Shown: piece after piece, positions 1 through 64,000 of the stretch
How the letters are laid out: every line of letters starts with the position of its first letter
Position numbering within the stretch: the first letter of the stretch is position 1
Assembly: GCF_001592045.1 (NCBI RefSeq)
Contig: NZ_BCWB01000017.1
Coordinates: 1 to 64,000, forward strand
Length of the DNA: 64,000 nt
Reading direction: 5' to 3'
Origin: Thermobifida fusca NBRC 14071 = JCM 3263
GTDB lineage: Bacteria; Actinomycetota; Actinomycetes; Streptosporangiales; Streptosporangiaceae
The notes under the pieces: generated by a model
The model's database searches: none
What the model saw: only the letters and a program-made list of their open reading frames with translations
Told to the model about the DNA's origin: nothing
Program-made: the position numbers and the translations under genes

Positions 1-2488
1 GCGAATCGGACACCGTCGGTATCGCCGACGTCGACGTGGTGTCCGCCGGGCTCTCCGTGCGCGGAGTCTCGGTCCGCGGGGTCTCCGGACGCGGGGTCTC
101 CGGACGCGGGGTTTCCGTGCGCGGCGTCTCCGGACGGTCCGCCACCGGTTGGGGGGAAGTGGTGCGGGACACCGACCGCTTCCATCCCGCGTCCCACAGG
201 TCCTCGCCGCTCGGCGGGTGCTCCGGCGGGGTCTGCTGGCCCTGCTGGGCGGCACGGGTCGCCGGGTCGGGCCGCTTCGGCAGCCCCGAGGGGGTTGTGC
301 GCGGCTCCCACACCGGGCGGTCGTTGCTGGTACGCGGCTCCCACACGCTGTCCGCGGGATCCGCCGGAGCCGGCGACGACGCGAACGCCGCGGTCGCCTC
401 GGCGTACGTGTCCGGAACAGTGGTGCCACGCCCCGAGGTGAGCGCCGGAGGCGTCGGCTCGACCGGGGTGATGAGCAGGTCGTTGGGCAGCCGCACCGCG
501 GCAGTGATACCGCCGTTGTGCGCCGGACGCAGCCGCACCTCGATACCGTGCCGGTTGGCCAGGCGGCTCACCACGAACAGACCCATGCGGCGGGAGACCG
601 CAACGTCGATCACCGGAGGCTCGGCGAGCTTCTGGTTGGCGCTCTCCAGCTCCTCGGCCGACATACCGATACCCGAGTCGGTGATCTCGATGATGATGTC
701 GCCGTTGTCGACAGCCTGCGCGGTCACCGACACCTGGGTGTCGTGCGCGGAGAACACGGTGGCGTTCTCCACCAGCTCGGCGATGAGGTGGATGACGTCG
801 TTGACTGGGCGGCCCAGCACCGACACGTGGGAGGGGGCGCGCACGTTGACCCGCGCGTACTGCTCCACCTCGGAGACCGCGGCCCGCAGCACGTCGACCA
901 GCGGAACCGGCTGGGCCCACTTGCGGGTGTTGTCCTGCCCGGAGAGGACCAGCAGGTTCTCGTTGTTGCGGCGCATGCGGGTGGCCAAGTGGTCGAGCTG
1001 GAACAGCTCTGCCAGACGCTCTTCGTCCTGCTCGCTCTGCTCCAGGTGCTCGATAAGGCGCAGCTGCCGCTCCACCAGGCTCTGGCTCCGCCGCGATAGG
1101 TTCACGAACATCGCGTTGACGTTGGCCCGCAGGGCGGCCTCGTCAGCAGCCAGCCGCAGCGCGGAGCGGTGCACCTCGTCGAAGGAGCGGGCCACCTCGC
1201 CGAACTCGTCGGAGGAGTCGACTTCGAGCGGGGTAATCTTCACCTCTTCTGGACGCACGTTCGTCTCGCGCATCCGGACGATCGCTTCGGGCAGGTCCTT
1301 CGCGGCGATCCGCATCGCGCCGTCCCGCAGGACCCGCAGCGGGATCACCATGCTGCGCGCCACCCACGAGGTCGTCAAGAAGACGAAGACGACGACGAAG
1401 AGCACCGTGATGCTGTCGAAGAGCAGCAGCCTGCGGCCCTGCTCCTTGTGGGCGGTCGCCTCGGCGCGCACCATCCTGGCCAGGGAGCTCTCCACCTTGG
1501 CCAGCGTGTCCAGAGCGCTGAGGGCCGTCTGCTGGTAGCTGTCCGCGTCGTCCCCGTCCGTGATCCCCGTCAGCGGCTGGCCTTCATCGGCCCTCAGCAG
1601 GGCACGCAGCCGCATGGTGCCCAGCCGGCTGACGTCCAAGCCTCCGTAGTTCTCGTCGAGCAGCGCCTCCTGCGCGGGGGTCGCGCTGTTGCGGAAGTTG
1701 CGGATCTCGTTGTTGTAGCGCGCCTGGGTGCTCTCAATCGAGTCCTGCACACCGCCGGACATCGAGTCGCGGATCAGGGAGTGCACCATGAGCGCGGCCT
1801 CGTAGGACTGGTCGTCCCGGGCCCGGCCGAGCGCGCTGAGCGCACGGACGCTCTCCCGCAGCTCCGAAGAGGTGTTGGTGGCGTTGGCCAGCGTCTCCAC
1901 AAAGTCGGTGAGCGTGGAGATGATCTGGCGGTACTTGGTGACCGCCGGAAGCATCGTGACCCTGGTGCTGGTGACCTCCTCCCGCACCCCGTTCAGTTTC
2001 TCCAAGGAGTCGAGCATGATGTCGAGCCGCTCCTTGACGAGCGGGTCGGAGGGGGTGCCTAGTTCGTTCGCTCCTGCACGGACGTCGTTGAGCTCTTGGT
2101 CAACGATCTTCTGCTGCTCTTGCAGCGCGACCGCGCGATCGTTGGAGCGCCGCGTGGGGTTGGGGTTGTCGGCGATGTAGGCGGCAACGAGCATGCGCTC
2201 CTTACCGAGCTCGTTGCCCAACTGCACGATGTCCTCGGCGAGCGTCACCATCGCCTCGGTGCGCTCGTTCCGGAACGTGTTCAGGGCGCTCTCGGAGAAT
2301 CTGACGACTCCCAGAATCAGCGCGGCCGCGGTGGGGACGACAACGAGCGCCACCAACCGGGAACGGACGCGCCAGTTCCTGGGGTCCCACCGTCTGGCGG
2401 GGCGCTTGGCCGTGGTCTCTGTCTTCTCGGCCTGCTCCGGCGCGTCGTCCTTGGCGTCAGCGCCGTTGTTTGTCGCTCGTGTCGACAC
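1..2488 (-). CDS. Nitrate/nitrite-sensing (NIT) sensor histidine-kinase-like protein, conservon CvnA type (3' end outside window)
   Basis: Membrane signal-transduction protein. The visible 829 codons run in order: a basic cytoplasmic N-terminus, a membrane segment near residues 45-65, a NIT-like all-helical extracellular region to about residue 345, a second membrane segment near 360-380, HAMP, a helical region, and a HATPase_c domain with N box (ELVENATVF) and G1 box (DSGIGM). A Pro/Thr-rich tail follows. No classical H-box phosphoacceptor motif is evident, which is usual for the actinobacterial conservon proteins (CvnA) that pair with roadblock, DUF742 and GTPase partners. Those partners would lie left of the window. 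I chose the GTG start at 2488 because an AAGG element lies just upstream and the frame stays open to base 1. No stop is seen, so the protein is incomplete here. Confidence 0.85.
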   Translation of the reverse strand, partial: MSTRATNNGADAKDDAPEQAEKTETTAKRPARRWDPRNWRVRSRLVALVVVPTAAALILGVVRFSESALNTFRNERTEAMVTLAEDIVQLGNELGKERMLVAAYIADNPNPTRRSNDRAVALQEQQKIVDQELNDVRAGANELGTPSDPLVKERLDIMLDSLEKLNGVREEVTSTRVTMLPAVTKYRQIISTLTDFVETLANATNTSSELRESVRALSALGRARDDQSYEAALMVHSLIRDSMSGGVQDSIESTQARYNNEIRNFRNSATPAQEALLDENYGGLDVSRLGTMRLRALLRADEGQPLTGITDGDDADSYQQTALSALDTLAKVESSLARMVRAEATAHKEQGRRLLLFDSITVLFVVVFVFLTTSWVARSMVIPLRVLRDGAMRIAAKDLPEAIVRMRETNVRPEEVKITPLEVDSSDEFGEVARSFDEVHRSALRLAADEAALRANVNAMFVNLSRRSQSLVERQLRLIEHLEQSEQDEERLAELFQLDHLATRMRRNNENLLVLSGQDNTRKWAQPVPLVDVLRAAVSEVEQYARVNVRAPSHVSVLGRPVNDVIHLIAELVENATVFSAHDTQVSVTAQAVDNGDIIIEITDSGIGMSAEELESANQKLAEPPVIDVAVSRRMGLFVVSRLANRHGIEVRLRPAHNGGITAAVRLPNDLLITPVEPTPPALTSGRGTTVPDTYAEATAAFASSPAPADPADSVWEPRTSNDRPVWEPRTTPSGLPKRPDPATRAAQQGQQTPPEHPPSGEDLWDAGWKRSVSRTTSPQPVADRPETPRTETPRPETPRPETPRTETPRTESPADTTSTSAIPTVSDS
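51..140. repeat. Tandem 15-bp repeats coding a Pro/Thr/Glu tail
   Basis: Six consecutive 15-bp units resembling GTCTCCGGACGCGGG, two of them identical at 81-110. On the minus strand they encode PETPR/TETPR pentapeptides in the disordered C-terminal tail of the sensor protein. Copy number is likely to vary between strains through slippage. Confidence 0.85.
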
Positions 2489-2998
2489 GGACCTTCGCAA
2501 CCTTTCGTGTCACCGCCTGGGGCATTTTCGGACTCACAGGCCCCGTGGGGTGGGTACCGGACAAGCACCATCCGGCCCGCTGTGCGTACCACAGTGCGCC
2601 GTCGGAGGTGTCATGGGTAGGGGACCCGGTAACAAGAAGGGAGATCTTGTCGCCGCGGAGCCTCAAAGTGGGAGGCTGTGGCGTCGCGCAGCGCTGAACC
2701 GGGAACAGCGTACGTGAGCCGCTAGCGTACCAATTGGGACAGGTGCCCCGCACTACCCCGATCGTCCCTAATCACCGGAACTACCTACAAACGGTGTATA
2801 CCGTTACGTCTCACTGGTCTAGTCTTTTGCGCCCTTTTCCGCCAGAAGTTCCCGTACTGTGAGGATGGCGCAGCCCCATTCCATCACATGGATAACTTTT
2901 TGTGCACGTCCGTATAAGGTCTGTGGAAAACTCCTGGCAGCGTGGTGGACGCCACGCAAGGCTGCGGTCCCCGCCACGCGGGGTCGGCCCCGTGCTCC
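2489..2998. other. Intergenic region upstream of the sensor gene
   Basis: About 510 bp between two minus-strand genes, with no convincing gene. The middle (about 2700-2920) is less GC-rich than its surroundings and probably holds the sensor-gene promoter. A short inverted repeat, ACGGT-GTAT-ACCGT at 2791-2804, could be an operator, but its arms are only 5 bp. Confidence 0.4.
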
Positions 2999-3691
2999 TC
3001 AGGTGCCCGTACCGGAGCCGACCCGCAGTTCGAACATGCCGAGCAGCCCCGCGTCGACAAAGAACTCCGCGCCCGCGGCCAGCGACCGGACCCGCGCGGG
3101 CAGCACCCCCACCGGCCCCCTGTCGGCTTCGGCCCGGCGGGCCAGCAGGCCGCGCTCCACCGTCCCCTGGGCGGCCGCCACGTCGTCCACGCTCACCGTG
3201 AACGGGAAAACCGCGGCACCGTCGAGCTCCTCCTCGGTCACCAGTGCCGGACCGAGCGTCACCGCGACCGTCTTCCGCTGCGGCGTGCTCCACAAGCAGG
3301 CGAGCGTGTACCCGACGACCTCCCCCGTGCTGGAGGCGAACGCGGCCACGCCCACTTCGGCGTCCAGCACACCGGTCCCCGGGGGAAGCAGCACGCCGTC
3401 ATCCGTGCCGCGCACCAGCGCCGGGTGGAGGGCGAGCGGGTCCGCCTCCACGCGGACCACGGTCAGCGGACGCTCCGGGACCAACGGGGCGCACAACCGG
3501 GTCTCGAACTCCACGATGATCTCCACCGGCTCCGCCAACGCCTGCCGGTGGGCCTCCCGCAGCGCGGCAGTGCCCTTCGCCAGCAGCTGGGGCAGATCCT
3601 CAGGCCCCGGATAGCCGAACACACAGCCGTCGTCCACTACTCCGGGACGCTGCTCGCCCCCGCTAGGGGAAAGATAGGTAACCCAGCGCAT
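2999..3691 (-). CDS. Fumarylacetoacetate hydrolase (FAH) family-like protein
   Basis: 230-residue protein. Its N-terminus (MRWVTYLSPSGG...PGVVDDG) resembles the first domain of FAH-fold hydrolases and isomerases, which cleave or decarboxylate beta-keto acids with a divalent metal. I cannot point to the full metal-binding Glu/Glu/Asp set, so activity is uncertain and the family call is tentative. The ATG at 3691 is preferred because AGGGGG lies 6 bp upstream; a longer frame to 3724 has no such site. The gene stands alone between the sensor gene and the small CxxC gene. Confidence 0.5.
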   Translation of the reverse strand: MRWVTYLSPSGGEQRPGVVDDGCVFGYPGPEDLPQLLAKGTAALREAHRQALAEPVEIIVEFETRLCAPLVPERPLTVVRVEADPLALHPALVRGTDDGVLLPPGTGVLDAEVGVAAFASSTGEVVGYTLACLWSTPQRKTVAVTLGPALVTEEELDGAAVFPFTVSVDDVAAAQGTVERGLLARRAEADRGPVGVLPARVRSLAAGAEFFVDAGLLGMFELRVGSGTGT

Positions 3692-3791
3692 CGTGCACCC
3701 CCTGTCCGCAGTCCCGGGCCCCACGCCCAGGCACCGTCCTCGGGGGAAACCTACCGGTCCCCTTTGCGCGGGCCCCTCATCCGGCCGCCGG

Positions 3792-3995
3792 TTACAGCGG
3801 ATTGTGCTCTTTGCCGGTGCCGCCGCACATACGGCACATCTCCACCACCCGGATCCAGCCGATCACCCCGTCAGGGTCGCGTTTCGGCCGCTCCGGCCGC
3901 CACTGGCCGCTCCCGCCGCAGCAGCGGCACGGAACACCGCTCTGCGCGCACCACTCGCAGTCGTCCACTTCGCACCGTGCTCGGAGCGTCTCCAC
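3792..3995 (-). CDS. Small cysteine-rich protein with CxxCxGxG motifs
   Basis: 67-residue basic protein carrying CEWC, CRCCGGSG and CRMCGGTG. These resemble the zinc-binding repeats of the DnaJ central domain and of small zinc-ribbon proteins. Two CxxC-G-x-G elements would coordinate one zinc ion. The GTG start has only a weak upstream purine run, and an internal GTG is possible. Cysteine spacing of this kind is unlikely by chance in GC-rich shadow frames, which supports a real gene. Function unknown. Confidence 0.55.
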   Translation of the reverse strand: METLRARCEVDDCEWCAQSGVPCRCCGGSGQWRPERPKRDPDGVIGWIRVVEMCRMCGGTGKEHNPL

Positions 3996-4099
3996 CGGCT
4001 TCCGCCTGCCTCCCGTTGTCCTCTTTATCCTCGCGTCAGCGCGGCCCAGTCAGCGGGTGTCGTCCACCGCGGGCGCGGATCTAGGGCGACGTGCGGACC

Positions 4100-5122
4100 T
4101 CACCCGGATTCCCGCACCATCAAATGGGTCTCCAGCACCAGCCGCACCGGTTCGGTGGTCTCCCCGGTGATCCGGTCCACGAGCAGCCGGGCCATCTCCC
4201 GGCCCATCAGCTCGGTGGGCTGGTTGACGCTGGTCATCGGCGGTTCGGCGTGCTCGGCTACGGTCGAGTCGTCGTAGCCGACCACCGCCACATCCTCGGG
4301 CACGCGGCGGCCCGAAGCACGCAGCACCCGCAGCGCGGCCAGCCCCATCAAGTCGGAGGCCGCGAACACGGCGTCCACGTCGGGGGCCCGATCCAGCAGC
4401 TCCCGCATCGCGGCCACCCCGCTGTCGTAGGTGAAGTCACCGTAGCTCACCAGCGTCTCGTCGTACTCCATCCCCGCGGCGAGCAGTGCTTCGCGATACC
4501 CCTGGAGGCGTTCCACACCAGCGACCATGTCCTGCGGGCCCGCGATCGTAGCGATCCGCCGGTGCCCGGTCTCGATCAGCCGCTGGGTGGCCTGGCGTCC
4601 CCCGCCGATGTTGTCGATATCGACATAGGACACCTGTTCTTCGGGGACGCCGAGCGGACGGCCGCCGTAGACGTACGGCACCCCGGCCTCGTCCAGCATC
4701 TGCGGCAGCGGGTCGTCGCGGTGGAGCGACAGCAGGAGGACCCCGTCGACGTGCTGTCCGGCCAGGTAGCCGCCCAGCCGCTCATGCTCTATCCCGGAGC
4801 GGCCCGTGGCCAGGACGAACTGGAATCCCCGTTCGGACAGAGCAACCCCCACGCCGAGCACGATCCCGGCATAGAAGGGTTCGGCGAAGAGCTTCTGGTT
4901 GTTTTCCGACACCACCAGGGCTACGGTGTCGGTACGTCGGGTGACCAGGGTGCGGGCTGCGCGGTTCGGCACGTAGCCCAGCTCTTTGATCGCCCGCTTC
5001 ACGGCCTCTCGCGTGGCCGGACTGACCTGGTCAGAGCCGTTGATCACCCGAGACACCGTGCCTCGGCCGACCCCGGCCAACGCGGCCACCATCTCTAGTG
5101 TCGGACGTCGCCGACGCTCCAT
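4100..5122 (-). CDS. celR: LacI-family transcriptional repressor CelR
   Basis: 340-residue LacI/GalR regulator. An N-terminal helix-turn-helix (PTLEMVAALAGVGRGTVSRV) is followed by the hinge helix (NRAARTLV) and a periplasmic-binding-protein-like sensor domain. In T. fusca CelR represses cellulase and cellobiose-uptake genes by binding TGGGAGCGCTCCCA, and cellobiose releases it. Such boxes are present at 10167 and 44715. The gene lies 108 bp downstream of bglC on the same strand and can be co-transcribed with cebEFG-bglC or have its own promoter. Length is normal for the family. Confidence 0.92.
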   Translation of the reverse strand: MERRRRPTLEMVAALAGVGRGTVSRVINGSDQVSPATREAVKRAIKELGYVPNRAARTLVTRRTDTVALVVSENNQKLFAEPFYAGIVLGVGVALSERGFQFVLATGRSGIEHERLGGYLAGQHVDGVLLLSLHRDDPLPQMLDEAGVPYVYGGRPLGVPEEQVSYVDIDNIGGGRQATQRLIETGHRRIATIAGPQDMVAGVERLQGYREALLAAGMEYDETLVSYGDFTYDSGVAAMRELLDRAPDVDAVFAASDLMGLAALRVLRASGRRVPEDVAVVGYDDSTVAEHAEPPMTSVNQPTELMGREMARLLVDRITGETTEPVRLVLETHLMVRESG

Positions 5123-5230
5123 CCTTGTTCCCCCAACCCACGACCGCGCCGTCCCGGCATCCTCCTTGTTTGTACCGTGGAAGCCGCCGGGACGGCGAGA
5201 TTTTGACCTATCTATTCTCGGTCTGGCGGA

Positions 5231-6685
5231 CTATTCCTGTCCGAAGATTCCCCCGTTGCGCATCACCCGGGAGTACCACCAGCCGCTGTCCTTCACCGTG
5301 CGCGTCTGGCTCTCGTAGTCCACGTGCACGATGCCGAACCGCTTCCCGTACCCGAGGGCCCACTCGAAGTTGTCCATGAACGACCAGGCGAAGTAGCCCT
5401 TGAGCGGCACGCCCGCCTCAATGGCGGCGTGCGCGGCCCGCAGGTGCGAGTCCAGGTAGGCGATCCGCTCGGTGTCGTGCACCGCGCCGTCGACCACCTT
5501 GTCCTCGAAGGCGGCGCCGTTCTCGGTGATGTACAGCGGCAGGCCCGGGTAGTCGTTGGCCAGCCGGGTCAGCGTGTCGTACAGCCCGGTCGGGTCGATC
5601 GGCCAGCCCATGGCGGTCACCGGCAGGCCGGGGTCCACCTCCACGACATGCTCGCTGCCGACCGACGGCGAGTAGCCCTCGTCGGGCAGCCGGTCGGAGC
5701 CCCCGTTCTCCCGGTTGCCTGACACCCAGCTCGGGTTGTAGAAGTTGACGCCCATCATGTCCAGGTTGGCGGAGATGGTCTTCAGGTCGCCGTCCTGGAC
5801 GAAGCTGTAGTCGGTGACCGCGGCGACGTCCTCGATCAGGTCCTCCGGGTAGCGGCCCTTCACCAGCGGCTCGGTGAAGATGCGGTTCCGCAGGGCGTCG
5901 ATCCGGCGCGCAGCGTCCCGGTCGGCCTCACTGTCAGTGTAGGGACGGACCGTGGTCTGGTTGTGCGCGACACCGATCCGCACGGAACGTCCGGCCTGGC
6001 CCGCCAAGTCCCGCATCACGGCAGCGGCCAGCCCGTGGCCCAGCATCAGGTGGTGGGCGGCGGCCAGCGCAGCAGCCGGCTCCTGGCGGCCCGGGGCGTG
6101 CACGCCGGAGGCGTAGCCCAGGAACGCGGAGCACCACGGCTCGTTGAGCGTGTTCCAGTTGGTGATCCGGTCGCCGAGCCGGCGGTAGACGATCTCCGCG
6201 TAGTCGGCGAACCGCTTGGCCGTGTCCCGGTTGGGCCAGCCGCCCGCGTCCTCCAGCGCCTGCGGCAGGTCCCAGTGGTAGAGGGTCGGCCACGGCTCGA
6301 TGCCGGCCTCCAGCAGGCAGTCCACAAGCCGGTCGTAGAAGTCCAGCCCGGCCTCCACGGGCGTGCCCTTGCCCTCGGGCTGGATCCGCGGCCAGGCGAT
6401 GGAGAAGCGGTAGGCGCCCACGCCCAGCTCCCGCATCAAGGCCACGTCATCGCGGTACCGGTTGTAGTGGTCGCAGGCAGGGTCGCCCGTGTCGCCGTTC
6501 TCGACCTTGCCCGGAGTGGCGCAGAAGGTGTCCCAGATGCTGGGGCCGCGGCCGTCGGCCGTGGTGGAGCCTTCGATCTGGAACGAAGCGGTCGCCACTC
6601 CCCACACGAAATCGGACGGGAAGCGGATATCCGGTTTGGGAGTCTCCTCGAGATTGCCCAGAGGAGTCGTCGATTGCGAGGTCAC
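5231..6685 (-). CDS. bglC: GH1 beta-glucosidase BglC
   Basis: 484-residue (beta/alpha)8 glycoside hydrolase of family 1, cytoplasmic because no signal peptide is present. It hydrolyses cellobiose and short cellodextrins brought in by CebEFG to glucose. The acid/base Glu is in TLNEPW and the nucleophile Glu in ITENGA. The family N-terminal signature region (FPSDFVWGVATASFQIEG) and the WSFMDNFEW segment that lines the glucose subsite are intact. The start codon overlaps the end of cebG by 4 bp, indicating translational coupling. Confidence 0.95.
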   Translation of the reverse strand: MTSQSTTPLGNLEETPKPDIRFPSDFVWGVATASFQIEGSTTADGRGPSIWDTFCATPGKVENGDTGDPACDHYNRYRDDVALMRELGVGAYRFSIAWPRIQPEGKGTPVEAGLDFYDRLVDCLLEAGIEPWPTLYHWDLPQALEDAGGWPNRDTAKRFADYAEIVYRRLGDRITNWNTLNEPWCSAFLGYASGVHAPGRQEPAAALAAAHHLMLGHGLAAAVMRDLAGQAGRSVRIGVAHNQTTVRPYTDSEADRDAARRIDALRNRIFTEPLVKGRYPEDLIEDVAAVTDYSFVQDGDLKTISANLDMMGVNFYNPSWVSGNRENGGSDRLPDEGYSPSVGSEHVVEVDPGLPVTAMGWPIDPTGLYDTLTRLANDYPGLPLYITENGAAFEDKVVDGAVHDTERIAYLDSHLRAAHAAIEAGVPLKGYFAWSFMDNFEWALGYGKRFGIVHVDYESQTRTVKDSGWWYSRVMRNGGIFGQE

Positions 6686-7599
6686 TTAATGGCACCTTCC
6701 ATGATCCGGCCGATGAGTTGACGGCCGAGGACGAAGAACAGGATGAGCAGGGGGAGGGTTGCGACGACGGACCCGGTGAACATGAGCGCGAAGTCACGCG
6801 AGTACGCCGACTGGTTGAGCTGGTTGATGGCGATCTGGACGGTCGGGTTGGCGGGAGTCAGCACCGCCAGCGCCCAGGTGAACTCGTTCCACTGCGTCAT
6901 GAACGTCAGCAGGCCGAGCACCACCATCGCAGGGCGGAGGGCAGGAAGGACCACGTTCCAGTAGATGCGGAACGTGGAGCAGCCGTCCATACGCGCCGCT
7001 TCCAGCAGTTCGTCAGGGATCGCCTGGATGCAGTACTGGCGCATCATGAACACGCCGAAGCCGCTGACCATGAAGGGCACGATGATCGCGGTGATCTGGC
7101 CGCGCCAGCCGAACCACTCCATGAGCATCAGCAGCGGGATGATTCCCATCTGCACAGGCACGGCCATGGTCAGCACAACGCCGACCGCGGCCACGTTGCG
7201 GCCCTTGAAGCGCAGCTTGGCCAGGGAGAACCCGGCGAGCGAGGAGAAGAACACCACCGAGAGCGCCACGGCGGTAGCGGAAATCGTCGAGTTGAGCAGA
7301 CCGAGCGTGAAGTTGGCGGTGGTGTTCGTGAACAGGCGTTCCAGATTTTCCAGGAAATTCCCGCCGGGCCACAGGTAGGGTGGACGGGCTGAGGCGGCAG
7401 CAGTGTCGCGGCTGGCCACGACGAACATCCACCATAGGGGGAAGACCGACAGCAGGATGGTGAGGGACAGCCCGATGTAGGTGAGCGGGGTCGCCTCCCG
7501 CATACCGATGCTGCCGCCGTTTTTCCGCTTCCGCTTCTTCGCGGACTGGGGGACTGCCGACACAGACGGAGAAGACGGGGTCGAAGTCGCAGCCATCAT
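6682..7599 (-). CDS. cebG: Cellobiose ABC transporter permease CebG
   Basis: 305-residue MalG-type inner-membrane permease with about six transmembrane segments and a Lys/Arg-rich cytoplasmic N-terminus. The EAA loop (EAARMDGCSTFRIYWNVVLP) contacts the ATPase. It overlaps cebF by 4 bp upstream and bglC by 4 bp downstream. As in streptomycete ceb loci, no ATPase gene is present, so a shared MsiK-like ATPase encoded elsewhere must energise the importer. Two adjacent ATG codons (7599 and 7596) are possible starts. Confidence 0.9.
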   Translation of the reverse strand: MMAATSTPSSPSVSAVPQSAKKRKRKNGGSIGMREATPLTYIGLSLTILLSVFPLWWMFVVASRDTAAASARPPYLWPGGNFLENLERLFTNTTANFTLGLLNSTISATAVALSVVFFSSLAGFSLAKLRFKGRNVAAVGVVLTMAVPVQMGIIPLLMLMEWFGWRGQITAIIVPFMVSGFGVFMMRQYCIQAIPDELLEAARMDGCSTFRIYWNVVLPALRPAMVVLGLLTFMTQWNEFTWALAVLTPANPTVQIAINQLNQSAYSRDFALMFTGSVVATLPLLILFFVLGRQLIGRIMEGAIK

Positions 7600-8582
7600 G
7601 CCCCCTTGATCTTGCTGGTGAGCAGCGCGTTCAGCGCGCTGAGCACCACGATGATCATGAATAGCGTCCAGGCGATCGCGGAGCCGTACCCGTAGTTGTT
7701 GAAGCGGAACGCCTCCTCGAAGATCAGCATCATCGTGGTCTGGAACTGTCCTTGAGTACCGCCCGCCACGTCGCCGAAGATGACCGGCTCAGTGAAGAGC
7801 TGCATCTGGCCGATCGTGGAGACGATGACGGTGAAGATGATGGTGGGCCGCAGCATGGGGATGGTGATCTGCCAGAACTGCCGCATGCGCGACGCCCCGT
7901 CAATGGCAGCGGCCTCGTAGATCTCCCGGGGGATGGCCGACATCGCCGCCAGGTAGATCAGCGCGTTGTAGCCGGTCCAGCGCCAGTCGATCATCACCGC
8001 GATCGCGACCCACGAGGAGAACCGGCCTGCCTGCCAGTTGATCGGGTCGATGCCGAAGAAGCCCAGCACGTAGTTGATGAGACCGAACTGGGTACCGAAC
8101 AGCTGGGAGAAGACGATCGCCACGGCAGCGATCGAGGTGAGGTAGGGCAGCAGGAGCCCCATGCGGAAGAAGTTGACCGCGCGGATCCTCCGGCTCAGCG
8201 TGTCGGCCAGGTACATGGCCAGGAGCAGCTGCGGAACAACCGCGACGACGAAGATGCCGAAGGTGTTGTACAGCGAGTTCCAGAACTTGGCGTCCTGGAC
8301 GAGCCTGGTGTAGTGCGCGAACCAGTTGAACCCCTGGTTTCCGCCGAGCAGCGTCCAGTCGTGGAGCGACACCCAGACGGTGTAGAGCAGCGGAAACAGG
8401 CCGAAGATCGCGAACAGGATGAAGAAGGGGGCGATGAACAGATAAGGGGTGACCCGCAGATCCATTCGGGTCCAGAAGATCTGCCTGCGCTCCCTCTCCG
8501 TCACGGCGTCGTTCCCGGGTCGGGGAAGGCTGGTCGCCTCCTTGTCCCCGGGCGGGGCGGCGCCACGCCTAAGAAGAGTCAC
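7596..8582 (-). CDS. cebF: Cellobiose ABC transporter permease CebF
   Basis: 328-residue MalF-type permease with about six membrane segments and an EAA loop (YEAAAIDGASRMRQFWQ) near residue 235. It forms the heterodimeric channel with CebG. The GTG start at 8582 is supported by GAGGAGAG six bases upstream. It follows cebE after a 226-bp gap holding a long hairpin, which probably sets lower expression of the permeases than of the binding protein. Confidence 0.9.
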   Translation of the reverse strand: MTLLRRGAAPPGDKEATSLPRPGNDAVTERERRQIFWTRMDLRVTPYLFIAPFFILFAIFGLFPLLYTVWVSLHDWTLLGGNQGFNWFAHYTRLVQDAKFWNSLYNTFGIFVVAVVPQLLLAMYLADTLSRRIRAVNFFRMGLLLPYLTSIAAVAIVFSQLFGTQFGLINYVLGFFGIDPINWQAGRFSSWVAIAVMIDWRWTGYNALIYLAAMSAIPREIYEAAAIDGASRMRQFWQITIPMLRPTIIFTVIVSTIGQMQLFTEPVIFGDVAGGTQGQFQTTMMLIFEEAFRFNNYGYGSAIAWTLFMIIVVLSALNALLTSKIKGA

Positions 8583-8716
8583 GTCAAGCTCTCCTCACCG
8601 TGAGAGGTCAGATGTCAGATGGAAGAGAGGACGGCCCGCCCGCGCCATTCGGGAGAGGGAGGAGGGGGAGCCGGGGGACGGGCCGTCAGCTAGGGGATTT
8701 GTGGTGTACGGGGTGT

Positions 8717-8772
8717 GCGGACCCGTCCTGTTGCGGGCGTCCGTCGAGGACTAGGCAACGGGACGGGTCCGC
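8717..8772 (-). other. Long intergenic hairpin between cebE and cebF
   Basis: Arms at 8717-8734 and 8755-8772 are complementary over 18 bp with one mismatch, closing a 20-nt loop. No T-run follows on the minus strand, so it does not look like a full rho-independent terminator. Position after a solute-binding-protein gene suggests mRNA 3'-end protection or partial termination. Confidence 0.8.
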
Positions 8773-8808
8773 GTCATCACTCGCGGTTCGTGTGAGTTCC
8801 GGGACGGC

Positions 8809-10107
8809 TTACTGGCCCGAGGCCCGCTTGGCGCCGTCGATCGCCTGCTGCCAGGCCTCTTCCGGAGAGAGCTGGCCCTGCTCCATGGCTTCGAGGGCCT
8901 TACGGAACTCCTCGCTCACCTGGGCGTGGTGGATGCCGTAGTAGACGGGCTTCAGCTCCTTGGCGGTCTCGGCGTAGATCTTGCCGACCGGGGCCTCGTT
9001 GAAGTAGTCGCGGGTGAACTCGGTGACCGCCGGGTCGTCCAGGGCCTTCGGCGAGGACGGCAGGGTGTTGGCGGCGTTCCACGCGGAGATCTGGCCCTCG
9101 GGGCTGGTGAGGAACATGGCCAGCTTCGCGGCCTCCTCAGGGTGCTTGCTCTGGGTGGTCACTGCCAGCCAGGAGCCGCCCCAGTTACCACCGTTGCCAG
9201 GGACGCTCGCGACATCCCACTGGTCGCGGCCGCTCTCGCCCGCGGTGTTCTCGATGTGGCCGAGCATCCAGGCCGGGCAGGGCAGGGTGGCGAAGACGTT
9301 GTTCTGGATACCGGCGTTCCACTCGTCAGACCACATCGGCAGGTTGGCCGAGAGGCCTTCCTCGACCATCCGCACCATGAGGTCCCAGCTCTCCAGGATG
9401 ACCGGGTTGGTCTCCGCGACGAGGTTGTTGTCCTCGTCGAAGAAGGTGTGGGTGCCGCCCTGGGCGTTGACGGCGCTGAAGTAGGGGACGGTCGTGGAGA
9501 TGAAGGAGGCGCCGGTCTGGGCTTCCTGGAACTTCTTACCGACCTCGATGAAGTCGTCCCAGGTCTCCCAGCTCGCGCTGACCTCTTCCCGGTCGGTGGG
9601 CAGGCCCGCGTCCTCGAAGAGCGTCTTATTGTAGCACATGCTCATGCCACCGATGTCGGTGCCGAGGCCGAGGATCTCCCCGTTCGGGCCCTTGCCCATC
9701 TCCCACTTCCAGGGCAGGAAGTTGTCCTTCAGCTCCTCCGCGCCGTACTCGGCGAGGTCGACGAAGTTGTCGCCCTGGCTGAGGAAGAACTGCTGGACGA
9801 TACCTTCCTCGATGGCGACGATGTCACCGGCGCCGCTGCCTGCCGCAATGTTCTGCTGGAGCTGGGGCACGTAGTCGGCGTGCAGGTCGGTGACGTTGTT
9901 CTCCTTGATGATGATGTTCGGGTTCTCCTCCATGTACTGCTCGAAGAGCTCGTCGTACCCGAAGACCCCGAACGTGTCGACGGTCAGAGTGATCTTGCCG
10001 TCGCTGTCGGCTTCATCGTCGCCGCTACACGCAGAGGTGCCGAGAAGCGCCACTACGCCCAGCATCGCAGCGGTCGTCTTCCAGTACCGACGGTGAAAAG
10101 TTCGCAT
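8809..10107 (-). CDS. cebE: Cellobiose-binding lipoprotein CebE
   Basis: 432-residue family-1 sugar-binding lipoprotein, the extracellular receptor of the cellobiose/cellodextrin importer. A signal peptide ends in a lipobox (GTSAC), so the mature protein is lipid-anchored at the outer face of the membrane and starts with an acidic CSGDDEAD stretch. I chose the ATG at 10107 because AGGGG precedes it by 7 bp; upstream in-frame starts lack a site. It is the first gene of cebEFG-bglC(-celR) and carries a perfect CelR operator 60 bp upstream. Confidence 0.93.
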   Translation of the reverse strand: MRTFHRRYWKTTAAMLGVVALLGTSACSGDDEADSDGKITLTVDTFGVFGYDELFEQYMEENPNIIIKENNVTDLHADYVPQLQQNIAAGSGAGDIVAIEEGIVQQFFLSQGDNFVDLAEYGAEELKDNFLPWKWEMGKGPNGEILGLGTDIGGMSMCYNKTLFEDAGLPTDREEVSASWETWDDFIEVGKKFQEAQTGASFISTTVPYFSAVNAQGGTHTFFDEDNNLVAETNPVILESWDLMVRMVEEGLSANLPMWSDEWNAGIQNNVFATLPCPAWMLGHIENTAGESGRDQWDVASVPGNGGNWGGSWLAVTTQSKHPEEAAKLAMFLTSPEGQISAWNAANTLPSSPKALDDPAVTEFTRDYFNEAPVGKIYAETAKELKPVYYGIHHAQVSEEFRKALEAMEQGQLSPEEAWQQAIDGAKRASGQ

Positions 10108-10166
10108 GTGCGACCCCTCGCTCAAAGTGGGAATGTCTTACTGCGCGTCCCGTGTGATCCCCCGCA

Positions 10167-10180
10167 TGGGAGCGCTCCCA
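10167..10180. promoter_or_regulatory. CelR operator of cebE
   Basis: Perfect palindrome TGGGAGCGCTCCCA, identical to the known CelR box, 60 bp upstream of the cebE start codon. A possible -35 (TTGACG on the minus strand, in the 10207-10215 region) lies upstream, without a clear -10. Confidence 0.95.
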
Positions 10181-10269
10181 AGAGCGTGGCCCACACCACT
10201 GTGATCCGTCAATCCCAGACCGCGCCTGCGAAATACAACCGTTACCTGAAAAGTCTTGCGCCCCCGCAG

Positions 10270-10310
10270 AAAACGAAAAAACCGCCTGGTTTTCCAGAAA
10301 AACCAGGCGG
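10270..10310 (-). terminator. Rho-independent terminator after metQ
   Basis: A perfect 12-bp stem (arms 10282-10293 and 10299-10310, loop 5 nt) is followed on the minus strand by TTTTTTCGTTTT. It closes the metN-metI-metQ transcript and insulates cebE. Confidence 0.9.
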
Positions 10311-10341
10311 CACTGCGCCACGCTGCACGGTCAGCCGCGGC

Positions 10342-11199
10342 TCACTCCCGGTCGCCGACCGGGTAGACCACGCCCTGCCACGTCTGCTCGATGTACTCGC
10401 GCACCTCGTCGCTGCGCAGCAGTTCGCTGAGCGTGCGGATCGCCGGATCGTCCACGTCCTCAGCCCGGACCACCAGCCCGTTGGCGTACTTCTCGATGTA
10501 GTCCGGGGAGTCGCTGGGCTCCCAGGCGAGCTCGTTCGCGGTCTCGGTCAGGTTCGCCTCGATCGCGTAGTTGCCGTTGACCACTGCGGCGTCCACATCG
10601 TCCAGCGACCGCGGCAACTGGGCCGCCTCCAACGGCGTGACCGTAATCCCGCGGGGGTTGTCGGTGATGTCGGACTCGGTCGCCAGCGCCCCGGCCTCCG
10701 GGTCCACCGTGATCAGCCCTTCGGCTTCCAGCGTCCGCAGCGCGCGGTCCAGGTTGGCCGCGTCGTTGGGCACCGCGATCTCGGCGCCCTCCGGCAGGTC
10801 CGCCGAGCTCTCGTGCTTCCTCGAATACAGCCCCAGCCGCTCCACGTGCACGTCGCTGACGTAGACGAGCTCGTCGCCCGGGTTGGCCTTCTGCCACTCT
10901 TCCAGGAACGTGCGGTGCTGGAAGTAGTTGGCGTTCAGCTCCCCCTGGGCCAGTTGCTGGTTGGGCTGGTTGTAGTCGGCGATCTCCACGATCTCCAGGT
11001 TGAGTCCCGCATCCGCGGCGAGGTTCTCCTGGACGTACCGGAGGATCTCCCCGTGCGGCACCGGGTTGACCCCGACCCGCAGCGTGGTCAGCCCCTCCTG
11101 GTCGGCTCCCCCGTTGCGCGCCGTCTCGCTGGGTGCCCCGCACGCCGCCAGTGTCGCGGCCAGTGCCACTGCTCCCAGGGCCGCAAACGCCTTGCGCAT
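10342..11199 (-). CDS. metQ: MetQ-like (NlpA family) substrate-binding lipoprotein
   Basis: 285-residue lipoprotein with signal peptide and lipobox (LAAC). The mature part shows NlpA/MetQ features: VGVNPVPHGEILRYV, the Tyr/Phe-containing LNANYFQHRTFLEE segment and IAVPNDAANLDRAL. It would present methionine, or a methionine derivative, to the MetI permease. It is the last gene of metN-metI-metQ and is followed by a strong terminator. Substrate is inferred from family only. Confidence 0.88.
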   Translation of the reverse strand: MRKAFAALGAVALAATLAACGAPSETARNGGADQEGLTTLRVGVNPVPHGEILRYVQENLAADAGLNLEIVEIADYNQPNQQLAQGELNANYFQHRTFLEEWQKANPGDELVYVSDVHVERLGLYSRKHESSADLPEGAEIAVPNDAANLDRALRTLEAEGLITVDPEAGALATESDITDNPRGITVTPLEAAQLPRSLDDVDAAVVNGNYAIEANLTETANELAWEPSDSPDYIEKYANGLVVRAEDVDDPAIRTLSELLRSDEVREYIEQTWQGVVYPVGDRE

Positions 11200-11268
11200 T
11201 CCCTGCCCCTCTCCTTTCGATGGAACATTCCTGGTCGGCTCGGCCCATGCGGGGACCGAGCCCTCGCC

Positions 11269-11952
11269 TCACCGGTGGGACACCCGGCGGACGAGCACAT
11301 CGCCGACGCTCTGCACCACCTGGACCACGAGGACCAGCAGGATGACCGTGGCCCACAGGTAGTAGTCGTCGAAACGCTGGTAGCCGTAGCGGATCGCGAG
11401 GTCGCCGAGCCCGCCGCCGCCGATCGCCCCGGCCATGGCCGAGTACGAGACGAGCGTGACCACCGTCATCACCAGTCCGGCGATCAGCCCGGGCAGCGCT
11501 TCGGGCAGCAGGACCTTGCCGACGATGACGATCCGGCGCGCCCCCATCGCCTGCGCTGCGTCGACCACGTCGCGGCCCACTTCACGCAGCGCGGTCTCCA
11601 CGAGCCGCGCGTAGAACGGGATGGCGCCGATGCTCAGCGGGACGATGGCGGCGGTCGGCCCCAGCGTGGTCCCGGTGAGCAGCCTGGTCAGGGAGAGCAC
11701 CGCCACCATCAGCACGATGAACGGCAGGGAGCGCCCCACGTTGACCACCGCGCTGAGCAGGGCCCGCACCGCCGGGGCAGGGGTGAGGCCGCGCTCGTCC
11801 GTGGTGACCAGCAGCACCCCGAGCGGCAGTCCGAACAGTGCGGTGAAGAACGTGGACCACCCCACCATGTAGAGGGTGTCCAGGGTGCCCCACCACAGGT
11901 TCGGCCCCATCTGCGGCCAGCGCTCCACCAGCCCGTCCAACCATCCGGTCAT
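11269..11952 (-). CDS. metI: MetI-like ABC transporter permease
   Basis: 227-residue permease with about five membrane segments and the MetI EAA-type loop (DAAQAMGARRIVIVGKVLLP). It pairs with MetN and MetQ. It overlaps the metN stop by 4 bp (ATGA), indicating coupled translation. Length is typical for MetI. Confidence 0.9.
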   Translation of the reverse strand: MTGWLDGLVERWPQMGPNLWWGTLDTLYMVGWSTFFTALFGLPLGVLLVTTDERGLTPAPAVRALLSAVVNVGRSLPFIVLMVAVLSLTRLLTGTTLGPTAAIVPLSIGAIPFYARLVETALREVGRDVVDAAQAMGARRIVIVGKVLLPEALPGLIAGLVMTVVTLVSYSAMAGAIGGGGLGDLAIRYGYQRFDDYYLWATVILLVLVVQVVQSVGDVLVRRVSHR

Positions 11953-12947
11953 GGGACCTCCTCAACCAGCACGTTGCGGTCGGTCAGGTACGTGAGCGCC
12001 TCCGCGCTGCGCTCCCCGGTGATCCGGACGGTGAGCCGGCCCACGGCATGCCCGGCAACCTCCTCCAACGCCCCGCCGAGGATGCTGACGTCCACGTCGA
12101 AGAGCCGGGTGAGCTGGGAGATGAGCGGTTCCTCGGCCTGGTCCACCCAGGTCAGCGTGACCACGCCGTCCCCGGAGACGGGCGGGGGTGCGAACAGCGA
12201 CCGCGCCAACAGCGACCCGGGGGTGCGCAGCAGGTCCACGGTCCGCCCCGTTTCGACCACCGAGCCGCGGTCCATGATCGCCACGGCGTCGCAGATCCGT
12301 TTGACCACGTCCATCTCGTGGGTGATCAGCAGGATGGTCAGCCCCAGCTCGCGGTTGAGGTCGCGCAGCAGGTCGAGGATGGAGGCCGTGGTCGCCGGGT
12401 CCAAAGCCGAGGTGGCCTCGTCCGAGAGCAGCACCGTGGGGCGCGGGGCGAGCGCGCGGGCGATCCCCACCCGCTGCTTCTGCCCGCCGGAGAGCTGGGC
12501 CGGGTACGCCGCGGCCTTGTCGGCCAGGCCCACCAGCTCCAGCAGTTCAGCGACCCGGCGGCGCCGCTCGGCCCGGGGCACTCCCGCGATCTCCAGGGGA
12601 AAGGCGACGTTGCCCGCGACCGTGCGGGAGGACAGCAGCGCGAAATGCTGGTGGATCATGCCGATCCCGCGTCGGGCCGCGCGCAACTGGGGTGGGGGCA
12701 GCGCAGTGAGATTTCTCCCATCAACCCAGATTTCGCCTCGATCCGGGCGTTCCAGGAGGTTGATGCAGCGGAGCAGCGTGCTCTTCCCTGCACCGCTCGG
12801 CCCGACGACGCCGTAGATCTCCCCCTGCGGCACGTGGAGGCTGACACCGCGTAAAGCGACCACCTCACGCCCCTTGAGCTGGTAGACCTTATGGAGGTCC
12901 ACAGCGTTGATCACGTTTCCCCCCGAAGGAGTCGCATGCTTCGACAT
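11949..12947 (-). CDS. metN: MetN-like ABC transporter ATPase with C-terminal NIL domain
   Basis: 332-residue ATPase. Walker A is GPSGAGKST, the signature is LSGGQKQR, Walker B is VLLSDEATSALD and the switch His is in LLITHEMD. The C-terminal 80-90 residues form the NIL/ACT-like regulatory domain that lets intracellular methionine shut off transport in characterised MetNI systems. First gene of the operon. The 340 bp upstream contain no SAM riboswitch that I recognise. Confidence 0.9.
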   Translation of the reverse strand: MSKHATPSGGNVINAVDLHKVYQLKGREVVALRGVSLHVPQGEIYGVVGPSGAGKSTLLRCINLLERPDRGEIWVDGRNLTALPPPQLRAARRGIGMIHQHFALLSSRTVAGNVAFPLEIAGVPRAERRRRVAELLELVGLADKAAAYPAQLSGGQKQRVGIARALAPRPTVLLSDEATSALDPATTASILDLLRDLNRELGLTILLITHEMDVVKRICDAVAIMDRGSVVETGRTVDLLRTPGSLLARSLFAPPPVSGDGVVTLTWVDQAEEPLISQLTRLFDVDVSILGGALEEVAGHAVGRLTVRITGERSAEALTYLTDRNVLVEEVP

Positions 12948-13286
12948 GACAGTCCCGCACCAATACCACCTCCGGTCGGCGCGGTTGCGGCCGGGGAGGC
13001 TGTCCCCCCGTATCCCGCCGGGACCTCCAGACGCCCCTAAAAGCCATAATACAGGTAGGAATTAGCGATTTTTCCTTTACCTCCCGAAACTGGGAGATCG
13101 CGACAGGTGTCTGTTTTCCGCGGCAAAGCCGCCTACACTCAGTTCAGCCGAGCAATGTCCGGCCGCCTATTCCCCCACACACCCCACGAGCGGCCTCCGG
13201 CCTTACCCCAGGAGCAGGGGACCCGCTTCCCTCACACCCGGTAAACCCCGCACGCGGGACCTCTGTGGCTACCGAGGAGCGAAGAA
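12948..13286. other. Divergent intergenic region metN / cell-wall protein
   Basis: Contains an AT-richer core near 13035-13075 with possible -10 elements for either direction. A GC-rich leader precedes the 13287 gene, with a small stem (GCGGC-AAA-GCCGC near 13120-13132), a GGAGCAGGGGACCC segment at about 13211 and a GAGGAGCGAAGAA ribosome-binding site. No gene is seen. Confidence 0.5.
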
Positions 13287-14360
13287 ATGCTGTCCAAGCA
13301 TTCACGCGGCGACGGTCACACCGATCCCTACGCCGATTTCTGGGCGCCCGACCCCACCGACGGGACCTGGCGCGACCACCTGGCTGACCTCGCCGAACTG
13401 TTCGCCCCCCGTGTCAACGGCCCGCAGCGGCTCTCCTTCGCGGCCGCGGTGCTCTCCCTCATTCTCGTCACGGCCTTCCTGTCCGTGCACACCGCCCCCC
13501 GGGCGGAGGCAGCGCCCGCCGCTCCCGTGGCGCCCGCAGAAAGCCTCGACTCGCTGCTGGAGCGGGCCGACAAGCTCAGCGAGGAGTACCGCGGCGAACT
13601 CCGCGACATGGAAGCCGTCCTCGAAGAAGCCGAAGCGGCCAAAGAACGCGCCGACGCCACGCGCAAAGAAGTCGACGAAGCCCGCGAACAAGTCCGCTAC
13701 CTCGCGGTGGCCACCTACACCAGCAACGGCCTCGACCCGGCGCTGAGCATCCTGCTCGACCCCAACCCGCAGGAGATCATCGACACCGTCTCCATCGTCG
13801 ACCACCTGTCCCACACCAACAACGACAAGATCTCCTACCTGCTCGAAGCGATGGAGCGGGACGAAAAAGCGCAGGCCAACGCCGAAGAGAAACTGGAAGA
13901 GGCCGAAGCCGACCTCGAAGAGCTCGAAGAACGCCGGTGGGAAGTCCGCAGGCTCATCGCCAAATACCCAGTGCAGGAGATGACCCCGCCGGACAACCTC
14001 ACGCCGCGCACCCGCCAGATGCGCGACCTCATCATCGAGAAATTCGGCCGCAACGACGAGAACGGCGGTGTGGGCTGCTACCGCCCGAACGGCGGCTGGG
14101 TCGTCGGCGAACACCCCAAGGGGCGGGCCTGCGACTTCATGGTCAACGCCCACGGGCAGATGCCCACCCCGGAACAGCAGGCGCACGGGCAAGCCATCGC
14201 TGACTGGGCCGTGGAGCACGCCGAAGACCTCGGCATCATGTACGTCATCTGGCGGCAAGAGATCTGGGACATCCGCCGCAACGACGGGTGGCGCCGCATG
14301 GCCGACCGCGGCAGCATCACCGAGAACCACTACGACCACGTGCACATCTCGATGTTCTGA
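13287..14360 (+). CDS. Secreted or membrane-anchored coiled-coil protein with C-terminal peptidoglycan-hydrolase-like domain
   Basis: 357 residues. A cytoplasmic N-terminus of about 45 residues precedes one membrane or signal segment (LSFAAAVLSLILVTAFLSV). A long coiled coil rich in Glu, Ala and Lys follows (about 85-235), then a C-terminal domain with GRACDFMV and HYDHVHISMF, the ARB_07466-type domain with metal-peptidase-like His/Asp motifs. The coiled-coil-plus-hydrolase layout resembles RipA and NlpC-type division hydrolases and FtsX-controlled amidases, so a role in cell separation is plausible. The ATG start has a good site (GAGGAGCG). Confidence 0.75.
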   Translation: MLSKHSRGDGHTDPYADFWAPDPTDGTWRDHLADLAELFAPRVNGPQRLSFAAAVLSLILVTAFLSVHTAPRAEAAPAAPVAPAESLDSLLERADKLSEEYRGELRDMEAVLEEAEAAKERADATRKEVDEAREQVRYLAVATYTSNGLDPALSILLDPNPQEIIDTVSIVDHLSHTNNDKISYLLEAMERDEKAQANAEEKLEEAEADLEELEERRWEVRRLIAKYPVQEMTPPDNLTPRTRQMRDLIIEKFGRNDENGGVGCYRPNGGWVVGEHPKGRACDFMVNAHGQMPTPEQQAHGQAIADWAVEHAEDLGIMYVIWRQEIWDIRRNDGWRRMADRGSITENHYDHVHISMF

Positions 14361-14422
14361 GCGCACACCCCTGGGGTGCGGTGTCCGCTCCCGCAGGCGG
14401 GCGCCGCGCCCCGGCCCGTAGG

Positions 14423-14554
14423 TCACCCGGTGAACAGGGGGGCGTACAGCCACGCCGTGCACCCGACACAGATCGACAGCATCACCCCGATTGCGGTGAG
14501 GAAGACGAGCCACTCGAAGAACCCGTGTTCGGGTGGCTCCCCGCGGGACGGCAT
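14423..14554 (-). CDS. Small single-pass membrane protein
   Basis: 43 residues: a short polar N-terminus, one hydrophobic helix (FLTAIGVMLSICVGCTAWLY) and a short tail. The ATG at 14554 has a strong AGGGGGC site 5 bp upstream; the longer frame to 14614 has none. No family recognised. Convergent with the coiled-coil protein gene. Confidence 0.6.
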   Translation of the reverse strand: MPSRGEPPEHGFFEWLVFLTAIGVMLSICVGCTAWLYAPLFTG

Positions 14555-15050
14555 TCTTAGCCCCCTGTAGTCTCCCTCTCCCCCAGCGCCCTCACCATAC
14601 GTCTCAAACCCCAAGTCTTCCCATGAAACAGCCTGGTTCGGCCAAACAGGTTTGACCCCGGCAACTACGGATCACATCGACGAACCCTGCGTTTCTCCAC
14701 GTTGCAGCCGGACCACGCACCGTTTCCGCCGCCGCAGGCCGGCCCCGGTCCGCCGTTTTGGCCGTTTCCGGCCATCCGCGCTCCCCTCAGGTCGATAGCG
14801 ATCGCGCAACGATCCGGTACCGAGCAGCAGTCCTGTGTTCCAAAAGGGTGACGATTCCCCTCCTTTCCCCCCGGAAGGGGGACGCTGCCCTCATTCTTAT
14901 GGAGGGATAAGATCTCAACGCTTTGTCATGAGCGCAGGACTTCGCCCCGGTCGAGCCGTCCCAGCGGTCCCGGGACCACCAGCATCGGAACCATGAGAGA
15001 GTCAACACGCGTCTCAGTCCTGACATAACCAAGCCGGCGCGAGGGGAGTC
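14555..15050. other. Intergenic region between two divergent genes
   Basis: Nearly 500 bp with no gene. A CCCCCC-GGAA-GGGGGG-like hairpin lies near 14864-14882, and an AT-richer stretch near 14895-14930 could hold the promoter of the 15051 gene. Ribosome-binding site AGGGGAG lies immediately before 15051. Confidence 0.4.
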
Positions 15051-16079
15051 ATGAGCGACAACGGACCCTACACCCAGCCACCTCAGTACCCCGGTGGCGA
15101 GGGCAACCCAGGAGGACAGCCCGGACCGTACGGAGGCTCCTACGGCCCCCAGGGCGGGCAGCCCGATCCCAACACCGGGGGACAGCCCAGCTATCACAGC
15201 GGCCCCTACCAGGCCCCCTACGGGGACGGGGGTTCCGGCGGACAGCAGGCCATGGGGTACGGATCGGGTCCCTACCCCAGCCAGGGCGGCATGCCGCAAT
15301 ACCCCAACCAGCCTCCCTACCCGCCGCAGTACCACGCTCAGACCCCCCAGCAACCCCGGAAGAACAACGCGGGACTGTGGATCGTCATCGCCGGCGGTGT
15401 CGTCATCGTCGTGCTGGTCATCGCGGTGATCGTCGTACTGTTCAACCGGGGCGGCAACGACCGTGCCCCGGTCGCCGACACTCCCCAGACCACCGAGCAG
15501 ACCGAAGACACAGGACAGACGGACGCCCCGGACGACGACACGGGCGACGACACTGGCGGCAACACCGGCCCCTCGGGCGGTCCCCCCTACTCCCCGCCGG
15601 AAGACCCGTGCTCGGTCCTCTCCGAAGGCACCCTCGAAGAGTTCGGTGCCTCCAGCAGCCGGAAGAACATCACCGACAACTCGGCCACGTGCAGTTGGAG
15701 CACCGAGGTGGACGGCCTCTACGGCACGCTGACCGTCGAATACTCCACCCCCTACGGCGGCTCCGACTCGGTTGAGGCGGCCAAGGACGACTACGCGTTC
15801 AACTACGACTACGCCACCGACGAAGAAGGCTCCATCTTCGACCTGGAAGTCATCGAAGAGCAGGAGCTCAACTACGGCAGCGAGTCGGTGCTCGTCTTCG
15901 CCTCCGAGGAGATCATCTCCCCCGGCAACCGCACCACCGTCCTGATCCGCCAGGACAACATCAACATCTCCGTGGAGTGGAGCGTCAGCAACTTCAACTC
16001 CAATGAGCCGCCGCAGAGCTTCGACGATGTGGAAGAGATCATGAAGAAGGCGGCGGAGGAAGCACTGAACTCCCTGTAA
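15051..16079 (+). CDS. Membrane-anchored protein with Pro/Gly/Tyr/Gln-rich N-terminus and extracellular DUF3558-like domain
   Basis: 342 residues. Residues 1-100 are low-complexity Pro/Gly/Gln/Tyr, as in many actinobacterial proteins whose cytoplasmic tail precedes one membrane helix (residues about 107-129, LWIVIAGGVVIVVLVIAVIVVLF). An acidic Thr/Asp linker follows, then a domain with two conserved cysteines (DPCSVL and ATCSWS), as in DUF3558/lipoprotein-like sensors. Probably a surface protein of unknown role. Followed by a strong terminator. Confidence 0.7.
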   Translation: MSDNGPYTQPPQYPGGEGNPGGQPGPYGGSYGPQGGQPDPNTGGQPSYHSGPYQAPYGDGGSGGQQAMGYGSGPYPSQGGMPQYPNQPPYPPQYHAQTPQQPRKNNAGLWIVIAGGVVIVVLVIAVIVVLFNRGGNDRAPVADTPQTTEQTEDTGQTDAPDDDTGDDTGGNTGPSGGPPYSPPEDPCSVLSEGTLEEFGASSSRKNITDNSATCSWSTEVDGLYGTLTVEYSTPYGGSDSVEAAKDDYAFNYDYATDEEGSIFDLEVIEEQELNYGSESVLVFASEEIISPGNRTTVLIRQDNINISVEWSVSNFNSNEPPQSFDDVEEIMKKAAEEALNSL

Positions 16080-16094
16080 AGCTTCCCCACCCTC

Positions 16095-16133
16095 ACGGGA
16101 GCGCGGGCCCTCTCCGCGCTCCCGTTTCTCTTT
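16095..16133 (+). terminator. Rho-independent terminator after the DUF3558-like gene
   Basis: Perfect 12-bp GC-rich stem (arms 16095-16106 and 16114-16125) with a 7-nt loop, followed by TTTCTCTTT. Confidence 0.9.
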
Positions 16134-16224
16134 CCTGAGCTGCCGCGTTGTCAGCGCCCCGGAAGGGCGGGATACTACTCCCTCGCACAGTGCCCCAGCC
16201 CGCTTGTCCCGGAAGGACTTGTCG

Positions 16225-17190
16225 TTGATCACCGTCGTAGGCGAAGCACTCATCGACCTCATCAGCTCGGAGAGCGGCACCTACCGTTCCGTCCCGGGTG
16301 GGGCACCCGCCAACACCGCGGTGGCACTGGCCCGGCTCGGCGTGCCGTCGTCCCTACTCGCCCGGATGAGCACCGACCGCTTCGGCCAGCAGTTGCGCGC
16401 CTATGTGGGATCCCGCGGGGTCAGCACCCGCGACATCGTCGTCTCCGACGAGCCCACCACCCTGGCTATCGCCACCCTTGACGAGACCGGCCGCGCCACC
16501 TACGACTTCTACGTCAAAGGCACCGTCGACTGGCAGTGGCGGCCCGAAGAGCTGCCCGACCCGCTCGCCGACGACGTGACCGCCATCCACGTGGGCTCCC
16601 TGGCGATGGCGATGCCGCCGGGCGCGGCCGTGGTGGAAGAGTGGGTGGCCCGGCAGCGCGGCCGCGCGGTGATCAGCTACGACCCCAACATCCGCCCCGC
16701 CCTCGCCGGGACCCCGGCGAGCGCCCGCGAACGGGTAGAACGCCAAGTCGCCCTCGCCGACCTGGTGAAAGTCAGCGACGAAGACGTGTACTGGCTGTAC
16801 GAGCAGGACCCCGCGACCGGGTCTGCTGACCTGCTCGTGGAGGTCGGCCGGTCGTGGTTGCGCCGCGGACCGAGCCTGATCACCATCACCTGCGGCGGCG
16901 ACCAGACGCTCGTACTGGTGCGGGGCCGCGAGGACCGGCCGCTGTCCGTGGCGCCGGAACCGGTCGACGTCGTCGACAGCATCGGCGCCGGGGACGCGTT
17001 CTGCGCCGGACTGCTTGATGCCCTCGGCCAAGCCGGAGCCTTGGGGGCAGACGGGCGCGAGCGGCTGGCCGCCCTCACCGACGCCCAGCTCACCGTGTGC
17101 GTGGCACACGCCCACCGGGTCGCCGCGCACACCTGCCGCCGCGTGGGAGCAGACCCCGGCGAACTCGACTTCCCCCCGCTCGAGTTCTAG
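16225..17190 (+). CDS. PfkB-family carbohydrate kinase (fructokinase-like)
   Basis: 321-residue ribokinase-family sugar kinase that transfers phosphate from ATP to a sugar. It shows the N-terminal PfkB signature (GGAPANTAVALARLG) and the C-terminal signature with catalytic Asp (DSIGAGDAFCAGLL). Fructose is the likeliest substrate by resemblance; others are possible. I prefer the TTG at 16225, seven bases after GGAAGGA and giving the typical start ITVVGEALIDLI. The upstream TTG at 16204 would add seven residues ahead of that site. Confidence 0.85.
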   Translation: MITVVGEALIDLISSESGTYRSVPGGAPANTAVALARLGVPSSLLARMSTDRFGQQLRAYVGSRGVSTRDIVVSDEPTTLAIATLDETGRATYDFYVKGTVDWQWRPEELPDPLADDVTAIHVGSLAMAMPPGAAVVEEWVARQRGRAVISYDPNIRPALAGTPASARERVERQVALADLVKVSDEDVYWLYEQDPATGSADLLVEVGRSWLRRGPSLITITCGGDQTLVLVRGREDRPLSVAPEPVDVVDSIGAGDAFCAGLLDALGQAGALGADGRERLAALTDAQLTVCVAHAHRVAAHTCRRVGADPGELDFPPLEF

Positions 17191-17213
17191 CCCGCTGCCC
17201 GCGCAGGACACGG

Positions 17214-17253
17214 ACAGACCCCTGACCCGCGGCAGCGCCCGTCAGGGGTCTGT
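17214..17253. terminator. Bidirectional hairpin between convergent genes
   Basis: Perfect 13-bp inverted repeat ACAGACCCCTGAC / GTCAGGGGTCTGT with a 14-nt loop, between the sugar kinase (+) and pyrD (-). It probably terminates both. Confidence 0.75.
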
Positions 17254-17295
17254 GCTGCACGGCAGCCAGCGGAGACCGCAGCCAGCGCCCGGCGG

Positions 17296-18429
17296 CTAGG
17301 AGGAGGCCGTCGACGGTTTGGCGCTAGGGTCCACGTCCACGCCGACCGCCTCAGCGATCGACGCGAAACCGTCACGGCGGGCCAACGCGGCCACCCCGCG
17401 GTGGATGCGGCGCGGCCACAGCGGCCCCCCGTAGATGAGACCGGTGTAGCCCTGGACGAGCGTGGCCCCGGCCCGGATCCGCGCCCACGCGTCCTCCGGG
17501 GTCTCGATCCCGCCGACCGCGATGAGGACGAGCCGGTCCCCCACCCGGGCGCGCAGACGGCGCAGCACCTGCAGGGCACGCTCCTTCAACGGCGCCCCCG
17601 ACAGGCCGCCCGCGCCGAGCGCGGCCACCTCCTCCGGGTCAGTGGCCAAGCCGTCGCGGGACACCGTGGTGTTGGTGGCGATGATGCCGTCCAAACCCAG
17701 CTCCACGGCCAGGTCCGCCACCGCGTCGATGTCCTCGTCAGCCAGGTCAGGGGCGATCTTGACCAGGAGCGGCAGGTCGGGGCGTCCCGCCTCGTCGAGG
17801 GTGCGGCGCACCGCGCTCAGCAGCGGCCGCAGCCGTTCCGTGGCCTGCAAGTCCCGCAGGCCCGGCGTGTTCGGCGAACTGACATTCACCACCAGGTAGT
17901 CGGCGAGGTCCGCGAACCGGCGTGCGCTCGTCACATAGTCGGCGACAGCGTCACTGTCCGGGACCACCTTGGTCTTGCCGATGTTGACCCCGACGATGAG
18001 GTCGCGGGCCCGGCGGGCGCGGTGGGCGCGCAGCCGCTCCGACACCGCCTGCGAGCCCTCGTTGTTGAAGCCCATCCGGTTCACGATGGCGCGGTCCGCG
18101 ACCAGGCGGAACAGCCGGGGCCGGGGGTTTCCCGGCTGCGGCTGGCCGGTCACCGTCCCGATTTCGACGTGGCTGAACCCCAGTGCGGTGAGCGCGGCCA
18201 CACCGCGGGCGTTCTTGTCGAACCCCGCGGCCAGCCCCAGCGGTCCAGGGAATTCCCGGCCGAACACGCGCACCCGCAGCTCGGGCTCGCGCGGCCCTAG
18301 CACGCGGCGCATCAGACGGGTCGTGCCGGGCACCGCGGCGAGGGCGCGCAGCCCGGCGAAACTCACCCGATGGGCGCGTTCTGCATCAACACGGCGAAGC
18401 AGGGTGTGGAAGATGAACTGGTAGAGCAC
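17296..18429 (-). CDS. pyrD: Class 2 dihydroorotate dehydrogenase (quinone)
   Basis: 377 residues. FMN enzyme of pyrimidine synthesis that oxidises dihydroorotate to orotate with quinone as acceptor. The N-terminal amphipathic helix that docks on the membrane is present ([12 protein letters not shown]), as are AAGFDKN, the catalytic Ser in [10 protein letters not shown], and IATNTT and VGGI for FMN/phosphate binding. The GTG start has no clear ribosome-binding site and lies 9 bp after the PAC2 stop, so reinitiation or coupling is likely. Confidence 0.93.
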
Positions 18430-18438
18430 GAAGGGACT

Positions 18439-19380
18439 CTATCCCTCAGAGCCGCGGTCGTGTTCCGCGGAGCCGCGGCCGTGCTCGGCGAGGAAACGCT
18501 CCAGTTCCGCCCCCAGCTCGTCCGCGGTGGGCAGCCGCGACTCGTCTCCGGCGAGGAGCGCATCGACATCGAGCCCGTTGTGGACGGCCATGAAGTTGTC
18601 GTACTGGGCCTCCAGGTTGCGGACCACGCGCTGGACTTCCTCGGATGCCTCCACTTGCCGGTTGATCTCGCCGTCGACCCGGGTCGCCTCCTCAGCGAGC
18701 TTCTCGGTGGGCAGCACCAGCCCGGTAACGCGCGCGATGTACTCCAGGACCGCGAGCCCGGCGCGTGGGTACTCGGACTGGGCGAGGTAGCTCGGCACGT
18801 GCACGGCGTAGCCGATGACGTCGTGCCCGGCCTGCCCCAGCCGGTACTCCAGCAGCGACATGATGTTGCCCGGCACTTGGATCCGGCCGACCCACGGCGT
18901 GTGCTCGGTGACGAGCTCGGGGCGGGTGGCGTGGGGTGTCGCCGTCACGGGACGGGTGTGCGGCACCGCCATGGGGATGCCGTAGAAGCAGACGGTCAAC
19001 CGGACCGACAGGCGCTCGACCAGTTGCCGCACTGCCGCGGTGAAGCCCTCCCAGCGGCGGTCCGGCTCCAGGCCGTGCAGCAGCAGGAAGGGGGTGCCCT
19101 CCAGGTCGTGGAGCAGAGTCAGGGAGAGCTTCGGCTCGGCGTAGCTCACCCAGGTGGTCTCGTTGAAGATCATGACCGGTCGACGGGACCGGTAGTCCAG
19201 GAGCCCGTCGATGTCGAAAGTGGCGAGCTCGGTGTGCTGCAGACCGTCGAGGAGGGTCGCCACCGCCTGTTTTCCGGCCGCGCCTGCATCCACGAAACCG
19301 TCCAGCGACACCAGCATGACTGGCTCGGACAGTTCCGGAAGGTCAGATCGAAGCTCGTAGAGATCAGCGGGATCTCGCAC
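18439..19380 (-). CDS. PAC2 family protein
   Basis: 313-residue PAC2-domain protein, the fold shared with eukaryotic proteasome assembly chaperone 2. In actinobacteria this family is conserved and often near proteasome or nucleotide genes, but its biochemical role is not settled. The first 240 residues hold the domain; the C-terminal third is helical and charged. GTG start with GGAGA nine bases upstream. Tightly linked to pyrD downstream. Confidence 0.8.
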   Translation of the reverse strand: MRDPADLYELRSDLPELSEPVMLVSLDGFVDAGAAGKQAVATLLDGLQHTELATFDIDGLLDYRSRRPVMIFNETTWVSYAEPKLSLTLLHDLEGTPFLLLHGLEPDRRWEGFTAAVRQLVERLSVRLTVCFYGIPMAVPHTRPVTATPHATRPELVTEHTPWVGRIQVPGNIMSLLEYRLGQAGHDVIGYAVHVPSYLAQSEYPRAGLAVLEYIARVTGLVLPTEKLAEEATRVDGEINRQVEASEEVQRVVRNLEAQYDNFMAVHNGLDVDALLAGDESRLPTADELGAELERFLAEHGRGSAEHDRGSEG

Positions 19381-19503
19381 CTGGACGGGTCTCCGTTCTC
19401 ACGCTCATCCGTGTGATCGGGTCTTCAGGATACCGATCCACAACTGACTGGCCATACATGCCTCAACGGCAATAACCAGGCACCTTACTGCCCTATTTCC
19501 GTT

Positions 19504-21252
19504 TTAGCACTGTCGGTGAATTTTGAGGCCTCGTAGCCGGTTGAGGGCCGCAGCGATCTCCTGGCGGCGGACCGCCGCGTAGTCGCCATAGTAGCCGCGC
19601 CCCACAAAAGTGACGCCGTGGTCGCGGAGCCGTTCTTCCAGCACGTCCAAGGCTTGGCTGAGCGTCCGTTTCCCGTCGACCAGCCCCTCTTCCACCAGGG
19701 CGCGCAGCGCCAGTCCGATACCGATCACCTGGGCGGGGTCGACCAGTTGGGAGAGGAACCGCAGGTCGATGTCGGATTCCCCGAAGGTGAGCACGTCCAT
19801 GTCGCGCCGTTTGATCCGGGTGCGGCCGCGGGCCGCGGCGCTGATCGACGCGGGGTCAGGCACGCGGCGCGCGGGGACAGTAAACGGGGCGTCCTGGCGC
19901 GGCCGGGCGAGCGACTGAGCCTGCTTGGTGACGTCGTAGGCACGGTAGGTGTCCAGCATGACCACGTGGTCGGCGACGTCGAAGTAGTCGCCGCTGGCGC
20001 CCATGACCAGGACGGTGGACACGCCGTGGACCCGGTGGAGGGGCCGGACAAGGTCCACGAACGGGGTGAGGGGCTCGCGGTCGCCATGCACCAGTTGCTG
20101 CATGCGCTCGTCGCGGACCATCAGGTTGGTGGCTGTCGTGTCCTCGTCGATCAGCAGCACCGAGGTGCCCGCTTCCAGCGCTTCCGCGATATTCGCGGCC
20201 TGCGACGTGGAGCCGGACGCGTTCTCGGTGCTGAAGTCGCTGGTGTCGGCCCCGGTGGGCAGGGTGCGGACGAAAGCGCTGATGTCGGTGCGGACCACGC
20301 TCCGCCCTTCTTCCGCACGGATCTTCACCGCGTCGGCGCGGGTGACGACGAGTTCGCGGCCGTCCCCGGGGATGTGGTCGTAGACGCCGCGCTCCAGCGC
20401 GTGCAGCAGGGTGGATTTGCCGTGGAACCCGCCGCCGACGATGAGCGTGATCCCCTCGGGGATGCCCATCCCGGTCACCGTGCCCCGGTGCGGCAGGTCC
20501 ACGGTGACGCGCAGGCTCTCCGGGGAGGTGAAGGGGACCGCGTCCCGCAGCGGCAGGTCGCTGATCCCGCTGATGCGGGGCAGGATCGCGCCGTCGCCCA
20601 CGAAAGCCACGAGCCCCAGCTCGGACAGGCGGTCGCGGAGCGCCACCGTGTCGGCGACACTGTCCGCGAACGCTGTGGCGTCCGCGGTGTCCAGCGCCTC
20701 CCAACACAGGGCGTCGACCAGGTCGGGCACGGTGTCGCACAGCGCGTGCCGCGCGGCGCGCCCGTCGATGCGGCGCCCGTGCCCGGGCAGTTCCAGGCCG
20801 AGCCGCAGCTCGACGGCGCCGTCGCGGATCTGGCAGGAGGAGCGCTCCACTACCTGCTGGCCTCCCGCGTCGATACGGATCCGGGTGCCGCGCAGCACCT
20901 GCCGCGCCCGGCGGGCCAGGTAGTCGGCGGTGGCGCGGCGCCGCACCGGGTCGCGCCAGGCGTGCTCCGGCATTCCCGCGGTCGCCGCGGGGATGCGGAC
21001 CAGGATGCGGGACGGCGGGGCGAAAGGGTCGGCCTGGACCTTCTGCACGGTGAGGGTGAAGTCGCCGAAGTCCCAGTCGCCGGTGAGGGCCCGGTAGCGG
21101 CCGTAGGAGGCGCCGTCCAAGCGGAGGAGTTCCTCTGCGAGCCGCTGCTCGTCGCGGCGCCCCCGGATCGGTTCGACTTCGCGGCGCCGGTGGCGGTCAC
21201 CGCTGGCCTGGGTGCGATTCCGCTGGTGCCGTCCTCCGTAGCCCGCCGACAT
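19504..21252 (-). CDS. Predicted ATPase of the ABC class (PF09818 type)
   Basis: 582-residue stand-alone ABC-class ATPase without membrane segments. The nucleotide-binding core has Walker A GGGFHGKSTLL near residue 275, a signature-like region rich in Ser/Thr (ENASGSTSQAANIAEALEAG) and Walker B TSVLLIDEDTTATNLM. The N-terminal tail is very basic (RHQRNRTQASGDRHRRRE), which would suit nucleic-acid binding. A eukaryotic relative, MRB1590 of the trypanosome RNA-editing complex, binds RNA. Function in bacteria is unknown. GGGGGAG precedes the ATG. Confidence 0.82.
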   Translation of the reverse strand: MSAGYGGRHQRNRTQASGDRHRRREVEPIRGRRDEQRLAEELLRLDGASYGRYRALTGDWDFGDFTLTVQKVQADPFAPPSRILVRIPAATAGMPEHAWRDPVRRRATADYLARRARQVLRGTRIRIDAGGQQVVERSSCQIRDGAVELRLGLELPGHGRRIDGRAARHALCDTVPDLVDALCWEALDTADATAFADSVADTVALRDRLSELGLVAFVGDGAILPRISGISDLPLRDAVPFTSPESLRVTVDLPHRGTVTGMGIPEGITLIVGGGFHGKSTLLHALERGVYDHIPGDGRELVVTRADAVKIRAEEGRSVVRTDISAFVRTLPTGADTSDFSTENASGSTSQAANIAEALEAGTSVLLIDEDTTATNLMVRDERMQQLVHGDREPLTPFVDLVRPLHRVHGVSTVLVMGASGDYFDVADHVVMLDTYRAYDVTKQAQSLARPRQDAPFTVPARRVPDPASISAAARGRTRIKRRDMDVLTFGESDIDLRFLSQLVDPAQVIGIGLALRALVEEGLVDGKRTLSQALDVLEERLRDHGVTFVGRGYYGDYAAVRRQEIAAALNRLRGLKIHRQC

Positions 21253-21408
21253 GATGATGTGCTCCCCCCGTACGGTCCGTTGCCACGTCCCAGAATGCTA
21301 GGGGGATTCGCGGGATCTGGCCCGCGAATCCCCGAAGCTGGCGGACTTTTTCTGCTCTGTGACCCTTCGGTGCGGTTGCGGGCTCTAGGCGGTCCGTGCG
21401 CCGCGGGC

Positions 21409-22548
21409 TCAGTCCGCGGGGTAGCGGGCCAGCCACTCGGCGGTGGTCGGCGGGCCGGGGGAGGCGAAGGCCAGCATGAAGTCGTCGGCGAGCTGGAGCA
21501 GGTCGGCGCGGCCTTCGACTGGGTCGGCGAGGTCCGGGGGAAGCGCAGCCTCGCCGTGCAGGGCGCCGAGAATGTTGCCGCAGATCGCCCCGGTGGAGTC
21601 GCTGTCCCCGGAGTGGCTGACCGCGAGGGCGAGGGCGTCGGTGACCTCCGCGGGAGTGCGGTGGACCAGTGCCGCGTACACCGCGATCGCGAGCGCTTCC
21701 TCGGCGATCCACCCTTCGCCCAGCGATTCGACGTGCTCCGCGCTGGGGGCGCCCCCGGCAGCCACGGTCCGCGCGGCGAGCAGCGCCCGTGTAGTCTCCT
21801 CGTGCCCGGTGTAGCCGCGCAGTTCGGTGAGCACCGCGTCCAGCGCGGTGTCGAGGTCGTCCCCGGCCAGCAGCCGCCGGATCAGCAGGGCGAGCGCCCC
21901 GGACGCTCGTTGTCCGGTGGGGTGGCCGTGGGTGAGCGCCGCGGCCCGGTCCGCCCAGGCGAAGACGGCGGTGTCGGTGGCGACGTGGTCGGGGAGCAGG
22001 CCGAAGGGGGCGCTGCGCATCACCCCGCCGCAGCCTTTGGAGCCGTTGCTGGCGGGCGCTCCCCGCTCCTGGCGGCCGCCGACGGCGTCCTGCAGCGCCT
22101 GCAGGCAGGTGCGGCCGGGGGCGCGCTGGTGGTACAGCCAGCTCCGGGCAGCCAGCCACCCGGGGTGCTCCCCGGTGGGGGCCGAGACGAACTGGGTGTG
22201 GTACCAGCGCAGGTAGGCGTCGTGCACCGCCCGCGTCGGGTCGAACTCTCCGCCGTGGACCGCCTGGCGGACGCGGGCGCGGATCAGCCCGTCCACAGTC
22301 CACAGGGTCATCTGGGTGTCGTCGGTGACCAGCGCCCTGGGGTCGACGTGGGAGCGCACACCGGCAGGACCGTGGGCGGCGCGGATCTGAGCGAGTGTGC
22401 TGAACTCCACGGGGGCGCCGAGCGCGTCTCCTAGCGCACCGCCGAGCAGGCAGCCGCGCACCCGTGACCGGTACGTGTCACGCGGTTCACTGTGCCACAC
22501 GATGGGGGGACCGTCCTTTGTCCAGAAAGTGAGAACAGAGGACAGCAT
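21409..22548 (-). CDS. ADP-ribosylglycohydrolase family protein
   Basis: 379-residue all-helical DraG/ARH-type hydrolase that would remove ADP-ribose from proteins or other acceptors with two Mg ions. Metal-binding motifs are present: TDDTQMTLW near residue 95 and SGDSDSTGAICGN near 310. GDALGAPVEF near the N-terminus is also typical. The ATG at 22548 has no good ribosome-binding site, and an internal GTG 16 codons in is a possible alternative. It lies upstream of the ABC-class ATPase on the same strand, separated by 156 bp. Confidence 0.85.
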   Translation of the reverse strand: MLSSVLTFWTKDGPPIVWHSEPRDTYRSRVRGCLLGGALGDALGAPVEFSTLAQIRAAHGPAGVRSHVDPRALVTDDTQMTLWTVDGLIRARVRQAVHGGEFDPTRAVHDAYLRWYHTQFVSAPTGEHPGWLAARSWLYHQRAPGRTCLQALQDAVGGRQERGAPASNGSKGCGGVMRSAPFGLLPDHVATDTAVFAWADRAAALTHGHPTGQRASGALALLIRRLLAGDDLDTALDAVLTELRGYTGHEETTRALLAARTVAAGGAPSAEHVESLGEGWIAEEALAIAVYAALVHRTPAEVTDALALAVSHSGDSDSTGAICGNILGALHGEAALPPDLADPVEGRADLLQLADDFMLAFASPGPPTTAEWLARYPAD

Positions 22549-22774
22549 GCCAGTTTTACGGCGGGAATTCCTGGTTTTTGCACTCTAGTCCTGGTTTGCC
22601 GCCCTGTCGGGGCGGCTCCCGCTCCGCTGCCCCGCGGTGTGCTCCGGGGATGCTCCCGGCAGCCGCTGCGCCCCGGGGTGGGGGCGTGCGGCGCGGTCTC
22701 CTCCCTGCCTGCCCGGTGCCGGGACCGGCAGGGTTCGCTGCGCATCCTCGGCAGCGGATGCTGCTTTGCGCCTC

Positions 22775-23707
22775 TCAGGAGGCGCGGTGGTGGCGTCCGG
22801 TGGGGCGGAGCAGGCTGGCAACCCGCTTGGTGACCGCGGCCCCGGCCGCGATGAGCAGGACGATGGTCAGCCCGGCCGAGGTCATGGGGCCCTCGGTGGA
22901 CATCAGGTCGAAGGCACCGTGGCCGGTTTCGGTCGCCGTGGTGGTCTGCTCGGCCGCTGCCGCGTCGTCCGCGGCCGGAGCGGGGGCGTCCGCCTGCTGG
23001 CTGTCGGACGGGGTGCCGGATCCGGGAGACGGCGGGGCGGCCTGCGCCTCTGCTGTCTCCTCCTCCTGCTCGGCGGGGGCGGCCTGCTCCGTGTCGGACT
23101 GCTGTTCGGCCGACTCTTCAGGGGTCTCTTCGCTGCTGGCCTCTTCCGGGGCGGACTCCTGGGATTCCGGAATCGGGGAGACCGCGTTGTGGCAGGGCTC
23201 GGAGGGGTTCTGGAAGGGGTGGGGCACTCCCGGGGTGCCGGGGCCGTCACCCCACTCCGTGATGTAGTACTCGACGTTGATGTGTCCGGCCCCGCCGGTG
23301 ACCGTGTACGTGGTCTCGTTCCAGGACTCTCCGGTGAGCTCGGCGAAGGTCTTGCCGTCGATGTCGAGCATCACGTGGCATCCCTGCGACGGGTCGCCGG
23401 GGCCGCGGTCGCCGATGAAGAACTCGGCGGTCTTGCCTTCGTAGACCACGTAGCCTTTGGTGCCTAGCGGCCAGCTAGGGGCGGCGAACAGGCCCTTCTG
23501 CATGGGTTTGCCCGAGGCGGGCGGCCCCGTGTCGCCGTTGATGCCGGAACCGTCGTCCCAGAAGTACGAGGCTTTGACCTTGCCGTGCAGCAACACGTCG
23601 TCGGTAGGCAGGGAAGAGGGCATAGGAGAACCAAGGGGTTGGCGGCAGGACAGTGACGGAACCGCACACCGCGTCCCAGCACCCGCGTCACACAGGCGGA
23701 GTGCCAC
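22775..23707 (-). CDS. Membrane-anchored protein with RlpA/expansin-like double-psi beta-barrel domain
   Basis: 310-residue frame. Residues about 40-155 look like a double-psi beta-barrel: KASYFWDDGSGINGDTG, then EFFIGDRGPGD with the DRGP motif and acidic residue typical of RlpA and expansin-like proteins, then a segment like the family's following strand. A long acidic Glu/Ala/Pro linker (about 160-255) would span the cell wall, and a C-terminal membrane helix with RRTGR-type basic tail anchors it. No LPXTG motif is visible. The N-terminus is puzzling: neither the GTG at 23707 nor the in-frame ATG about 28 codons later has a ribosome-binding site or obvious signal peptide, so a sequence error or unusual start is possible. 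Confidence 0.6.
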   Translation of the reverse strand: MALRLCDAGAGTRCAVPSLSCRQPLGSPMPSSLPTDDVLLHGKVKASYFWDDGSGINGDTGPPASGKPMQKGLFAAPSWPLGTKGYVVYEGKTAEFFIGDRGPGDPSQGCHVMLDIDGKTFAELTGESWNETTYTVTGGAGHINVEYYITEWGDGPGTPGVPHPFQNPSEPCHNAVSPIPESQESAPEEASSEETPEESAEQQSDTEQAAPAEQEEETAEAQAAPPSPGSGTPSDSQQADAPAPAADDAAAAEQTTTATETGHGAFDLMSTEGPMTSAGLTIVLLIAAGAAVTKRVASLLRPTGRHHRAS

Positions 23708-24031
23708 AACCAGAGGGGGTGGGCGCGCTGGGCGACCGCTGCGCCGGCAGCGGTGTCAGGGGGTCAGCGGAGCACTGGCTGCACTCCGCGCCAGGTGCGG
23801 GCTCCACCCAACGAGCGCCATAGACGCTCGAAGGGGTCAATCGGTTTACCCGGTTTGATCAAGCTCTGATTACAAACCGGATACAAGGACTCTAAGCGAG
23901 AAAAACGCCCCAAACGTTAATAAAAAGGTAAAATCACCCAGCGTGGCCTCTCTGCCACACTCCCCGAGAGACGACGTGCGGGCGGCCCGCATCACCGGAC
24001 CGCCCGCACGGTTACGCCGCTTCCGCAGCGC
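23708..24031. other. Intergenic region with AT-rich core and hairpins
   Basis: No gene. The AT-rich stretch 23835-23940 is the likeliest promoter region for the minus-strand surface-protein gene and includes an 8-bp inverted repeat CCGGTTTG (23850-23857) / CAAACCGG (23873-23880). A GC-rich hairpin with 11-bp arms at 23975-23985 and 24000-24010 follows kynU on the minus strand and may end its transcript, though no T-run follows. Confidence 0.5.
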
Positions 24032-25273
24032 TCACGTCACCTGGGCACGCTGCGCAAACCGGGGGTCTTGCCACTCTCCCGACGTGACGACCTCGACCAG
24101 TGCCCGGGCCGCGTCGTAGACGTCCACATAGCGCAAGTACAGCGGGGCGAACCCGAAACGCAGAATGTCCGGGGACCGGAAGTCCCCCACCACCCCGCGG
24201 GCGATGAGCGCCTGCACGATCGGGTAGCCGTCCGGGTGGCGCAGCGCCACCTGGCTGCCCCGCCGCTCGTGCTCTGCCGGGGTCACGCACTCCAGGCCCG
24301 CCTCCGCGGTCACCGCCACGAACAGGTCCGTCAACGCCAGGCTCTTCTCGCGCACCTGCGCCAGGTCTACGCGCTGCCACAACTCCAGGCTCGCCTCCAG
24401 CGCGGCCGCAGCGATCAGCGACTGCGACCCGCTCAAAAACCGGCTCGCCCCCGCCGCAGGCTCGTACTCCGGAGCGAAGTCGAACGGACGGGCGTGGCCG
24501 TGCCAGCCGCTGATGGGCTGGCGGACCCGCTCGTGGTGGCGGCGGGCCACATAGGTGAACGCGGGCGCGCCCGGACCGGCATTGAGGTACTTGTAGGTGC
24601 AGCCCACGGCGAAGTCCACACCCGTCTGCGCGAGCGCGAGCGGCACCGCGCCCACACTGTGGCACACGTCCCACACCACCAGGGCGCCGTGCGCGTGGAC
24701 CATCTCGGTGACCGCCGCCATGTCGCGCAGGATGCCGGTGCGGTAGTCCACGTGGCTGAGCAGCACCACAGCCACATCCCCGGGCTCCAAGGCCGCGGCC
24801 AAGGCGGCGGGGTCGTCCACGTCCACCATGCGGAGGCTGGCCCCGTCCACCAGGTCCACCACCCCCTGGGCGATGTACCCGTCGGTGGGGAAGTTCCCGG
24901 CCTCCGCCACCACGACACGGCGGTTCGGCCGCAGCCACAGCGCCGCCGCCACGGTCTTGAAGAGGTTGACCGAGGTGCCGTCCCCCACCACCACTTCGTC
25001 GGCCTCCGCCCCCAGCAGCGGGGCAAGCAGAGCGCCGAGGGTGCGGGGCTTGTCCCACCAGCCCGCCTCGTTCCAACTGGCGATGAGCCGCTGGCCCCAC
25101 TCGTGCTCCACCAGGCGTGCGACCCGGGCAGGCGTGGCCCGGGGCAGGGCGCCCAGCGAATTGCCGTCGAGGTAGATGACGCCGTCCGGCAGCACGAACT
25201 CGTCGCGGAACGGGGCCAGGGGGTCGGCGGCGTCCCGTGCAGCGCAGTCCTCGCGGGTGAGGGGGATGGTCAC
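24032..25273 (-). CDS. kynU: Kynureninase
   Basis: 413-residue fold-type I PLP enzyme that cleaves L-kynurenine to anthranilate and alanine (or 3-hydroxykynurenine to 3-hydroxyanthranilate). Family features: IYLDGNSLG near the N-terminus, the PLP-binding Asp in VVWDVCHSVGAVP, the Schiff-base Lys in CTYKYLNAGPGAP, and GWHGH. I chose the GTG at 25273, nine bases after AAGGAG; the upstream frame overlaps kynA and reads poorly. Follows kynA by 41 bp in the same direction. Confidence 0.92.
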   Translation of the reverse strand: MTIPLTREDCAARDAADPLAPFRDEFVLPDGVIYLDGNSLGALPRATPARVARLVEHEWGQRLIASWNEAGWWDKPRTLGALLAPLLGAEADEVVVGDGTSVNLFKTVAAALWLRPNRRVVVAEAGNFPTDGYIAQGVVDLVDGASLRMVDVDDPAALAAALEPGDVAVVLLSHVDYRTGILRDMAAVTEMVHAHGALVVWDVCHSVGAVPLALAQTGVDFAVGCTYKYLNAGPGAPAFTYVARRHHERVRQPISGWHGHARPFDFAPEYEPAAGASRFLSGSQSLIAAAALEASLELWQRVDLAQVREKSLALTDLFVAVTAEAGLECVTPAEHERRGSQVALRHPDGYPIVQALIARGVVGDFRSPDILRFGFAPLYLRYVDVYDAARALVEVVTSGEWQDPRFAQRAQVT

Positions 25274-25314
25274 AGTGGTCGGCTCCTTACCTTCACCGAA
25301 GGATGGGCCCGGGC

Positions 25315-26175
25315 TTAGAGCTGGGTCCGTAGCTGCCAGAGCTCCGGAAACACATCCTTTTGGACATTTCTCATCAACCATTGCAAACCAGACGAGCCGC
25401 CGGTGCCCGCTTTGGCGCCCATCGTGCGCTTCACCGCCATCGCATGGCGGTGCCGCCACAGGGTCACCCGCTCCGCGGTGTCCAGCAGCGCCTCCGCCAA
25501 CGCGAGCAGCTCGTTATCGGGCCTGTCGTCGGCGTAGACCAGCTCCCAGACCCGCACCACCTGCGGATGGGGCTCCGCCGGCTGGGTCCAGTCGCGTTCC
25601 ACCCGCTCGGCGGGCACCGGGAAACCGCGGCGGTGCAGCAGGCGCAGCACCGCGTCGTACAGGCTCGGCTCGGCGAGGGCCCGCTCCAGCTCCGCGCTGA
25701 CGTGCGGATCGGCACGGTGCGGACGGATCATGGCCGCCGACTTGTTGCCGAGCAGGAACTCCAGATGGCGGTAGCCGTACGACTGGAAGCCCGACGCCTC
25801 ACCCAACTGGTCGCGAAACCGGTTGAACTCGGTGGGAGTCATGGGAGCCAACAGCTCCCAAGACTCGGCCAGCACGTCCTGGGCCTTGTGGCCGCGGCGC
25901 AGCGCGGCCAGGGCCGCGGGCACGTCATCGGCGTCGACCGCGTCGCGGGCCTGCTCCCATTCGTGCCGGATCAGCGCGAACAGCAGCTCCATGACCTGTG
26001 TGGCGACGAGGAACGTGGTCTCAGCGGGCTCCTCGGTGCGGGGGCGCTGCAACGACAGCAGCGTGGAGACGGCGGTGTAGTGGGCGTACGGGGTGACGCC
26101 GTCGAAAGAGAGCGTGGGGCGGCCGCGGTTGCGCTCGGCGCGCTGCTCGCGGGCGAGGGCAGCGGAGGAGGACAC
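25315..26175 (-). CDS. kynA: Tryptophan 2,3-dioxygenase
   Basis: 286-residue haem enzyme that opens the indole ring of L-tryptophan to give N-formylkynurenine. Diagnostic motifs: TPYAHYTAVSTLL near the N-terminus and WRHRHAMAVKRTMGAKAGTGGSSG near the C-terminus, which holds the haem-ligand His and the substrate-binding GTGGSSG loop. First gene of kynA-kynU. No kynurenine formamidase (kynB) is adjacent. Confidence 0.93.
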   Translation of the reverse strand: MSSSAALAREQRAERNRGRPTLSFDGVTPYAHYTAVSTLLSLQRPRTEEPAETTFLVATQVMELLFALIRHEWEQARDAVDADDVPAALAALRRGHKAQDVLAESWELLAPMTPTEFNRFRDQLGEASGFQSYGYRHLEFLLGNKSAAMIRPHRADPHVSAELERALAEPSLYDAVLRLLHRRGFPVPAERVERDWTQPAEPHPQVVRVWELVYADDRPDNELLALAEALLDTAERVTLWRHRHAMAVKRTMGAKAGTGGSSGLQWLMRNVQKDVFPELWQLRTQL

Positions 26176-26318
26176 GAGGGGATCACCTCCGAAGGGTTGC
26201 GCGTCACCTGTCCTGCCGGGCTCCCAGGATGCCCGCCGCGCGCCCGTCCAGGAAGGCGCAATCCACGGCGATCACGACGTTTTTCCTGCCATTCGCAAAC
26301 CGTTTTCTGCTTATGGTT

Positions 26319-26324
26319 TATGAT
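26319..26324 (+). promoter_or_regulatory. -10 element placing transcription start at the Lrp-family ATG
   Basis: TATGAT lies 8 nt before the ATG at 26333 and no ribosome-binding site is present, which suggests a leaderless mRNA. The surrounding GGTT...AACC symmetry (26315-26332) could be the autoregulatory operator shared with divergent kynA. Confidence 0.5.
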
Positions 26325-26332
26325 CGTCAACC

Positions 26333-26782
26333 ATGCTGGATGCGGTGGACTGGCGGATCCTCACCGAGCTGCAAGCCGACGGGCGCCTGTCCTACAACGA
26401 ACTGTCCCGCCGGGTGGCGCTGTCGCCCCCGGCCGTCGCCGAACGGGTGCGCCGCCTCGAAGAACGCGGCGTGATCACCGGCTACCACGCGCACGTCGAC
26501 CTGGACGCGGTAGGGCTGTCGGTGGTCGCCCTCGTCCAAATGGGCTGCTACGGGCCGCTATGCCTGCTGCGCGACGAGGCCGCGCTGGCCCGCCCGGAGA
26601 TCCTGCGGCTCTACCGGGTCACCGGCGACGCCTGCTGCGTGCTCCTCGTCGGCGTCCCGTCGATGGCGCACTTCGAGCAGTTGATCGACGATCTCGCCGA
26701 CCACGGCCGCCCCTCCTCCACGATGGTGCTGTCCTCCCCCATCCCGTGGCGGGCCGTCAGCCGCCCGCAGGCTGAGCGGTAG
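26333..26782 (+). CDS. Lrp/AsnC-family transcriptional regulator of the kyn genes (inferred)
   Basis: 149 residues: an N-terminal winged helix-turn-helix (LDAVDWRILTELQADGRLSY, then ALSPPAVAERVRRLEERG) followed by a RAM/AsnC ligand-sensing domain. It is divergent from kynA over a 157-bp region, the usual arrangement for a local regulator, so tryptophan or kynurenine is a plausible effector. Apparently translated from a leaderless transcript. Confidence 0.85.
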   Translation: MLDAVDWRILTELQADGRLSYNELSRRVALSPPAVAERVRRLEERGVITGYHAHVDLDAVGLSVVALVQMGCYGPLCLLRDEAALARPEILRLYRVTGDACCVLLVGVPSMAHFEQLIDDLADHGRPSSTMVLSSPIPWRAVSRPQAER

Positions 26783-26792
26783 CCTTGGTGCG

Positions 26793-27068
26793 GTGAGTGT
26801 CCTGATCGACCCCCCTGCCTGGCCGGGACCGCGCGGCCTGCTCTGGTCCCACCTCGTCAGCGACTCGTCATACGCGGAACTGCACGCGTTCGCCCGCGCG
26901 CTCGGCATCCCGGAGCGCGCCTTCGACCGGGACCACTACGACGTGCCTGAAACGCTGTACGCCAAAGCCCTGGAACTCGGCGCGATCGCCGTCTCCAGCC
27001 GGACGCTCGTCGCACGGCTCCACGCCGCAGGGCTACGACGGCGCAAACCCCGCCGCCTGCTCCGTTAA
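26793..27068 (+). CDS. DUF4031 domain protein
   Basis: 91-residue protein with the DUF4031 pattern: VLIDPPAWPGPRGLLWSHLVSD, then HAFARALGIP and FDRDHYDVPE. Cytoplasmic and of unknown function. GTG start 10 bp after the Lrp gene, so probably co-transcribed with it. Its 3' end overlaps the convergent HD-domain gene by 36 bp. Confidence 0.75.
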   Translation: MSVLIDPPAWPGPRGLLWSHLVSDSSYAELHAFARALGIPERAFDRDHYDVPETLYAKALELGAIAVSSRTLVARLHAAGLRRRKPRRLLR

Positions 27069-27686
27069 CCGGGCGATCTCCGCCGCCACATTGGCGCGGG
27101 CCCGCTCCTCCCACCAGGCATACCCCTGCTCAGTGCGGTACAGGCGGGGAGAGGCCAGCAGGTCGCGCAGCACCGCGATCCGCCCCCGCGCGAACTCCAC
27201 GTCGCCCACGTGCGCGTACTCCTGGCGTACCGCCGCGGCGTAGGCGGTGTACTCTGCGTCCTCTGCGGCCAGGATCGCCAAGTCGGCGTCGCACAGCACT
27301 TCCGCGTTGGCGTCCCCCGGCTCTGGGGAATGGTCGGCGGTCACCCGCACCAGGCGGGCCACTTCGGCGACCTGCTCCGTGCTCAACCCGCACGACGGCA
27401 GCAGTAGCTCCGCCAACTGCGCGCTGTTCTCCTCGTCCGCCCCAGGCTCCCCCCGGTACACCGCGTCGTGGAACCAGGCGGCATACCGGACCAGGGTGCT
27501 GTCCCGGGCGGCGTCCGCGAGCACCTCCACCGCAGCCAGCACCGCTTTGAGGTGGTCGAGCGTGTGGTAGCGGCGGTGCGGCTCCGCCCACCGGGCCAGG
27601 AGTTCCGCACCCACCGCGGCGGCTTCCCTCCCCGGTCCGGCCAGCCGCTTCCACTCCCCGGCCAACTCGAACAACAGTCGGGCCAT
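27033..27686 (-). CDS. HD-domain predicted metal-dependent phosphohydrolase
   Basis: 217 residues. HD-superfamily features: RRYHTLDHLKAVL near residue 38, AAWFHDAVYRG near 70, and a later Asp in LCDADLAILA. This matches the family of predicted HD phosphohydrolases acting on nucleotides or phosphate esters. The ATG at 27686 is backed by GGAGGAGGGG; the longer upstream frame is antisense noise. Confidence 0.78.
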   Translation of the reverse strand: MARLLFELAGEWKRLAGPGREAAAVGAELLARWAEPHRRYHTLDHLKAVLAAVEVLADAARDSTLVRYAAWFHDAVYRGEPGADEENSAQLAELLLPSCGLSTEQVAEVARLVRVTADHSPEPGDANAEVLCDADLAILAAEDAEYTAYAAAVRQEYAHVGDVEFARGRIAVLRDLLASPRLYRTEQGYAWWEERARANVAAEIARLTEQAAGFAPS

Positions 27687-28002
27687 CGGCGCCCCTCCTC
27701 CCACCGCGTGTCCCCTCCTCGGGGCGTGCCGGAGACGTCCCCTTGCGAATCTATCCGCCGAGCCCGGGCGTCCCGCGCGCCACACGCCCGGACCGGGGGT
27801 GCGGCGCACCACTCCGCCCCTGCGGGATCGGCCCGGCCCTCCCCACCCCGAACCGAAGTGCGCGTTCCGCCATGCGCCACCGATATCGGAGAAAGTTCGG
27901 GCAAAAACTCCGCAACCGGCCAGCGGCGGCCGTCGTGTTCCCGGGACGCTCTGCGATGTTTCCAATGGGTCTTGCAGCGCTGGCGACATGAGGGGGAGGG
28001 TT
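27687..28002. other. Intergenic region before the sortase pair
   Basis: About 315 bp between divergent genes, with no gene. GGGGGAGGG at about 27992-28000 serves as ribosome-binding site for the 28003 gene. I could not identify a clear promoter. Confidence 0.4.
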
Positions 28003-28560
28003 ATGCGCGTACGCACCGCGCTCGGTTGGACAGCGGCCGCGGTCCTGGTCGGAGGGGCCGGGACCGCGGCCGCCGATGAAGCCATCACGGTGTTCCCGCC
28101 CAAAGCGGCCCCGGGCTCCACGGTCTTCGTGCGGGTCTCCTGCCCGGACAGCGCCGAGTGGGTGGAGTACTCTTCGCCCGCGTTCGCGGCGCCCACCCGG
28201 GTCGACTTGGCCGGGGAGACCGCGGCCGAACAGGAGTTCGTCCTGTCCGACGACTTGGAACCCGGCGACTACCAGGTCCGCGGCGAATGCGGGGCGGCCG
28301 ACTCCAGCCACGTGCAGTACGCCAGCGTCACCGTGCCCGCCCCGGACGGGTCCGCGGTCCCGGCACCGCAGCACACCACGCCCTCCCCGGCACCCACGCC
28401 CAGCGGCGCGCCGAACGCGGGAGGCGGCGGACTGGCCCGCCCGGCGTCCACCACGACCCCGCCCTTCGACGTGCTCGCCGCCGGTCTCCTCCTGCTCGGT
28501 GCTACCGCCGTAGTCGCGCTACGGCAGGGGGTGCGCCGTGGCCGCCCAGCAGCGAAGTAG
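28003..28560 (+). CDS. Secreted protein with C-terminal membrane anchor, partner of adjacent sortase
   Basis: 185 residues: signal peptide ending near AGTAAADE, a beta-rich domain (ITVFPPKAAPGSTVFVRVSC..., with a second Cys in VRGEC), a Pro/Ala/Thr-rich linker, then a C-terminal hydrophobic helix and Arg-rich tail. No LPXTG is obvious; the stretch before the helix is TTTPPFD. Overlaps the sortase gene by 23 bp, so the two are coupled. Confidence 0.7.
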   Translation: MRVRTALGWTAAAVLVGGAGTAAADEAITVFPPKAAPGSTVFVRVSCPDSAEWVEYSSPAFAAPTRVDLAGETAAEQEFVLSDDLEPGDYQVRGECGAADSSHVQYASVTVPAPDGSAVPAPQHTTPSPAPTPSGAPNAGGGGLARPASTTTPPFDVLAAGLLLLGATAVVALRQGVRRGRPAAK

Positions 28561-29104
28561 CGTCGGCGTCCTGCTGGCCGTCCTCCTCGGCGTGGCAGCC
28601 GCGTTCGCCAGCGGCGGTCCCGCCACCCCGGAAACACCACTGAAGCGGTCAGTTCCTGTCCGGTTGACCATCGAGTCGATCGGGGTGGACGCGCCCGTCG
28701 CCGAACTGGGGCTCAACCCCGACGGCACGCTGGAAGACCCGCCGCTGGACGACCCCAACCTGGTCGGCTGGTACGCGCTCGGTGCCTCCCCGGGCGAAGC
28801 CGGGCCCGCCGTGCTCACCGGGCACCTCGACACCCGGAGCGGGCCGTCGGTCTTCGCCCGCCTCAACGAACTACGTCCCGACGACCTCGTCCACGTGGCG
28901 CGCGCCGACGGCTCCCAGCCCGTGTTCGTGGTGGACCGGGTCGAACAGGTGCCCAAGGAAGACTTCCCCACCGACCAGGTCTACGGGCCGAGCGACCGCC
29001 CGGAGCTGCGCCTGGTGACCTGCGCCGGGGACTTCGACCCGGCTAGCGGCCACTACTCCGACTCCCTCGTGGTGTACGCCGTCCTCGCCGAGTCCGGCGG
29101 GTGA
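28538..29104 (+). CDS. Class E/F-type sortase
   Basis: 188-residue transpeptidase-like protein with N-terminal signal or anchor helix. The catalytic His is in VLTGHLDT and the Cys in LVTCAGDFD. The usual Arg is not evident in the following SGHYSDSLVVYA segment, where it would be expected. GTG start inside the preceding gene. Probably anchors the neighbouring secreted protein or another surface substrate, but the anchoring signal is not recognisable. Confidence 0.75.
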   Translation: MAAQQRSSVGVLLAVLLGVAAAFASGGPATPETPLKRSVPVRLTIESIGVDAPVAELGLNPDGTLEDPPLDDPNLVGWYALGASPGEAGPAVLTGHLDTRSGPSVFARLNELRPDDLVHVARADGSQPVFVVDRVEQVPKEDFPTDQVYGPSDRPELRLVTCAGDFDPASGHYSDSLVVYAVLAESGG

Positions 29105-29228
29105 GGCGAACCCCTCACCCGCCGGGCCAGCATGGGTGGCGGCACGCGGTGCTTGCCCCACCACGTACCGCCGTCCGGTCCCGGAAAGCCCGCTTTCTCA
29201 CCCCATCCGGAACCGGAGTCTGGGCTGG

Positions 29229-31721
29229 TCAGACCGGGATGCTGTCCTGCGCGGCGCGCAGCGCGTCGTTGACGGTGCGCAGCACGGGCGGCTGGACCAC
29301 CTGGGCAGGGTCGAGGTGGGCACCGCCGCGCACCGTGAACGTGTGCGACTCTCCCGGCAGGAGGGTGACCAGCATGTCATCCGCCTCGGCCCCCGGATCG
29401 AGGCGGTCCGCGAACAGGGAGAGGTCGCGCAGCAGGCTCCGCGCCGTCACGGTCACGCACAGGTCCGCGCCACGCGGCACGACACGGGTGTCGTACTCCG
29501 GCGCCGGATAGGCGATCTCGCGGTCCTCAGCGAAGAACCAGTACGCTCGGCGTGCCCCCGTGTCCGCGGTAATCAATTCCCGGGTCGCATCCCCGGGGCG
29601 CGCCACCTCGGCGGGCAGCGGCACCCGGACGGCGCCGCGGGCAGGCACAGTGAACGGGGCATCGGCCGCGGCCAGCACCGTGCCGTCCAAGGCCCGCCGG
29701 GCCAGGTGCGCGGTCCCGGTCCACTCCCGGTTGCTGTCGTTGGCCACGACGAGGACCAGGCCGTCGCCGTCAGGCTGCACCGTGGCCAGCCGCTCGGCGT
29801 AGACCGCCCGCAGGGCGTACCACAGCGGTTTGCGCCGGCCTTCGCCGTCCACAGCCGACCACGACGTCACCGGCCAGCAGTCGTTGAGCTGCCAGACCAC
29901 GCTCCCCGTGCACCGGGGCCACTGGGCGCGGAAGTGCTCGATGCCCAGAGTAATCGCGCGCGCCTGGTTGACCTGGGTCAGATAGTGCCAGTCGTCGAAG
30001 TCGGCAGGGTTGCCGAAGTGCGGGGCCAGGCCGCGGGCGAGCTTGCCGTTGCCGTCGACCGCCTTCTGGTGGTGCAGCATGCCCGGCGAATCCGGTCGCA
30101 GCTCCTCTCCGGGCAGGGCGGAGCGCAGCGTGGCGTAGGTGGGCGGGGCCTGGAACCCGAACTCGGCCACGAACCGGGGCCGGTAGTTGCGGTAGGCGGT
30201 GTAGTCCACCTCGTTCCACACGTCCCAGATGTGGATGGAGGCGTACCGCGGGTCGTTGGGGTGGATGTCCGGCACCCCGGAGTACGGGCTGCCCGGCCAG
30301 TAGGGGCGCGTAGGGTCGACCTCGGCGACGATCCGCGGCAGCAGCTCCAGGTAGTAGCCTTCGCCCCAGCTCCGGCCCGCCAGCTCCTCCTTCCAGCCCC
30401 AGTCCCAGTAGCCCCAGATGTTCTCGTTGTTGCCGTTCCACAGCACCAGGCTGGGGTAGGGGGCGAGCCGGGCCACCACTTCGCGGGCCTCGGCCTCGAC
30501 CTCTTCAGTGATCGGCGGCTCCTCGGGGTAGGCGGCGCAGGCGAACAGGAAGTCCTGCCAGACGAGGATGCCGCGCTCGTCGCACAGCTCGTAGAAGTCC
30601 TCGCTCTCGTAGCGGCCGCCGCCCCACACCCGCAGCAGGTTCATGTTGGCCGCGACCGCCTGGTCGATCCGCGCGGCGTAGCGGTCGCGCCCCACCCGGC
30701 TCACAAAACAGTCGTCGGGAATCCAGTTGGCGCCCTTGACGAGGACGGGCACCCCGTTGACGACGATGGTGAACCGGCGGCCGTCCTCGTCGACACCGGT
30801 GTCGAGCTCGACCGTGCGGAACCCGATCCGGCGCTGCCAGGTGTCCAGTTCCTCCCCGTGAGCGGCCAGATCGACGCGCAGGTCGTAGAGCGGCTGGTCA
30901 CCGTAGCCGCGGGGCCACCAGAGGTCGGGGTCGGGGACGGTGACCTCCAGTTCGGTACGGCACACCCCGGCGGGGACGGCGATTGACTGCTCCCGGTCGG
31001 CGATCCGGACGCGCACGACCAGCTCGGTGTCCTCCCCGTGCTCGCTCCGCTCCACCTCCACCCGCACCAGGACGCGGCCCTCCAGGCTGCCGTCGTGGGT
31101 GCGGGCCACGGTGATCAGGGGGACGACCTGGGCTAGGCGGGCCGTGTGCCACGCGTGCACGTGGATCGGCCGCCAGATCCCCGAGGTGACGAGGGTGGGG
31201 CCCCAGTCCCAGCCGAAGTTGCAGGCCATCTTGCGGATGAACTGGAACGGCTCGGGGTAGGCGTTGGGCCGGTCCCCGAGCTTGTCGCGGAGCGCCGTGG
31301 CGTAGCTGTAGGGGGAGGCGAACTCGACCCTCAGTTCGTTAGTGCCGTCTCGGAGCGCCCGGCGCAGGTCGAAACGGTAGGAGCGGTGCATATTGCGGCT
31401 CTGGCCGACTTCCGTACCGTTGAGGAACACCGTGGCCACGGTGTCCAGTCCGGCGCATTCCAGGTCGATCCGTTCTGCCTCAGCCAGTGCGGTGGCGTCG
31501 AAGGTGGTCGTGTAGCTCCACTGGGTGCGGCCGATCCAGCCGAGCTCGGTCTCGTTGCGACCTTGGTAAGGGTCGGGAATGAGGTTCGCCGCCATGAGGT
31601 CGGTGTGCACGCATCCCGGCACGGTCGCCGGTATCCCCGCAGGGCCGATCTCCACTGGAACCTCGGCGGGATCGTCCGCACGGAGGACCCAGTTCTCGCG
31701 CAGTTCGATGCGCACTGCCAT
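29229..31721 (-). CDS. GH2 beta-mannosidase
   Basis: 830-residue cytoplasmic glycoside hydrolase of family 2 that removes terminal beta-mannose from manno-oligosaccharides. Order: N-terminal jelly-roll (to about 170, with NFGWDWGP), immunoglobulin-like domain, TIM barrel with acid/base Glu in WNGNNENIWG near 430 and nucleophile Glu in FVAEFGFQ near 520, then C-terminal sandwich domains. The ATG at 31721 has GGAGA six bases upstream; a further in-frame GTG at 31751 is less likely. It lies downstream of the Opp-type importer with its own promoter and ManR-type operators. Confidence 0.9.
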   Translation of the reverse strand: MAVRIELRENWVLRADDPAEVPVEIGPAGIPATVPGCVHTDLMAANLIPDPYQGRNETELGWIGRTQWSYTTTFDATALAEAERIDLECAGLDTVATVFLNGTEVGQSRNMHRSYRFDLRRALRDGTNELRVEFASPYSYATALRDKLGDRPNAYPEPFQFIRKMACNFGWDWGPTLVTSGIWRPIHVHAWHTARLAQVVPLITVARTHDGSLEGRVLVRVEVERSEHGEDTELVVRVRIADREQSIAVPAGVCRTELEVTVPDPDLWWPRGYGDQPLYDLRVDLAAHGEELDTWQRRIGFRTVELDTGVDEDGRRFTIVVNGVPVLVKGANWIPDDCFVSRVGRDRYAARIDQAVAANMNLLRVWGGGRYESEDFYELCDERGILVWQDFLFACAAYPEEPPITEEVEAEAREVVARLAPYPSLVLWNGNNENIWGYWDWGWKEELAGRSWGEGYYLELLPRIVAEVDPTRPYWPGSPYSGVPDIHPNDPRYASIHIWDVWNEVDYTAYRNYRPRFVAEFGFQAPPTYATLRSALPGEELRPDSPGMLHHQKAVDGNGKLARGLAPHFGNPADFDDWHYLTQVNQARAITLGIEHFRAQWPRCTGSVVWQLNDCWPVTSWSAVDGEGRRKPLWYALRAVYAERLATVQPDGDGLVLVVANDSNREWTGTAHLARRALDGTVLAAADAPFTVPARGAVRVPLPAEVARPGDATRELITADTGARRAYWFFAEDREIAYPAPEYDTRVVPRGADLCVTVTARSLLRDLSLFADRLDPGAEADDMLVTLLPGESHTFTVRGGAHLDPAQVVQPPVLRTVNDALRAAQDSIPV

Positions 31722-31854
31722 GGCGTCTCCACAGGTGAAGCGGTGTTGCACTTCAAGGGTGCGACCCGGGCGCCTGGAGGAGGGAGGGGGCGTAACCCGG
31801 TGCCGGGTCGCACCCGACTCTTACGACGGTCGTCGGTGTTCCGCCGCGTTCCCC

Positions 31855-31883
31855 ATGAGACTAGTAAACCGGTTCAGTGTCAA
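31855..31883 (-). promoter_or_regulatory. Beta-mannosidase promoter
   Basis: Minus-strand TTGACA (31878-31883) and TCTCAT (31855-31860) separated by 17 bp. The spacer contains the CCGGTT operator, so a bound repressor would block RNA polymerase. Confidence 0.7.
31865..31876. promoter_or_regulatory. ManR-type operator, beta-mannosidase, proximal
   Basis: TAAACCGGTTCA, one of seven related palindromes in the mannan loci, located between -35 and -10 of the promoter. Confidence 0.8.
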
Positions 31884-31899
31884 GAGGCTGAGAGGAAAA

Positions 31900-31911
31900 T
31901 TAAGCGGTTCA
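31900..31911. promoter_or_regulatory. ManR-type operator, beta-mannosidase, distal degenerate
   Basis: TTAAGCGGTTCA keeps one half-site. It begins 35 bp from the proximal copy, matching the 36-bp spacing in front of the importer operon. Confidence 0.55.
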
Positions 31912-32012
31912 GTAAATTGCCAATAAAAGCCGTTCTCCCGTTTTCAGGCACGCCGAAGAGCCGGTCAGCGACTCTCAGCCAGCCGCTGGCCGGCTCGACG
32001 GCGAACTAGGGA

Positions 32013-32945
32013 CTACACCGCGGCCCGACGGTGGAAAGGCTGCACGTAGTGCCCCTCGGAGACCTGCACCAGCTCGCTGGGGACCTCCTGGCCCTCCTCA
32101 AGGTGGTAGGGATGCGTGGAGGTATCGGCGGCCTCCTTGGCACGGAGCTCGGCCTCGACCTCCTCCCACTTCTTGTGGAACTGCGGCACCGAGGCGAACA
32201 GCTTCTTCGTGTAGGGGTGGCGCGGATCGCTGAACACCTTCTCGGTGACCCCGCGCTCCACGATCTCACCCTTGTAGAGGATGACCGTCTGGTCGCTGAT
32301 GTAGTTGCCCAGCGCCAAGTCGTGGGTGACGAACAGGATGCCCATCCCCCGCGCCTTCAGGTCGGCCAACAGGTTGAGCACGTCGATCCGCGTCGAAGCG
32401 TCCAACATGCTGATCACCTCGTCGGCCACCAGATAGTCGATGTCCAGCAGCAGCGCCCGGGCGAGGAGCATGCGCTGCAACTGGCCGCCGCTGAGCTGGT
32501 GCGGGTACTTGCCCAACACCTGGTTCGGGTCGAGCCGCACCACCTTCAGCGCCTCGGCCACCCTGTCCTGCCACTCGCTCTGGGAGACCTCCGGGTAGTA
32601 CTCCTCACGGATCATCGAGAAGACCCGGTCGGCCTTGAAAATCGGGTTGTAGCTGCTGAAAGGGTCCTGGAAGACGCCCTGCACCTTGCGGTAGTAGTCC
32701 TTCAGCGCCCGGTGCCCGCGCAGCGTGGACACGTCGATGCCGTCGCAGGTGATCTTCCCCTTGCTCACCGACGCGATCCGCAGCGCCATCTTGCCGAGAG
32801 TGCTCTTGCCGCTGCCGCTCTCACCGATCAGGGACACTACCTCGCCGGGACGCACCTCGAAGCTGGCGTCCCGGACTGCAGTGAACTCTCCCCCGCCGAA
32901 GGCGCCCACCTTGTAGACCTTGGTGACCCGGTCGAATTTCAGCAT
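32013..32945 (-). CDS. Oligosaccharide/oligopeptide ABC transporter ATPase, OppF type
   Basis: 310-residue ATPase of the importer with Walker A GESGSGKST, signature LSGGQLQR and Walker B YLVADEVISMLD. The last deviates from the usual DEPTSALD. Switch His is in LFVTHDLALG. Second of the two ATPases energising the permease pair. Starts 4 bp after the OppD-type gene. Last gene of the cluster before the separately promoted beta-mannosidase. Confidence 0.88.
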   Translation of the reverse strand: MLKFDRVTKVYKVGAFGGGEFTAVRDASFEVRPGEVVSLIGESGSGKSTLGKMALRIASVSKGKITCDGIDVSTLRGHRALKDYYRKVQGVFQDPFSSYNPIFKADRVFSMIREEYYPEVSQSEWQDRVAEALKVVRLDPNQVLGKYPHQLSGGQLQRMLLARALLLDIDYLVADEVISMLDASTRIDVLNLLADLKARGMGILFVTHDLALGNYISDQTVILYKGEIVERGVTEKVFSDPRHPYTKKLFASVPQFHKKWEEVEAELRAKEAADTSTHPYHLEEGQEVPSELVQVSEGHYVQPFHRRAAV

Positions 32946-32949
32946 CTGA

Positions 32950-33900
32950 TCACTCGGCCTTCCAACAGGCGACGTGGTGGTCGCTTTCCACTTCCACGAA
33001 CGGCGGCTGCTCCAGACACTGCTTGTCGGCCAGCGGGCAGCGATCCCGGAAGCGACACCCCTGCGGGGGATTGAGGAGACCGGGCGGGCTCCCCGGAATA
33101 CCGCTCAACCGCTTGTCCTCGTACTTGACGCCCACCTCGGGAAGCGAGTCCAGCAGCATCTTGGTGTAAGGATGCTTGGGCATCTCGATGATGGTCTTGG
33201 CGGACGCCTTCTCCGCAAGCCGTCCGCCGTACATCACCATGATGGTGTCCGCGATCTGGTACACCAGCGAGATGTCGTGCGTCACGACGATCATGCTCTT
33301 GACGAACTCGCGGTCGCGGAACTCCACCAGGGTTTCAGCGACAGCCCGCTGGGTGGAGACGTCCAGCGCCGACGTCACCTCGTCGGCGATCAGCAGCGAC
33401 GGGTTGAGCAGCGTCGAGATCACCATGACCGTGCGCTGCTTCATCCCACCCGACAGCTCCAGCGGGTAGCGGTCCAGCACGTCCCGCTCCAGCTCCACCA
33501 GCTCCAGACGGCGGTGCAGCTCGTCGCGGACGTCCCGGAACCGCACCCCCCGCGACTCCAGCAGCTCGGCGATCATCTTGCCGATCTTGCGGGTCGGGTT
33601 CATCGCGCTCATCGCGTACTGCGGGATGATCGAGACCCGCTTGTAGCGGAACTCGTCCATGGCCCGGTCATCCCAGATCGGCATCTCGTCGCCGTCGAGG
33701 GTGACGCTGCCGCCGATGTAGCGCATCCGCCCGTCCAGCCGGATCAGGCTCTTGCTGAGTGTGGACTTGCCGCTGCCTGACTCTCCCGCCAGTCCCATGA
33801 TCTCGCCGTCGGCGACAGTGAACGTGGGACCGTCGAGAGCGCGGACGTCACCACGCAAGGTGCGATAGTAGACCCGCAGGTCCGAGACTTCGAGGGTCAC
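32950..33900 (-). CDS. Oligosaccharide/oligopeptide ABC transporter ATPase, OppD type
   Basis: 316-residue ATPase. Walker A GESGSGKST, signature ELSGGMKQR, Walker B LLIADEVTSALD, switch His in VVTHDISL. The C-terminal extension has the GIPGSPPGLLNPPQGCRFRDRC region with four cysteines typical of OppD/DppD proteins, where they can bind an iron-sulfur cluster. Three bp separate it from the upstream permease gene. Confidence 0.88.
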   Translation of the reverse strand: MTLEVSDLRVYYRTLRGDVRALDGPTFTVADGEIMGLAGESGSGKSTLSKSLIRLDGRMRYIGGSVTLDGDEMPIWDDRAMDEFRYKRVSIIPQYAMSAMNPTRKIGKMIAELLESRGVRFRDVRDELHRRLELVELERDVLDRYPLELSGGMKQRTVMVISTLLNPSLLIADEVTSALDVSTQRAVAETLVEFRDREFVKSMIVVTHDISLVYQIADTIMVMYGGRLAEKASAKTIIEMPKHPYTKMLLDSLPEVGVKYEDKRLSGIPGSPPGLLNPPQGCRFRDRCPLADKQCLEQPPFVEVESDHHVACWKAE

Positions 33901-33903
33901 CTG

Positions 33904-34818
33904 CTACATCTCCCTCAGCTTGGGGTTGAAGACCTCGTCCAGCCCCACGTTCATGACGTACATCGAGCCGACAATCGCGGTGATGCCCAGGCCCGGAGGC
34001 ACGAACCACCACCACACGCCCAACTGCAGGGCGCCCCACTTGACGGCCTGGTGCATGATCAGCCCCAGCGACATGCCGTCGTTCGGGCCCAGTCCCACGA
34101 AGTCCAGTCCTGCGGCGGCCAGCACAGCGCCGCCGAAGAGCAGGATGAACGTCATGAACAGGTAGGAACTCATGTTCGGCGCGATGTCGCGGACGATGAT
34201 CTTCCATGGCCGGACACCGCTCAGGCGGGCCAGGTCGACGAAGTCGCGCGAGCTCAGCGACAGCGCCTGGGAGCGGACCGCACGCGCAGCCCACGGCCAG
34301 GAGGTCATGCCGATGAAGAAGGACTGCGTCACCACGCCATAGGAGTCCACGTAGGCGGCGATGATGAACAGCACCGCCAGGGTGGGCAGGACCAGGACGA
34401 CGTTGGTCAGCATGTTGAGGACCTCGTCGATCCAGCCGCCCTTGTATCCGGCGACGAAGCCGATCGTCATGCCGATGACGGCTGCGATCCCGCCGCCGAG
34501 GAAGCCGACGAGGAACGTCGAGCGGATGCCGTAGACGAACTGGGTGAAGAGGTCCTGGCCGAACTGCGTCGTCCCGAACCAGTGCTCTGCCGACGGCGGC
34601 AGCAGCGGAGGCGCGTACCGCTCGCCGGGGGTGTGCTCCAAGAACGGCGGGACGACCAGGCCCACCAGCAGGAACAGGAGCACAATCGACAGGCCGACGA
34701 CCAGCTTGGGATTGCGCAGTGCGAAGTAGAGGGCTTCCAGCCGGGGCGCCTTCGGTGTGGCGACCGCCGGCTCTTCCGGAGCCGTGGTCGGGTCGGGCAG
34801 CGGCTGCGCGGCTGTCAT
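33904..34818 (-). CDS. Opp-type ABC transporter permease, OppC type
   Basis: 304-residue permease with N-terminal membrane helix (VVGLSIVLLFLLVGLVVPPFL), a periplasmic loop (ERYAPPLLPPSAEHWFGTTQFGQDLF, the HPLGTD-like motif of this family) and about five further helices. The EAA-type loop is near LARLSGVRPWKIIVRDI. Overlaps the OppB-type gene by 4 bp. Confidence 0.88.
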   Translation of the reverse strand: MTAAQPLPDPTTAPEEPAVATPKAPRLEALYFALRNPKLVVGLSIVLLFLLVGLVVPPFLEHTPGERYAPPLLPPSAEHWFGTTQFGQDLFTQFVYGIRSTFLVGFLGGGIAAVIGMTIGFVAGYKGGWIDEVLNMLTNVVLVLPTLAVLFIIAAYVDSYGVVTQSFFIGMTSWPWAARAVRSQALSLSSRDFVDLARLSGVRPWKIIVRDIAPNMSSYLFMTFILLFGGAVLAAAGLDFVGLGPNDGMSLGLIMHQAVKWGALQLGVWWWFVPPGLGITAIVGSMYVMNVGLDEVFNPKLREM

Positions 34819-35810
34819 TTGGCTCCTCCCTGCATCTGGACGCGGACACGCGGGTCGACCAGGGCGTAGACGATGTCGATGATGAAGTTAGCGATCAGTA
34901 CGCCGATGACGATGAACAGGAAGGTTCCCTGCAGCAGGAAGAAGTCCTGGTTCTGGATCGCCTGCAGGATCAGGTAGCCCAGGCCCTGGTAGGAGAAGAC
35001 GATTTCGGTGAGCAGCGCGCCCGCGACCACCGTGCCCAACTGCACGGCCAGGCCGGTGAGCTGGGGCAGCATGGCGTTACGGAAAGCGTACTTGCGGATC
35101 AAGCGACGCGGCGCGCCCAGCGCCTGCAGGTAGTTGGAGTACTCGGACTCCAGCTCGTAGATGATCATGTTCCGCATGCCGATGGCCCAGCCGCCCAGGG
35201 CGACCAGGAACAGCGACAGGAACGGCAGGAACCAGTGCTCCAGCAGGCTGGAGATGAACGTCCAAGTGAACGCAGGCTGGAGGGAGAGGCCGTACGATCC
35301 TGCGGCGGGGAACAGGCCCGCGACGATGCCGAGGCTCCAGGCCAGCAGGAGCGCCAGCCACATGTAGGGAGTAGCGGTGAGGATGTAGCCGATGGGCAGG
35401 ATCGTGTTGTCCAGCCACTTGCTCCGCGCGGCGTAGGCGCCGAACCAGTTGCCGACGAGCCAGCTCAGGATAATCGAGGGCAGCAGGAGTCCCAGACTGT
35501 ATGGGACCGCTCCCAAAATCAGGTCAATAACAGGCGTGGGGAAGTTCCAGATGCTAATCCCCAGGTCGCCCTGGAACAGCGAGACCCAGAAGTTGAGGTA
35601 CTGCTGCCAGAGCGGCAGGTCCAGGCCGAACATCTTGTTGAAGTACCCGTACAACGCTTCCGCTGCGCCAGCGTCGTTGAGCGAAGCACGGGCGAGCCGG
35701 CTCTTGATGGGGTCACCGGGCATCAGCCGCGGGATCATCCAGTTGATGGTGACTGCTGCAAAGAAGGTCAGCGCGTAGACAAAAATCTTGCGGCCGAAGT
35801 ATTTACGCAA
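34815..35810 (-). CDS. Opp-type ABC transporter permease, OppB type
   Basis: 331-residue permease starting MRKYFGRKIFVYALTF with the family MPGDP motif at about residue 32 and about six helices. The EAA-type loop reads YLQALGAPRRLIRKYAFRNAMLP. It forms the channel with the OppC-type permease. A CelR-like palindrome lies within its coding sequence at 35502-35515. Confidence 0.88.
   Translation of the reverse strand: MRKYFGRKIFVYALTFFAAVTINWMIPRLMPGDPIKSRLARASLNDAGAAEALYGYFNKMFGLDLPLWQQYLNFWVSLFQGDLGISIWNFPTPVIDLILGAVPYSLGLLLPSIILSWLVGNWFGAYAARSKWLDNTILPIGYILTATPYMWLALLLAWSLGIVAGLFPAAGSYGLSLQPAFTWTFISSLLEHWFLPFLSLFLVALGGWAIGMRNMIIYELESEYSNYLQALGAPRRLIRKYAFRNAMLPQLTGLAVQLGTVVAGALLTEIVFSYQGLGYLILQAIQNQDFFLLQGTFLFIVIGVLIANFIIDIVYALVDPRVRVQMQGGAK
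35502..35515. promoter_or_regulatory. CelR-like box inside the OppB-type gene
   Basis: TGGGACCGCTCCCA differs from the perfect CelR operator at one position. It is intragenic, and function is uncertain. Confidence 0.4.
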
Positions 35811-35841
35811 CGGGCCCTCCTGGGCTCGGTGGCCATACGGG

Positions 35842-35891
35842 GCCCCCGTCTCGCCGCTCCACTCCCCGGGAGCGGGCGGCGGGACGGGGGC
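35842..35891 (-). other. Intergenic hairpin after the mannan solute-binding-protein gene
   Basis: Outer arms GCCCCCGTC (35842-35850) and GACGGGGGC (35883-35891) pair perfectly, with further GC pairing inside. No T-run follows on the minus strand. Same position as the hairpin after cebE. Confidence 0.7.
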
Positions 35892-35926
35892 TAATCACCG
35901 GAAGACCACTTCTCGAAACTCGCTGC

Positions 35927-37645
35927 CTACTCTTCCTCCGAGGCGGGCTCCAGTTCGGTCAGCATCAGGATGCTGCCGAGCTGGAAGTAGCCGCGCCAGG
36001 TCGAGGGCAGGTAGTTGTTGTCGGACTCGCTGGAGGGCCAGTTGGTCCACACCGAGTTGTTGTACTGCGCCCACAGGCCGTTGTACCAGAGCGGGATGAC
36101 CGGCATCTCCTCGAGCTGGATCTTCTGGATCTTGCCCGCCACCTCGCGGATCTTCTCGGTGTCCTCAACCGGGATGCCGTCGAGTTCACCCACCAGCTCC
36201 CAGGCCTCTTCGTTCTCGTAGCGGCCGAAGTTGACCGTAGTCTGCTGGTCCTGGACCGGGAGGCGGAAGATGTAGTCGTAGTAGGTCCACGGCGTGTTGC
36301 TGATCTGGCGCTCGTTGTTGATCACCAGGTCGAACTCGCCGCTGTTGCGCTGGTCCACCAGGGCGTTGAACTCGGGGAAGTCAGTGGTGACCTTGATACC
36401 GACTTCGCTCGCGCTCTCGCTGATGACCCGGGCGGCCTCCATCCAGTCGGTCCAGCCGCTGGGAACGATGAGGGTCAGATCGATCGGCTCACCGTCAGGG
36501 GTCTCGACGAAGCCGTCGTTGTCGGTGTCCTCGTAGCCGGCTTCCTCAAGGATCTTCTTGGCGACCTTCGGGTCACGCGGGGTGGCGTGCTTCTCGACCA
36601 CCTCGGTGTCGATGTAGTCGTCCCAGACAGGGAGCAGACCGGTGGGGTCGGCCTCGGTGACCAGGCCGCCGTAGACGTTGTTGACGATCTCGTCCATGTC
36701 GATGGAGGCCGAGAGCGCCTTGCGGAACTCAGGGTCGTCCATCGGCTTCTTGGTGGTGTTGGGCACCAGCCACGCGGTGTTGGCCGCGAGCATGTAGGGC
36801 TCTTCAGGGAAGTAGGTCTGGACCTGGTAGCCGCCCTGGACGAGCTGCGCGATACCGGGCAGGAAGTTGTTGTTGATGTCGATGTTGCCCTGGAGCACCT
36901 GGCTCAGCGCGGCCTCGTTGCTGGTGTTGACCACGTCGACGATGTACGTGGGCTTGACCTCGTGGCCGAGCGCCTCAGTGGCCCACCAGTCCTCGTTCTT
37001 CTTCCAGACCTGGCGGTCCTGGTCGTGGGTCTCGTAGAGGTACGGGCCGGTGCCGACGGGGTCCTCGTTGGCGCCGGTGAGGATCTCCTCCTCGGAGCGC
37101 TCCGACCAGATGTGTTCGGGCACAATGGCGTTGAAGTACAGCCAGTTGGCCCACTGCGCGTAGTTGGCCTTGGAGAAGGTGAACTTGACCGTGTAGTCGT
37201 CGACGGCCTCAGCGCTCTCGAGCCACTCCCACAGCGAGTGGTAGGAGGAGCCCTCGTACTTGCCGATCTCGACGGTGAAGACCACGTCGTCGGCGGTGAA
37301 GTCTTCGCCGTCGCTCCACTTGACGCCCTGGCGGAGCTTCAGCTCGTAGGTCTTGTCGTCGACCCACTCGCCGCTCTCCGCAAGCCAGGGGATGTATTCT
37401 CCAGTCTGCGGCTCGTAGAGGAACAGGGTCTCGTAGACCAGACCCACCGTTCCGGTGGCGTAGTTACCCGTGTCGAGCGGGTTCCACGTGCTCGGCGGCC
37501 CCCACTGGGTACCACCGGTGTAGAGGGTCTCCGCACGGGGGTAGTCCCCTGTCGCTCCACCGTCGCCCTCTGTGTCACCCCCGCAGGATGTGGCCAGCAA
37601 GCTGACCAGTGCGAGGGGGATCAGAAACCTGTAGCGGTTTCGCAT
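35927..37645 (-). CDS. Family-5 (OppA/DppA type) substrate-binding lipoprotein, probably for manno-oligosaccharides
   Basis: 572-residue lipoprotein: signal peptide with lipobox (LLATSC), then a large SBP_bac_5 fold with WSDGEDFTADDVVFTVE and the AALSQVLQGNIDIN segment typical of OppA/DppA. In several bacteria such receptors bind oligosaccharides, and the setting here (beta-mannosidase, LacI regulator, mannanase with the same operators) points to mannan fragments. The ATG at 37645 is preceded by GGAGGAGAG about 10 bases upstream and is preferred to 37666. First gene of the importer operon. Confidence 0.87.
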   Translation of the reverse strand: MRNRYRFLIPLALVSLLATSCGGDTEGDGGATGDYPRAETLYTGGTQWGPPSTWNPLDTGNYATGTVGLVYETLFLYEPQTGEYIPWLAESGEWVDDKTYELKLRQGVKWSDGEDFTADDVVFTVEIGKYEGSSYHSLWEWLESAEAVDDYTVKFTFSKANYAQWANWLYFNAIVPEHIWSERSEEEILTGANEDPVGTGPYLYETHDQDRQVWKKNEDWWATEALGHEVKPTYIVDVVNTSNEAALSQVLQGNIDINNNFLPGIAQLVQGGYQVQTYFPEEPYMLAANTAWLVPNTTKKPMDDPEFRKALSASIDMDEIVNNVYGGLVTEADPTGLLPVWDDYIDTEVVEKHATPRDPKVAKKILEEAGYEDTDNDGFVETPDGEPIDLTLIVPSGWTDWMEAARVISESASEVGIKVTTDFPEFNALVDQRNSGEFDLVINNERQISNTPWTYYDYIFRLPVQDQQTTVNFGRYENEEAWELVGELDGIPVEDTEKIREVAGKIQKIQLEEMPVIPLWYNGLWAQYNNSVWTNWPSSESDNNYLPSTWRGYFQLGSILMLTELEPASEEE

Positions 37646-37699
37646 CGTTCTTCTTCTCTCCTCCATCTGTTACCGACGCGTGGCCCGGCAACAGTTGTT

Positions 37700-37713
37700 T
37701 GGGAGCGTTCCCA
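37700..37713. promoter_or_regulatory. CelR-like box in the leader of the mannan importer operon
   Basis: TGGGAGCGTTCCCA, one mismatch from the perfect CelR box and flanked by TT/AA, making an 18-bp near-palindrome at 37698-37715. It lies 55 bp upstream of the start codon, matching the distances at cebE and cel5A. Confidence 0.75.
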
Positions 37714-37829
37714 AACGAAGGCCCCCCGTAGCCTTTCGTCTGGTCACGCGGGTTTTTGCCAGCAGATGCGGCTGTTGCTCTCCCCTCCCGCCCGTTCCGC
37801 CACACAGATCACAGACGGGAGTGAACGAA

Positions 37830-37858
37830 AGAACATCAATAAACCGGTTTAGCGTCAA
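37830..37858 (-). promoter_or_regulatory. Mannan importer promoter
   Basis: Minus-strand TTGACG (37853-37858) followed at 17 bp by a weak -10 (TGTTCT, 37830-37835). The operator at 37840 fills the spacer, the same layout as the beta-mannosidase promoter. The predicted leader is about 180 nt. Confidence 0.6.
37840..37851. promoter_or_regulatory. ManR-type operator 1 of the importer operon
   Basis: Perfect palindrome TAAACCGGTTTA inside the promoter spacer. Confidence 0.85.
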
Positions 37859-37875
37859 GACTGTGTTATGAAAAC

Positions 37876-37887
37876 TAAACCGGTTTA
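37876..37887. promoter_or_regulatory. ManR-type operator 2 of the importer operon
   Basis: Second identical copy TAAACCGGTTTA, 36 bp from the first, suggesting cooperative binding by a dimer pair or tetramer. Confidence 0.85.
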
Positions 37888-37993
37888 CGCGGGACGTGCT
37901 GTTTGCACAGCAAACCCGCCCACCGCACCGTACACACCTGACTGGATTACAACGAACTTACTTCACCTTGGTCAAGCGGAGGTCAAGAAGTGA

Positions 37994-39010
37994 TCAGAAT
38001 GCAGCGGGGCCCGTACTTGCCCGCGGGATGAGCCGGCTCGGCGGAGTCTGCCGGGAACGGGGAGTACGCCCTTCAATCACTTCCATCAGCAAAGACGCGG
38101 CAATTCTCCCGTGCTGGGTGACCTCGCGCCCCACCGCAGTCAGCGCAGGGCGGATGACCTGGCAGATCCGGGAATCGTCCCAGGCCACGATCGACAGCCG
38201 CTCCGGAACAGGGACCCCCATCTCCTGCGCCGCGCCCAACGCCGCCACTGCCATCAAATCGTTGTCAAAAACAAGTGCGCTCGGCGGGTTCTCCGCAGAA
38301 AGCAACTCGCGAGTAATATCCGCGGCGCGGGATTCCACATAGTCCGCGTGAACGATCTCTGCCCGAGTCAACCCCACTTCGCGCGCCACTTTGGCGAATG
38401 CCTGCGACCGAACTTCGGTGTGCACGAACTCCGCCGGACCCGCCACCCGGACAATCCTCCGGTGGCCCAAATCGGCCAAATACCGGATCACTTCCCCCAT
38501 GGCTTCCGCGTCGTCCGTCCACGCGCACGGCAGGCCCTGGGTGTGCTCGGGACCGCCGACCACGACCGCGGGCAGCCCCAGCTCCTTCACAAACGGCAGT
38601 CGAGGGTCGTCACGGCGCAAATCCACCAGCAGCACCCCGTCGACCCGGCGCTCCGCATGCCAGCGCTGGTACGTGGCCGTCTCCACGTCCCGGTCCTCGG
38701 CAGAGCGCATCAACAAAGAGAACGGGCTGCCGTCGAGTTCGAGCTGGATCCCCCCGATCAACTGCATGAAGAACGGCTCGGCGGCCAGCGTCTTGGCCGG
38801 ACGGTCCACCACCATGCCGATCGCCCAGGCCCGACCGTCCGACAGGGAACGCGCCGCACTGCTCGGCGCCCAGCCCAACTGCTCGGCGATGTCCAGGATG
38901 CGGCGCCGCGTGGCGTCCGAGACTCCAGGCCGACCATTCAGCGCGTAGGAGACCGCTCCTTTGGAAACGCCTGCGGCCTTGGCGATATCCACGATCGTCG
39001 GACGCCTCAT
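37994..39010 (-). CDS. LacI-family regulator of the mannan genes (ManR, inferred)
   Basis: 338-residue LacI/GalR repressor: helix-turn-helix PTIVDIAKAAGVSKGAVSYAL, hinge PSSAARSLS, and a sugar-sensor domain. The ATG at 39010 is preceded by GGGGAG and gives the standard LacI start MRRPTIVDIA; the frame to 39064 would add 18 residues reading through the operator. A TGAACCGGTTCA palindrome 24 bp upstream implies autoregulation. It lies upstream of the importer operon on the same strand. Target set is inferred from the shared palindrome. Confidence 0.88.
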   Translation of the reverse strand: MRRPTIVDIAKAAGVSKGAVSYALNGRPGVSDATRRRILDIAEQLGWAPSSAARSLSDGRAWAIGMVVDRPAKTLAAEPFFMQLIGGIQLELDGSPFSLLMRSAEDRDVETATYQRWHAERRVDGVLLVDLRRDDPRLPFVKELGLPAVVVGGPEHTQGLPCAWTDDAEAMGEVIRYLADLGHRRIVRVAGPAEFVHTEVRSQAFAKVAREVGLTRAEIVHADYVESRAADITRELLSAENPPSALVFDNDLMAVAALGAAQEMGVPVPERLSIVAWDDSRICQVIRPALTAVGREVTQHGRIAASLLMEVIEGRTPRSRQTPPSRLIPRASTGPAAF

Positions 39011-39033
39011 CCTGTCTCCCCGCGCTGGCTCAA

Positions 39034-39045
39034 TGAACCGGTTCA
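39034..39045. promoter_or_regulatory. ManR-type operator of manR
   Basis: Perfect palindrome TGAACCGGTTCA just upstream of the regulator's start codon. Confidence 0.8.
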
Positions 39046-39321
39046 CTAAAGGTGAGGTTAGCAACGGCCCTAGGTCTCTACCGTCACCGGAGGAGTGTTC
39101 CCCCGCGTCCGGGACCTCCTGCCGTCCCCATGCCTCTGGCCAGGCAGGAGCAGCCGCCCCTGGTGTTCAGAAACGTTCCGGTAGCACAGGTGCGGCACAT
39201 TTTCCACCATTGCCCCTGTCCTGTTCCGTTTCCCCGAAGCAGAGGCGTACCCTGGACGCTTGTGTCTACCCTGTTCTCCACGCTTGCGCGGCGACCACTC
39301 CACCGCCGTAAAGGGGTGCCC
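39046..39321. other. Intergenic region between manR and the VOC gene
   Basis: With the manR operator this divergent gap is about 310 bp and holds no gene. A possible plus-strand promoter lies near 39228-39255, ahead of the VOC gene. Confidence 0.35.
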
Positions 39322-39723
39322 GTGTCGAGTCTGGCGGGAATCGCGCACATCACCCTGTCCGTGCGCAACCGCGACACCAGCGTCGAGTTCTACCGCGACG
39401 TCCTCGGATTCCACGAATACAAGACCGAGGACGGCCCGCACTGGCGACGCACCTTCTGCCGCCACCCCAACGGCCTGGTGCTCTGCCTCACCCAGCACAC
39501 CGACCACTTCAACGCCCGTTTCGACCCCCGGCACGCCGGGATGGACCACCTCGCCTTCGCCGTCTCCTCCCCCGACGACCTCGAAGAGTGGGAGAAGCGG
39601 CTGGACGCGCTCGAAGTGGAGCACACCCCGATCCTCCACGGCGACCACGGGCCGCTGCTGATGTTCGAAGACCCCGACGGCATCCAGTTGGAGCTGTGCT
39701 GCCCGGACCCGCCCGCGGGCTAA
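39322..39723 (+). CDS. VOC/glyoxalase-family protein
   Basis: 133-residue single-module protein of the vicinal oxygen chelate superfamily: IAHITLSVRNRDTSVEFYRDVLGF at the start and MFEDPDGIQLELCC at the end, with metal-ligand candidates His and Glu at the expected places and HAGMDHLAFAV between. Substrate unknown: glyoxalase, dioxygenase or antibiotic-resistance-like roles all occur. The GTG at 39322 sits 5 bp after AAGGGG. Confidence 0.8.
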   Translation: MSSLAGIAHITLSVRNRDTSVEFYRDVLGFHEYKTEDGPHWRRTFCRHPNGLVLCLTQHTDHFNARFDPRHAGMDHLAFAVSSPDDLEEWEKRLDALEVEHTPILHGDHGPLLMFEDPDGIQLELCCPDPPAG

Positions 39724-39735
39724 CCCGCAGGCGGC

Positions 39736-40506
39736 TCAGTTCAACGGGACGAGCTGCAGGCGGATATCCCGCTCCCGCATCTGCTGCACCGCGTTGGCGG
39801 GCAGGCGGTCGTCCGTGATGATGAGGTCGAACTCTTCCAGCCGGGCGACCGTGAACGTACCGAACTTGCCGTACTTGGTGCTGTCCACCGTCAGCACACT
39901 CTTGGACGCCACCCGCAGCAGCTCCTGCTTGGCCACCACCTTGGCCTCCGACGGCGTCGTGGAACCGCGTTCCACATCCCACGAGCTGCTCGCGATGAAC
40001 GCGATATCCACGTTGACCCGGCGGAGGAACTCGGCGGTGAACTGGCCGACCGAGGAATGGTCCGCGTGCGACACCACACCCCCGGTGTGGATCAGTTCAA
40101 TATTGGGGTACTCCATCAGGTGGCCGACCACGTTGAAGTCGTTGGTCACCACGGTCAGCCCTGCCTTGTCGGTCAGCAGCGGCACCATCTGGAGCGTGGT
40201 CGTCCCCGCATCCAAGAAGATCGTGAAATTCTCCCGGACGAGCTCGGCGGCGGCTCGGGCGATGGCGCGTTTGGCCGGGACCTCGAGCTGGGCCTTGGCC
40301 AGATAGGAGGGTTCGCTCTTCAGACGTGCGGCCAGGCGGACGCCCCCGGTCACGGAGAGGACCTTGCCCTCGTTCTCCAGCGCCTGGATATCCCTGCGCA
40401 CCGTCATGTGGGAGACGGACAGCATCGACGTGAGCTCACTGATGCTGAGGACGTTGCGTTCCTGCAGCAGTTTGAGGATGTGTTCGCGACGCTGATCGGG
40501 GATCAT
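39736..40506 (-). CDS. DeoR/GlpR-family transcriptional regulator
   Basis: 256 residues: N-terminal DeoR helix-turn-helix (MIPDQRREHILKLLQERN, then SISELTSMLSVSHMTVRRDI) and the sugar-phosphate-sensing domain with LDAGTTTLQ and TNDFNV. The ATG at 40506 has GAGG seven bases upstream. Likely controls a sugar catabolic gene elsewhere, since its only neighbour (VOC) is convergent. Confidence 0.87.
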   Translation of the reverse strand: MIPDQRREHILKLLQERNVLSISELTSMLSVSHMTVRRDIQALENEGKVLSVTGGVRLAARLKSEPSYLAKAQLEVPAKRAIARAAAELVRENFTIFLDAGTTTLQMVPLLTDKAGLTVVTNDFNVVGHLMEYPNIELIHTGGVVSHADHSSVGQFTAEFLRRVNVDIAFIASSSWDVERGSTTPSEAKVVAKQELLRVASKSVLTVDSTKYGKFGTFTVARLEEFDLIITDDRLPANAVQQMRERDIRLQLVPLN

Positions 40507-40903
40507 CTTCTGGCCTCGTTCGATTCTGTTCGGTGCGGGGGTGCACTGTGGGACGCGCATATCTTTCTTAGCAGTTCTCTCTTCCGGCAACGCCCCTCCC
40601 TCCCGCCCAGTTCCCCCGGCCACACCGGAGGCGTCCGCTGAGGAAGGGGCAGGAAAGCAGGACATTGGGTCGGGAGTGAAAAGCCTCCCCGGGGGATATC
40701 CCACCGATTCGCCGGTCGCTCCCGGGCGGAAGGGGTGAGGAGGAACACCCTTGCTCCGGGGGAGAGGAAAACTCACGTCTTCCTCACACGGGCGGCGCTA
40801 TCCTCTCCTCAGTTTGCACCCGAACTCCCCTCCCCACAGGAGGTTCCCCCGCACAACACTGGCCCACGCAGCCCGCTCCTGCGCCGGGCCCGGGTGAGCG
40901 ATC
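40507..40903. other. Intergenic region between DeoR and TetR genes
   Basis: About 400 bp of divergent non-coding DNA. No repeat, RNA or gene is recognised, and frames here are short and lack ribosome-binding sites. Confidence 0.4.
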
Positions 40904-41521
40904 ATGACGACCACTGATCTCGCCGCACCGGACGCACCGTTCGTTCTCCACGTCCTCGACACCGCCGTCCAGCTCTTCTCCCGCCACGGCACTACCGGGG
41001 TCAGCTTGGACGCCGTCGCCGCCGCAGCCGGCGTCGACCCGGACGACCTCCGCCGGGTCTTCCCCACGCGGCTCGACCTGGTCTACCGGCTCGTCGTGGA
41101 CCGGGTCCGCCTGCTCACCGCAGCCGAGCCCGCCAACACGGCCCCCGCATCCCCGGTAGAGCAGATGCGCCGCCTCGTCCGCCGCCACATCGAGCACAGT
41201 TGCCGCTACCGGGTCGAACTGACCCTGCGCAGGTCCCTGCTGCGCACCCTGCGGGCGATCTCCCCGCCCCGCTACCGGGAGCTCTCCCTGCTACTGCGTG
41301 CCTACCACGACCGGATCGCCCGCATCATCGACCAGGGCCGGACCGACGGCGTGTTCACCCCTGCAGACGGCTCCGGGGAGCCCGTGACCGCGACAACCGT
41401 CCTCGACACCCTGGACTCCACCCTGAACTGGTACGACCCCTCCAGCATGACCCCCCAGCAGCTCGGGGACGTCTACGAGGACCTCGTCCTCCACCACCTG
41501 CTGGGCGTCGCCCGCCGCTGA
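40904..41521 (+). CDS. TetR-family transcriptional regulator
   Basis: 205 residues. N-terminal helix-turn-helix resembles TetR (VLDTAVQLFSRHGTTGVSLDAVAAAAGVDPDDLRRVF...LVYRLV), followed by an all-helical ligand domain with RLVRRHIEHSCRY. Ligand and target unknown. Convergent with the PIG-L gene, 30 bp apart. Confidence 0.85.
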   Translation: MTTTDLAAPDAPFVLHVLDTAVQLFSRHGTTGVSLDAVAAAAGVDPDDLRRVFPTRLDLVYRLVVDRVRLLTAAEPANTAPASPVEQMRRLVRRHIEHSCRYRVELTLRRSLLRTLRAISPPRYRELSLLLRAYHDRIARIIDQGRTDGVFTPADGSGEPVTATTVLDTLDSTLNWYDPSSMTPQQLGDVYEDLVLHHLLGVARR

Positions 41522-41551
41522 ACCGGACTGCCGCCCGCGCCGCACCGCGGG

Positions 41552-42301
41552 CTACCGGAAGACCAGCTCGGCATCCCGGATGAAGTGCGCCACCTTCTCC
41601 GTGGTCAGGGTCATCCCGTCAGCTGCGACCCGGCTCGTGCCGCCCCACACGTTCAGGCAGGCAATCGCGTCGACTTTGAGCTGCCGGATCTCCTCGGACA
41701 AGACGATGCGGTTCATCCGCTCCCACGGCACCCGGGGATCTTCGGGGTGCGCCCAATGCCACAACCAGACCGGGCAGCCCAGGACCGGGATGTCCAAGGC
41801 AGCGGCGGCCTGCCGGGCGGCCCGGGCCACCGGCTCGGTGGCGGGATTCCGGTCCCCCTCCCACGGGGCCAGGCACAGGTCGAAGCCCGCACACAGCCGG
41901 GTCAGCGTCTCCGCCTGCGGTTCGCCCCCTCCACCGCCGTGACCGTCGGAGTCCCGCAACTGGACGATCTCGACCCCGTCAGCGCCCAGCATCTGCAAGG
42001 CATGCCGCACCTCGCCCCACCACTCCCACGGGGTGCCGCGTTTTCCCGAGTCTGCCACGTCCCCCGTGCTGGCAGAGACCATCCGGACGCGGGCCCCGGA
42101 AGCAGCCAGCATGGAAATCGTCCCCCCGACCGACAGGACCGCATCCCCGGGGTGCGCGGCGATGACGACCGCGCTCGTGATCCCCGCCAGGTGCACCGCG
42201 GGAAACTCCCGCAGGGCGGGCCATCCCCGCCAGGACGCCTCAGAGGTTCCCGGCCGGTCCATGGAATGTCGGCGGCGTTCCGCCCACCGTGCGGCGCGCA
42301 T
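41552..42301 (-). CDS. PIG-L family deacetylase-like protein with altered active site
   Basis: 249 residues with the PIG-L/LmbE fold ([17 protein letters not shown], then [10 protein letters not shown] and later [11 protein letters not shown]). The canonical AHPDDE motif reads AHPGDA: the zinc-ligand His and second Asp remain, but the catalytic Asp is Gly and the Glu is Ala. It may therefore have lost N-acetylglucosamine deacetylase activity. The ATG at 42301 is preceded by GAGGAGG, 5 bp away. Divergent from the P-loop kinase gene. Confidence 0.78.
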
Positions 42302-42415
42302 ATGTGCCTCCTCTTCAGCGGCGGTCCCGTGTGGGGTGGACACTTTCCCAGAACCCCGCGCCGCATGCGCGGGACCCGCGGGGAAGGACGGCCTGCGGCA
42401 CGCCACACTGGACGG

Positions 42416-43036
42416 GTGAGCCGATCACCGTCCCTGCAGTGCCCGGCCCCCGTGTGGGTCGTGGCGGGAGCCCCTGGCGCAGGAAAGTCCACCGTGGCGG
42501 ACCTGCTGCTGCGCCACCTCTTCCCGGTCCCCGCCCTGCTCGCCAAAGACACGCTGTACAGCGGCTGTGTGGCCGCGCTGCTCAGCGCGCACGGCCGCCC
42601 CCACGGGGAGCGCGAAGGCCCCTGGTACGACGCGCACATCAAACCGCACGAGTACGGGGGGATGACCGCGGCGGCGCGGCAGATCCGCGCCGCGGGCTGC
42701 CCCGTCCTGTTGGACGCCCCGTTCACCCAGCAGATCCGCGACCTGTCCCGGTGGCGCGCCTGGGTAGCGGAACTGGGCGGAGTACCCGTGCACGTGGTGT
42801 GGGTGCGCAGCGACGCGGAGACCCTGCGCGAACGCCTCATCGCCCGCGGCCGGGCCCAGGATGCGGGAAAGCTCGCGGACTTCGCCGCGTTCACCGCACG
42901 GGTCCGCCCCACCGAGCCGCCCGCAGCGCCTCACGTGGCCGTCGACAACCGCCGGGGCGCCCCCGCGCTCGACCGGCAGGTGCAGGCCCTCGTCCACGAG
43001 CGCTGGCCAGAGTTCGCCCGGGACAAAGGCCCATAG
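42416..43036 (+). CDS. P-loop AAA-type kinase-like protein
   Basis: 206 residues with Walker [10 protein letters not shown] near the N-terminus and a nucleoside-kinase/zeta-toxin-like pattern ([43 protein letters not shown]). It would phosphorylate a small molecule. GTG start with a weak GGAC site. Substrate unknown; 35 bp upstream of the GNAT gene. Confidence 0.75.
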
Positions 43037-43071
43037 CCCTGTCAAATCTGAGAAAACCTTATGTGACAGGT

Positions 43072-43632
43072 ATGGACCAATCGGGTATATCGCTGCCTAT
43101 GAGTTCCATGACACCACCCCTGCGCACTGAGCGTCTCCTGATCAGAGACTGGAGCCTCGACGATGTCGAGGCCGCCTACAAGATCTACGGCTCCTCTGAA
43201 GTAGCGCGGTGGATCAGCACGGGAGCGGTCGACGACGTCTCCGCGATGCGCTCGGTCCTGGAAGCATGGGTCGAGGCGCAGCCGAACCTGGTACCTCCGG
43301 CTGGGCGGTGGGCGGTGGTACGCACAGAAGACGGGGAGGTCATCGGGGGCCTCTCCTTGCGGCTGATGCCCCCGTTCGAGGAAGACTTCGAGCTCAACTG
43401 GCAGTTGCGCCCCGACGTGTGGGGGCAGGGCTACGCCACGGAGGCGAGCCGAGCCCTGATCCGGTGGGCGTTCAAGCAAGGACTGGAAGAAGTGTTTGCG
43501 GTCGCCCGGGCGGAGAACAAGCGCGCCATCGCCACGGCACGCCGTATCGGTATGGAGTGGGTCGGCGAAACCGACAAGTACTACGACGGACGCCGGCTCC
43601 AGGTGTTCCGCTGCCGCCCGTCCGACCTGTAG
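43072..43632 (+). CDS. GNAT-family N-acetyltransferase
   Basis: 186 residues of RimJ/RimL type: LRTERLLIRDWSLDDVEAAY at the start and the acetyl-CoA loop WGQGYATEASRALIRWAF, then ENKRAIATARRIGM. Acetylates an unknown amine, perhaps a ribosomal or other N-terminus. No strong ribosome-binding site precedes 43072, and an internal ATG at 43099 is an alternative start. Probably co-transcribed with the kinase gene. Confidence 0.83.
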   Translation: MDQSGISLPMSSMTPPLRTERLLIRDWSLDDVEAAYKIYGSSEVARWISTGAVDDVSAMRSVLEAWVEAQPNLVPPAGRWAVVRTEDGEVIGGLSLRLMPPFEEDFELNWQLRPDVWGQGYATEASRALIRWAFKQGLEEVFAVARAENKRAIATARRIGMEWVGETDKYYDGRRLQVFRCRPSDL

Positions 43633-43878
43633 CCCGCGGCAACCGTGCGGCGGGGTGTGGTCTGCAGGCCGCTTGACCAGCAAGTGGACACGCGTCGATG
43701 AGATCCCCGAAGCCACCGTGTCAGTTCGGCGGACGGTGGGACGTTTTCCGGAGGTACTGAGCGCACAGGAGCACGGTCCGTCGTTGTCCGGAGTACCGCC
43801 GTCCGCCACGGCACTCTTCCCCCGGCCGGGTGCGGCGGCAGTGGGGTGGGCATGGTCTCGGTCCCTGGCCTTCGCCGG

Positions 43879-44511
43879 TTATTCGCTGAATCCGGCCTCG
43901 GACCACAGCGGTTGCGGGGCGCAGTGCTGCGGTGCCGGACGCGCGGGGGTGCGCCGCAGCGGACGGCGGAGCCGCTGGCACAGTTCGACCAGGGTGGCGG
44001 CCCCGTGGTGCCGGAGTGCGGCGAGCACGACGTGGGCGGCGGCTTCCGCGTCGGCGTCCGCGGTGTGGTGGCGGCGCAGGTCGTAGCCGATCGTGCGGCA
44101 GACCGTGGGCAGCCGGTGGTTCCGCAGGGCGGGCCACGTCCGCCGGGCGATGTCCAAGGAGCACGCGTAGTGGAGCGAGGGCTCGGGGAGGCCGGCGTGC
44201 GCGCAGGCAGCGCGGATCACGCCCATGTCGAACACTGCGTTGTGCGCGACGAACGGGCTGCCCGCGGCGAATTCCAGGATGGTCGTGTGGACCTGCGGCC
44301 AAGCGGGGGCGTCGGCGACGTGCTCGGGGGTGATCCCGTGGACCGCGATGTTGTCCTGCTCGAAGTGGTCGACGGGGGCCGGGGGACGGACCAGGGTGGT
44401 GTAGCGGTCGACGATCCGCCCGTCGGTGACTCGCACGAGTCCCACCGCGCACACGCTGCCCTGGTTGCGGTTGGCGGTCTCGAAGTCGATAGCGGTCCAG
44501 GTGTCGTGCAT
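43879..44511 (-). CDS. DnaQ-like DEDDh 3'-5' exonuclease
   Basis: 210-residue exonuclease related to DNA polymerase III epsilon. Exo I reads TAIDFETAN, exo II region FVAHNAVFDMGV, exo III HTADADAEAAAHV with the DEDDh His. The ATG at 44511 is backed by GGGAGGA nine bases upstream. A stand-alone proofreading or repair/RNA-processing nuclease; the precise substrate is not evident. Confidence 0.85.
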   Translation of the reverse strand: MHDTWTAIDFETANRNQGSVCAVGLVRVTDGRIVDRYTTLVRPPAPVDHFEQDNIAVHGITPEHVADAPAWPQVHTTILEFAAGSPFVAHNAVFDMGVIRAACAHAGLPEPSLHYACSLDIARRTWPALRNHRLPTVCRTIGYDLRRHHTADADAEAAAHVVLAALRHHGAATLVELCQRLRRPLRRTPARPAPQHCAPQPLWSEAGFSE

Positions 44512-44629
44512 CGCCGGTCGTCCTCCCTTGGGCCGCACTGGCCAGGCGTCGGGGTTCCTCCCATGCTCCCGGAACTTCACCTCATCCAGCACCCCTCCTT
44601 CTTTGAGTGACCTAGATCACTTATTGCTC

Positions 44630-44658
44630 TTGACTTTGTGCTACGGTCTCACTACATA
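44630..44658 (+). promoter_or_regulatory. cel5A promoter
   Basis: TTGACT (44630-44635) and TACATA (44653-44658) with 17-bp spacing in an AT-rich pocket upstream of cel5A. Predicted transcription starts near 44665, so the CelR box lies in the leader. Confidence 0.75.
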
Positions 44659-44714
44659 ACGAGAACGGCGCATTCCTCCTTCCCCGATTCTGTCGCGGAA
44701 TGCGCATCCCTATA

Positions 44715-44728
44715 TGGGAGCGCTCCCA
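44715..44728. promoter_or_regulatory. CelR operator of cel5A
   Basis: Perfect TGGGAGCGCTCCCA palindrome (flanked by TA/TA), 36 bp upstream of the start codon. Confidence 0.95.
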
Positions 44729-44763
44729 TAGCGCTCTTCCTCCCCTCTCCCCTTGGAGGAACC

Positions 44764-46164
44764 ATGGCGAAATCCCCCGCCGCCCGGAAGGGCGGCCCTC
44801 CGGTCGCTGTCGCGGTGACCGCGGCCCTCGCCCTGCTGATCGCGCTCCTCTCCCCCGGAGTCGCGCAGGCCGCCGGTCTCACCGCCACAGTCACCAAAGA
44901 ATCCTCGTGGGACAACGGCTACTCCGCGTCCGTCACCGTCCGCAACGACACCTCGAGCACCGTCTCCCAGTGGGAGGTCGTCCTCACCCTGCCCGGCGGC
45001 ACTACAGTGGCCCAGGTGTGGAACGCCCAGCACACCAGCAGCGGCAACTCCCACACCTTCACCGGGGTTTCCTGGAACAGCACCATCCCGCCCGGAGGCA
45101 CCGCCTCCTTCGGCTTCATCGCTTCCGGCAGCGGCGAACCCACCCACTGCACCATCAACGGCGCCCCCTGCGACGAAGGCTCCGAGCCGGGCGGCCCCGG
45201 CGGTCCCGGAACCCCCTCCCCCGACCCCGGCACGCAGCCCGGCACCGGCACCCCGGTCGAGCGGTACGGCAAAGTCCAGGTCTGCGGCACCCAGCTCTGC
45301 GACGAGCACGGCAACCCGGTCCAACTGCGCGGCATGAGCACCCACGGCATCCAGTGGTTCGACCACTGCCTGACCGACAGCTCGCTGGACGCCCTGGCCT
45401 ACGACTGGAAGGCCGACATCATCCGCCTGTCCATGTACATCCAGGAAGACGGCTACGAGACCAACCCGCGCGGCTTCACCGACCGGATGCACCAGCTCAT
45501 CGACATGGCCACGGCGCGCGGCCTGTACGTGATCGTGGACTGGCACATCCTCACCCCGGGCGATCCCCACTACAACCTGGACCGGGCCAAGACCTTCTTC
45601 GCGGAAATCGCCCAGCGCCACGCCAGCAAGACCAACGTGCTCTACGAGATCGCCAACGAACCCAACGGAGTGAGCTGGGCCTCCATCAAGAGCTACGCCG
45701 AAGAGGTCATCCCGGTGATCCGCCAGCGCGACCCCGACTCGGTGATCATCGTGGGCACCCGCGGCTGGTCGTCGCTCGGCGTCTCCGAAGGCTCCGGCCC
45801 TGCCGAGATCGCGGCCAACCCGGTCAACGCCTCCAACATCATGTACGCCTTCCACTTCTACGCGGCCTCGCACCGCGACAACTACCTCAACGCGCTGCGT
45901 GAGGCCTCCGAGCTGTTCCCGGTCTTCGTCACCGAGTTCGGCACCGAGACCTACACCGGTGACGGCGCCAACGACTTCCAGATGGCCGACCGCTACATCG
46001 ACCTGATGGCGGAACGGAAGATCGGGTGGACCAAGTGGAACTACTCGGACGACTTCCGTTCCGGCGCGGTCTTCCAGCCGGGCACCTGCGCGTCCGGCGG
46101 CCCGTGGAGCGGTTCGTCGCTGAAGGCGTCCGGACAGTGGGTGCGGAGCAAGCTCCAGTCCTGA
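44764..46164 (+). CDS. cel5A: Endoglucanase Cel5A (E5), CBM2-GH5
   Basis: 466-residue secreted endo-beta-1,4-glucanase. Signal peptide to about residue 36 (SPGVAQA), CBM2 cellulose-binding domain about 37-140 with exposed Trp residues and a Cys pair, Pro/Gly/Thr linker, then the GH5 barrel. Acid/base Glu is in IANEPNG and nucleophile Glu in FVTEFGTE; DWHILTPGD is also typical. Cleaves internal bonds of cellulose and feeds cellodextrins to CebEFG. GGAGGA lies just before the ATG. Matches the T. fusca E5 sequence as I recall it. Confidence 0.96.
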   Translation: MAKSPAARKGGPPVAVAVTAALALLIALLSPGVAQAAGLTATVTKESSWDNGYSASVTVRNDTSSTVSQWEVVLTLPGGTTVAQVWNAQHTSSGNSHTFTGVSWNSTIPPGGTASFGFIASGSGEPTHCTINGAPCDEGSEPGGPGGPGTPSPDPGTQPGTGTPVERYGKVQVCGTQLCDEHGNPVQLRGMSTHGIQWFDHCLTDSSLDALAYDWKADIIRLSMYIQEDGYETNPRGFTDRMHQLIDMATARGLYVIVDWHILTPGDPHYNLDRAKTFFAEIAQRHASKTNVLYEIANEPNGVSWASIKSYAEEVIPVIRQRDPDSVIIVGTRGWSSLGVSEGSGPAEIAANPVNASNIMYAFHFYAASHRDNYLNALREASELFPVFVTEFGTETYTGDGANDFQMADRYIDLMAERKIGWTKWNYSDDFRSGAVFQPGTCASGGPWSGSSLKASGQWVRSKLQS

Positions 46165-46200
46165 TGTGCAGCGCGGTGGCTGCGCGCCCCTGAGCACAGC

Positions 46201-46235
46201 AAGCGGCCCGCGAGGCTCAGCCCCGCGGGCCGCTT
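46201..46235. terminator. Terminator between convergent cel5A and man5A
   Basis: Perfect 12-bp GC-rich stem (46201-46212 with 46224-46235), 11-nt loop, followed by CTCTCC on the plus strand. Can serve both genes. Confidence 0.75.
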
Positions 46236-46275
46236 CTCTCCGTGGTTCCTCCCCCGTGGGGATGAGCGGAGAGGA

Positions 46276-47637
46276 TCAGCGAGCGGTGCAGCTCAGCGTC
46301 AGCGAGCTAGGCGCGTCGCCCGAGCCGATGAAGCCGAACGTGGCGGACTGTCCCGCACCCAGCTGGCCGTTGTAGGACAGGTTGCTGGCCGTCACCGTGC
46401 TCGTGCCGCTGAAGCTGGCGTTCCAGCCGTGGGCCACGCTCTGGCCGCCGGGGAAGGTCCAGCTCACCTGCCACGAGGAGATCGCGGAGTCGCCCGCGGT
46501 GACCGTCACCTCGCCCTGGAAGCCGCCGCCCCAGCTGCCGATGGTGGCGTAGGTGGCGGTGCAGTCGCCCTCCGCGGGAGGCGGAGTCGGAGTCGGCTCC
46601 TCGGTCGGCTCTTCCGTCGGCTCCTCGGTCGGGCCCGGCTGGGAGCCGCCGAAGATCGTGGCCTCCTTGGCCGTGCTCGCAATACCGTTAGGGCCGTAGA
46701 AGATCCGCTCGCCCCACGGGCTCAGGTTGTCGCCGTCGAAGTTGTACACCATGTCGAGGTACTCGACTCCGCCGCCGTTGCCGCTCCACGACCAGCCGAT
46801 GTAGCCCAGCTTGAGCCGCTCGGCCTCGGCCATGATCGTGTCCTCGTCGGGGTTGCCGTCGGAGTGGTCGTGGCCGAACTCGCCGATGATGAGCGGCAGG
46901 CCCGCGTTGACGAAGTGCTCCAGGTAGCTGGTGATCGTGGACGCCTGGGAGTAGACGCCGTACATGTGGATCGAGAAGACGGTGTTGCCGGTGGGGTCGC
47001 TGGCGTACACCTGGTCGGCGTTGTTCCGCATGGTGTTCGTCCAGTCCTGGCCCCAGTTGGGGGCGTCCACCACGAGGGTGTGCTCGAATCCGGCGGCGCG
47101 CAGCCGCTGGATGGCGGCGGAGGTGTCCGACGCCCAGCGGGCGACGGTCGCGGAGTCGTTGCCGTAGGGCTCGTTGCCGATGTTGATGAGGACATAGTCC
47201 TCCTCGCCCTGGAGCACGCTCTTCAGCTCGATCCAGTAGTCGACGGCCTGGTCGAGCGTGGAGGCCCCGCTCTGCTCGCCGTAGCCGGTGGTGTCGTGCA
47301 CCTCCAGCATGCAGATAAGGCGGTTCTGCTTGCACAGGGAGATGACGTTGGCGACGTCAGAAGGACCGTTCTTGCTCCACCGGACACCGTTGCTCAGCAC
47401 CACCCGGACGGTGTTGGCGCCGTGCGACTTGATGTCGGCGAACGCCTGGGTGTGCTGGGGGTACCAGTTGTGGGGGTGGCTGACGCCACGGATGATGAAC
47501 TCCTGGCCGTTGGCCTCATACAGGCGGCCGTTCTTGACGTGGAGCCCGGTGGCCGCGTTCGCCGGCTGCGTGAGGGCAAAGACGGACGCCAGCAGCGCAA
47601 GGACGGTTGCTGCGGCGACCGCGAGACGTTTTCTCAT
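46276..47637 (-). CDS. man5A: Endo-beta-1,4-mannanase Man5A, GH5-CBM2
   Basis: 453-residue secreted mannanase. Signal peptide to about residue 28 (QPANA), mature start ATGLHVKNG, GH5 barrel with acid/base Glu in INIGNEPYG and nucleophile Glu in IIGEFGHD, a Thr/Glu/Pro repeat linker (TEEPTEEPTEEPTP), and a C-terminal CBM2. Domain order is the reverse of Cel5A. Attacks mannan and glucomannan backbones. The ATG at 47637 is chosen for its GAGGAAG site; 47649 is possible. Matches the T. fusca KW3 mannanase as I recall it. Confidence 0.96.
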   Translation of the reverse strand: MRKRLAVAAATVLALLASVFALTQPANAATGLHVKNGRLYEANGQEFIIRGVSHPHNWYPQHTQAFADIKSHGANTVRVVLSNGVRWSKNGPSDVANVISLCKQNRLICMLEVHDTTGYGEQSGASTLDQAVDYWIELKSVLQGEEDYVLINIGNEPYGNDSATVARWASDTSAAIQRLRAAGFEHTLVVDAPNWGQDWTNTMRNNADQVYASDPTGNTVFSIHMYGVYSQASTITSYLEHFVNAGLPLIIGEFGHDHSDGNPDEDTIMAEAERLKLGYIGWSWSGNGGGVEYLDMVYNFDGDNLSPWGERIFYGPNGIASTAKEATIFGGSQPGPTEEPTEEPTEEPTPTPPPAEGDCTATYATIGSWGGGFQGEVTVTAGDSAISSWQVSWTFPGGQSVAHGWNASFSGTSTVTASNLSYNGQLGAGQSATFGFIGSGDAPSSLTLSCTAR

Positions 47638-47731
47638 GGTCTTCCTCATCCAGGACTCTGCCGGTAGGCAGGGATGTACACGAGTGGATTACGCAGCCCC
47701 GCTTGCTTTTCCCTCCTGAGGCGCCGACGCC

Positions 47732-47761
47732 ACAATAGCCCTAGTGGTCCAGTTCACACAA
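47732..47761 (-). promoter_or_regulatory. man5A promoter
   Basis: Minus-strand TTGTGT (47756-47761) and TATTGT (47732-47737) with an 18-bp spacer. The -35 overlaps the proximal ManR-type operator. Confidence 0.55.
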
Positions 47762-47769
47762 CCGGTTCA
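47758..47769. promoter_or_regulatory. ManR-type operator of man5A, proximal
   Basis: ACAACCGGTTCA, overlapping the predicted -35. Confidence 0.75.
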
Positions 47770-47781
47770 GCCGTTTTCTGG

Positions 47782-47793
47782 TGAACCGGTTTT
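47782..47793. promoter_or_regulatory. ManR-type operator of man5A, distal
   Basis: TGAACCGGTTTT, 24 bp from the proximal copy. Confidence 0.78.
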
Positions 47794-48010
47794 TTATTCC
47801 GATAGATTGCCACAAACCATCTCTTATCATCTTTTTTCGCCATTTCTCTCTTCCCCCGCTGTGAGCTGCGAAAACACCAAAACTTCCGCGGATGACACCC
47901 GGGAAACCGACAGTTTTCTCCGTTTCCCAGCATTTCTCCGGTCAGCAAGCGACCATGGAGAACAGGGAGGCCGGCGGATCACCCGCCGGAGGAGGAGAGG
48001 AAGGAATCGG
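47794..48010. other. AT-rich leader region before the protease-hydrolase gene
   Basis: The man5A/protease-hydrolase divergent gap totals about 370 bp with the operators above. This part is unusually AT-rich near 47794-47900 and may hold the plus-strand promoter. A 64-codon minus-strand frame here is judged noise. Confidence 0.45.
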
Positions 48011-50044
48011 ATGGACGTTCCTTACCGGATCACCGTGGAACGGCGGTGGCAGGAACAGCGCGCCGCACAGCGGTTCACGGACACTGCCCGGAACCGGGCC
48101 CGGCTCCAGCAGCTCCAACAGCGCACCGGCATCCTCATCCACGACACCTTCGACCAGATCAAAGCGCGGGCAGAACGCCTCGCCGCACTCCACCGCGCCC
48201 CCGCACCCCCCGCCACCGCCGCCGACCCCGCGCAACGGCACCGGATCTACCAGCGCATCATCGGGGACGCCAACCAGTTGCAGTCCGTCGCCTTTCTCTA
48301 CCGCGGGGCGCGCGCCGCGGCCTCAATCGCCCGGCTCATCCTGCTCCACCACGGCAGGGAACTCCCCTACGGCACCGGATTCCTCGTCGCCCCCGAACTC
48401 CTCCTCACCAACCACCACGTACTCACCGCCCCCGAGACCGCAGAACAGGTCGTCGCCGAATTCGCCGCCGAAGTCGACGCAGACCTGCAGCCCCGCGTCC
48501 CCGTGCGCTACCGCCTCGACCCGGACACGCTCTTCCTCGCCGACCGGGAACTCGACTTCGCGCTCGTCCGCGTCCACCCCGGCCCCGACGGCAGCCCACC
48601 CGGCGACGTCTTCGGCTGGAACCCGCTGTTGCGCACCCAAGGAAAAGTCGTGGCCGGAGAACCGGTCAACCTCATCGGCCACCCCCGCGGACGCCTCAAA
48701 GAAATCGCGGTCCGCGACAGCCGACTCCTCCAGCAGACCGACGACTTCCTCCAGTACTCCGCGGACACCGAACCCGGCAGCTCCGGGTCGCCCGTCTTCA
48801 ACGACCAGTGGGAAGTCGTGGCGCTCCACCACTCCGCTGTGCCGCGGCGCGACGCCCGCGGACAGCGGCTGCGCATCGACGGCACCCCGCTGCGGCCCGG
48901 CGACCCCGACTCGGTCGCCGCCTGGCTCGGCAACGAAGGCACCCGGGTCAGCTCCATCCTGGACTTCCTCGCCACGCTCGACCTGCCCCCGGCCCAGCGC
49001 GAACTGCTCGCCACCCTCGGCCCCGCATCCGGTCTCGCCGGGGAGACCGCAGCCAGCGCGGGACCGTACTGGGAACGCCACCGCTCCTCCCGGCCCACCG
49101 GAACCGGGCTGCGCGGCAGCAGCGCCCCCGACGACATCCACCTCGTCTTCCTCCACGGCCGCGGTCTGGCCGGAGAAGACCCCGCACGGCTACGCGCCAC
49201 GTGGACAGCCGCACTCAACTCAGGGCTGCTCGCCGCCCGACTGCCCACCATCTCCCCCGAAACAGTGTGGTTCCCCTACTACGGGGACCTGCTCGCCGAA
49301 CTCACCGTGGACGCGGCAGACACCGAAGCCACCACCACCGCGGAAACACTCGCCCCCGTCCTCGACGAGCCCCGCGCGATCTACACCTCGCTCCTGGAAC
49401 AGGCCGCGCTCCGCTCCGGGATGCCCGCCGAACTCGTCCACGGGAACACCGACCATGAAGGCGGCTCCGCGCTCGGCCTGCTCTCCCCGCTCACCAGCCG
49501 CCTGCAGCGGCAGTTGAGCTGGGTGGCAGCCCGCAGCGGCCTCGACGAAACCCTCATCGCCCTCTTCCTGCGGGACGTCGCCGCCTACCTGGGCGACCAG
49601 GACGTGAAAACCGCGATCCTCGACCAGGTCGCCGCCGCCCTCCCGCAGAGCGGGCAGGCCGTCATCGTCAGCCACAGCCTCGGCACCGTCGTAGCGGTCG
49701 ACCTGCTCAGCCGGGCCCGCCCCGACATCACCGTGCCGCTGCTCGTCACCATGGGCAGCCCGCTCGGACTCGACGCTGTCTACACCCGGGTCCTCCTCCA
49801 GCCGCCGCGCCGCCCCGACCGGGTCACGGCATGGCTCAACGCGTGGACCCCGGCGGACGCCACCACCATCGGCTGCCCGCTGACCCCCGTGTGGGGGCCG
49901 GGGCTCGTGGAAGTCGTCACCGCCAACTCGCGGCGGCGCCCCCACGACGTCGAGGAATACCTGCGCCACCCCCAGGTGGCCGCCCCCGTCGCCGAAGCCC
50001 TCCACCCGGACGGAGTACCCGCCCCGCCGGGACTGGCCGCATAA
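48011..50044 (+). CDS. Trypsin-like serine protease fused to an alpha/beta-hydrolase domain
   Basis: 677 residues with no signal peptide, so apparently cytoplasmic. An N-terminal helical stretch rich in Arg/Gln (1-90) precedes a trypsin-like domain whose triad can be read: His in LLTNHHVL (about 137), Asp in DFALVRV, Ser in EPGSSGSPVF (about 259). After a linker the C-terminal half has an alpha/beta-hydrolase pattern: HLVFLHGRGL near 375 and the nucleophile elbow VSHSLGT near 555, with VTMGSPLGLD after it. ATG with AAGGA five bases upstream. Function unknown. Domain pairing resembles effectors of conflict systems, but no partner is adjacent. Confidence 0.75.
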   Translation: MDVPYRITVERRWQEQRAAQRFTDTARNRARLQQLQQRTGILIHDTFDQIKARAERLAALHRAPAPPATAADPAQRHRIYQRIIGDANQLQSVAFLYRGARAAASIARLILLHHGRELPYGTGFLVAPELLLTNHHVLTAPETAEQVVAEFAAEVDADLQPRVPVRYRLDPDTLFLADRELDFALVRVHPGPDGSPPGDVFGWNPLLRTQGKVVAGEPVNLIGHPRGRLKEIAVRDSRLLQQTDDFLQYSADTEPGSSGSPVFNDQWEVVALHHSAVPRRDARGQRLRIDGTPLRPGDPDSVAAWLGNEGTRVSSILDFLATLDLPPAQRELLATLGPASGLAGETAASAGPYWERHRSSRPTGTGLRGSSAPDDIHLVFLHGRGLAGEDPARLRATWTAALNSGLLAARLPTISPETVWFPYYGDLLAELTVDAADTEATTTAETLAPVLDEPRAIYTSLLEQAALRSGMPAELVHGNTDHEGGSALGLLSPLTSRLQRQLSWVAARSGLDETLIALFLRDVAAYLGDQDVKTAILDQVAAALPQSGQAVIVSHSLGTVVAVDLLSRARPDITVPLLVTMGSPLGLDAVYTRVLLQPPRRPDRVTAWLNAWTPADATTIGCPLTPVWGPGLVEVVTANSRRRPHDVEEYLRHPQVAAPVAEALHPDGVPAPPGLAA

Positions 50045-50074
50045 CCGGGGGACACGGTCCCGCAGGGCAGGCGG

Positions 50075-51298
50075 CTACGGCAGCGCCTCGGTGGCAAGGC
50101 ACGGGCTGCGGCCCGCGGCATCCAATGCCGCCGCACAGCACGCGTCGACCTCGCGGGCCACGGTCTCCCACGAAAACCGGGCCGCGGCCCGGTCCGCCCC
50201 GGCGATCCCGTAGCTTTCCGCGGCCACCACATCGTGCAGCAGCGACCGCAACCGGACCCCGAGCGCGCGCGGATCCCGGGGCGGCACGAGCACCCCCGTG
50301 ATCTCGTGCACCACCGTGTCGCGGTGGCTCCCCGCATCCGAAGCGACCACGGGAATGCCGCAGGCCATCGCCTCCACAGTGCTCATCCCGCACGGTTCGT
50401 CCCACGGCACGTTGACGACCACGTCGGCGGAGCGCAGCAGGGCCGGGACCTCCCCGTGCGGGACACGGCCCAGGAAGCACACCCGATCCGCCACACCGAG
50501 GCGCCGGGCGAGCCGGTGCAGGCGTACCGCCTCGGGATCGGTGCGCACCGTGGACGCCTCTGGCCCCCCAACAACCACCAGTTCAGCGTCGGGCACGGCG
50601 GGCAGGGCCCGGATCGCTGTCTCCACCCCTTTCCGGGGCCGCAACTGGCCCAGGGTGAGGATCCGCGGCCGCTCCCCGCGGGGCGCCCGCGGCCCCTCCG
50701 GGGTGAAACGCGCCACGTCAACCCCGCACGGCACCACTCTGATTCGGGCAGCAGCCACCCCCCACGAGCGGAGCTCCCGCTGCTCCGCCGTCGACGTGGC
50801 GATGAGCAGCGTGGCCTGCGCGGCCACCGACCGTTCCAGCGCGATCCGCCCGGCTGCCAGCGGATCCGCAGCTCCCCGGAACCGGCGGTAGGCGGTGCCG
50901 AGACCGTGGAAAGTCTGCACCACCGCGGTACCGCTGCCGCGGGCCGCCTCCACCGCCGCCATACCGCTCGTCCACCCGTAGGCGTGGACCACCTCAGGCA
51001 GCTCGCGAGCCCACGCCGCCCGCAACTCCTGCGCGAACTCGGGCAGGTGCGGCAGCAGGTCCTCGTCGCTGAGCGCGACAGCGGGCCCCGCCGCCAAGGG
51101 CCGGACCCGCACCCCCGGTCCCAGCACCACGTCCCCGGACATCCCTTCTGCAGTGCGGCGGGTGTAGACGACCACCTCGTGCCCGAGCCGGGCCAGTGCT
51201 GCGGAGAGTTCCGCGATGTAGACGTGCGGTCCGCCCACGTCTGCCCCGCCGAGCACAGCCAGCGGGCTAGCGGACGCGGAGACCATGGCGATCCTCAC
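50075..51298 (-). CDS. GT4-family glycosyltransferase
   Basis: 407-residue GT-B fold transferase. N-terminal ADVGGPHVYIAELSAALARLGHEV is the acceptor half. The C-terminal donor half has ILTLGQLRPRKGVE and the EX7E-type motif (EPCGMSTVEAMACGIPVV). Transfers a sugar from a nucleotide donor to a glycan or lipid. The GTG at 51298 is chosen for AGGAGGTG five to six bases upstream. Grouped with the GT9 genes as a small glycan-assembly cluster. Confidence 0.88.
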   Translation of the reverse strand: MRIAMVSASASPLAVLGGADVGGPHVYIAELSAALARLGHEVVVYTRRTAEGMSGDVVLGPGVRVRPLAAGPAVALSDEDLLPHLPEFAQELRAAWARELPEVVHAYGWTSGMAAVEAARGSGTAVVQTFHGLGTAYRRFRGAADPLAAGRIALERSVAAQATLLIATSTAEQRELRSWGVAAARIRVVPCGVDVARFTPEGPRAPRGERPRILTLGQLRPRKGVETAIRALPAVPDAELVVVGGPEASTVRTDPEAVRLHRLARRLGVADRVCFLGRVPHGEVPALLRSADVVVNVPWDEPCGMSTVEAMACGIPVVASDAGSHRDTVVHEITGVLVPPRDPRALGVRLRSLLHDVVAAESYGIAGADRAAARFSWETVAREVDACCAAALDAAGRSPCLATEALP

Positions 51299-51428
51299 CG
51301 TGTCACCTCCTGGAACAGCCGGTTCCCGTCGGCGTGGAACCGGGTGAGTCCTGGGTTGCGCGGAACGTGCTGCGGTGCCGCGCACGCACCGCGGCGTCTG
51401 CGCGCCGGGACGCGGGCCCCGGCCGGGG

Positions 51429-52832
51429 TCATCGCGCCCCCACGAACTCGTGGACGGCCTGCACCACCTCGTCGGCGGTCACCGAATTCAGGCAGGGGTG
51501 GCCGGGAACCGGGCAGGCGCGGGCCCGGCTCCCCGCGCAGCGGGCGTTCTGGTCGCCGAGCAGCCGCAGCCGGGTGCCGTAGGGCGCCCACGCCGAGGCG
51601 GGAACGACCGGGGCGAACAGGGACACCACCGGGGTCTGCACGGCAGCGGCCAAGTGGGCGGGGGCGGTGTTGCCGACCACGAGCACCGCGGCACGGTCCA
51701 CCACGTCGGCGAGCTCCGGCAGGCTGGTGCGCCCCGCCAGGTCAAGCGCCCCCGCTTCCGCGACGGCCGCGGCCTCCGCCTTGTCTTCGGCCGCACCGGT
51801 CACCACCACGCGGATCCCCTCAGCGGCCAGTTTCGCGGTGGCTTCCACGGCAAGCCGTACCGGCAGCCGCCGGGCAGGCGCCGACCCGCCCACGTGCACG
51901 GCCACATAGCCGTCCGGTCCGGTCAAGTCCGTCGTGTCCGGGAGCGGGCGGCGCACAGCGAGCCGACCCGAGTCACTGGCCCGCAGCCGGTAGCCGGCGG
52001 CTTCCACGAGCGACAGCAGACGCTCCGCTTCCGGCATCCCCTCGGGAACCTGGTGGTGCAGGTCGAGCAGGTTCCCCGGATCGTCCATGCTGATCGCGCC
52101 GATCCACGGCACCCCGGTCAGCCGGAGCAGCAGGGCCAGCGGCAGCGGGGACTGGTGGGCGGAGGTGAAGACCAGTGCAGCATCCGGACGGACCTCGCCG
52201 AGCGCGGCGCAGAACCCGAGCAGCTCCGGCCAGTACTCGCCGGGTTCCCTGTCCCTGGTCCACGGCGCACGCCACTCGATCACCCTGTCCACGCCGGGCA
52301 GCATCCGGGCTGCGGCGCTGCCCCGCGGATCCGTCAGCATGACCACCCGCTGCGCGCTCCCCGCCACCGCTCTGACCGCGGGACCGGACAGGAGCACTTC
52401 GCCGCTGCTGTCCAGACACGCGACCAGCACCGTGGGACGGCGCTGGGTCGGTTCGAACGCCGCTGCCACACTGTGCGGCAGGAAGGCAGGGCACGGTGGA
52501 CGGGTGTGCCCGCGTGCCTGCGGCGGGGTCCGCCGCCGATCCGGCGGCGCGGACGGAGGGCGGGCCCGGGTCACCGTCAACGAATTCTCTGGCCGCCGCT
52601 GGATGCCAGCAGGGCGGTGCGGGTACGAGGTCAACCACGTGGCGGACACCAGACTTGTCCCTCCGCTCTTCCGGGATAGGTGCGTGGCGAACGGCAGCCG
52701 CACGGCGTCGGCCAGGGCGGCCGCGGTCGGCGGTGCGGCGTCGAGTCCCGACGTCGGCCAGGGGACCGGGTCCAAGGGCGGGCGGGGGCGTCCCGCCGTG
52801 GGCACGACCACCGAATGCGTCGGCTCCGGCAT
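51429..52832 (-). CDS. GT9-family (heptosyltransferase-like) glycosyltransferase with unusual N-terminal extension
   Basis: 467-residue frame. Homology to GT9 begins near residue 130 (RPTVLVACLDSSGEVLLSGPAVRAVA) and includes VAVHVGGSAPARRLPV and VVGNTAPAHLAAAVQTPVVSLF. A C-terminal Cys-rich stretch (CAGSRARACPVPGHPC) resembles many GT9 proteins. The only start with a strong site (GGGAGG, 6 bp) is the ATG at 52832, giving a start MPEPTHSVVVPTAGRP reminiscent of GT2 transferases and then a Pro/Arg-rich stretch without GT2 catalytic motifs. A shorter GTG start at 52469 would give a normal-length GT9 of 346 residues but has no site. Confidence 0.7.
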   Translation of the reverse strand: MPEPTHSVVVPTAGRPRPPLDPVPWPTSGLDAAPPTAAALADAVRLPFATHLSRKSGGTSLVSATWLTSYPHRPAGIQRRPENSLTVTRARPPSAPPDRRRTPPQARGHTRPPCPAFLPHSVAAAFEPTQRRPTVLVACLDSSGEVLLSGPAVRAVAGSAQRVVMLTDPRGSAAARMLPGVDRVIEWRAPWTRDREPGEYWPELLGFCAALGEVRPDAALVFTSAHQSPLPLALLLRLTGVPWIGAISMDDPGNLLDLHHQVPEGMPEAERLLSLVEAAGYRLRASDSGRLAVRRPLPDTTDLTGPDGYVAVHVGGSAPARRLPVRLAVEATAKLAAEGIRVVVTGAAEDKAEAAAVAEAGALDLAGRTSLPELADVVDRAAVLVVGNTAPAHLAAAVQTPVVSLFAPVVPASAWAPYGTRLRLLGDQNARCAGSRARACPVPGHPCLNSVTADEVVQAVHEFVGAR

Positions 52833-53395
52833 CTCCACCCTCCCGGTCAGCACGCGCGCAGCTTCCTCCAGGACGGCTCCGCCCCCGCGTGGGGTGATCC
52901 GGCGGTGCGGGCCCGCCGTCGCCGCGGGACAGGGCTGGACGCCCGGGACGCGGGGTGCGGTGCGGCTGCGGCGCGGGGCCCGCGGCGGCACTGTGCTGCC
53001 GGGGTGCCCGGCCCGGCTGTGGTGCCGCTGGCATGCGCGGCGGCCGAGCTGTGACGAACAGCAGCAACACCGATCAACCGCATCAGGTCGTCCCCTCCCG
53101 CCTCGGAGCAGGCCATTGACTACCAAGAGAAACGCTTCTTAAACACTACGTCGTCAACCCTGGCAAACCGGGGATTTCGGGGTGTGCCGGGACGAGCGGT
53201 GCCGCCGCGTGCCTCCTACGGCAGGGGACGGACAGGCCGGGACGGGAAGAGCAGTCTGATCGAGGCGGGGCGGAAGAGGGGTGCTCCCGGCCGACAGGCC
53301 GGGCGGGGCCCGGTGGTGCGAGGCGTTCGACGACGCCCCGCACCCGGATGCGGGCATGCTGGCCGCGGGAAACTCTTAGGCTCCCCGGGCAGCGG
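52833..53395. other. Non-coding stretch upstream of the GT9 gene
   Basis: About 560 bp with only Pro/Arg/Ala-rich shadow frames. An AT-richer segment at about 53120-53165 may hold the GT9 promoter. No gene or RNA recognised. Confidence 0.4.
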
Positions 53396-54343
53396 TCACC
53401 GTGCGGTGGTCTTCTTCTCCTTCTCTTTGCGCTGCGCCGCTTCGGTTTCGGCTCGGGGACGGGGAACCTCCGTGGCGGGGCGGTCCTGCGGGCGGCGCAC
53501 CCACACCGCGCCGTCGCGTACCGACACCTCCATCATCGGCTGGGCCGCGGTAGCGGGACCGTGCGCCACGACACCGTCGGTAAGCCGGAACATGCTGCCG
53601 TGCCACGGGCAGCGGATGCAGTCCCCCTCGATCTTCCCCTTCTCGAGCGGGCCACCCAAGTGAGAGCAGACCCCCACCAGCGCGTGCACGTTGTCCTTGA
53701 TCCGCACCACGGCCAGCGGCACCTCGCCCACCTGGGCCCGGGCGGGTTTCCCCTCGGGGAAGTCCTTGAGCATGCCGATCTTGTGCCACTCGGACGGCAT
53801 CCGGTCGATCAGGTAGTCGGCGCGGTTGGCCCCGCTCGCGCGGTAGTAGGACAAGTGGCCGCCGAGCATGCCGGCGAACGCGACCGCGCTCAACCCCATG
53901 CCGCCGAGCATCGCCCCCGTCGAATGCTGTCCCCGGGAACGCGCCAGCGACGACAGGCCGAACAGCAGAATGCCCGTGCCGTTGGCCAGAGCGTGGATCA
54001 CACCGGTGCGCTGCTGGCGTTTGTGCTGCTGGGAGAGGTCCACCCACCCGGCAATCGCCGCGGGGATCGCGGTGAGGACACCGATATTCACCAGCAGGTG
54101 CGCGGAGCGGCGCAGCCCAGGGCCGCCACCCGGCACCAAGTCCAGTAGGAACGCTGACAGCCACGAGCCGATCGGCACCTGGATCAGCAGCGGGTGGACC
54201 GGATGGCCGAGCGGCACCCCGTGCAGCAGGTCGCGGGCCTTCCCCCGGGGGACGACCCGGTCCACCAGCCGCTCCGCGAACGCCGCGATCTGGTCCAGGC
54301 TCTCGTTCCGTTCAATCTTCCGAATGGGTTCGCCAAGTCTCAT
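53396..54343 (-). CDS. DUF2231 membrane domain fused to Rieske [2Fe-2S] domain
   Basis: 315 residues. An N-terminal DUF2231 domain with about four membrane helices begins after LLHGVPLGHPVHPLL with its conserved His residues. The C-terminal Rieske ferredoxin domain has VCSHLGGPLEKG and IRCPWHGSMF, the CxH...CxxH cluster ligands. Suggests a membrane electron-transfer protein. A charged Lys/Glu/Arg tail ends the protein. The ATG at 54343 has only a weak purine-rich site. Confidence 0.85.
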   Translation of the reverse strand: MRLGEPIRKIERNESLDQIAAFAERLVDRVVPRGKARDLLHGVPLGHPVHPLLIQVPIGSWLSAFLLDLVPGGGPGLRRSAHLLVNIGVLTAIPAAIAGWVDLSQQHKRQQRTGVIHALANGTGILLFGLSSLARSRGQHSTGAMLGGMGLSAVAFAGMLGGHLSYYRASGANRADYLIDRMPSEWHKIGMLKDFPEGKPARAQVGEVPLAVVRIKDNVHALVGVCSHLGGPLEKGKIEGDCIRCPWHGSMFRLTDGVVAHGPATAAQPMMEVSVRDGAVWVRRPQDRPATEVPRPRAETEAAQRKEKEKKTTAR

Positions 54344-54471
54344 GCGGGCCCGGCTACCCGCGGGGCGGTCAGTCGAACCGCCCGCCAGTCCTGTTTCCCA
54401 CCAAGCTCACCCCAGGTATCCGCGTCCCCGGGTCAACGTTTGTCCTGGTCGTTTTCTGGTAGGTGTGGGTT

Positions 54472-55476
54472 ATGAAAGAACAGTACGGTTTCGTGCCGGC
54501 CTTTCCCCTTCCCCCGCTGGCCCCTGGGGAACGGGAGCGGCCGATCCTGCTCGTCCTGCGCGCCCGCGGACTCGGCGACTTCGTGACCGCGGTCCCCGCC
54601 TTGCGCGCGCTGAGCCGCACCTTCTCCCAGCACCGGCCTATCCTCGCGGGCCCCGAGTCCACCGCGGAACTGCTCGCCCTCGCCGGGCTTCCGTGGGAGA
54701 CCGTCACGGTCACCGGTCCCGTCACCCCGCCGTGGTCCGGGCTCAGCCCACCCGACATCGCCGTCAACCTGCACGGGCGCGGCCCGCAGAGCACTCGTGC
54801 CCTTGCCGCGCTCCACCCGCGGCTGCTGTGGGCCCACTACGACCCCGACGACGCGATCGTGCCCGGCCCGGCATGGACCGTCGACCTGCACGAAGTCGAC
54901 CGGTGGTGCCGGCTGCTGGCCTACTACGGCATCACCGCCGACCCCGAAGACCTGCGGTGGCCTGTACCCCCGGAAGAGAAGGACACCTCTTCGACCGTGG
55001 TCATCCACCCGGGGGCGGCCTTCGCTGCCCGCCGCTGGCCGGAGCTGCGGTTCGCGGAGATCGCCCGCCACCTGCGCGACCAAGGGATGCGGGTGGTGGT
55101 CACCGGCTCCCCGGCAGAACAGCGCCTCGCGGAACGCATTGCCCGCGTGGCAGGCCTGTCCCCGCAGGACGACCTCGCCGGCCGGACCGGGCTGTCCCAG
55201 CTCGCCTCCCTCATCGCGCACGCCCGGCTCGTGGTCAGCGGGGACACCGGGGTCGCGCACCTGGCGACCGCCTACGGCACCCCGTCGGTGACCCTGTTCG
55301 GCCCGTCCTCACCCGCGACCTGGGGGCCGCGGATCGACCGGGAACGGCACCGCTGCCTGTGGTCGGGCACCACTGGGGACCCGCGCGCCACCCGCGTCGA
55401 CCCGGGTCTTGCCGCCATCACCACCGACGAAGTACTCGAAGCGTGTACAGACCTCCTCGCCTCCCTCCCCCGGTGA
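54472..55476 (+). CDS. GT9-family (heptosyltransferase-like) glycosyltransferase
   Basis: 334 residues. N-terminal ILLVLRARGLGDFVTAVPALRAL and C-terminal VIHPGAAFAARRWP, VVTGSPAEQ and VSGDTGVAHLATAYGTPSVTLFGPSSP are diagnostic of GT9 transferases. Actinobacteria lack LPS, so the acceptor is probably another glycan or natural product. The ATG at 54472 follows AGGTGTGGG; a GTG nine bases earlier is possible. Divergent from the DUF2231-Rieske gene. Confidence 0.88.
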   Translation: MKEQYGFVPAFPLPPLAPGERERPILLVLRARGLGDFVTAVPALRALSRTFSQHRPILAGPESTAELLALAGLPWETVTVTGPVTPPWSGLSPPDIAVNLHGRGPQSTRALAALHPRLLWAHYDPDDAIVPGPAWTVDLHEVDRWCRLLAYYGITADPEDLRWPVPPEEKDTSSTVVIHPGAAFAARRWPELRFAEIARHLRDQGMRVVVTGSPAEQRLAERIARVAGLSPQDDLAGRTGLSQLASLIAHARLVVSGDTGVAHLATAYGTPSVTLFGPSSPATWGPRIDRERHRCLWSGTTGDPRATRVDPGLAAITTDEVLEACTDLLASLPR

Positions 55477-55521
55477 CCGGCCCCCGCGGCCAAGCCCTCT
55501 GGCCCGCGGGCGCGGTCCAGG

Positions 55522-55926
55522 TCACTGCCGGGCCTGGCGGGTACGGGCCCGGTTCTCCCGCTGCAATGCCGCCACCAGCTCCTCCTTCGTCATCGTGGAC
55601 CGGCCGGGAATCCCCAAGTCGCGGGCGCGCTCGTACAAGTGCTTCTTGGAAGCGGTGACGTCCACCCCTTCCGCGGTGTCCACGTCTGCGCCGCGGCCCG
55701 CACGGGGGTTGGCGGCCTGCGGATCCGACGGCCCCTGGGCTTCCTTCGGCTCCCAGTGGTCCCCCACCTTTTCGAACGAGTGCTTCAACGCCGCGTACGC
55801 GACACGGTGGGCACGCTCCCCCTCCCCGTAGGTCTCCACCGCTGAATCGTGGGCTTTGATCCAGGTGCGCTGCGCCTTCTCCGACGAGCGCTGCAGCGTG
55901 CTCGGCAACTCATCTTTCGCGGGCAT
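55522..55926 (-). CDS. ChaB-domain and Rho N-terminal-domain protein
   Basis: 134 residues: a ChaB-like domain at 5-65 (LPSTLQRSSEKAQRTWIKAHDSA and VAYAALKHSFEKVGDHW), an acidic linker, and a Rho-N helical domain at 90-125 (SKKHLYERARDLGIPGRSTMTKEELVAAL). Common in actinobacterial stress loci; probably binds nucleic acid. Function unknown. Confidence 0.85.
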   Translation of the reverse strand: MPAKDELPSTLQRSSEKAQRTWIKAHDSAVETYGEGERAHRVAYAALKHSFEKVGDHWEPKEAQGPSDPQAANPRAGRGADVDTAEGVDVTASKKHLYERARDLGIPGRSTMTKEELVAALQRENRARTRQARQ

Positions 55927-56001
55927 CGGCTGTCACTCCTCTGCCGTCTCGGCGCTACCTCCCTATCCCCCACGCCTGACCGCTGCCCTCGCAGCTAAAC
56001 A

Positions 56002-56448
56002 TCACCTGCGCATCCGGCGGAGCGCCGCGGCGAGCGCGGCCCCGTACACCAGGTGCGCCACGACCATGGTGACCGCGCGTTTCGGGTTGTCGCGGTGCGC
56101 GGGCGGCTGCACGGTGAGCCGCGGCACCCACCCCTCGTAGCTGAGCAGCCACACCAGCAGCCCGTAGCATGCCCCCGCGACCAGGCCGGGGGACCGTTCC
56201 CCTGTCGCGGCGCCGAAGACGGCGCCCGCCGCCACCCCGAACCCGGCGTGGGCGAGCACGGTTACCGCGTTCTCCCCCGGGCGCGGAGTGCGCTCCCGCC
56301 CGCCCGGCAGCAGCCGCCGGGTCACCAGTTTCGGGGGGAGCAGCGGATCCTTGCCCCGCCGGTAGGCCGCGGCCAGGAGCCCGCTCATCGCCCCGGTTGC
56401 CGCGAACCCCGCCACTGCCCCCTGTGCTGCCGCGCGGACGATGCCCAC
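56002..56448 (-). CDS. Small integral membrane protein (DUF6789-like)
   Basis: 148 residues with about four hydrophobic helices, starting VGIVRAAAQGAVAGFAATGAMSG and ending with basic RRMRR. Resembles small actinobacterial membrane proteins of DUF1440/DUF6789 type. The GTG at 56448 is chosen for GGAGGAAGG. Divergent from the DUF3140 gene. Confidence 0.7.
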   Translation of the reverse strand: MGIVRAAAQGAVAGFAATGAMSGLLAAAYRRGKDPLLPPKLVTRRLLPGGRERTPRPGENAVTVLAHAGFGVAAGAVFGAATGERSPGLVAGACYGLLVWLLSYEGWVPRLTVQPPAHRDNPKRAVTMVVAHLVYGAALAAALRRMRR

Positions 56449-56611
56449 GGTTCCTTCCTCCCTCGCCCAGTGCCATTCCACGGTTGTCCTCGCGGGTACC
56501 GCGCACACCGGTCGGCAAACGTTGCCGGGCCGGCGGGTTTGCCGCGGACCAGGTTCGGTAGCGAAACCGGCAAGAGATGTCCGGATCCGCAGCAGTCACG
56601 GGGAGGCACAT

Positions 56612-56989
56612 ATGGCGCAGCACCGTCTCAGCGAGGACGCTCTCGACCGGCTGTGGACGCGGTTCCACGAACTCGTCAACATGAACGGCAACGAACTGCG
56701 TTCCTGGCTGCTGACCGAGGCGTCGAACCCGGAAGGCTTCACCTCCCACCCCTCGCTGAACATCGACGAGGAGGGCCGGAAAATCATCCACGTGCTGACC
56801 AAGCGGCGCACCGACCTGACTGATGAAGACGTGGACACCATGCAGACCGTGGTGGACGAGGTGTCGTTGCTGCTGCAGAATCCCCGACCGGACGACGACG
56901 AGTGGCGGCACGCCCTGATGACCTTGGGCCACGACCCGTTGAAACCCACTTCGCCCCGGCCGGGGGAAGACCCGGAGCTCAGCGGCTAG
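56612..56989 (+). CDS. DUF3140 domain protein
   Basis: 125 residues, acidic, cytoplasmic. Pattern LWTRFHELVNMNGNELRSWL, then HVLTKRRTDLTDEDVDTMQTVVDEV, then WRHALMTLGHDPLK is that of DUF3140, often beside DNA-binding or stress genes. ATG with GGGGAGG five bases upstream. Confidence 0.82.
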   Translation: MAQHRLSEDALDRLWTRFHELVNMNGNELRSWLLTEASNPEGFTSHPSLNIDEEGRKIIHVLTKRRTDLTDEDVDTMQTVVDEVSLLLQNPRPDDDEWRHALMTLGHDPLKPTSPRPGEDPELSG

Positions 56990-57061
56990 CGGCGCAGACG
57001 CCCTGCAGGGCTCCGCCGTCCGTGTCCGGGCGCAGCCGCGCCCCGGTGGGGCCCGCGCCCC

Positions 57062-57796
57062 TCAGCGGGTGGGCTGTGTCGTGCGCTCGTCGAGTCGGTA
57101 CACCCCGTAGGGGCGGCCGAGGACCGGCAAAGCCACGTTGCGCACCGGCACCCCGCCCGCGGTCATCCCCACCTCGGTGCCCCGGTGGGCGTGCCCGTGC
57201 ACCGCGAGAGCCGCCCCCGCCGCATCAATCGCCTCCGCCAGCAGGTAGCTGCCGAGGAACGGGAAGATCTCCACGGGCTCCCCCGCCAGCGTGTCCCGGA
57301 CCGGCGCATAGTGGGTGAGGGCGACCACAGTGTCCGCGTCCAGCGACGCCAGCGCTGCCCCGAGCCGTTCGGCGGCTTCCCGCGAGCTCCTGGCGAAACA
57401 CTTCATCTCCGGTTCGCCGAACTCGGACGCGCACTGGCCTGGAAACCCTAAAGCGAAGCCTTTCACCCCGGCCACGCCGAGTCGTCCCCCCGGGCAGGCC
57501 ACGACCGTGCCCTCCCCTTCGACCACGGTGATCCCCACGGCCCGCAGCAAGGCGGCGATCTCCTCGTGGGCATCGGAGTGGTAGTCGTGGTTGCCGAGCA
57601 CCGCGACCACGGGCACGGGCAGGTCGCGGAACTCGTCGGCGACCACCTGCGCCTCCTCGACCGTGCCGTGCTTGGTCAAGTCGCCGGCCAGGAGCAGCAC
57701 GTCGGCGTCGCCCGCCAGCCCACCGAGCCGCGGCCGGTAGCGTCCCCGCATCTCCTGGTCCATGTGCACGTCGCCCACGGCAGCGACAGTGATCAT
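57062..57796 (-). CDS. Calcineurin-like metallophosphoesterase
   Basis: 244 residues. All dimetal motifs are present: GDVHMD, GDLTKHG, GNHDYH, LTHYAP and HGHAHRG. The substrate is a phosphoester of unknown type. Its first bases overlap the last 4 bp of the nucleotidyltransferase gene (ATGA), so the two are translated together. Confidence 0.88.
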   Translation of the reverse strand: MITVAAVGDVHMDQEMRGRYRPRLGGLAGDADVLLLAGDLTKHGTVEEAQVVADEFRDLPVPVVAVLGNHDYHSDAHEEIAALLRAVGITVVEGEGTVVACPGGRLGVAGVKGFALGFPGQCASEFGEPEMKCFARSSREAAERLGAALASLDADTVVALTHYAPVRDTLAGEPVEIFPFLGSYLLAEAIDAAGAALAVHGHAHRGTEVGMTAGGVPVRNVALPVLGRPYGVYRLDERTTQPTR

Positions 57797-58611
57797 GTCA
57801 GTCGCTCCTCTCGGATGGGGCCGTCGAAGCGGACCACGGACAGTTCGTCGTGGATGCGGTAGCCCGGCAACTGCTCCCGCGCCACGTCAAGCACCCTGCC
57901 GCGGCGCCGGGGACAGGACACCTGTCCGCTCAGGTAGACGTCGTCTCCCACCACGCGTACCCGGATCTCCTGCTCCGCGGTACGCGGGTCTTCCGCCAGG
58001 GTCCGCTGGAGGCGGCCGGCCAGGTATTGCGGCGGGACGCGCCCCTCCTGCTCCCCGCCGCTGATCACTCCGAGCCGGGTGAGCAGGCCCAGGAACGCAG
58101 CCGCGTACGGGGAGTCCCCCACTTCGGCGCGCACCCGGTCCCAGTCCACTTGTTCGCGCAATGCGCGGGCGATGAGCAGCGGGCCGGAGAAATCGCATTC
58201 GTGCTCCCCGAACGCACGCATCCGCAGCAGGACCAGGTCCGTGGCGTCCATGACGGGCATCCGGACCGAGTCGACTTCCAGCGGGGTGGCGCGGGCCAGC
58301 GTGGCGGGGGTGATCGGCACGTTGGCCGGGGTGTGGAGGAGGTCCACTTCGACCTCCCCGTCGTAGGCTTTGAGCAGCCAGTCCTCGGGAGCGTCGGCGG
58401 GGGTGAACCCGATCCCGATCAGCACGCGGAGGGCCCGTTCGGCGTCTTCGGGCAGCACCACGAAGTCCACGTCCTTGCGGGACGGGGGCGCTCCCCGCGC
58501 GAACGCCGCAAACCCTCCGCTGAGCGCGAACGGCACCTCGTGGGCTTTGAGCGCGCTCGCAGCACGTTTGAGCGTGGTGAGCAGCTCCTTGACGTGCGGT
58601 TCATGCTCCAT
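57793..58611 (-). CDS. Nucleotidyltransferase-fold protein with C-terminal BON domain
   Basis: 272 residues. N-terminal polymerase-beta-like nucleotidyltransferase: VPFALSGGFAAFARG with the GG signature, KDVDFVVLPED with the metal-binding Asp pair, and a third acidic residue in EVEVDLLH. A C-terminal BON domain (about 205-265, VRVVGDDVYLSGQVSCPRRR) usually binds membranes or a partner. The pairing is unusual. Upstream of, and coupled to, the metallophosphoesterase. Confidence 0.75.
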   Translation of the reverse strand: MEHEPHVKELLTTLKRAASALKAHEVPFALSGGFAAFARGAPPSRKDVDFVVLPEDAERALRVLIGIGFTPADAPEDWLLKAYDGEVEVDLLHTPANVPITPATLARATPLEVDSVRMPVMDATDLVLLRMRAFGEHECDFSGPLLIARALREQVDWDRVRAEVGDSPYAAAFLGLLTRLGVISGGEQEGRVPPQYLAGRLQRTLAEDPRTAEQEIRVRVVGDDVYLSGQVSCPRRRGRVLDVAREQLPGYRIHDELSVVRFDGPIREERLT

Positions 58612-58738
58612 CGGCGTGCCCTCCCCCGCGGTTCGGGCGCAACGGTCAGGCCAGATGCGTGGTCTCCACCGCTACCCGGAATCCCCGCGGTAACGCGGCC
58701 CTTTCCCCCAGGCCGTGTCCGGCGGGCGGTGCGGACGG

Positions 58739-59806
58739 TCAGCGGCGGGTGCGGCGCCGCAGCGTCCGGCGCCGCGTCCGAGGCTTGGGCACTGGGGCAC
58801 GGCCGGCTTCGGGCATCTGGTTGAGGTCCCGGCCAGCCCGGTCGTTGAACCAGGTGAGGAACCGCATCCCCCACTGGTCGGCGCGGGAGGCGGCCTCAAA
58901 ACCGACGGTGGGGCCTTCCGTGCCCGGTCCCGGCAGTATCCGGTTCACGGTGCGCAGCACGCCCTGGGTGAAACCGGGGGCGATCCCGTGCGCGGCGGTC
59001 GCGACCCGTGCCAGCGGGGTGAGGGTGAGATGGTGCCGCCCGTCCTCGATGGCGTCGACGATCCGGCGCGCTGCCCGTGCCGCGCTCATCGACACCAGCG
59101 GGGTGCCCGCGAGCAGGGAGAACCAGGCGTACTCCAGGGCGGCGTTGCCCGCGTAGTTGGCGCGGCGGGTCGACCCGGTGCGCATCAGGCCGGGCACGAC
59201 GGTGAGCACGCGGATGTTGTCGCGGACGAGTTCCGCGTCAAGCCCTTCCGAGAGCCCCACGTGGGCGAACTTGGCGCAGGCGTAGGGCAGCAGGTGGGGC
59301 GGGCTGATCTTGCCGCCCACCGAGGTGATGTTGACGAGCACCCCGCCTTTCAGGTGCGGTCTGGCTTCCTGGAACACCCACAGAGGCGCCCAGAACATGA
59401 TCCGCATCGCGTCGTCGAACTCGGTCTCCCCGAGCGCGTCCAACGGGGCGCTGTGGATGATCCCCGCATTGTTGACGACGATGTCGAGCCCGTCGAAGTA
59501 GTCGGCAGTCTCCGCGACCATGGCGCGGATCTGGTCGCGGTCGCGCAGGTCGCAGGTGATCCCGTGGGCGGTGATGCCCAAAGCGCGCAGGTCGGTGACG
59601 GCCCGCCGCAGTTCGTCACCGTTGCGGGCGCACACCGCGACCCGGCAGCCCCGCACGCCCAGTTCGCGGGCGAGCAGCAGGCCCAGGCCGCGGGAGCCTC
59701 CGGTGATGAGCGCGACCCGGTCGCGGAGCGGGTAGCGGCGGGCCCGCCGGACCGCGTACCCGGTGGCCGCCGCTGCGAGCCCCAGCAGTGCCAGACGTTG
59801 CCGCAT
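58739..59806 (-). CDS. Short-chain dehydrogenase/reductase
   Basis: 355 residues. NAD(P) motif ITGGSRGLGLLLA, NNAGI, catalytic Ser in ITSVGGK and Tyr/Lys in YACAKF. A hydrophobic N-terminal helix (LALLGLAAAATGYAV) may anchor it, and the C-terminal tail is very basic. The ATG at 59806 is chosen for GGGGAGG 4 bp upstream. Substrate unknown. Confidence 0.88.
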   Translation of the reverse strand: MRQRLALLGLAAAATGYAVRRARRYPLRDRVALITGGSRGLGLLLARELGVRGCRVAVCARNGDELRRAVTDLRALGITAHGITCDLRDRDQIRAMVAETADYFDGLDIVVNNAGIIHSAPLDALGETEFDDAMRIMFWAPLWVFQEARPHLKGGVLVNITSVGGKISPPHLLPYACAKFAHVGLSEGLDAELVRDNIRVLTVVPGLMRTGSTRRANYAGNAALEYAWFSLLAGTPLVSMSAARAARRIVDAIEDGRHHLTLTPLARVATAAHGIAPGFTQGVLRTVNRILPGPGTEGPTVGFEAASRADQWGMRFLTWFNDRAGRDLNQMPEAGRAPVPKPRTRRRTLRRRTRR

Positions 59807-60141
59807 AGCGCCTCCCCATGGTTGGTGTGACCACTGCGGGGACTCACTCACCCGGTTGCCCCGGTCCCAAACTCTGCTGTGTTGTCCCCGGGCAAAACAA
59901 CTTCCCGGTTTCGGCCGCGTCTGTTCCCTTCTCGTGATCTCTTGCTTACAGTGAGTGGCGAAATCTGGGTCCAAATGGGGACCTACATCACATCCGATAC
60001 TTCGGCCCGTTTTCGCCGAAAACGACGGCACCGCACACCAGCTAGGCGCCCCGCACCATGACAGAGCCGGGCGGAAGCAGGGCCACCACACCCATCCGAG
60101 GTGCGCGGACCACACCCATGACCCTGCGGGGGACGTTGCCC
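59807..60141. other. Intergenic region upstream of the sigma factor
   Basis: About 335 bp between divergent genes. An AT-richer stretch at 59940-60005 is the likely sigma-gene promoter region, but I cannot assign a clear -10 or -35. An in-frame ATG at 60058 lacks a ribosome-binding site. Confidence 0.4.
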
Positions 60142-60981
60142 ATGTCCGTTTCGGTTTCCCACAGCGGCCACAGCTCCAACGGCAGTCACAGCCGTAACAG
60201 CCGGCCGCCACGCCACGCCGACGAAGCGTATCTTCGCGAGACCCGCGAGCTACTCGCCGAACTCGACCGGGTCCGGGACGACCCGAAAGCTCGCGAACGC
60301 ATCTACCTCAAACTCACCGAGCTGCACGCTCCCGTGGCCCGACGCATCGCCCGCCAGTACCGCAACCGCGGCGAGCCCGAAGAAGACCTGCGCCAGGTCG
60401 CGATGGTGGGGCTGTACAACGCCATCCGCAACTTCGACCCCGCCTACGGCAAAGAGTTCATCTCCTATGCGCTGCCGATGATGACCGGCGAGGTGAAACG
60501 CCACTTCAGAGACCGCACCTGGGCGATCCGGGTCCCGCGCAAATACCAGGAGAAGCGCGCCGAACTCAACCGGGTCACCGCAGAGTTCACCCAGCGGCAC
60601 GGCCGCTCGCCCACGGTCCGGGAGCTCGCGGAGCTGCTGGAGATGGACGAGGAGCAGACCTTGGAGCTCATCGACGCGGCCCGCGCCTACAGCACGCTCT
60701 CCCTCGACGTGCCGTTCGGGCCCGACGATGACGGCGCCACCCTGGGCGACACCCTGGGCGGACTCGACGACGCGTTGGAACGTGTCGTCGACCATGCGGC
60801 GCTGCGCCCCGCCTTGGCCGCCCTGTCGCCCCGCGACCGTCGTATCCTGCTGCTCCGCTTCGCCGGGGACAAGACCCAGGCGCAGATCGCCGAGATCGTC
60901 GGACTGTCGCAGATGCACGTCTCACGGCGGCTCGCCGCGATCCTGACGACGCTGCGGCGCCAACTCGTCGGGGACCACTGA
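60142..60981 (+). CDS. SigB/SigF-type alternative sigma factor
   Basis: 279 residues with region 2 (EEDLRQVAMVGLYNAIRNFDPAYGKEFISYALPMMTGEVKRHFRDRTW), region 3 (RHGRSPTVRELAELLEM) and region 4 helix-turn-helix (KTQAQIAEIVGLSQMHVSRRL). This is the general-stress family of sporulating and mycelial actinobacteria. The ATG at 60142 has GGGGGA eight bases upstream. No anti-sigma factor gene is adjacent. Neighbouring catalase and stress genes fit its role. Confidence 0.9.
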   Translation: MSVSVSHSGHSSNGSHSRNSRPPRHADEAYLRETRELLAELDRVRDDPKARERIYLKLTELHAPVARRIARQYRNRGEPEEDLRQVAMVGLYNAIRNFDPAYGKEFISYALPMMTGEVKRHFRDRTWAIRVPRKYQEKRAELNRVTAEFTQRHGRSPTVRELAELLEMDEEQTLELIDAARAYSTLSLDVPFGPDDDGATLGDTLGGLDDALERVVDHAALRPALAALSPRDRRILLLRFAGDKTQAQIAEIVGLSQMHVSRRLAAILTTLRRQLVGDH

Positions 60982-61215
60982 CCTGTCCCCGCTCCCAGGC
61001 CGACGCGCGGGGCCCGTCGGTCCCGCGCGGACGCCCAGTGCCGCGCCGCTGCTCTCCTGCCCGGTCCCGCCACCAGCGGGTGGTCATCCCCAGGCGGCGG
61101 GGACGGAAAACTTCCGTCATCCCAACCCGGTGACGTTCACCTGCCCTCCCCACGGGTAGCCGTCGCCATCCGACCGTCGTGCGACCAGGGCTGCCCGCCC
61201 GGGGAAGGGAGCAGG

Positions 61216-62124
61216 ATGTTCCGTCACGACAAACGCCTGCAGTTCGAAGCCAAACCCGAAAAACCCGATCCGCTGTTCGCGAAGAAGCTCCAAGAGCTCA
61301 TCGGCGGGGCCTACGGCGAGATGACCGTGACCATGCAGTACCTCTTCCAGGGGTGGAACTGCCGGATCGAAGGCAAGTACAAGGACCTCATCATGGACGT
61401 GGCCACCGAGGAGATCGGCCACGTGGAAATGCTCGCCACCATGGTGGCGCGGCTCCTGGAAGGCGCCCCGTCCGACACCACGGCCGAAGCCGTACGCGAC
61501 CCGGTGGTCGCGGCCGTCGTCGGCGGCATGGACGTCCAGCAGGCGATCGTGTCCGGCGGCGGGGCGACCCTCGCCGACTCCTCAGGCACCCCGTGGAACG
61601 GCAAGTACATCGTGGCCAGCGGCAACCTGCTCGCCGACTTCTACGCCAACGTCGCCGCCGAAGCGCAAGGCAGAGTGCAGACCGCACGCCTCTACGCCAT
61701 GACTGACGACCCGGGTGTCAAAGAAATGCTCAAATTCAACCTCGCCCGGGACACCGTGCACCAGAACCTGTGGCTGGCCGCGATCGAAGAGCTCAAGGAA
61801 GACGGGTTGGAGGGCGCCATCGCCCCCAACGCGCTCTTCGACGAAGAAAACCAGGAGCATGCCGACACGATCTGGGGCCTGTCCGCTGGCAGCACTGCCG
61901 CGCAAGGCGGCTGGATGCGGCGGACCGCCCCGGACGGCCAGCGCCGCCTGCGCTACCTGGAAGACCCCGAACCGCTGGGCGGACCGGCTTCCGTCCCGCC
62001 GCCCCGCGACTCGCTGTACGGGACGTTCGCGGGTGCTCCCGGCCAAGGCTCGGAGAAAGGCGCCCAGCGTGCCCCGGGGCCGCGGCAAGGCCTCACCGAC
62101 AAAGTCAAAGACGCCTTCGACTAG
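61216..62124 (+). CDS. Manganese-containing (non-haem) catalase
   Basis: 302 residues of the ferritin-like Mn-catalase family that disproportionates hydrogen peroxide. Metal ligands can be read in the four-helix core: Glu in GGAYGEMTVTMQY, EEIGHVE, then E in VAAEAQGRVQ and the RDTVHQNLW segment. The C-terminal tail is Pro/Gly-rich. GGAG element upstream of the ATG at 61216. Followed by a hairpin. Confidence 0.92.
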   Translation: MFRHDKRLQFEAKPEKPDPLFAKKLQELIGGAYGEMTVTMQYLFQGWNCRIEGKYKDLIMDVATEEIGHVEMLATMVARLLEGAPSDTTAEAVRDPVVAAVVGGMDVQQAIVSGGGATLADSSGTPWNGKYIVASGNLLADFYANVAAEAQGRVQTARLYAMTDDPGVKEMLKFNLARDTVHQNLWLAAIEELKEDGLEGAIAPNALFDEENQEHADTIWGLSAGSTAAQGGWMRRTAPDGQRRLRYLEDPEPLGGPASVPPPRDSLYGTFAGAPGQGSEKGAQRAPGPRQGLTDKVKDAFD

Positions 62125-62132
62125 GCGCTGCC

Positions 62133-62162
62133 CAGCGGCGGAACCTCAAGATTCCGCCGCTG
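62133..62162. terminator. Hairpin after the Mn-catalase gene
   Basis: Perfect 11-bp stem CAGCGGCGGAA / TTCCGCCGCTG with an 8-nt loop. No T-run follows, so it may be a hairpin terminator or stabiliser. Confidence 0.65.
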
Positions 62163-62287
62163 CACCGCCCGGACTCCTGAGGTCCGCCGCCGCACGTTCG
62201 GCCGTCCGCACGGTTCGCGGCGCCGTTCCCGGTCACCTGTGGTGATGCGCGACGGCCGACCGGATCACCAGGAGAAGAGGAACCAGC

Positions 62288-63463
62288 ATGCGAGCGCTCA
62301 CCTGGCAGGGGCCGCGCGACGTGCGCGTGGAAACCGTCCCCGACCCGACCATCGAGGAACCCACTGACGCGATCATCCGCATCACCAGCAGCGGGCTGTG
62401 CGGATCCGACCTGCACTTGTACGAGGTGATGGCGCCGTTCATGCGGGAAGGCGACATCCTCGGCCATGAGCCGATGGGGGTGGTGGAAGCGGTGGGCGAC
62501 GCGGTCACCACCCTCCGGCCCGGCGACCGGGTGGTGGTCCCGTTCAACATCGCCTGCGGCCACTGCTTCATGTGCGTCCAAGGCCTCCAAGCCCAGTGCG
62601 AGACGACACAGGTCAGGGAGACCGGCATGGGCGGCCGCCTCTTCGGCTACAGCAGCCTCTACGGGTCGGTCCCCGGCGCGCAGGCGGAGTACCTCCGTGT
62701 CCCGCACGCCGACTACGGCCCGATCAAAGTCCCAAAAGGCCCGCCGGACGACCGGTTCGTCTACCTTTCCGACGTGCTGGCCACCGCGTGGCAGGCGGTG
62801 CGCTACGCCGCGGTCCCGCCAGGCGGCAGCCTCGCCGTGCTAGGGCTGGGACCCATCGGCGACATGTGCTGCCGGGTCGCCCAGCACCTCGGCGCCGGGC
62901 AGGTCTTCGGCGTCGACGTGGTCCCCGAACGGCTGTCCCGGGCTGCGCGGCGCGGGGTCACCACCTTCCACTTCGACGAAGACACGGTCGACGCGATCCG
63001 GGACCTGACCGACGGGCGCGGCCCCGACGCCGTCATCGACGCCGTGGGCATGGAAGCGCACGGGTCACCGATCACGCGGACCGCGCAGCGCCTGACCGCG
63101 CTCCTGCCCAGCAAGGCGGGCGCCGCCCTCATCACCACCGCGGGAGTGGACCGGCTCACCGCGCTGCACACGGCCATCACCCTGGTCCGGCGGGGCGGCA
63201 CGATCTCCCTGTCCGGGGTCTACGGCGGGATCGCGGACCCGCTGCCCATGCTCACCCTGTTCGACAAGCAGGTCCAGATCCGGATGGGGCAGGCCAACGT
63301 CCGGCGGTGGGTCGACGAGATCCTGCCGCTGCTCACCGACGACGACCCGCTGGGTGTGGACTCGTTCGCCACCCACCGGCTCCCCCTCGCGGAAGCGCCG
63401 TACGCCTATGCGGCGTTCCAGCACAAGGACAACGGGATGGTGAAAACCCTGTTCCACCCGTGA
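62288..63463 (+). CDS. Zinc-dependent alcohol dehydrogenase family protein
   Basis: 391 residues of the medium-chain dehydrogenase superfamily. Catalytic-zinc ligands are in SGLCGSDLHLY and GHEPMG, the structural-zinc segment is CGHCFMCVQGLQAQC and the nucleotide loop is LGLGPIGDMCC. It resembles glutathione-independent formaldehyde dehydrogenase-like proteins. The substrate is uncertain. Good GAGAAGAGG site before the ATG. Confidence 0.88.
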   Translation: MRALTWQGPRDVRVETVPDPTIEEPTDAIIRITSSGLCGSDLHLYEVMAPFMREGDILGHEPMGVVEAVGDAVTTLRPGDRVVVPFNIACGHCFMCVQGLQAQCETTQVRETGMGGRLFGYSSLYGSVPGAQAEYLRVPHADYGPIKVPKGPPDDRFVYLSDVLATAWQAVRYAAVPPGGSLAVLGLGPIGDMCCRVAQHLGAGQVFGVDVVPERLSRAARRGVTTFHFDEDTVDAIRDLTDGRGPDAVIDAVGMEAHGSPITRTAQRLTALLPSKAGAALITTAGVDRLTALHTAITLVRRGGTISLSGVYGGIADPLPMLTLFDKQVQIRMGQANVRRWVDEILPLLTDDDPLGVDSFATHRLPLAEAPYAYAAFQHKDNGMVKTLFHP

Positions 63464-63550
63464 CTTGCGTCCCGGGGCCCGACTGCCGCGGACCGCCGGG
63501 CCCGCCCACGTTCCCCCCTGCTCCTGTGTCTCGTGAACCGAGGAGGGAAC

Positions 63551-64000
63551 GTGTCCTCTGCACTGCAATCCCCGCTTCCCAGCGCATCACCGGCCCCGGC
63601 GCGGGCCGGACGCGGCGGGGTGCTCCCCGCGCCCGGCTGGGTTGTGGGTGCGGTCTGCACGGTGTTCGCCGTCGCGGGCCTCACCCTGGTCCCGCCGTGG
63701 CTGGGCCTGGGATGGGACGAGGTCGTCTACGTCAGCCAGTACGATCCCCGCAATCCCGCCGCGTTCTTCAGCGCGCCCCGGTCGCGCGGGGTGTCGCTGC
63801 TGGCCGCGCCGGTGGTGCTCGTCACCGACTCGGTGGTGGCGCTTCGGGTGTGGCTGGCTGCGGCCGCGGCCGTGGCCATGGGCGCGGCGTTCTGGCCGTG
63901 GCTGCGGCTGTATCCGCGCAGCGGGGTGGTGCCGCTCGCAGCCTTCGGGTATGCGAGCCTGTGGGTCAGCTTGTTCTACGCGGCCGCGGCGATGCCCAAC
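63551..64000 (+). CDS. Polytopic membrane protein, GT39/ArnT-like (3' end outside window)
   Basis: The 150 visible codons show a basic N-terminus, a membrane helix (VVGAVCTVFAVAGLTLVPPW), then LGWDEVVYVSQYDP, a WDE motif in the first extracellular loop typical of GT-C glycosyltransferases where acidic residues are catalytic, and two further hydrophobic helices. The GTG at 63551 follows GGAGGGAAC. The rest is outside the window, so the family call is tentative. Confidence 0.65.
   Translation, partial: MSSALQSPLPSASPAPARAGRGGVLPAPGWVVGAVCTVFAVAGLTLVPPWLGLGWDEVVYVSQYDPRNPAAFFSAPRSRGVSLLAAPVVLVTDSVVALRVWLAAAAAVAMGAAFWPWLRLYPRSGVVPLAAFGYASLWVSLFYAAAAMPN

Follow-up and report, generated by a model that had tools for sequence, protein, structure and literature searches.

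A candidate CelR operator in the leader of a beta-mannoside importer points to joint control by CelR and ManR in Thermobifida fusca

The leader of a beta-mannoside importer operon in Thermobifida fusca NBRC 14071 contains a 14-nt word that differs by one base from the CelR operator. We read this box as a working CelR operator that would form a second repressor gate, AND-like together with the local repressor ManR, and we give this reading a probability of roughly 0.72. Mannan-sugar uptake would then probably be gated by both CelR and ManR. Such joint control had been suggested by a sequence-only reading of the window (the whole stretch of 64,000 nucleotides analyzed here), and it draws support from the genome-wide context of CelR-type sites, from conservation across species and from a comparison of recognition helices. 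If true, it links the uptake of mannan sugars by a biomass degrader to its cellulose regulon. For Streptomyces, cross-talk of a CelR-type repressor with mannan use has already been published.

The box (TGGGAGCGTTCCCA) has one base changed relative to the CelR operator (TGGGAGCGCTCCCA), as the sequence-only reading had described, and forms the center of an 18-nt near-palindrome with one imperfect pair (TTTGGGAGCGTTCCCAAA, 37698-37715). It has the marks of a candidate CelR/CebR operator: it is a 14-nt palindrome with one change, it is noncoding and upstream of a polysaccharide-use gene, the genome encodes a CelR with the recognition helix of the family, and the box is conserved at the importer in relatives. 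Counting places 54 nt between the box and the ATG of the minus-strand importer gene (37645), close to the 55 bp given earlier; the distances of the perfect boxes before cebE and cel5A, given earlier as 60 and 36 bp, likewise needed little correction (Table 1). Words with at most one mismatch to the CelR operator occur four times in the window, compared with a mean of 0.06 and a maximum of two in 100 dinucleotide shuffles, so the earlier estimate that a few hundredths of such near matches are expected was right. With up to three mismatches, the count (12 versus 7.5 expected) hardly exceeds chance. A leader riboswitch was considered and rejected, as no Rfam match at gathering score was found in 37400-39200.

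Table 1. Coordinates of the genes and of the known and candidate regulatory features within the window.
Feature	Position	Strand	Remarks
CelR, LacI family	4100..5122	-	Helix AGVGRGTVSRVIN
Perfect CelR box before cebE	10167..10180	-	59 nt from cebE ATG (10107)
GH2 family gene, beta-mannosidase by context	29229..31751	-	ManR-type box 31865-31876
Importer genes dppB, dppC, dppD and dppF (two permeases, two ATPases)	32013..35810	-	
Importer binding protein (SBP_bac_5)	35927..37645	-	Nearest solved chains include a named mannoside ABC sugar-binding protein
CelR-type operator (candidate)	37700..37713	-	Sense strand TGGGAACGCTCCCA, one mismatch; sequence-based
Inferred core promoter	37830..37858	-	TTGACG 37858-37853, 17-nt spacer, poor -10 TGTTCT 37835-37830; read by eye
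ManR-type operator TAAACCGGTTTA	37840..37851	-	Within spacer after -35 box
Second ManR-type operator TAAACCGGTTTA	37876..37887	-	36 bp upstream of first
LacI-family regulator, called ManR after the sequence-only reading	37994..39010	-	Helix AGVSKGAVSYALN; ManR-type box 39034-39045 just before start
Perfect CelR box before cel5A (CBM2-GH5)	44715..44728	+	35 nt from cel5A ATG (44764)
GH5-CBM2 gene (Man5A)	46276..47649	-	Mannanase partly by context; ManR-type box 47782-47793

The minus-strand gene order runs from the LacI regulator through the SBP_bac_5 importer protein, two permeases and two ATPases to the GH2 gene. This set, in which an SBP_bac_5 protein, a pair of permeases and a pair of oligopeptide-type ATPases are encoded next to GH2, suggests an importer of the family 5 mannoside type. 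The binding protein is 91% identical to its Thermobifida cellulosilytica counterpart. Its closest structure matches are PDB 4pfu, 1vr5 and 4pft (one of them named mannoside-binding), presumably Thermotoga proteins, followed by 2o7i, which we take to be a cellobiose binder. Compared by sequence, the first three are family 5 binding proteins like the importer protein, with E near 1e-147.

The two ManR-type operators announced by the sequence-only reading are indeed present just upstream of the candidate CelR box. Additional ManR-type boxes stand before GH2, before the start of the regulator itself and before the GH5-CBM2 gene (which we take to be the Man5A mannanase), and they outline a small mannan regulon. 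From their position and their repetition at mannan genes we infer that these boxes are read by the local LacI regulator. Across the whole genome the exact core AACCGGTTTA is found in three places, two at the importer and one before GH2 (reversed control, one); looser variants were sought within the window. Among the mannan genes with ManR-type boxes here, the importer is the only one with a CelR box. That CelR controls all of these mannan genes in this genome was considered and rejected: in the 350 bp upstream of GH2, Man5A and manR, no CelR-like word comes closer than six, six and five mismatches, respectively.

When the importer leaders of six species, that of the window among them, are aligned, a single block stands out as strongly conserved; it consists of a ManR box, a spacer, TTGACG, a second ManR box and TGATGTTCTTTCGTTCAC. 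The core AACCGGTTTA is found in all six species at the ManR-type operator farther from the importer gene and in five of them at the nearer one, where T. cellulosilytica has TAAATCGGTTTG. We infer that TTGACG is a -35 box with a ManR operator in the spacer behind it, so that transcription would begin close to 37823 and the CelR box would fall at roughly +110. A like layout, with TTGACA, precedes GH2. A consensus scan of 37600-38050 found neither promoter nor terminator, and because the -10 is also poor, the core promoter, and hence the roadblock geometry, is a reading by eye. At about 110 nt downstream of the presumed ManR promoter, the candidate CelR box resembles a further obstacle to the same transcript rather than an alternative promoter.

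In the mechanism that we propose, ManR bound at its two operators, one of them inside the core-promoter spacer, would block initiation, and CelR bound about 110 nt further downstream would block the elongating polymerase on the same transcript as a roadblock. Mannan sugars would release ManR, and cellobiose, perhaps also mannobiose, would release CelR. The importer would be fully on only once both repressors are gone, and the GH2 and mannanase genes in this genome would answer to ManR alone. If so, the importer detects cellulose and mannan together and the mannan enzymes in this genome do not. AND-like control of the importer fits the co-occurrence of mannan and cellulose in the plant cell wall.

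We searched the whole genome (3.64 Mb in 82 contigs) for CelR-type words, with the reversed word as control. Twenty words are either perfect (11) or carry one change (nine), compared with none for the control. With up to two mismatches the numbers are 53 and 14; the 33 two-mismatch words are thus unreliable, being common in the control as well. Thirteen of the 20 sites precede genes that encode sugar importers or enzymes for cellulose or hemicellulose, namely GH5, GH6 (three sites, two genes), GH9 (two genes), GH10, GH48 (two sites), AA10 (two genes), cebE and the mannan importer; some of these 13 boxes lie within the longest possible open reading frame, and start codons were checked for part of them. 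The other seven have no discernible cellulose or sugar-uptake gene alongside. They lie 119 bp from an MFS gene (C1), 280 bp from a FAD oxidase gene (C38), where a PfkB-type gene begins (C63), in open reading frames without Pfam match (C11 and C14:2315), at a place without clear target (C12) and inside dppB. For T. fusca, both perfect and one-mismatch CelR sites before glycosyl hydrolases have been reported (Anderson 2012, PMC3377646). The operator family and the regulator are the same here, but the target is a mannoside importer that also carries the sites of its own local repressor.

Conservation was assessed in the leaders of 80 out of 167 confirmed relatives and of two Thermobifida, 82 in all and 83 with the window (L100, on the same contig as L015, was omitted from both counts). 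A CelR-type box with at most one mismatch is present in 55 of the 82 leaders listed; the best of 209 other palindromes with permuted half-sites reached one. Because the leaders are related, these counts are not independent, and on a tree built by a quick method the state of the box changes nine times, each change being a gain or a loss. Among the 55 box-bearing loci, a ManR-like gene is found in 46, all four transporter genes in 51 and GH2 within the fetched stretch in 35. Across the 83 leaders listed, CelR-type boxes occur in 56 and ManR-type boxes in 74; both types are present in 51, only the CelR type in five, only the ManR type in 23 and neither in four. The ManR leader motif was composed after the leaders had been viewed, which makes its count of 74 among 83 a descriptive one; none of the 83 matched the reversed motif. 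Two Streptomyces leaders with a two-mismatch palindrome (L042 and L045) were scored as lacking the box.

The CelR box is absent from 27 of the 82 leaders listed, including those of all nine Microbispora and all three Microtetraspora. The genomes of these 12 hold 8-15 perfect boxes each, and at least one perfect CelR box occurs in 45 of the 50 genomes counted (50 of the 80). Since the box is missing from importers in genomes with a CelR regulon, CelR input appears to be common but not universal.

The order of the two sites also varies. Of the two sites in the 51 leaders that have both, the CelR box is the downstream one in 34 (Thermobifida, Nocardiopsis, Herbidospora, Nonomuraea, Planobispora, Sphaerisporangium, Streptosporangium and kin) and the upstream one in 17 (Streptomyces, Asanoa and Allorhizocola). 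In the Streptomyces leaders a TTGAC word follows the CelR box after a few bases, and four of the 34 leaders of the downstream type (L046, L058, L077 and L087) have an extra CelR-like word upstream too. Because the two orders are opposite, the two-repressor leader was probably reached more than once. If true, this is a simple two-repressor design that recurs across actinobacteria. The broader claim, that a leader with CelR and ManR sites holds generally in this mannoside importer family and lets the importer sense the coincidence of cellulose and mannan, is one that we advance tentatively and at less than even odds. A recurring two-operator importer leader with opposite orders was not found in the literature searched.

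What releases CelR may be more than a cellulose signal. If mannobiose is a ligand of CelR alongside cellobiose, one importer substrate could free both repressors and sharpen the response to beta-1,4 disaccharides. This alternative, which is compatible with the two-repressor reading, we consider a real possibility although somewhat less probable than its opposite. A 2025 paper (PMC12772271, with Ohashi 2021 as its reference 8) names the identified ligands of SsCebR from Streptomyces sp. SirexAA-E, which are cellobiose and mannobiose, so that "cellulose plus mannan" may partly be one shared disaccharide signal. The order of the structure matches of the binding protein, 4pfu, 1vr5 and 4pft with a named mannoside-binding protein among them and 2o7i next, points the same way. 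However, mannobiose is reported for a Streptomyces CebR, and the best matches in three Streptomyces genomes are 55% identical to the CelR studied here. Whether the ligand of the CelR type is cellobiose, mannobiose or both decides the meaning of "cellulose induction" on mixed plant material. The same Streptomyces system resembles ours in that a CelR-type repressor is tied to mannan use: the targets of SsCebR include the mannanase SACTE_2347 (PMC12772271). It differs in that the target stated there is a secreted mannanase, whereas here it is an importer that in addition carries the sites of a second LacI-type repressor.

The box in Thermobifida could also be a fading remnant, with a perfect CelR site in ancestral leaders and a copy that is now weak or idle. 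The affinity of one-mismatch sites may be reduced (PMC3377646). In all four Thermobifida the box, at -68 to -71, has one mismatch (TGGGAACGCTCCCA in three and TGGAAGCGCTCCCA in one); in Actinorugispora and Nocardiopsis ansamitocini, from the two other genera that stand nearest, the aligned position shows three mismatches, and six Nocardiopsis, six Herbidospora and others have a perfect box in their importer leaders. Actinorugispora and N. ansamitocini have seven and eight perfect boxes, respectively, elsewhere in the genome, and their CelR helix is unchanged. Against decay, three of the four Thermobifida keep the identical one-mismatch word in the same place amid divergent surroundings. Moreover, in this genome and in two other Thermobifida (two of the three others were compared), the double-stranded word of the importer box recurs at a distance of 39 nt upstream of an AA10 LPMO gene, with the changed half on the opposite side relative to the gene when compared with the importer. 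The one-base variant is thus kept at a cellulose gene, and we regard a remnant as unlikely.

The AA10 LPMO gene is itself split over two contigs in this genome, C7 and C8 (L117 end, L161 start).

We return to the reading of the box as a CelR operator and ask which protein would bind it. The helix of the local LacI regulator (SKGAVSY) differs from that of CelR (GRGTVSR), which makes CelR the likely reader of the importer box. That the box is ManR's own site was ruled out, as helix and operator both differ. In the 30 genomes searched, AGVGRGTVSR is found in 28 of the 30 best CelR matches, followed by VIN in 26 and VVN in two; the exceptions are one Streptomyces (GRGTASR, L146) and Thermoflexus (SRSTVSR, L149). 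The 82 loci comprise 13 without a LacI match, four with a CelR-like one and 65 with ManR-type neighbors. For 56 of these neighbors the helix was read by script, and all are SKGAVSY or SKVAVSY; L036 has STGAVSY in the printed text, and eight are unread. With these helices, the local regulator was rejected as reader of the box in the other genomes too.

A different LacI-family regulator as reader is improbable, at odds well below those of a remnant. The site given for Streptomyces scabiei CebR2, TGGGAACGTTCCCA (PMC9953190), contains TGGGAAC, the half that is changed here, so this half-site is reportedly used by a related repressor. In this genome, however, the next CelR-like proteins among the matches listed are 37-38% identical to CelR, and the ManR helix differs.

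A further one-mismatch CelR-type word lies at 35502-35515, inside dppB of the importer operon, and matches as well as the leader box. Two other Thermobifida retain this dppB word; in T. cellulosilytica it is broken, and the four other genera compared do not have it. A one-mismatch match by itself is thus no proof of function, but the position and sequence of the leader box are conserved and the same loci hold 59 boxes in 28.5 kb of leaders versus six in 1.03 Mb elsewhere, which leaves chance a hardly credible explanation.

CebR sites are reported genus-wide in Streptomyces (Book 2016, PMC4898821), and the passages on CebR sites in that paper do not name the mannan importer operon. We found no published naming of the CelR site of the T. 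fusca importer, although published site tables may list it; the relevant parts of PMC8914351 and PMC3978015 added nothing on this operon. Four leaders of related importers, from Thermoflexus and a Chloroflexota bin (L069, L078, L081 and L093), have a perfect CelR-type box shortly downstream of a TTGACA/TATAAA-like promoter; at three of these loci the fetched stretch also contains a CelR-like gene.
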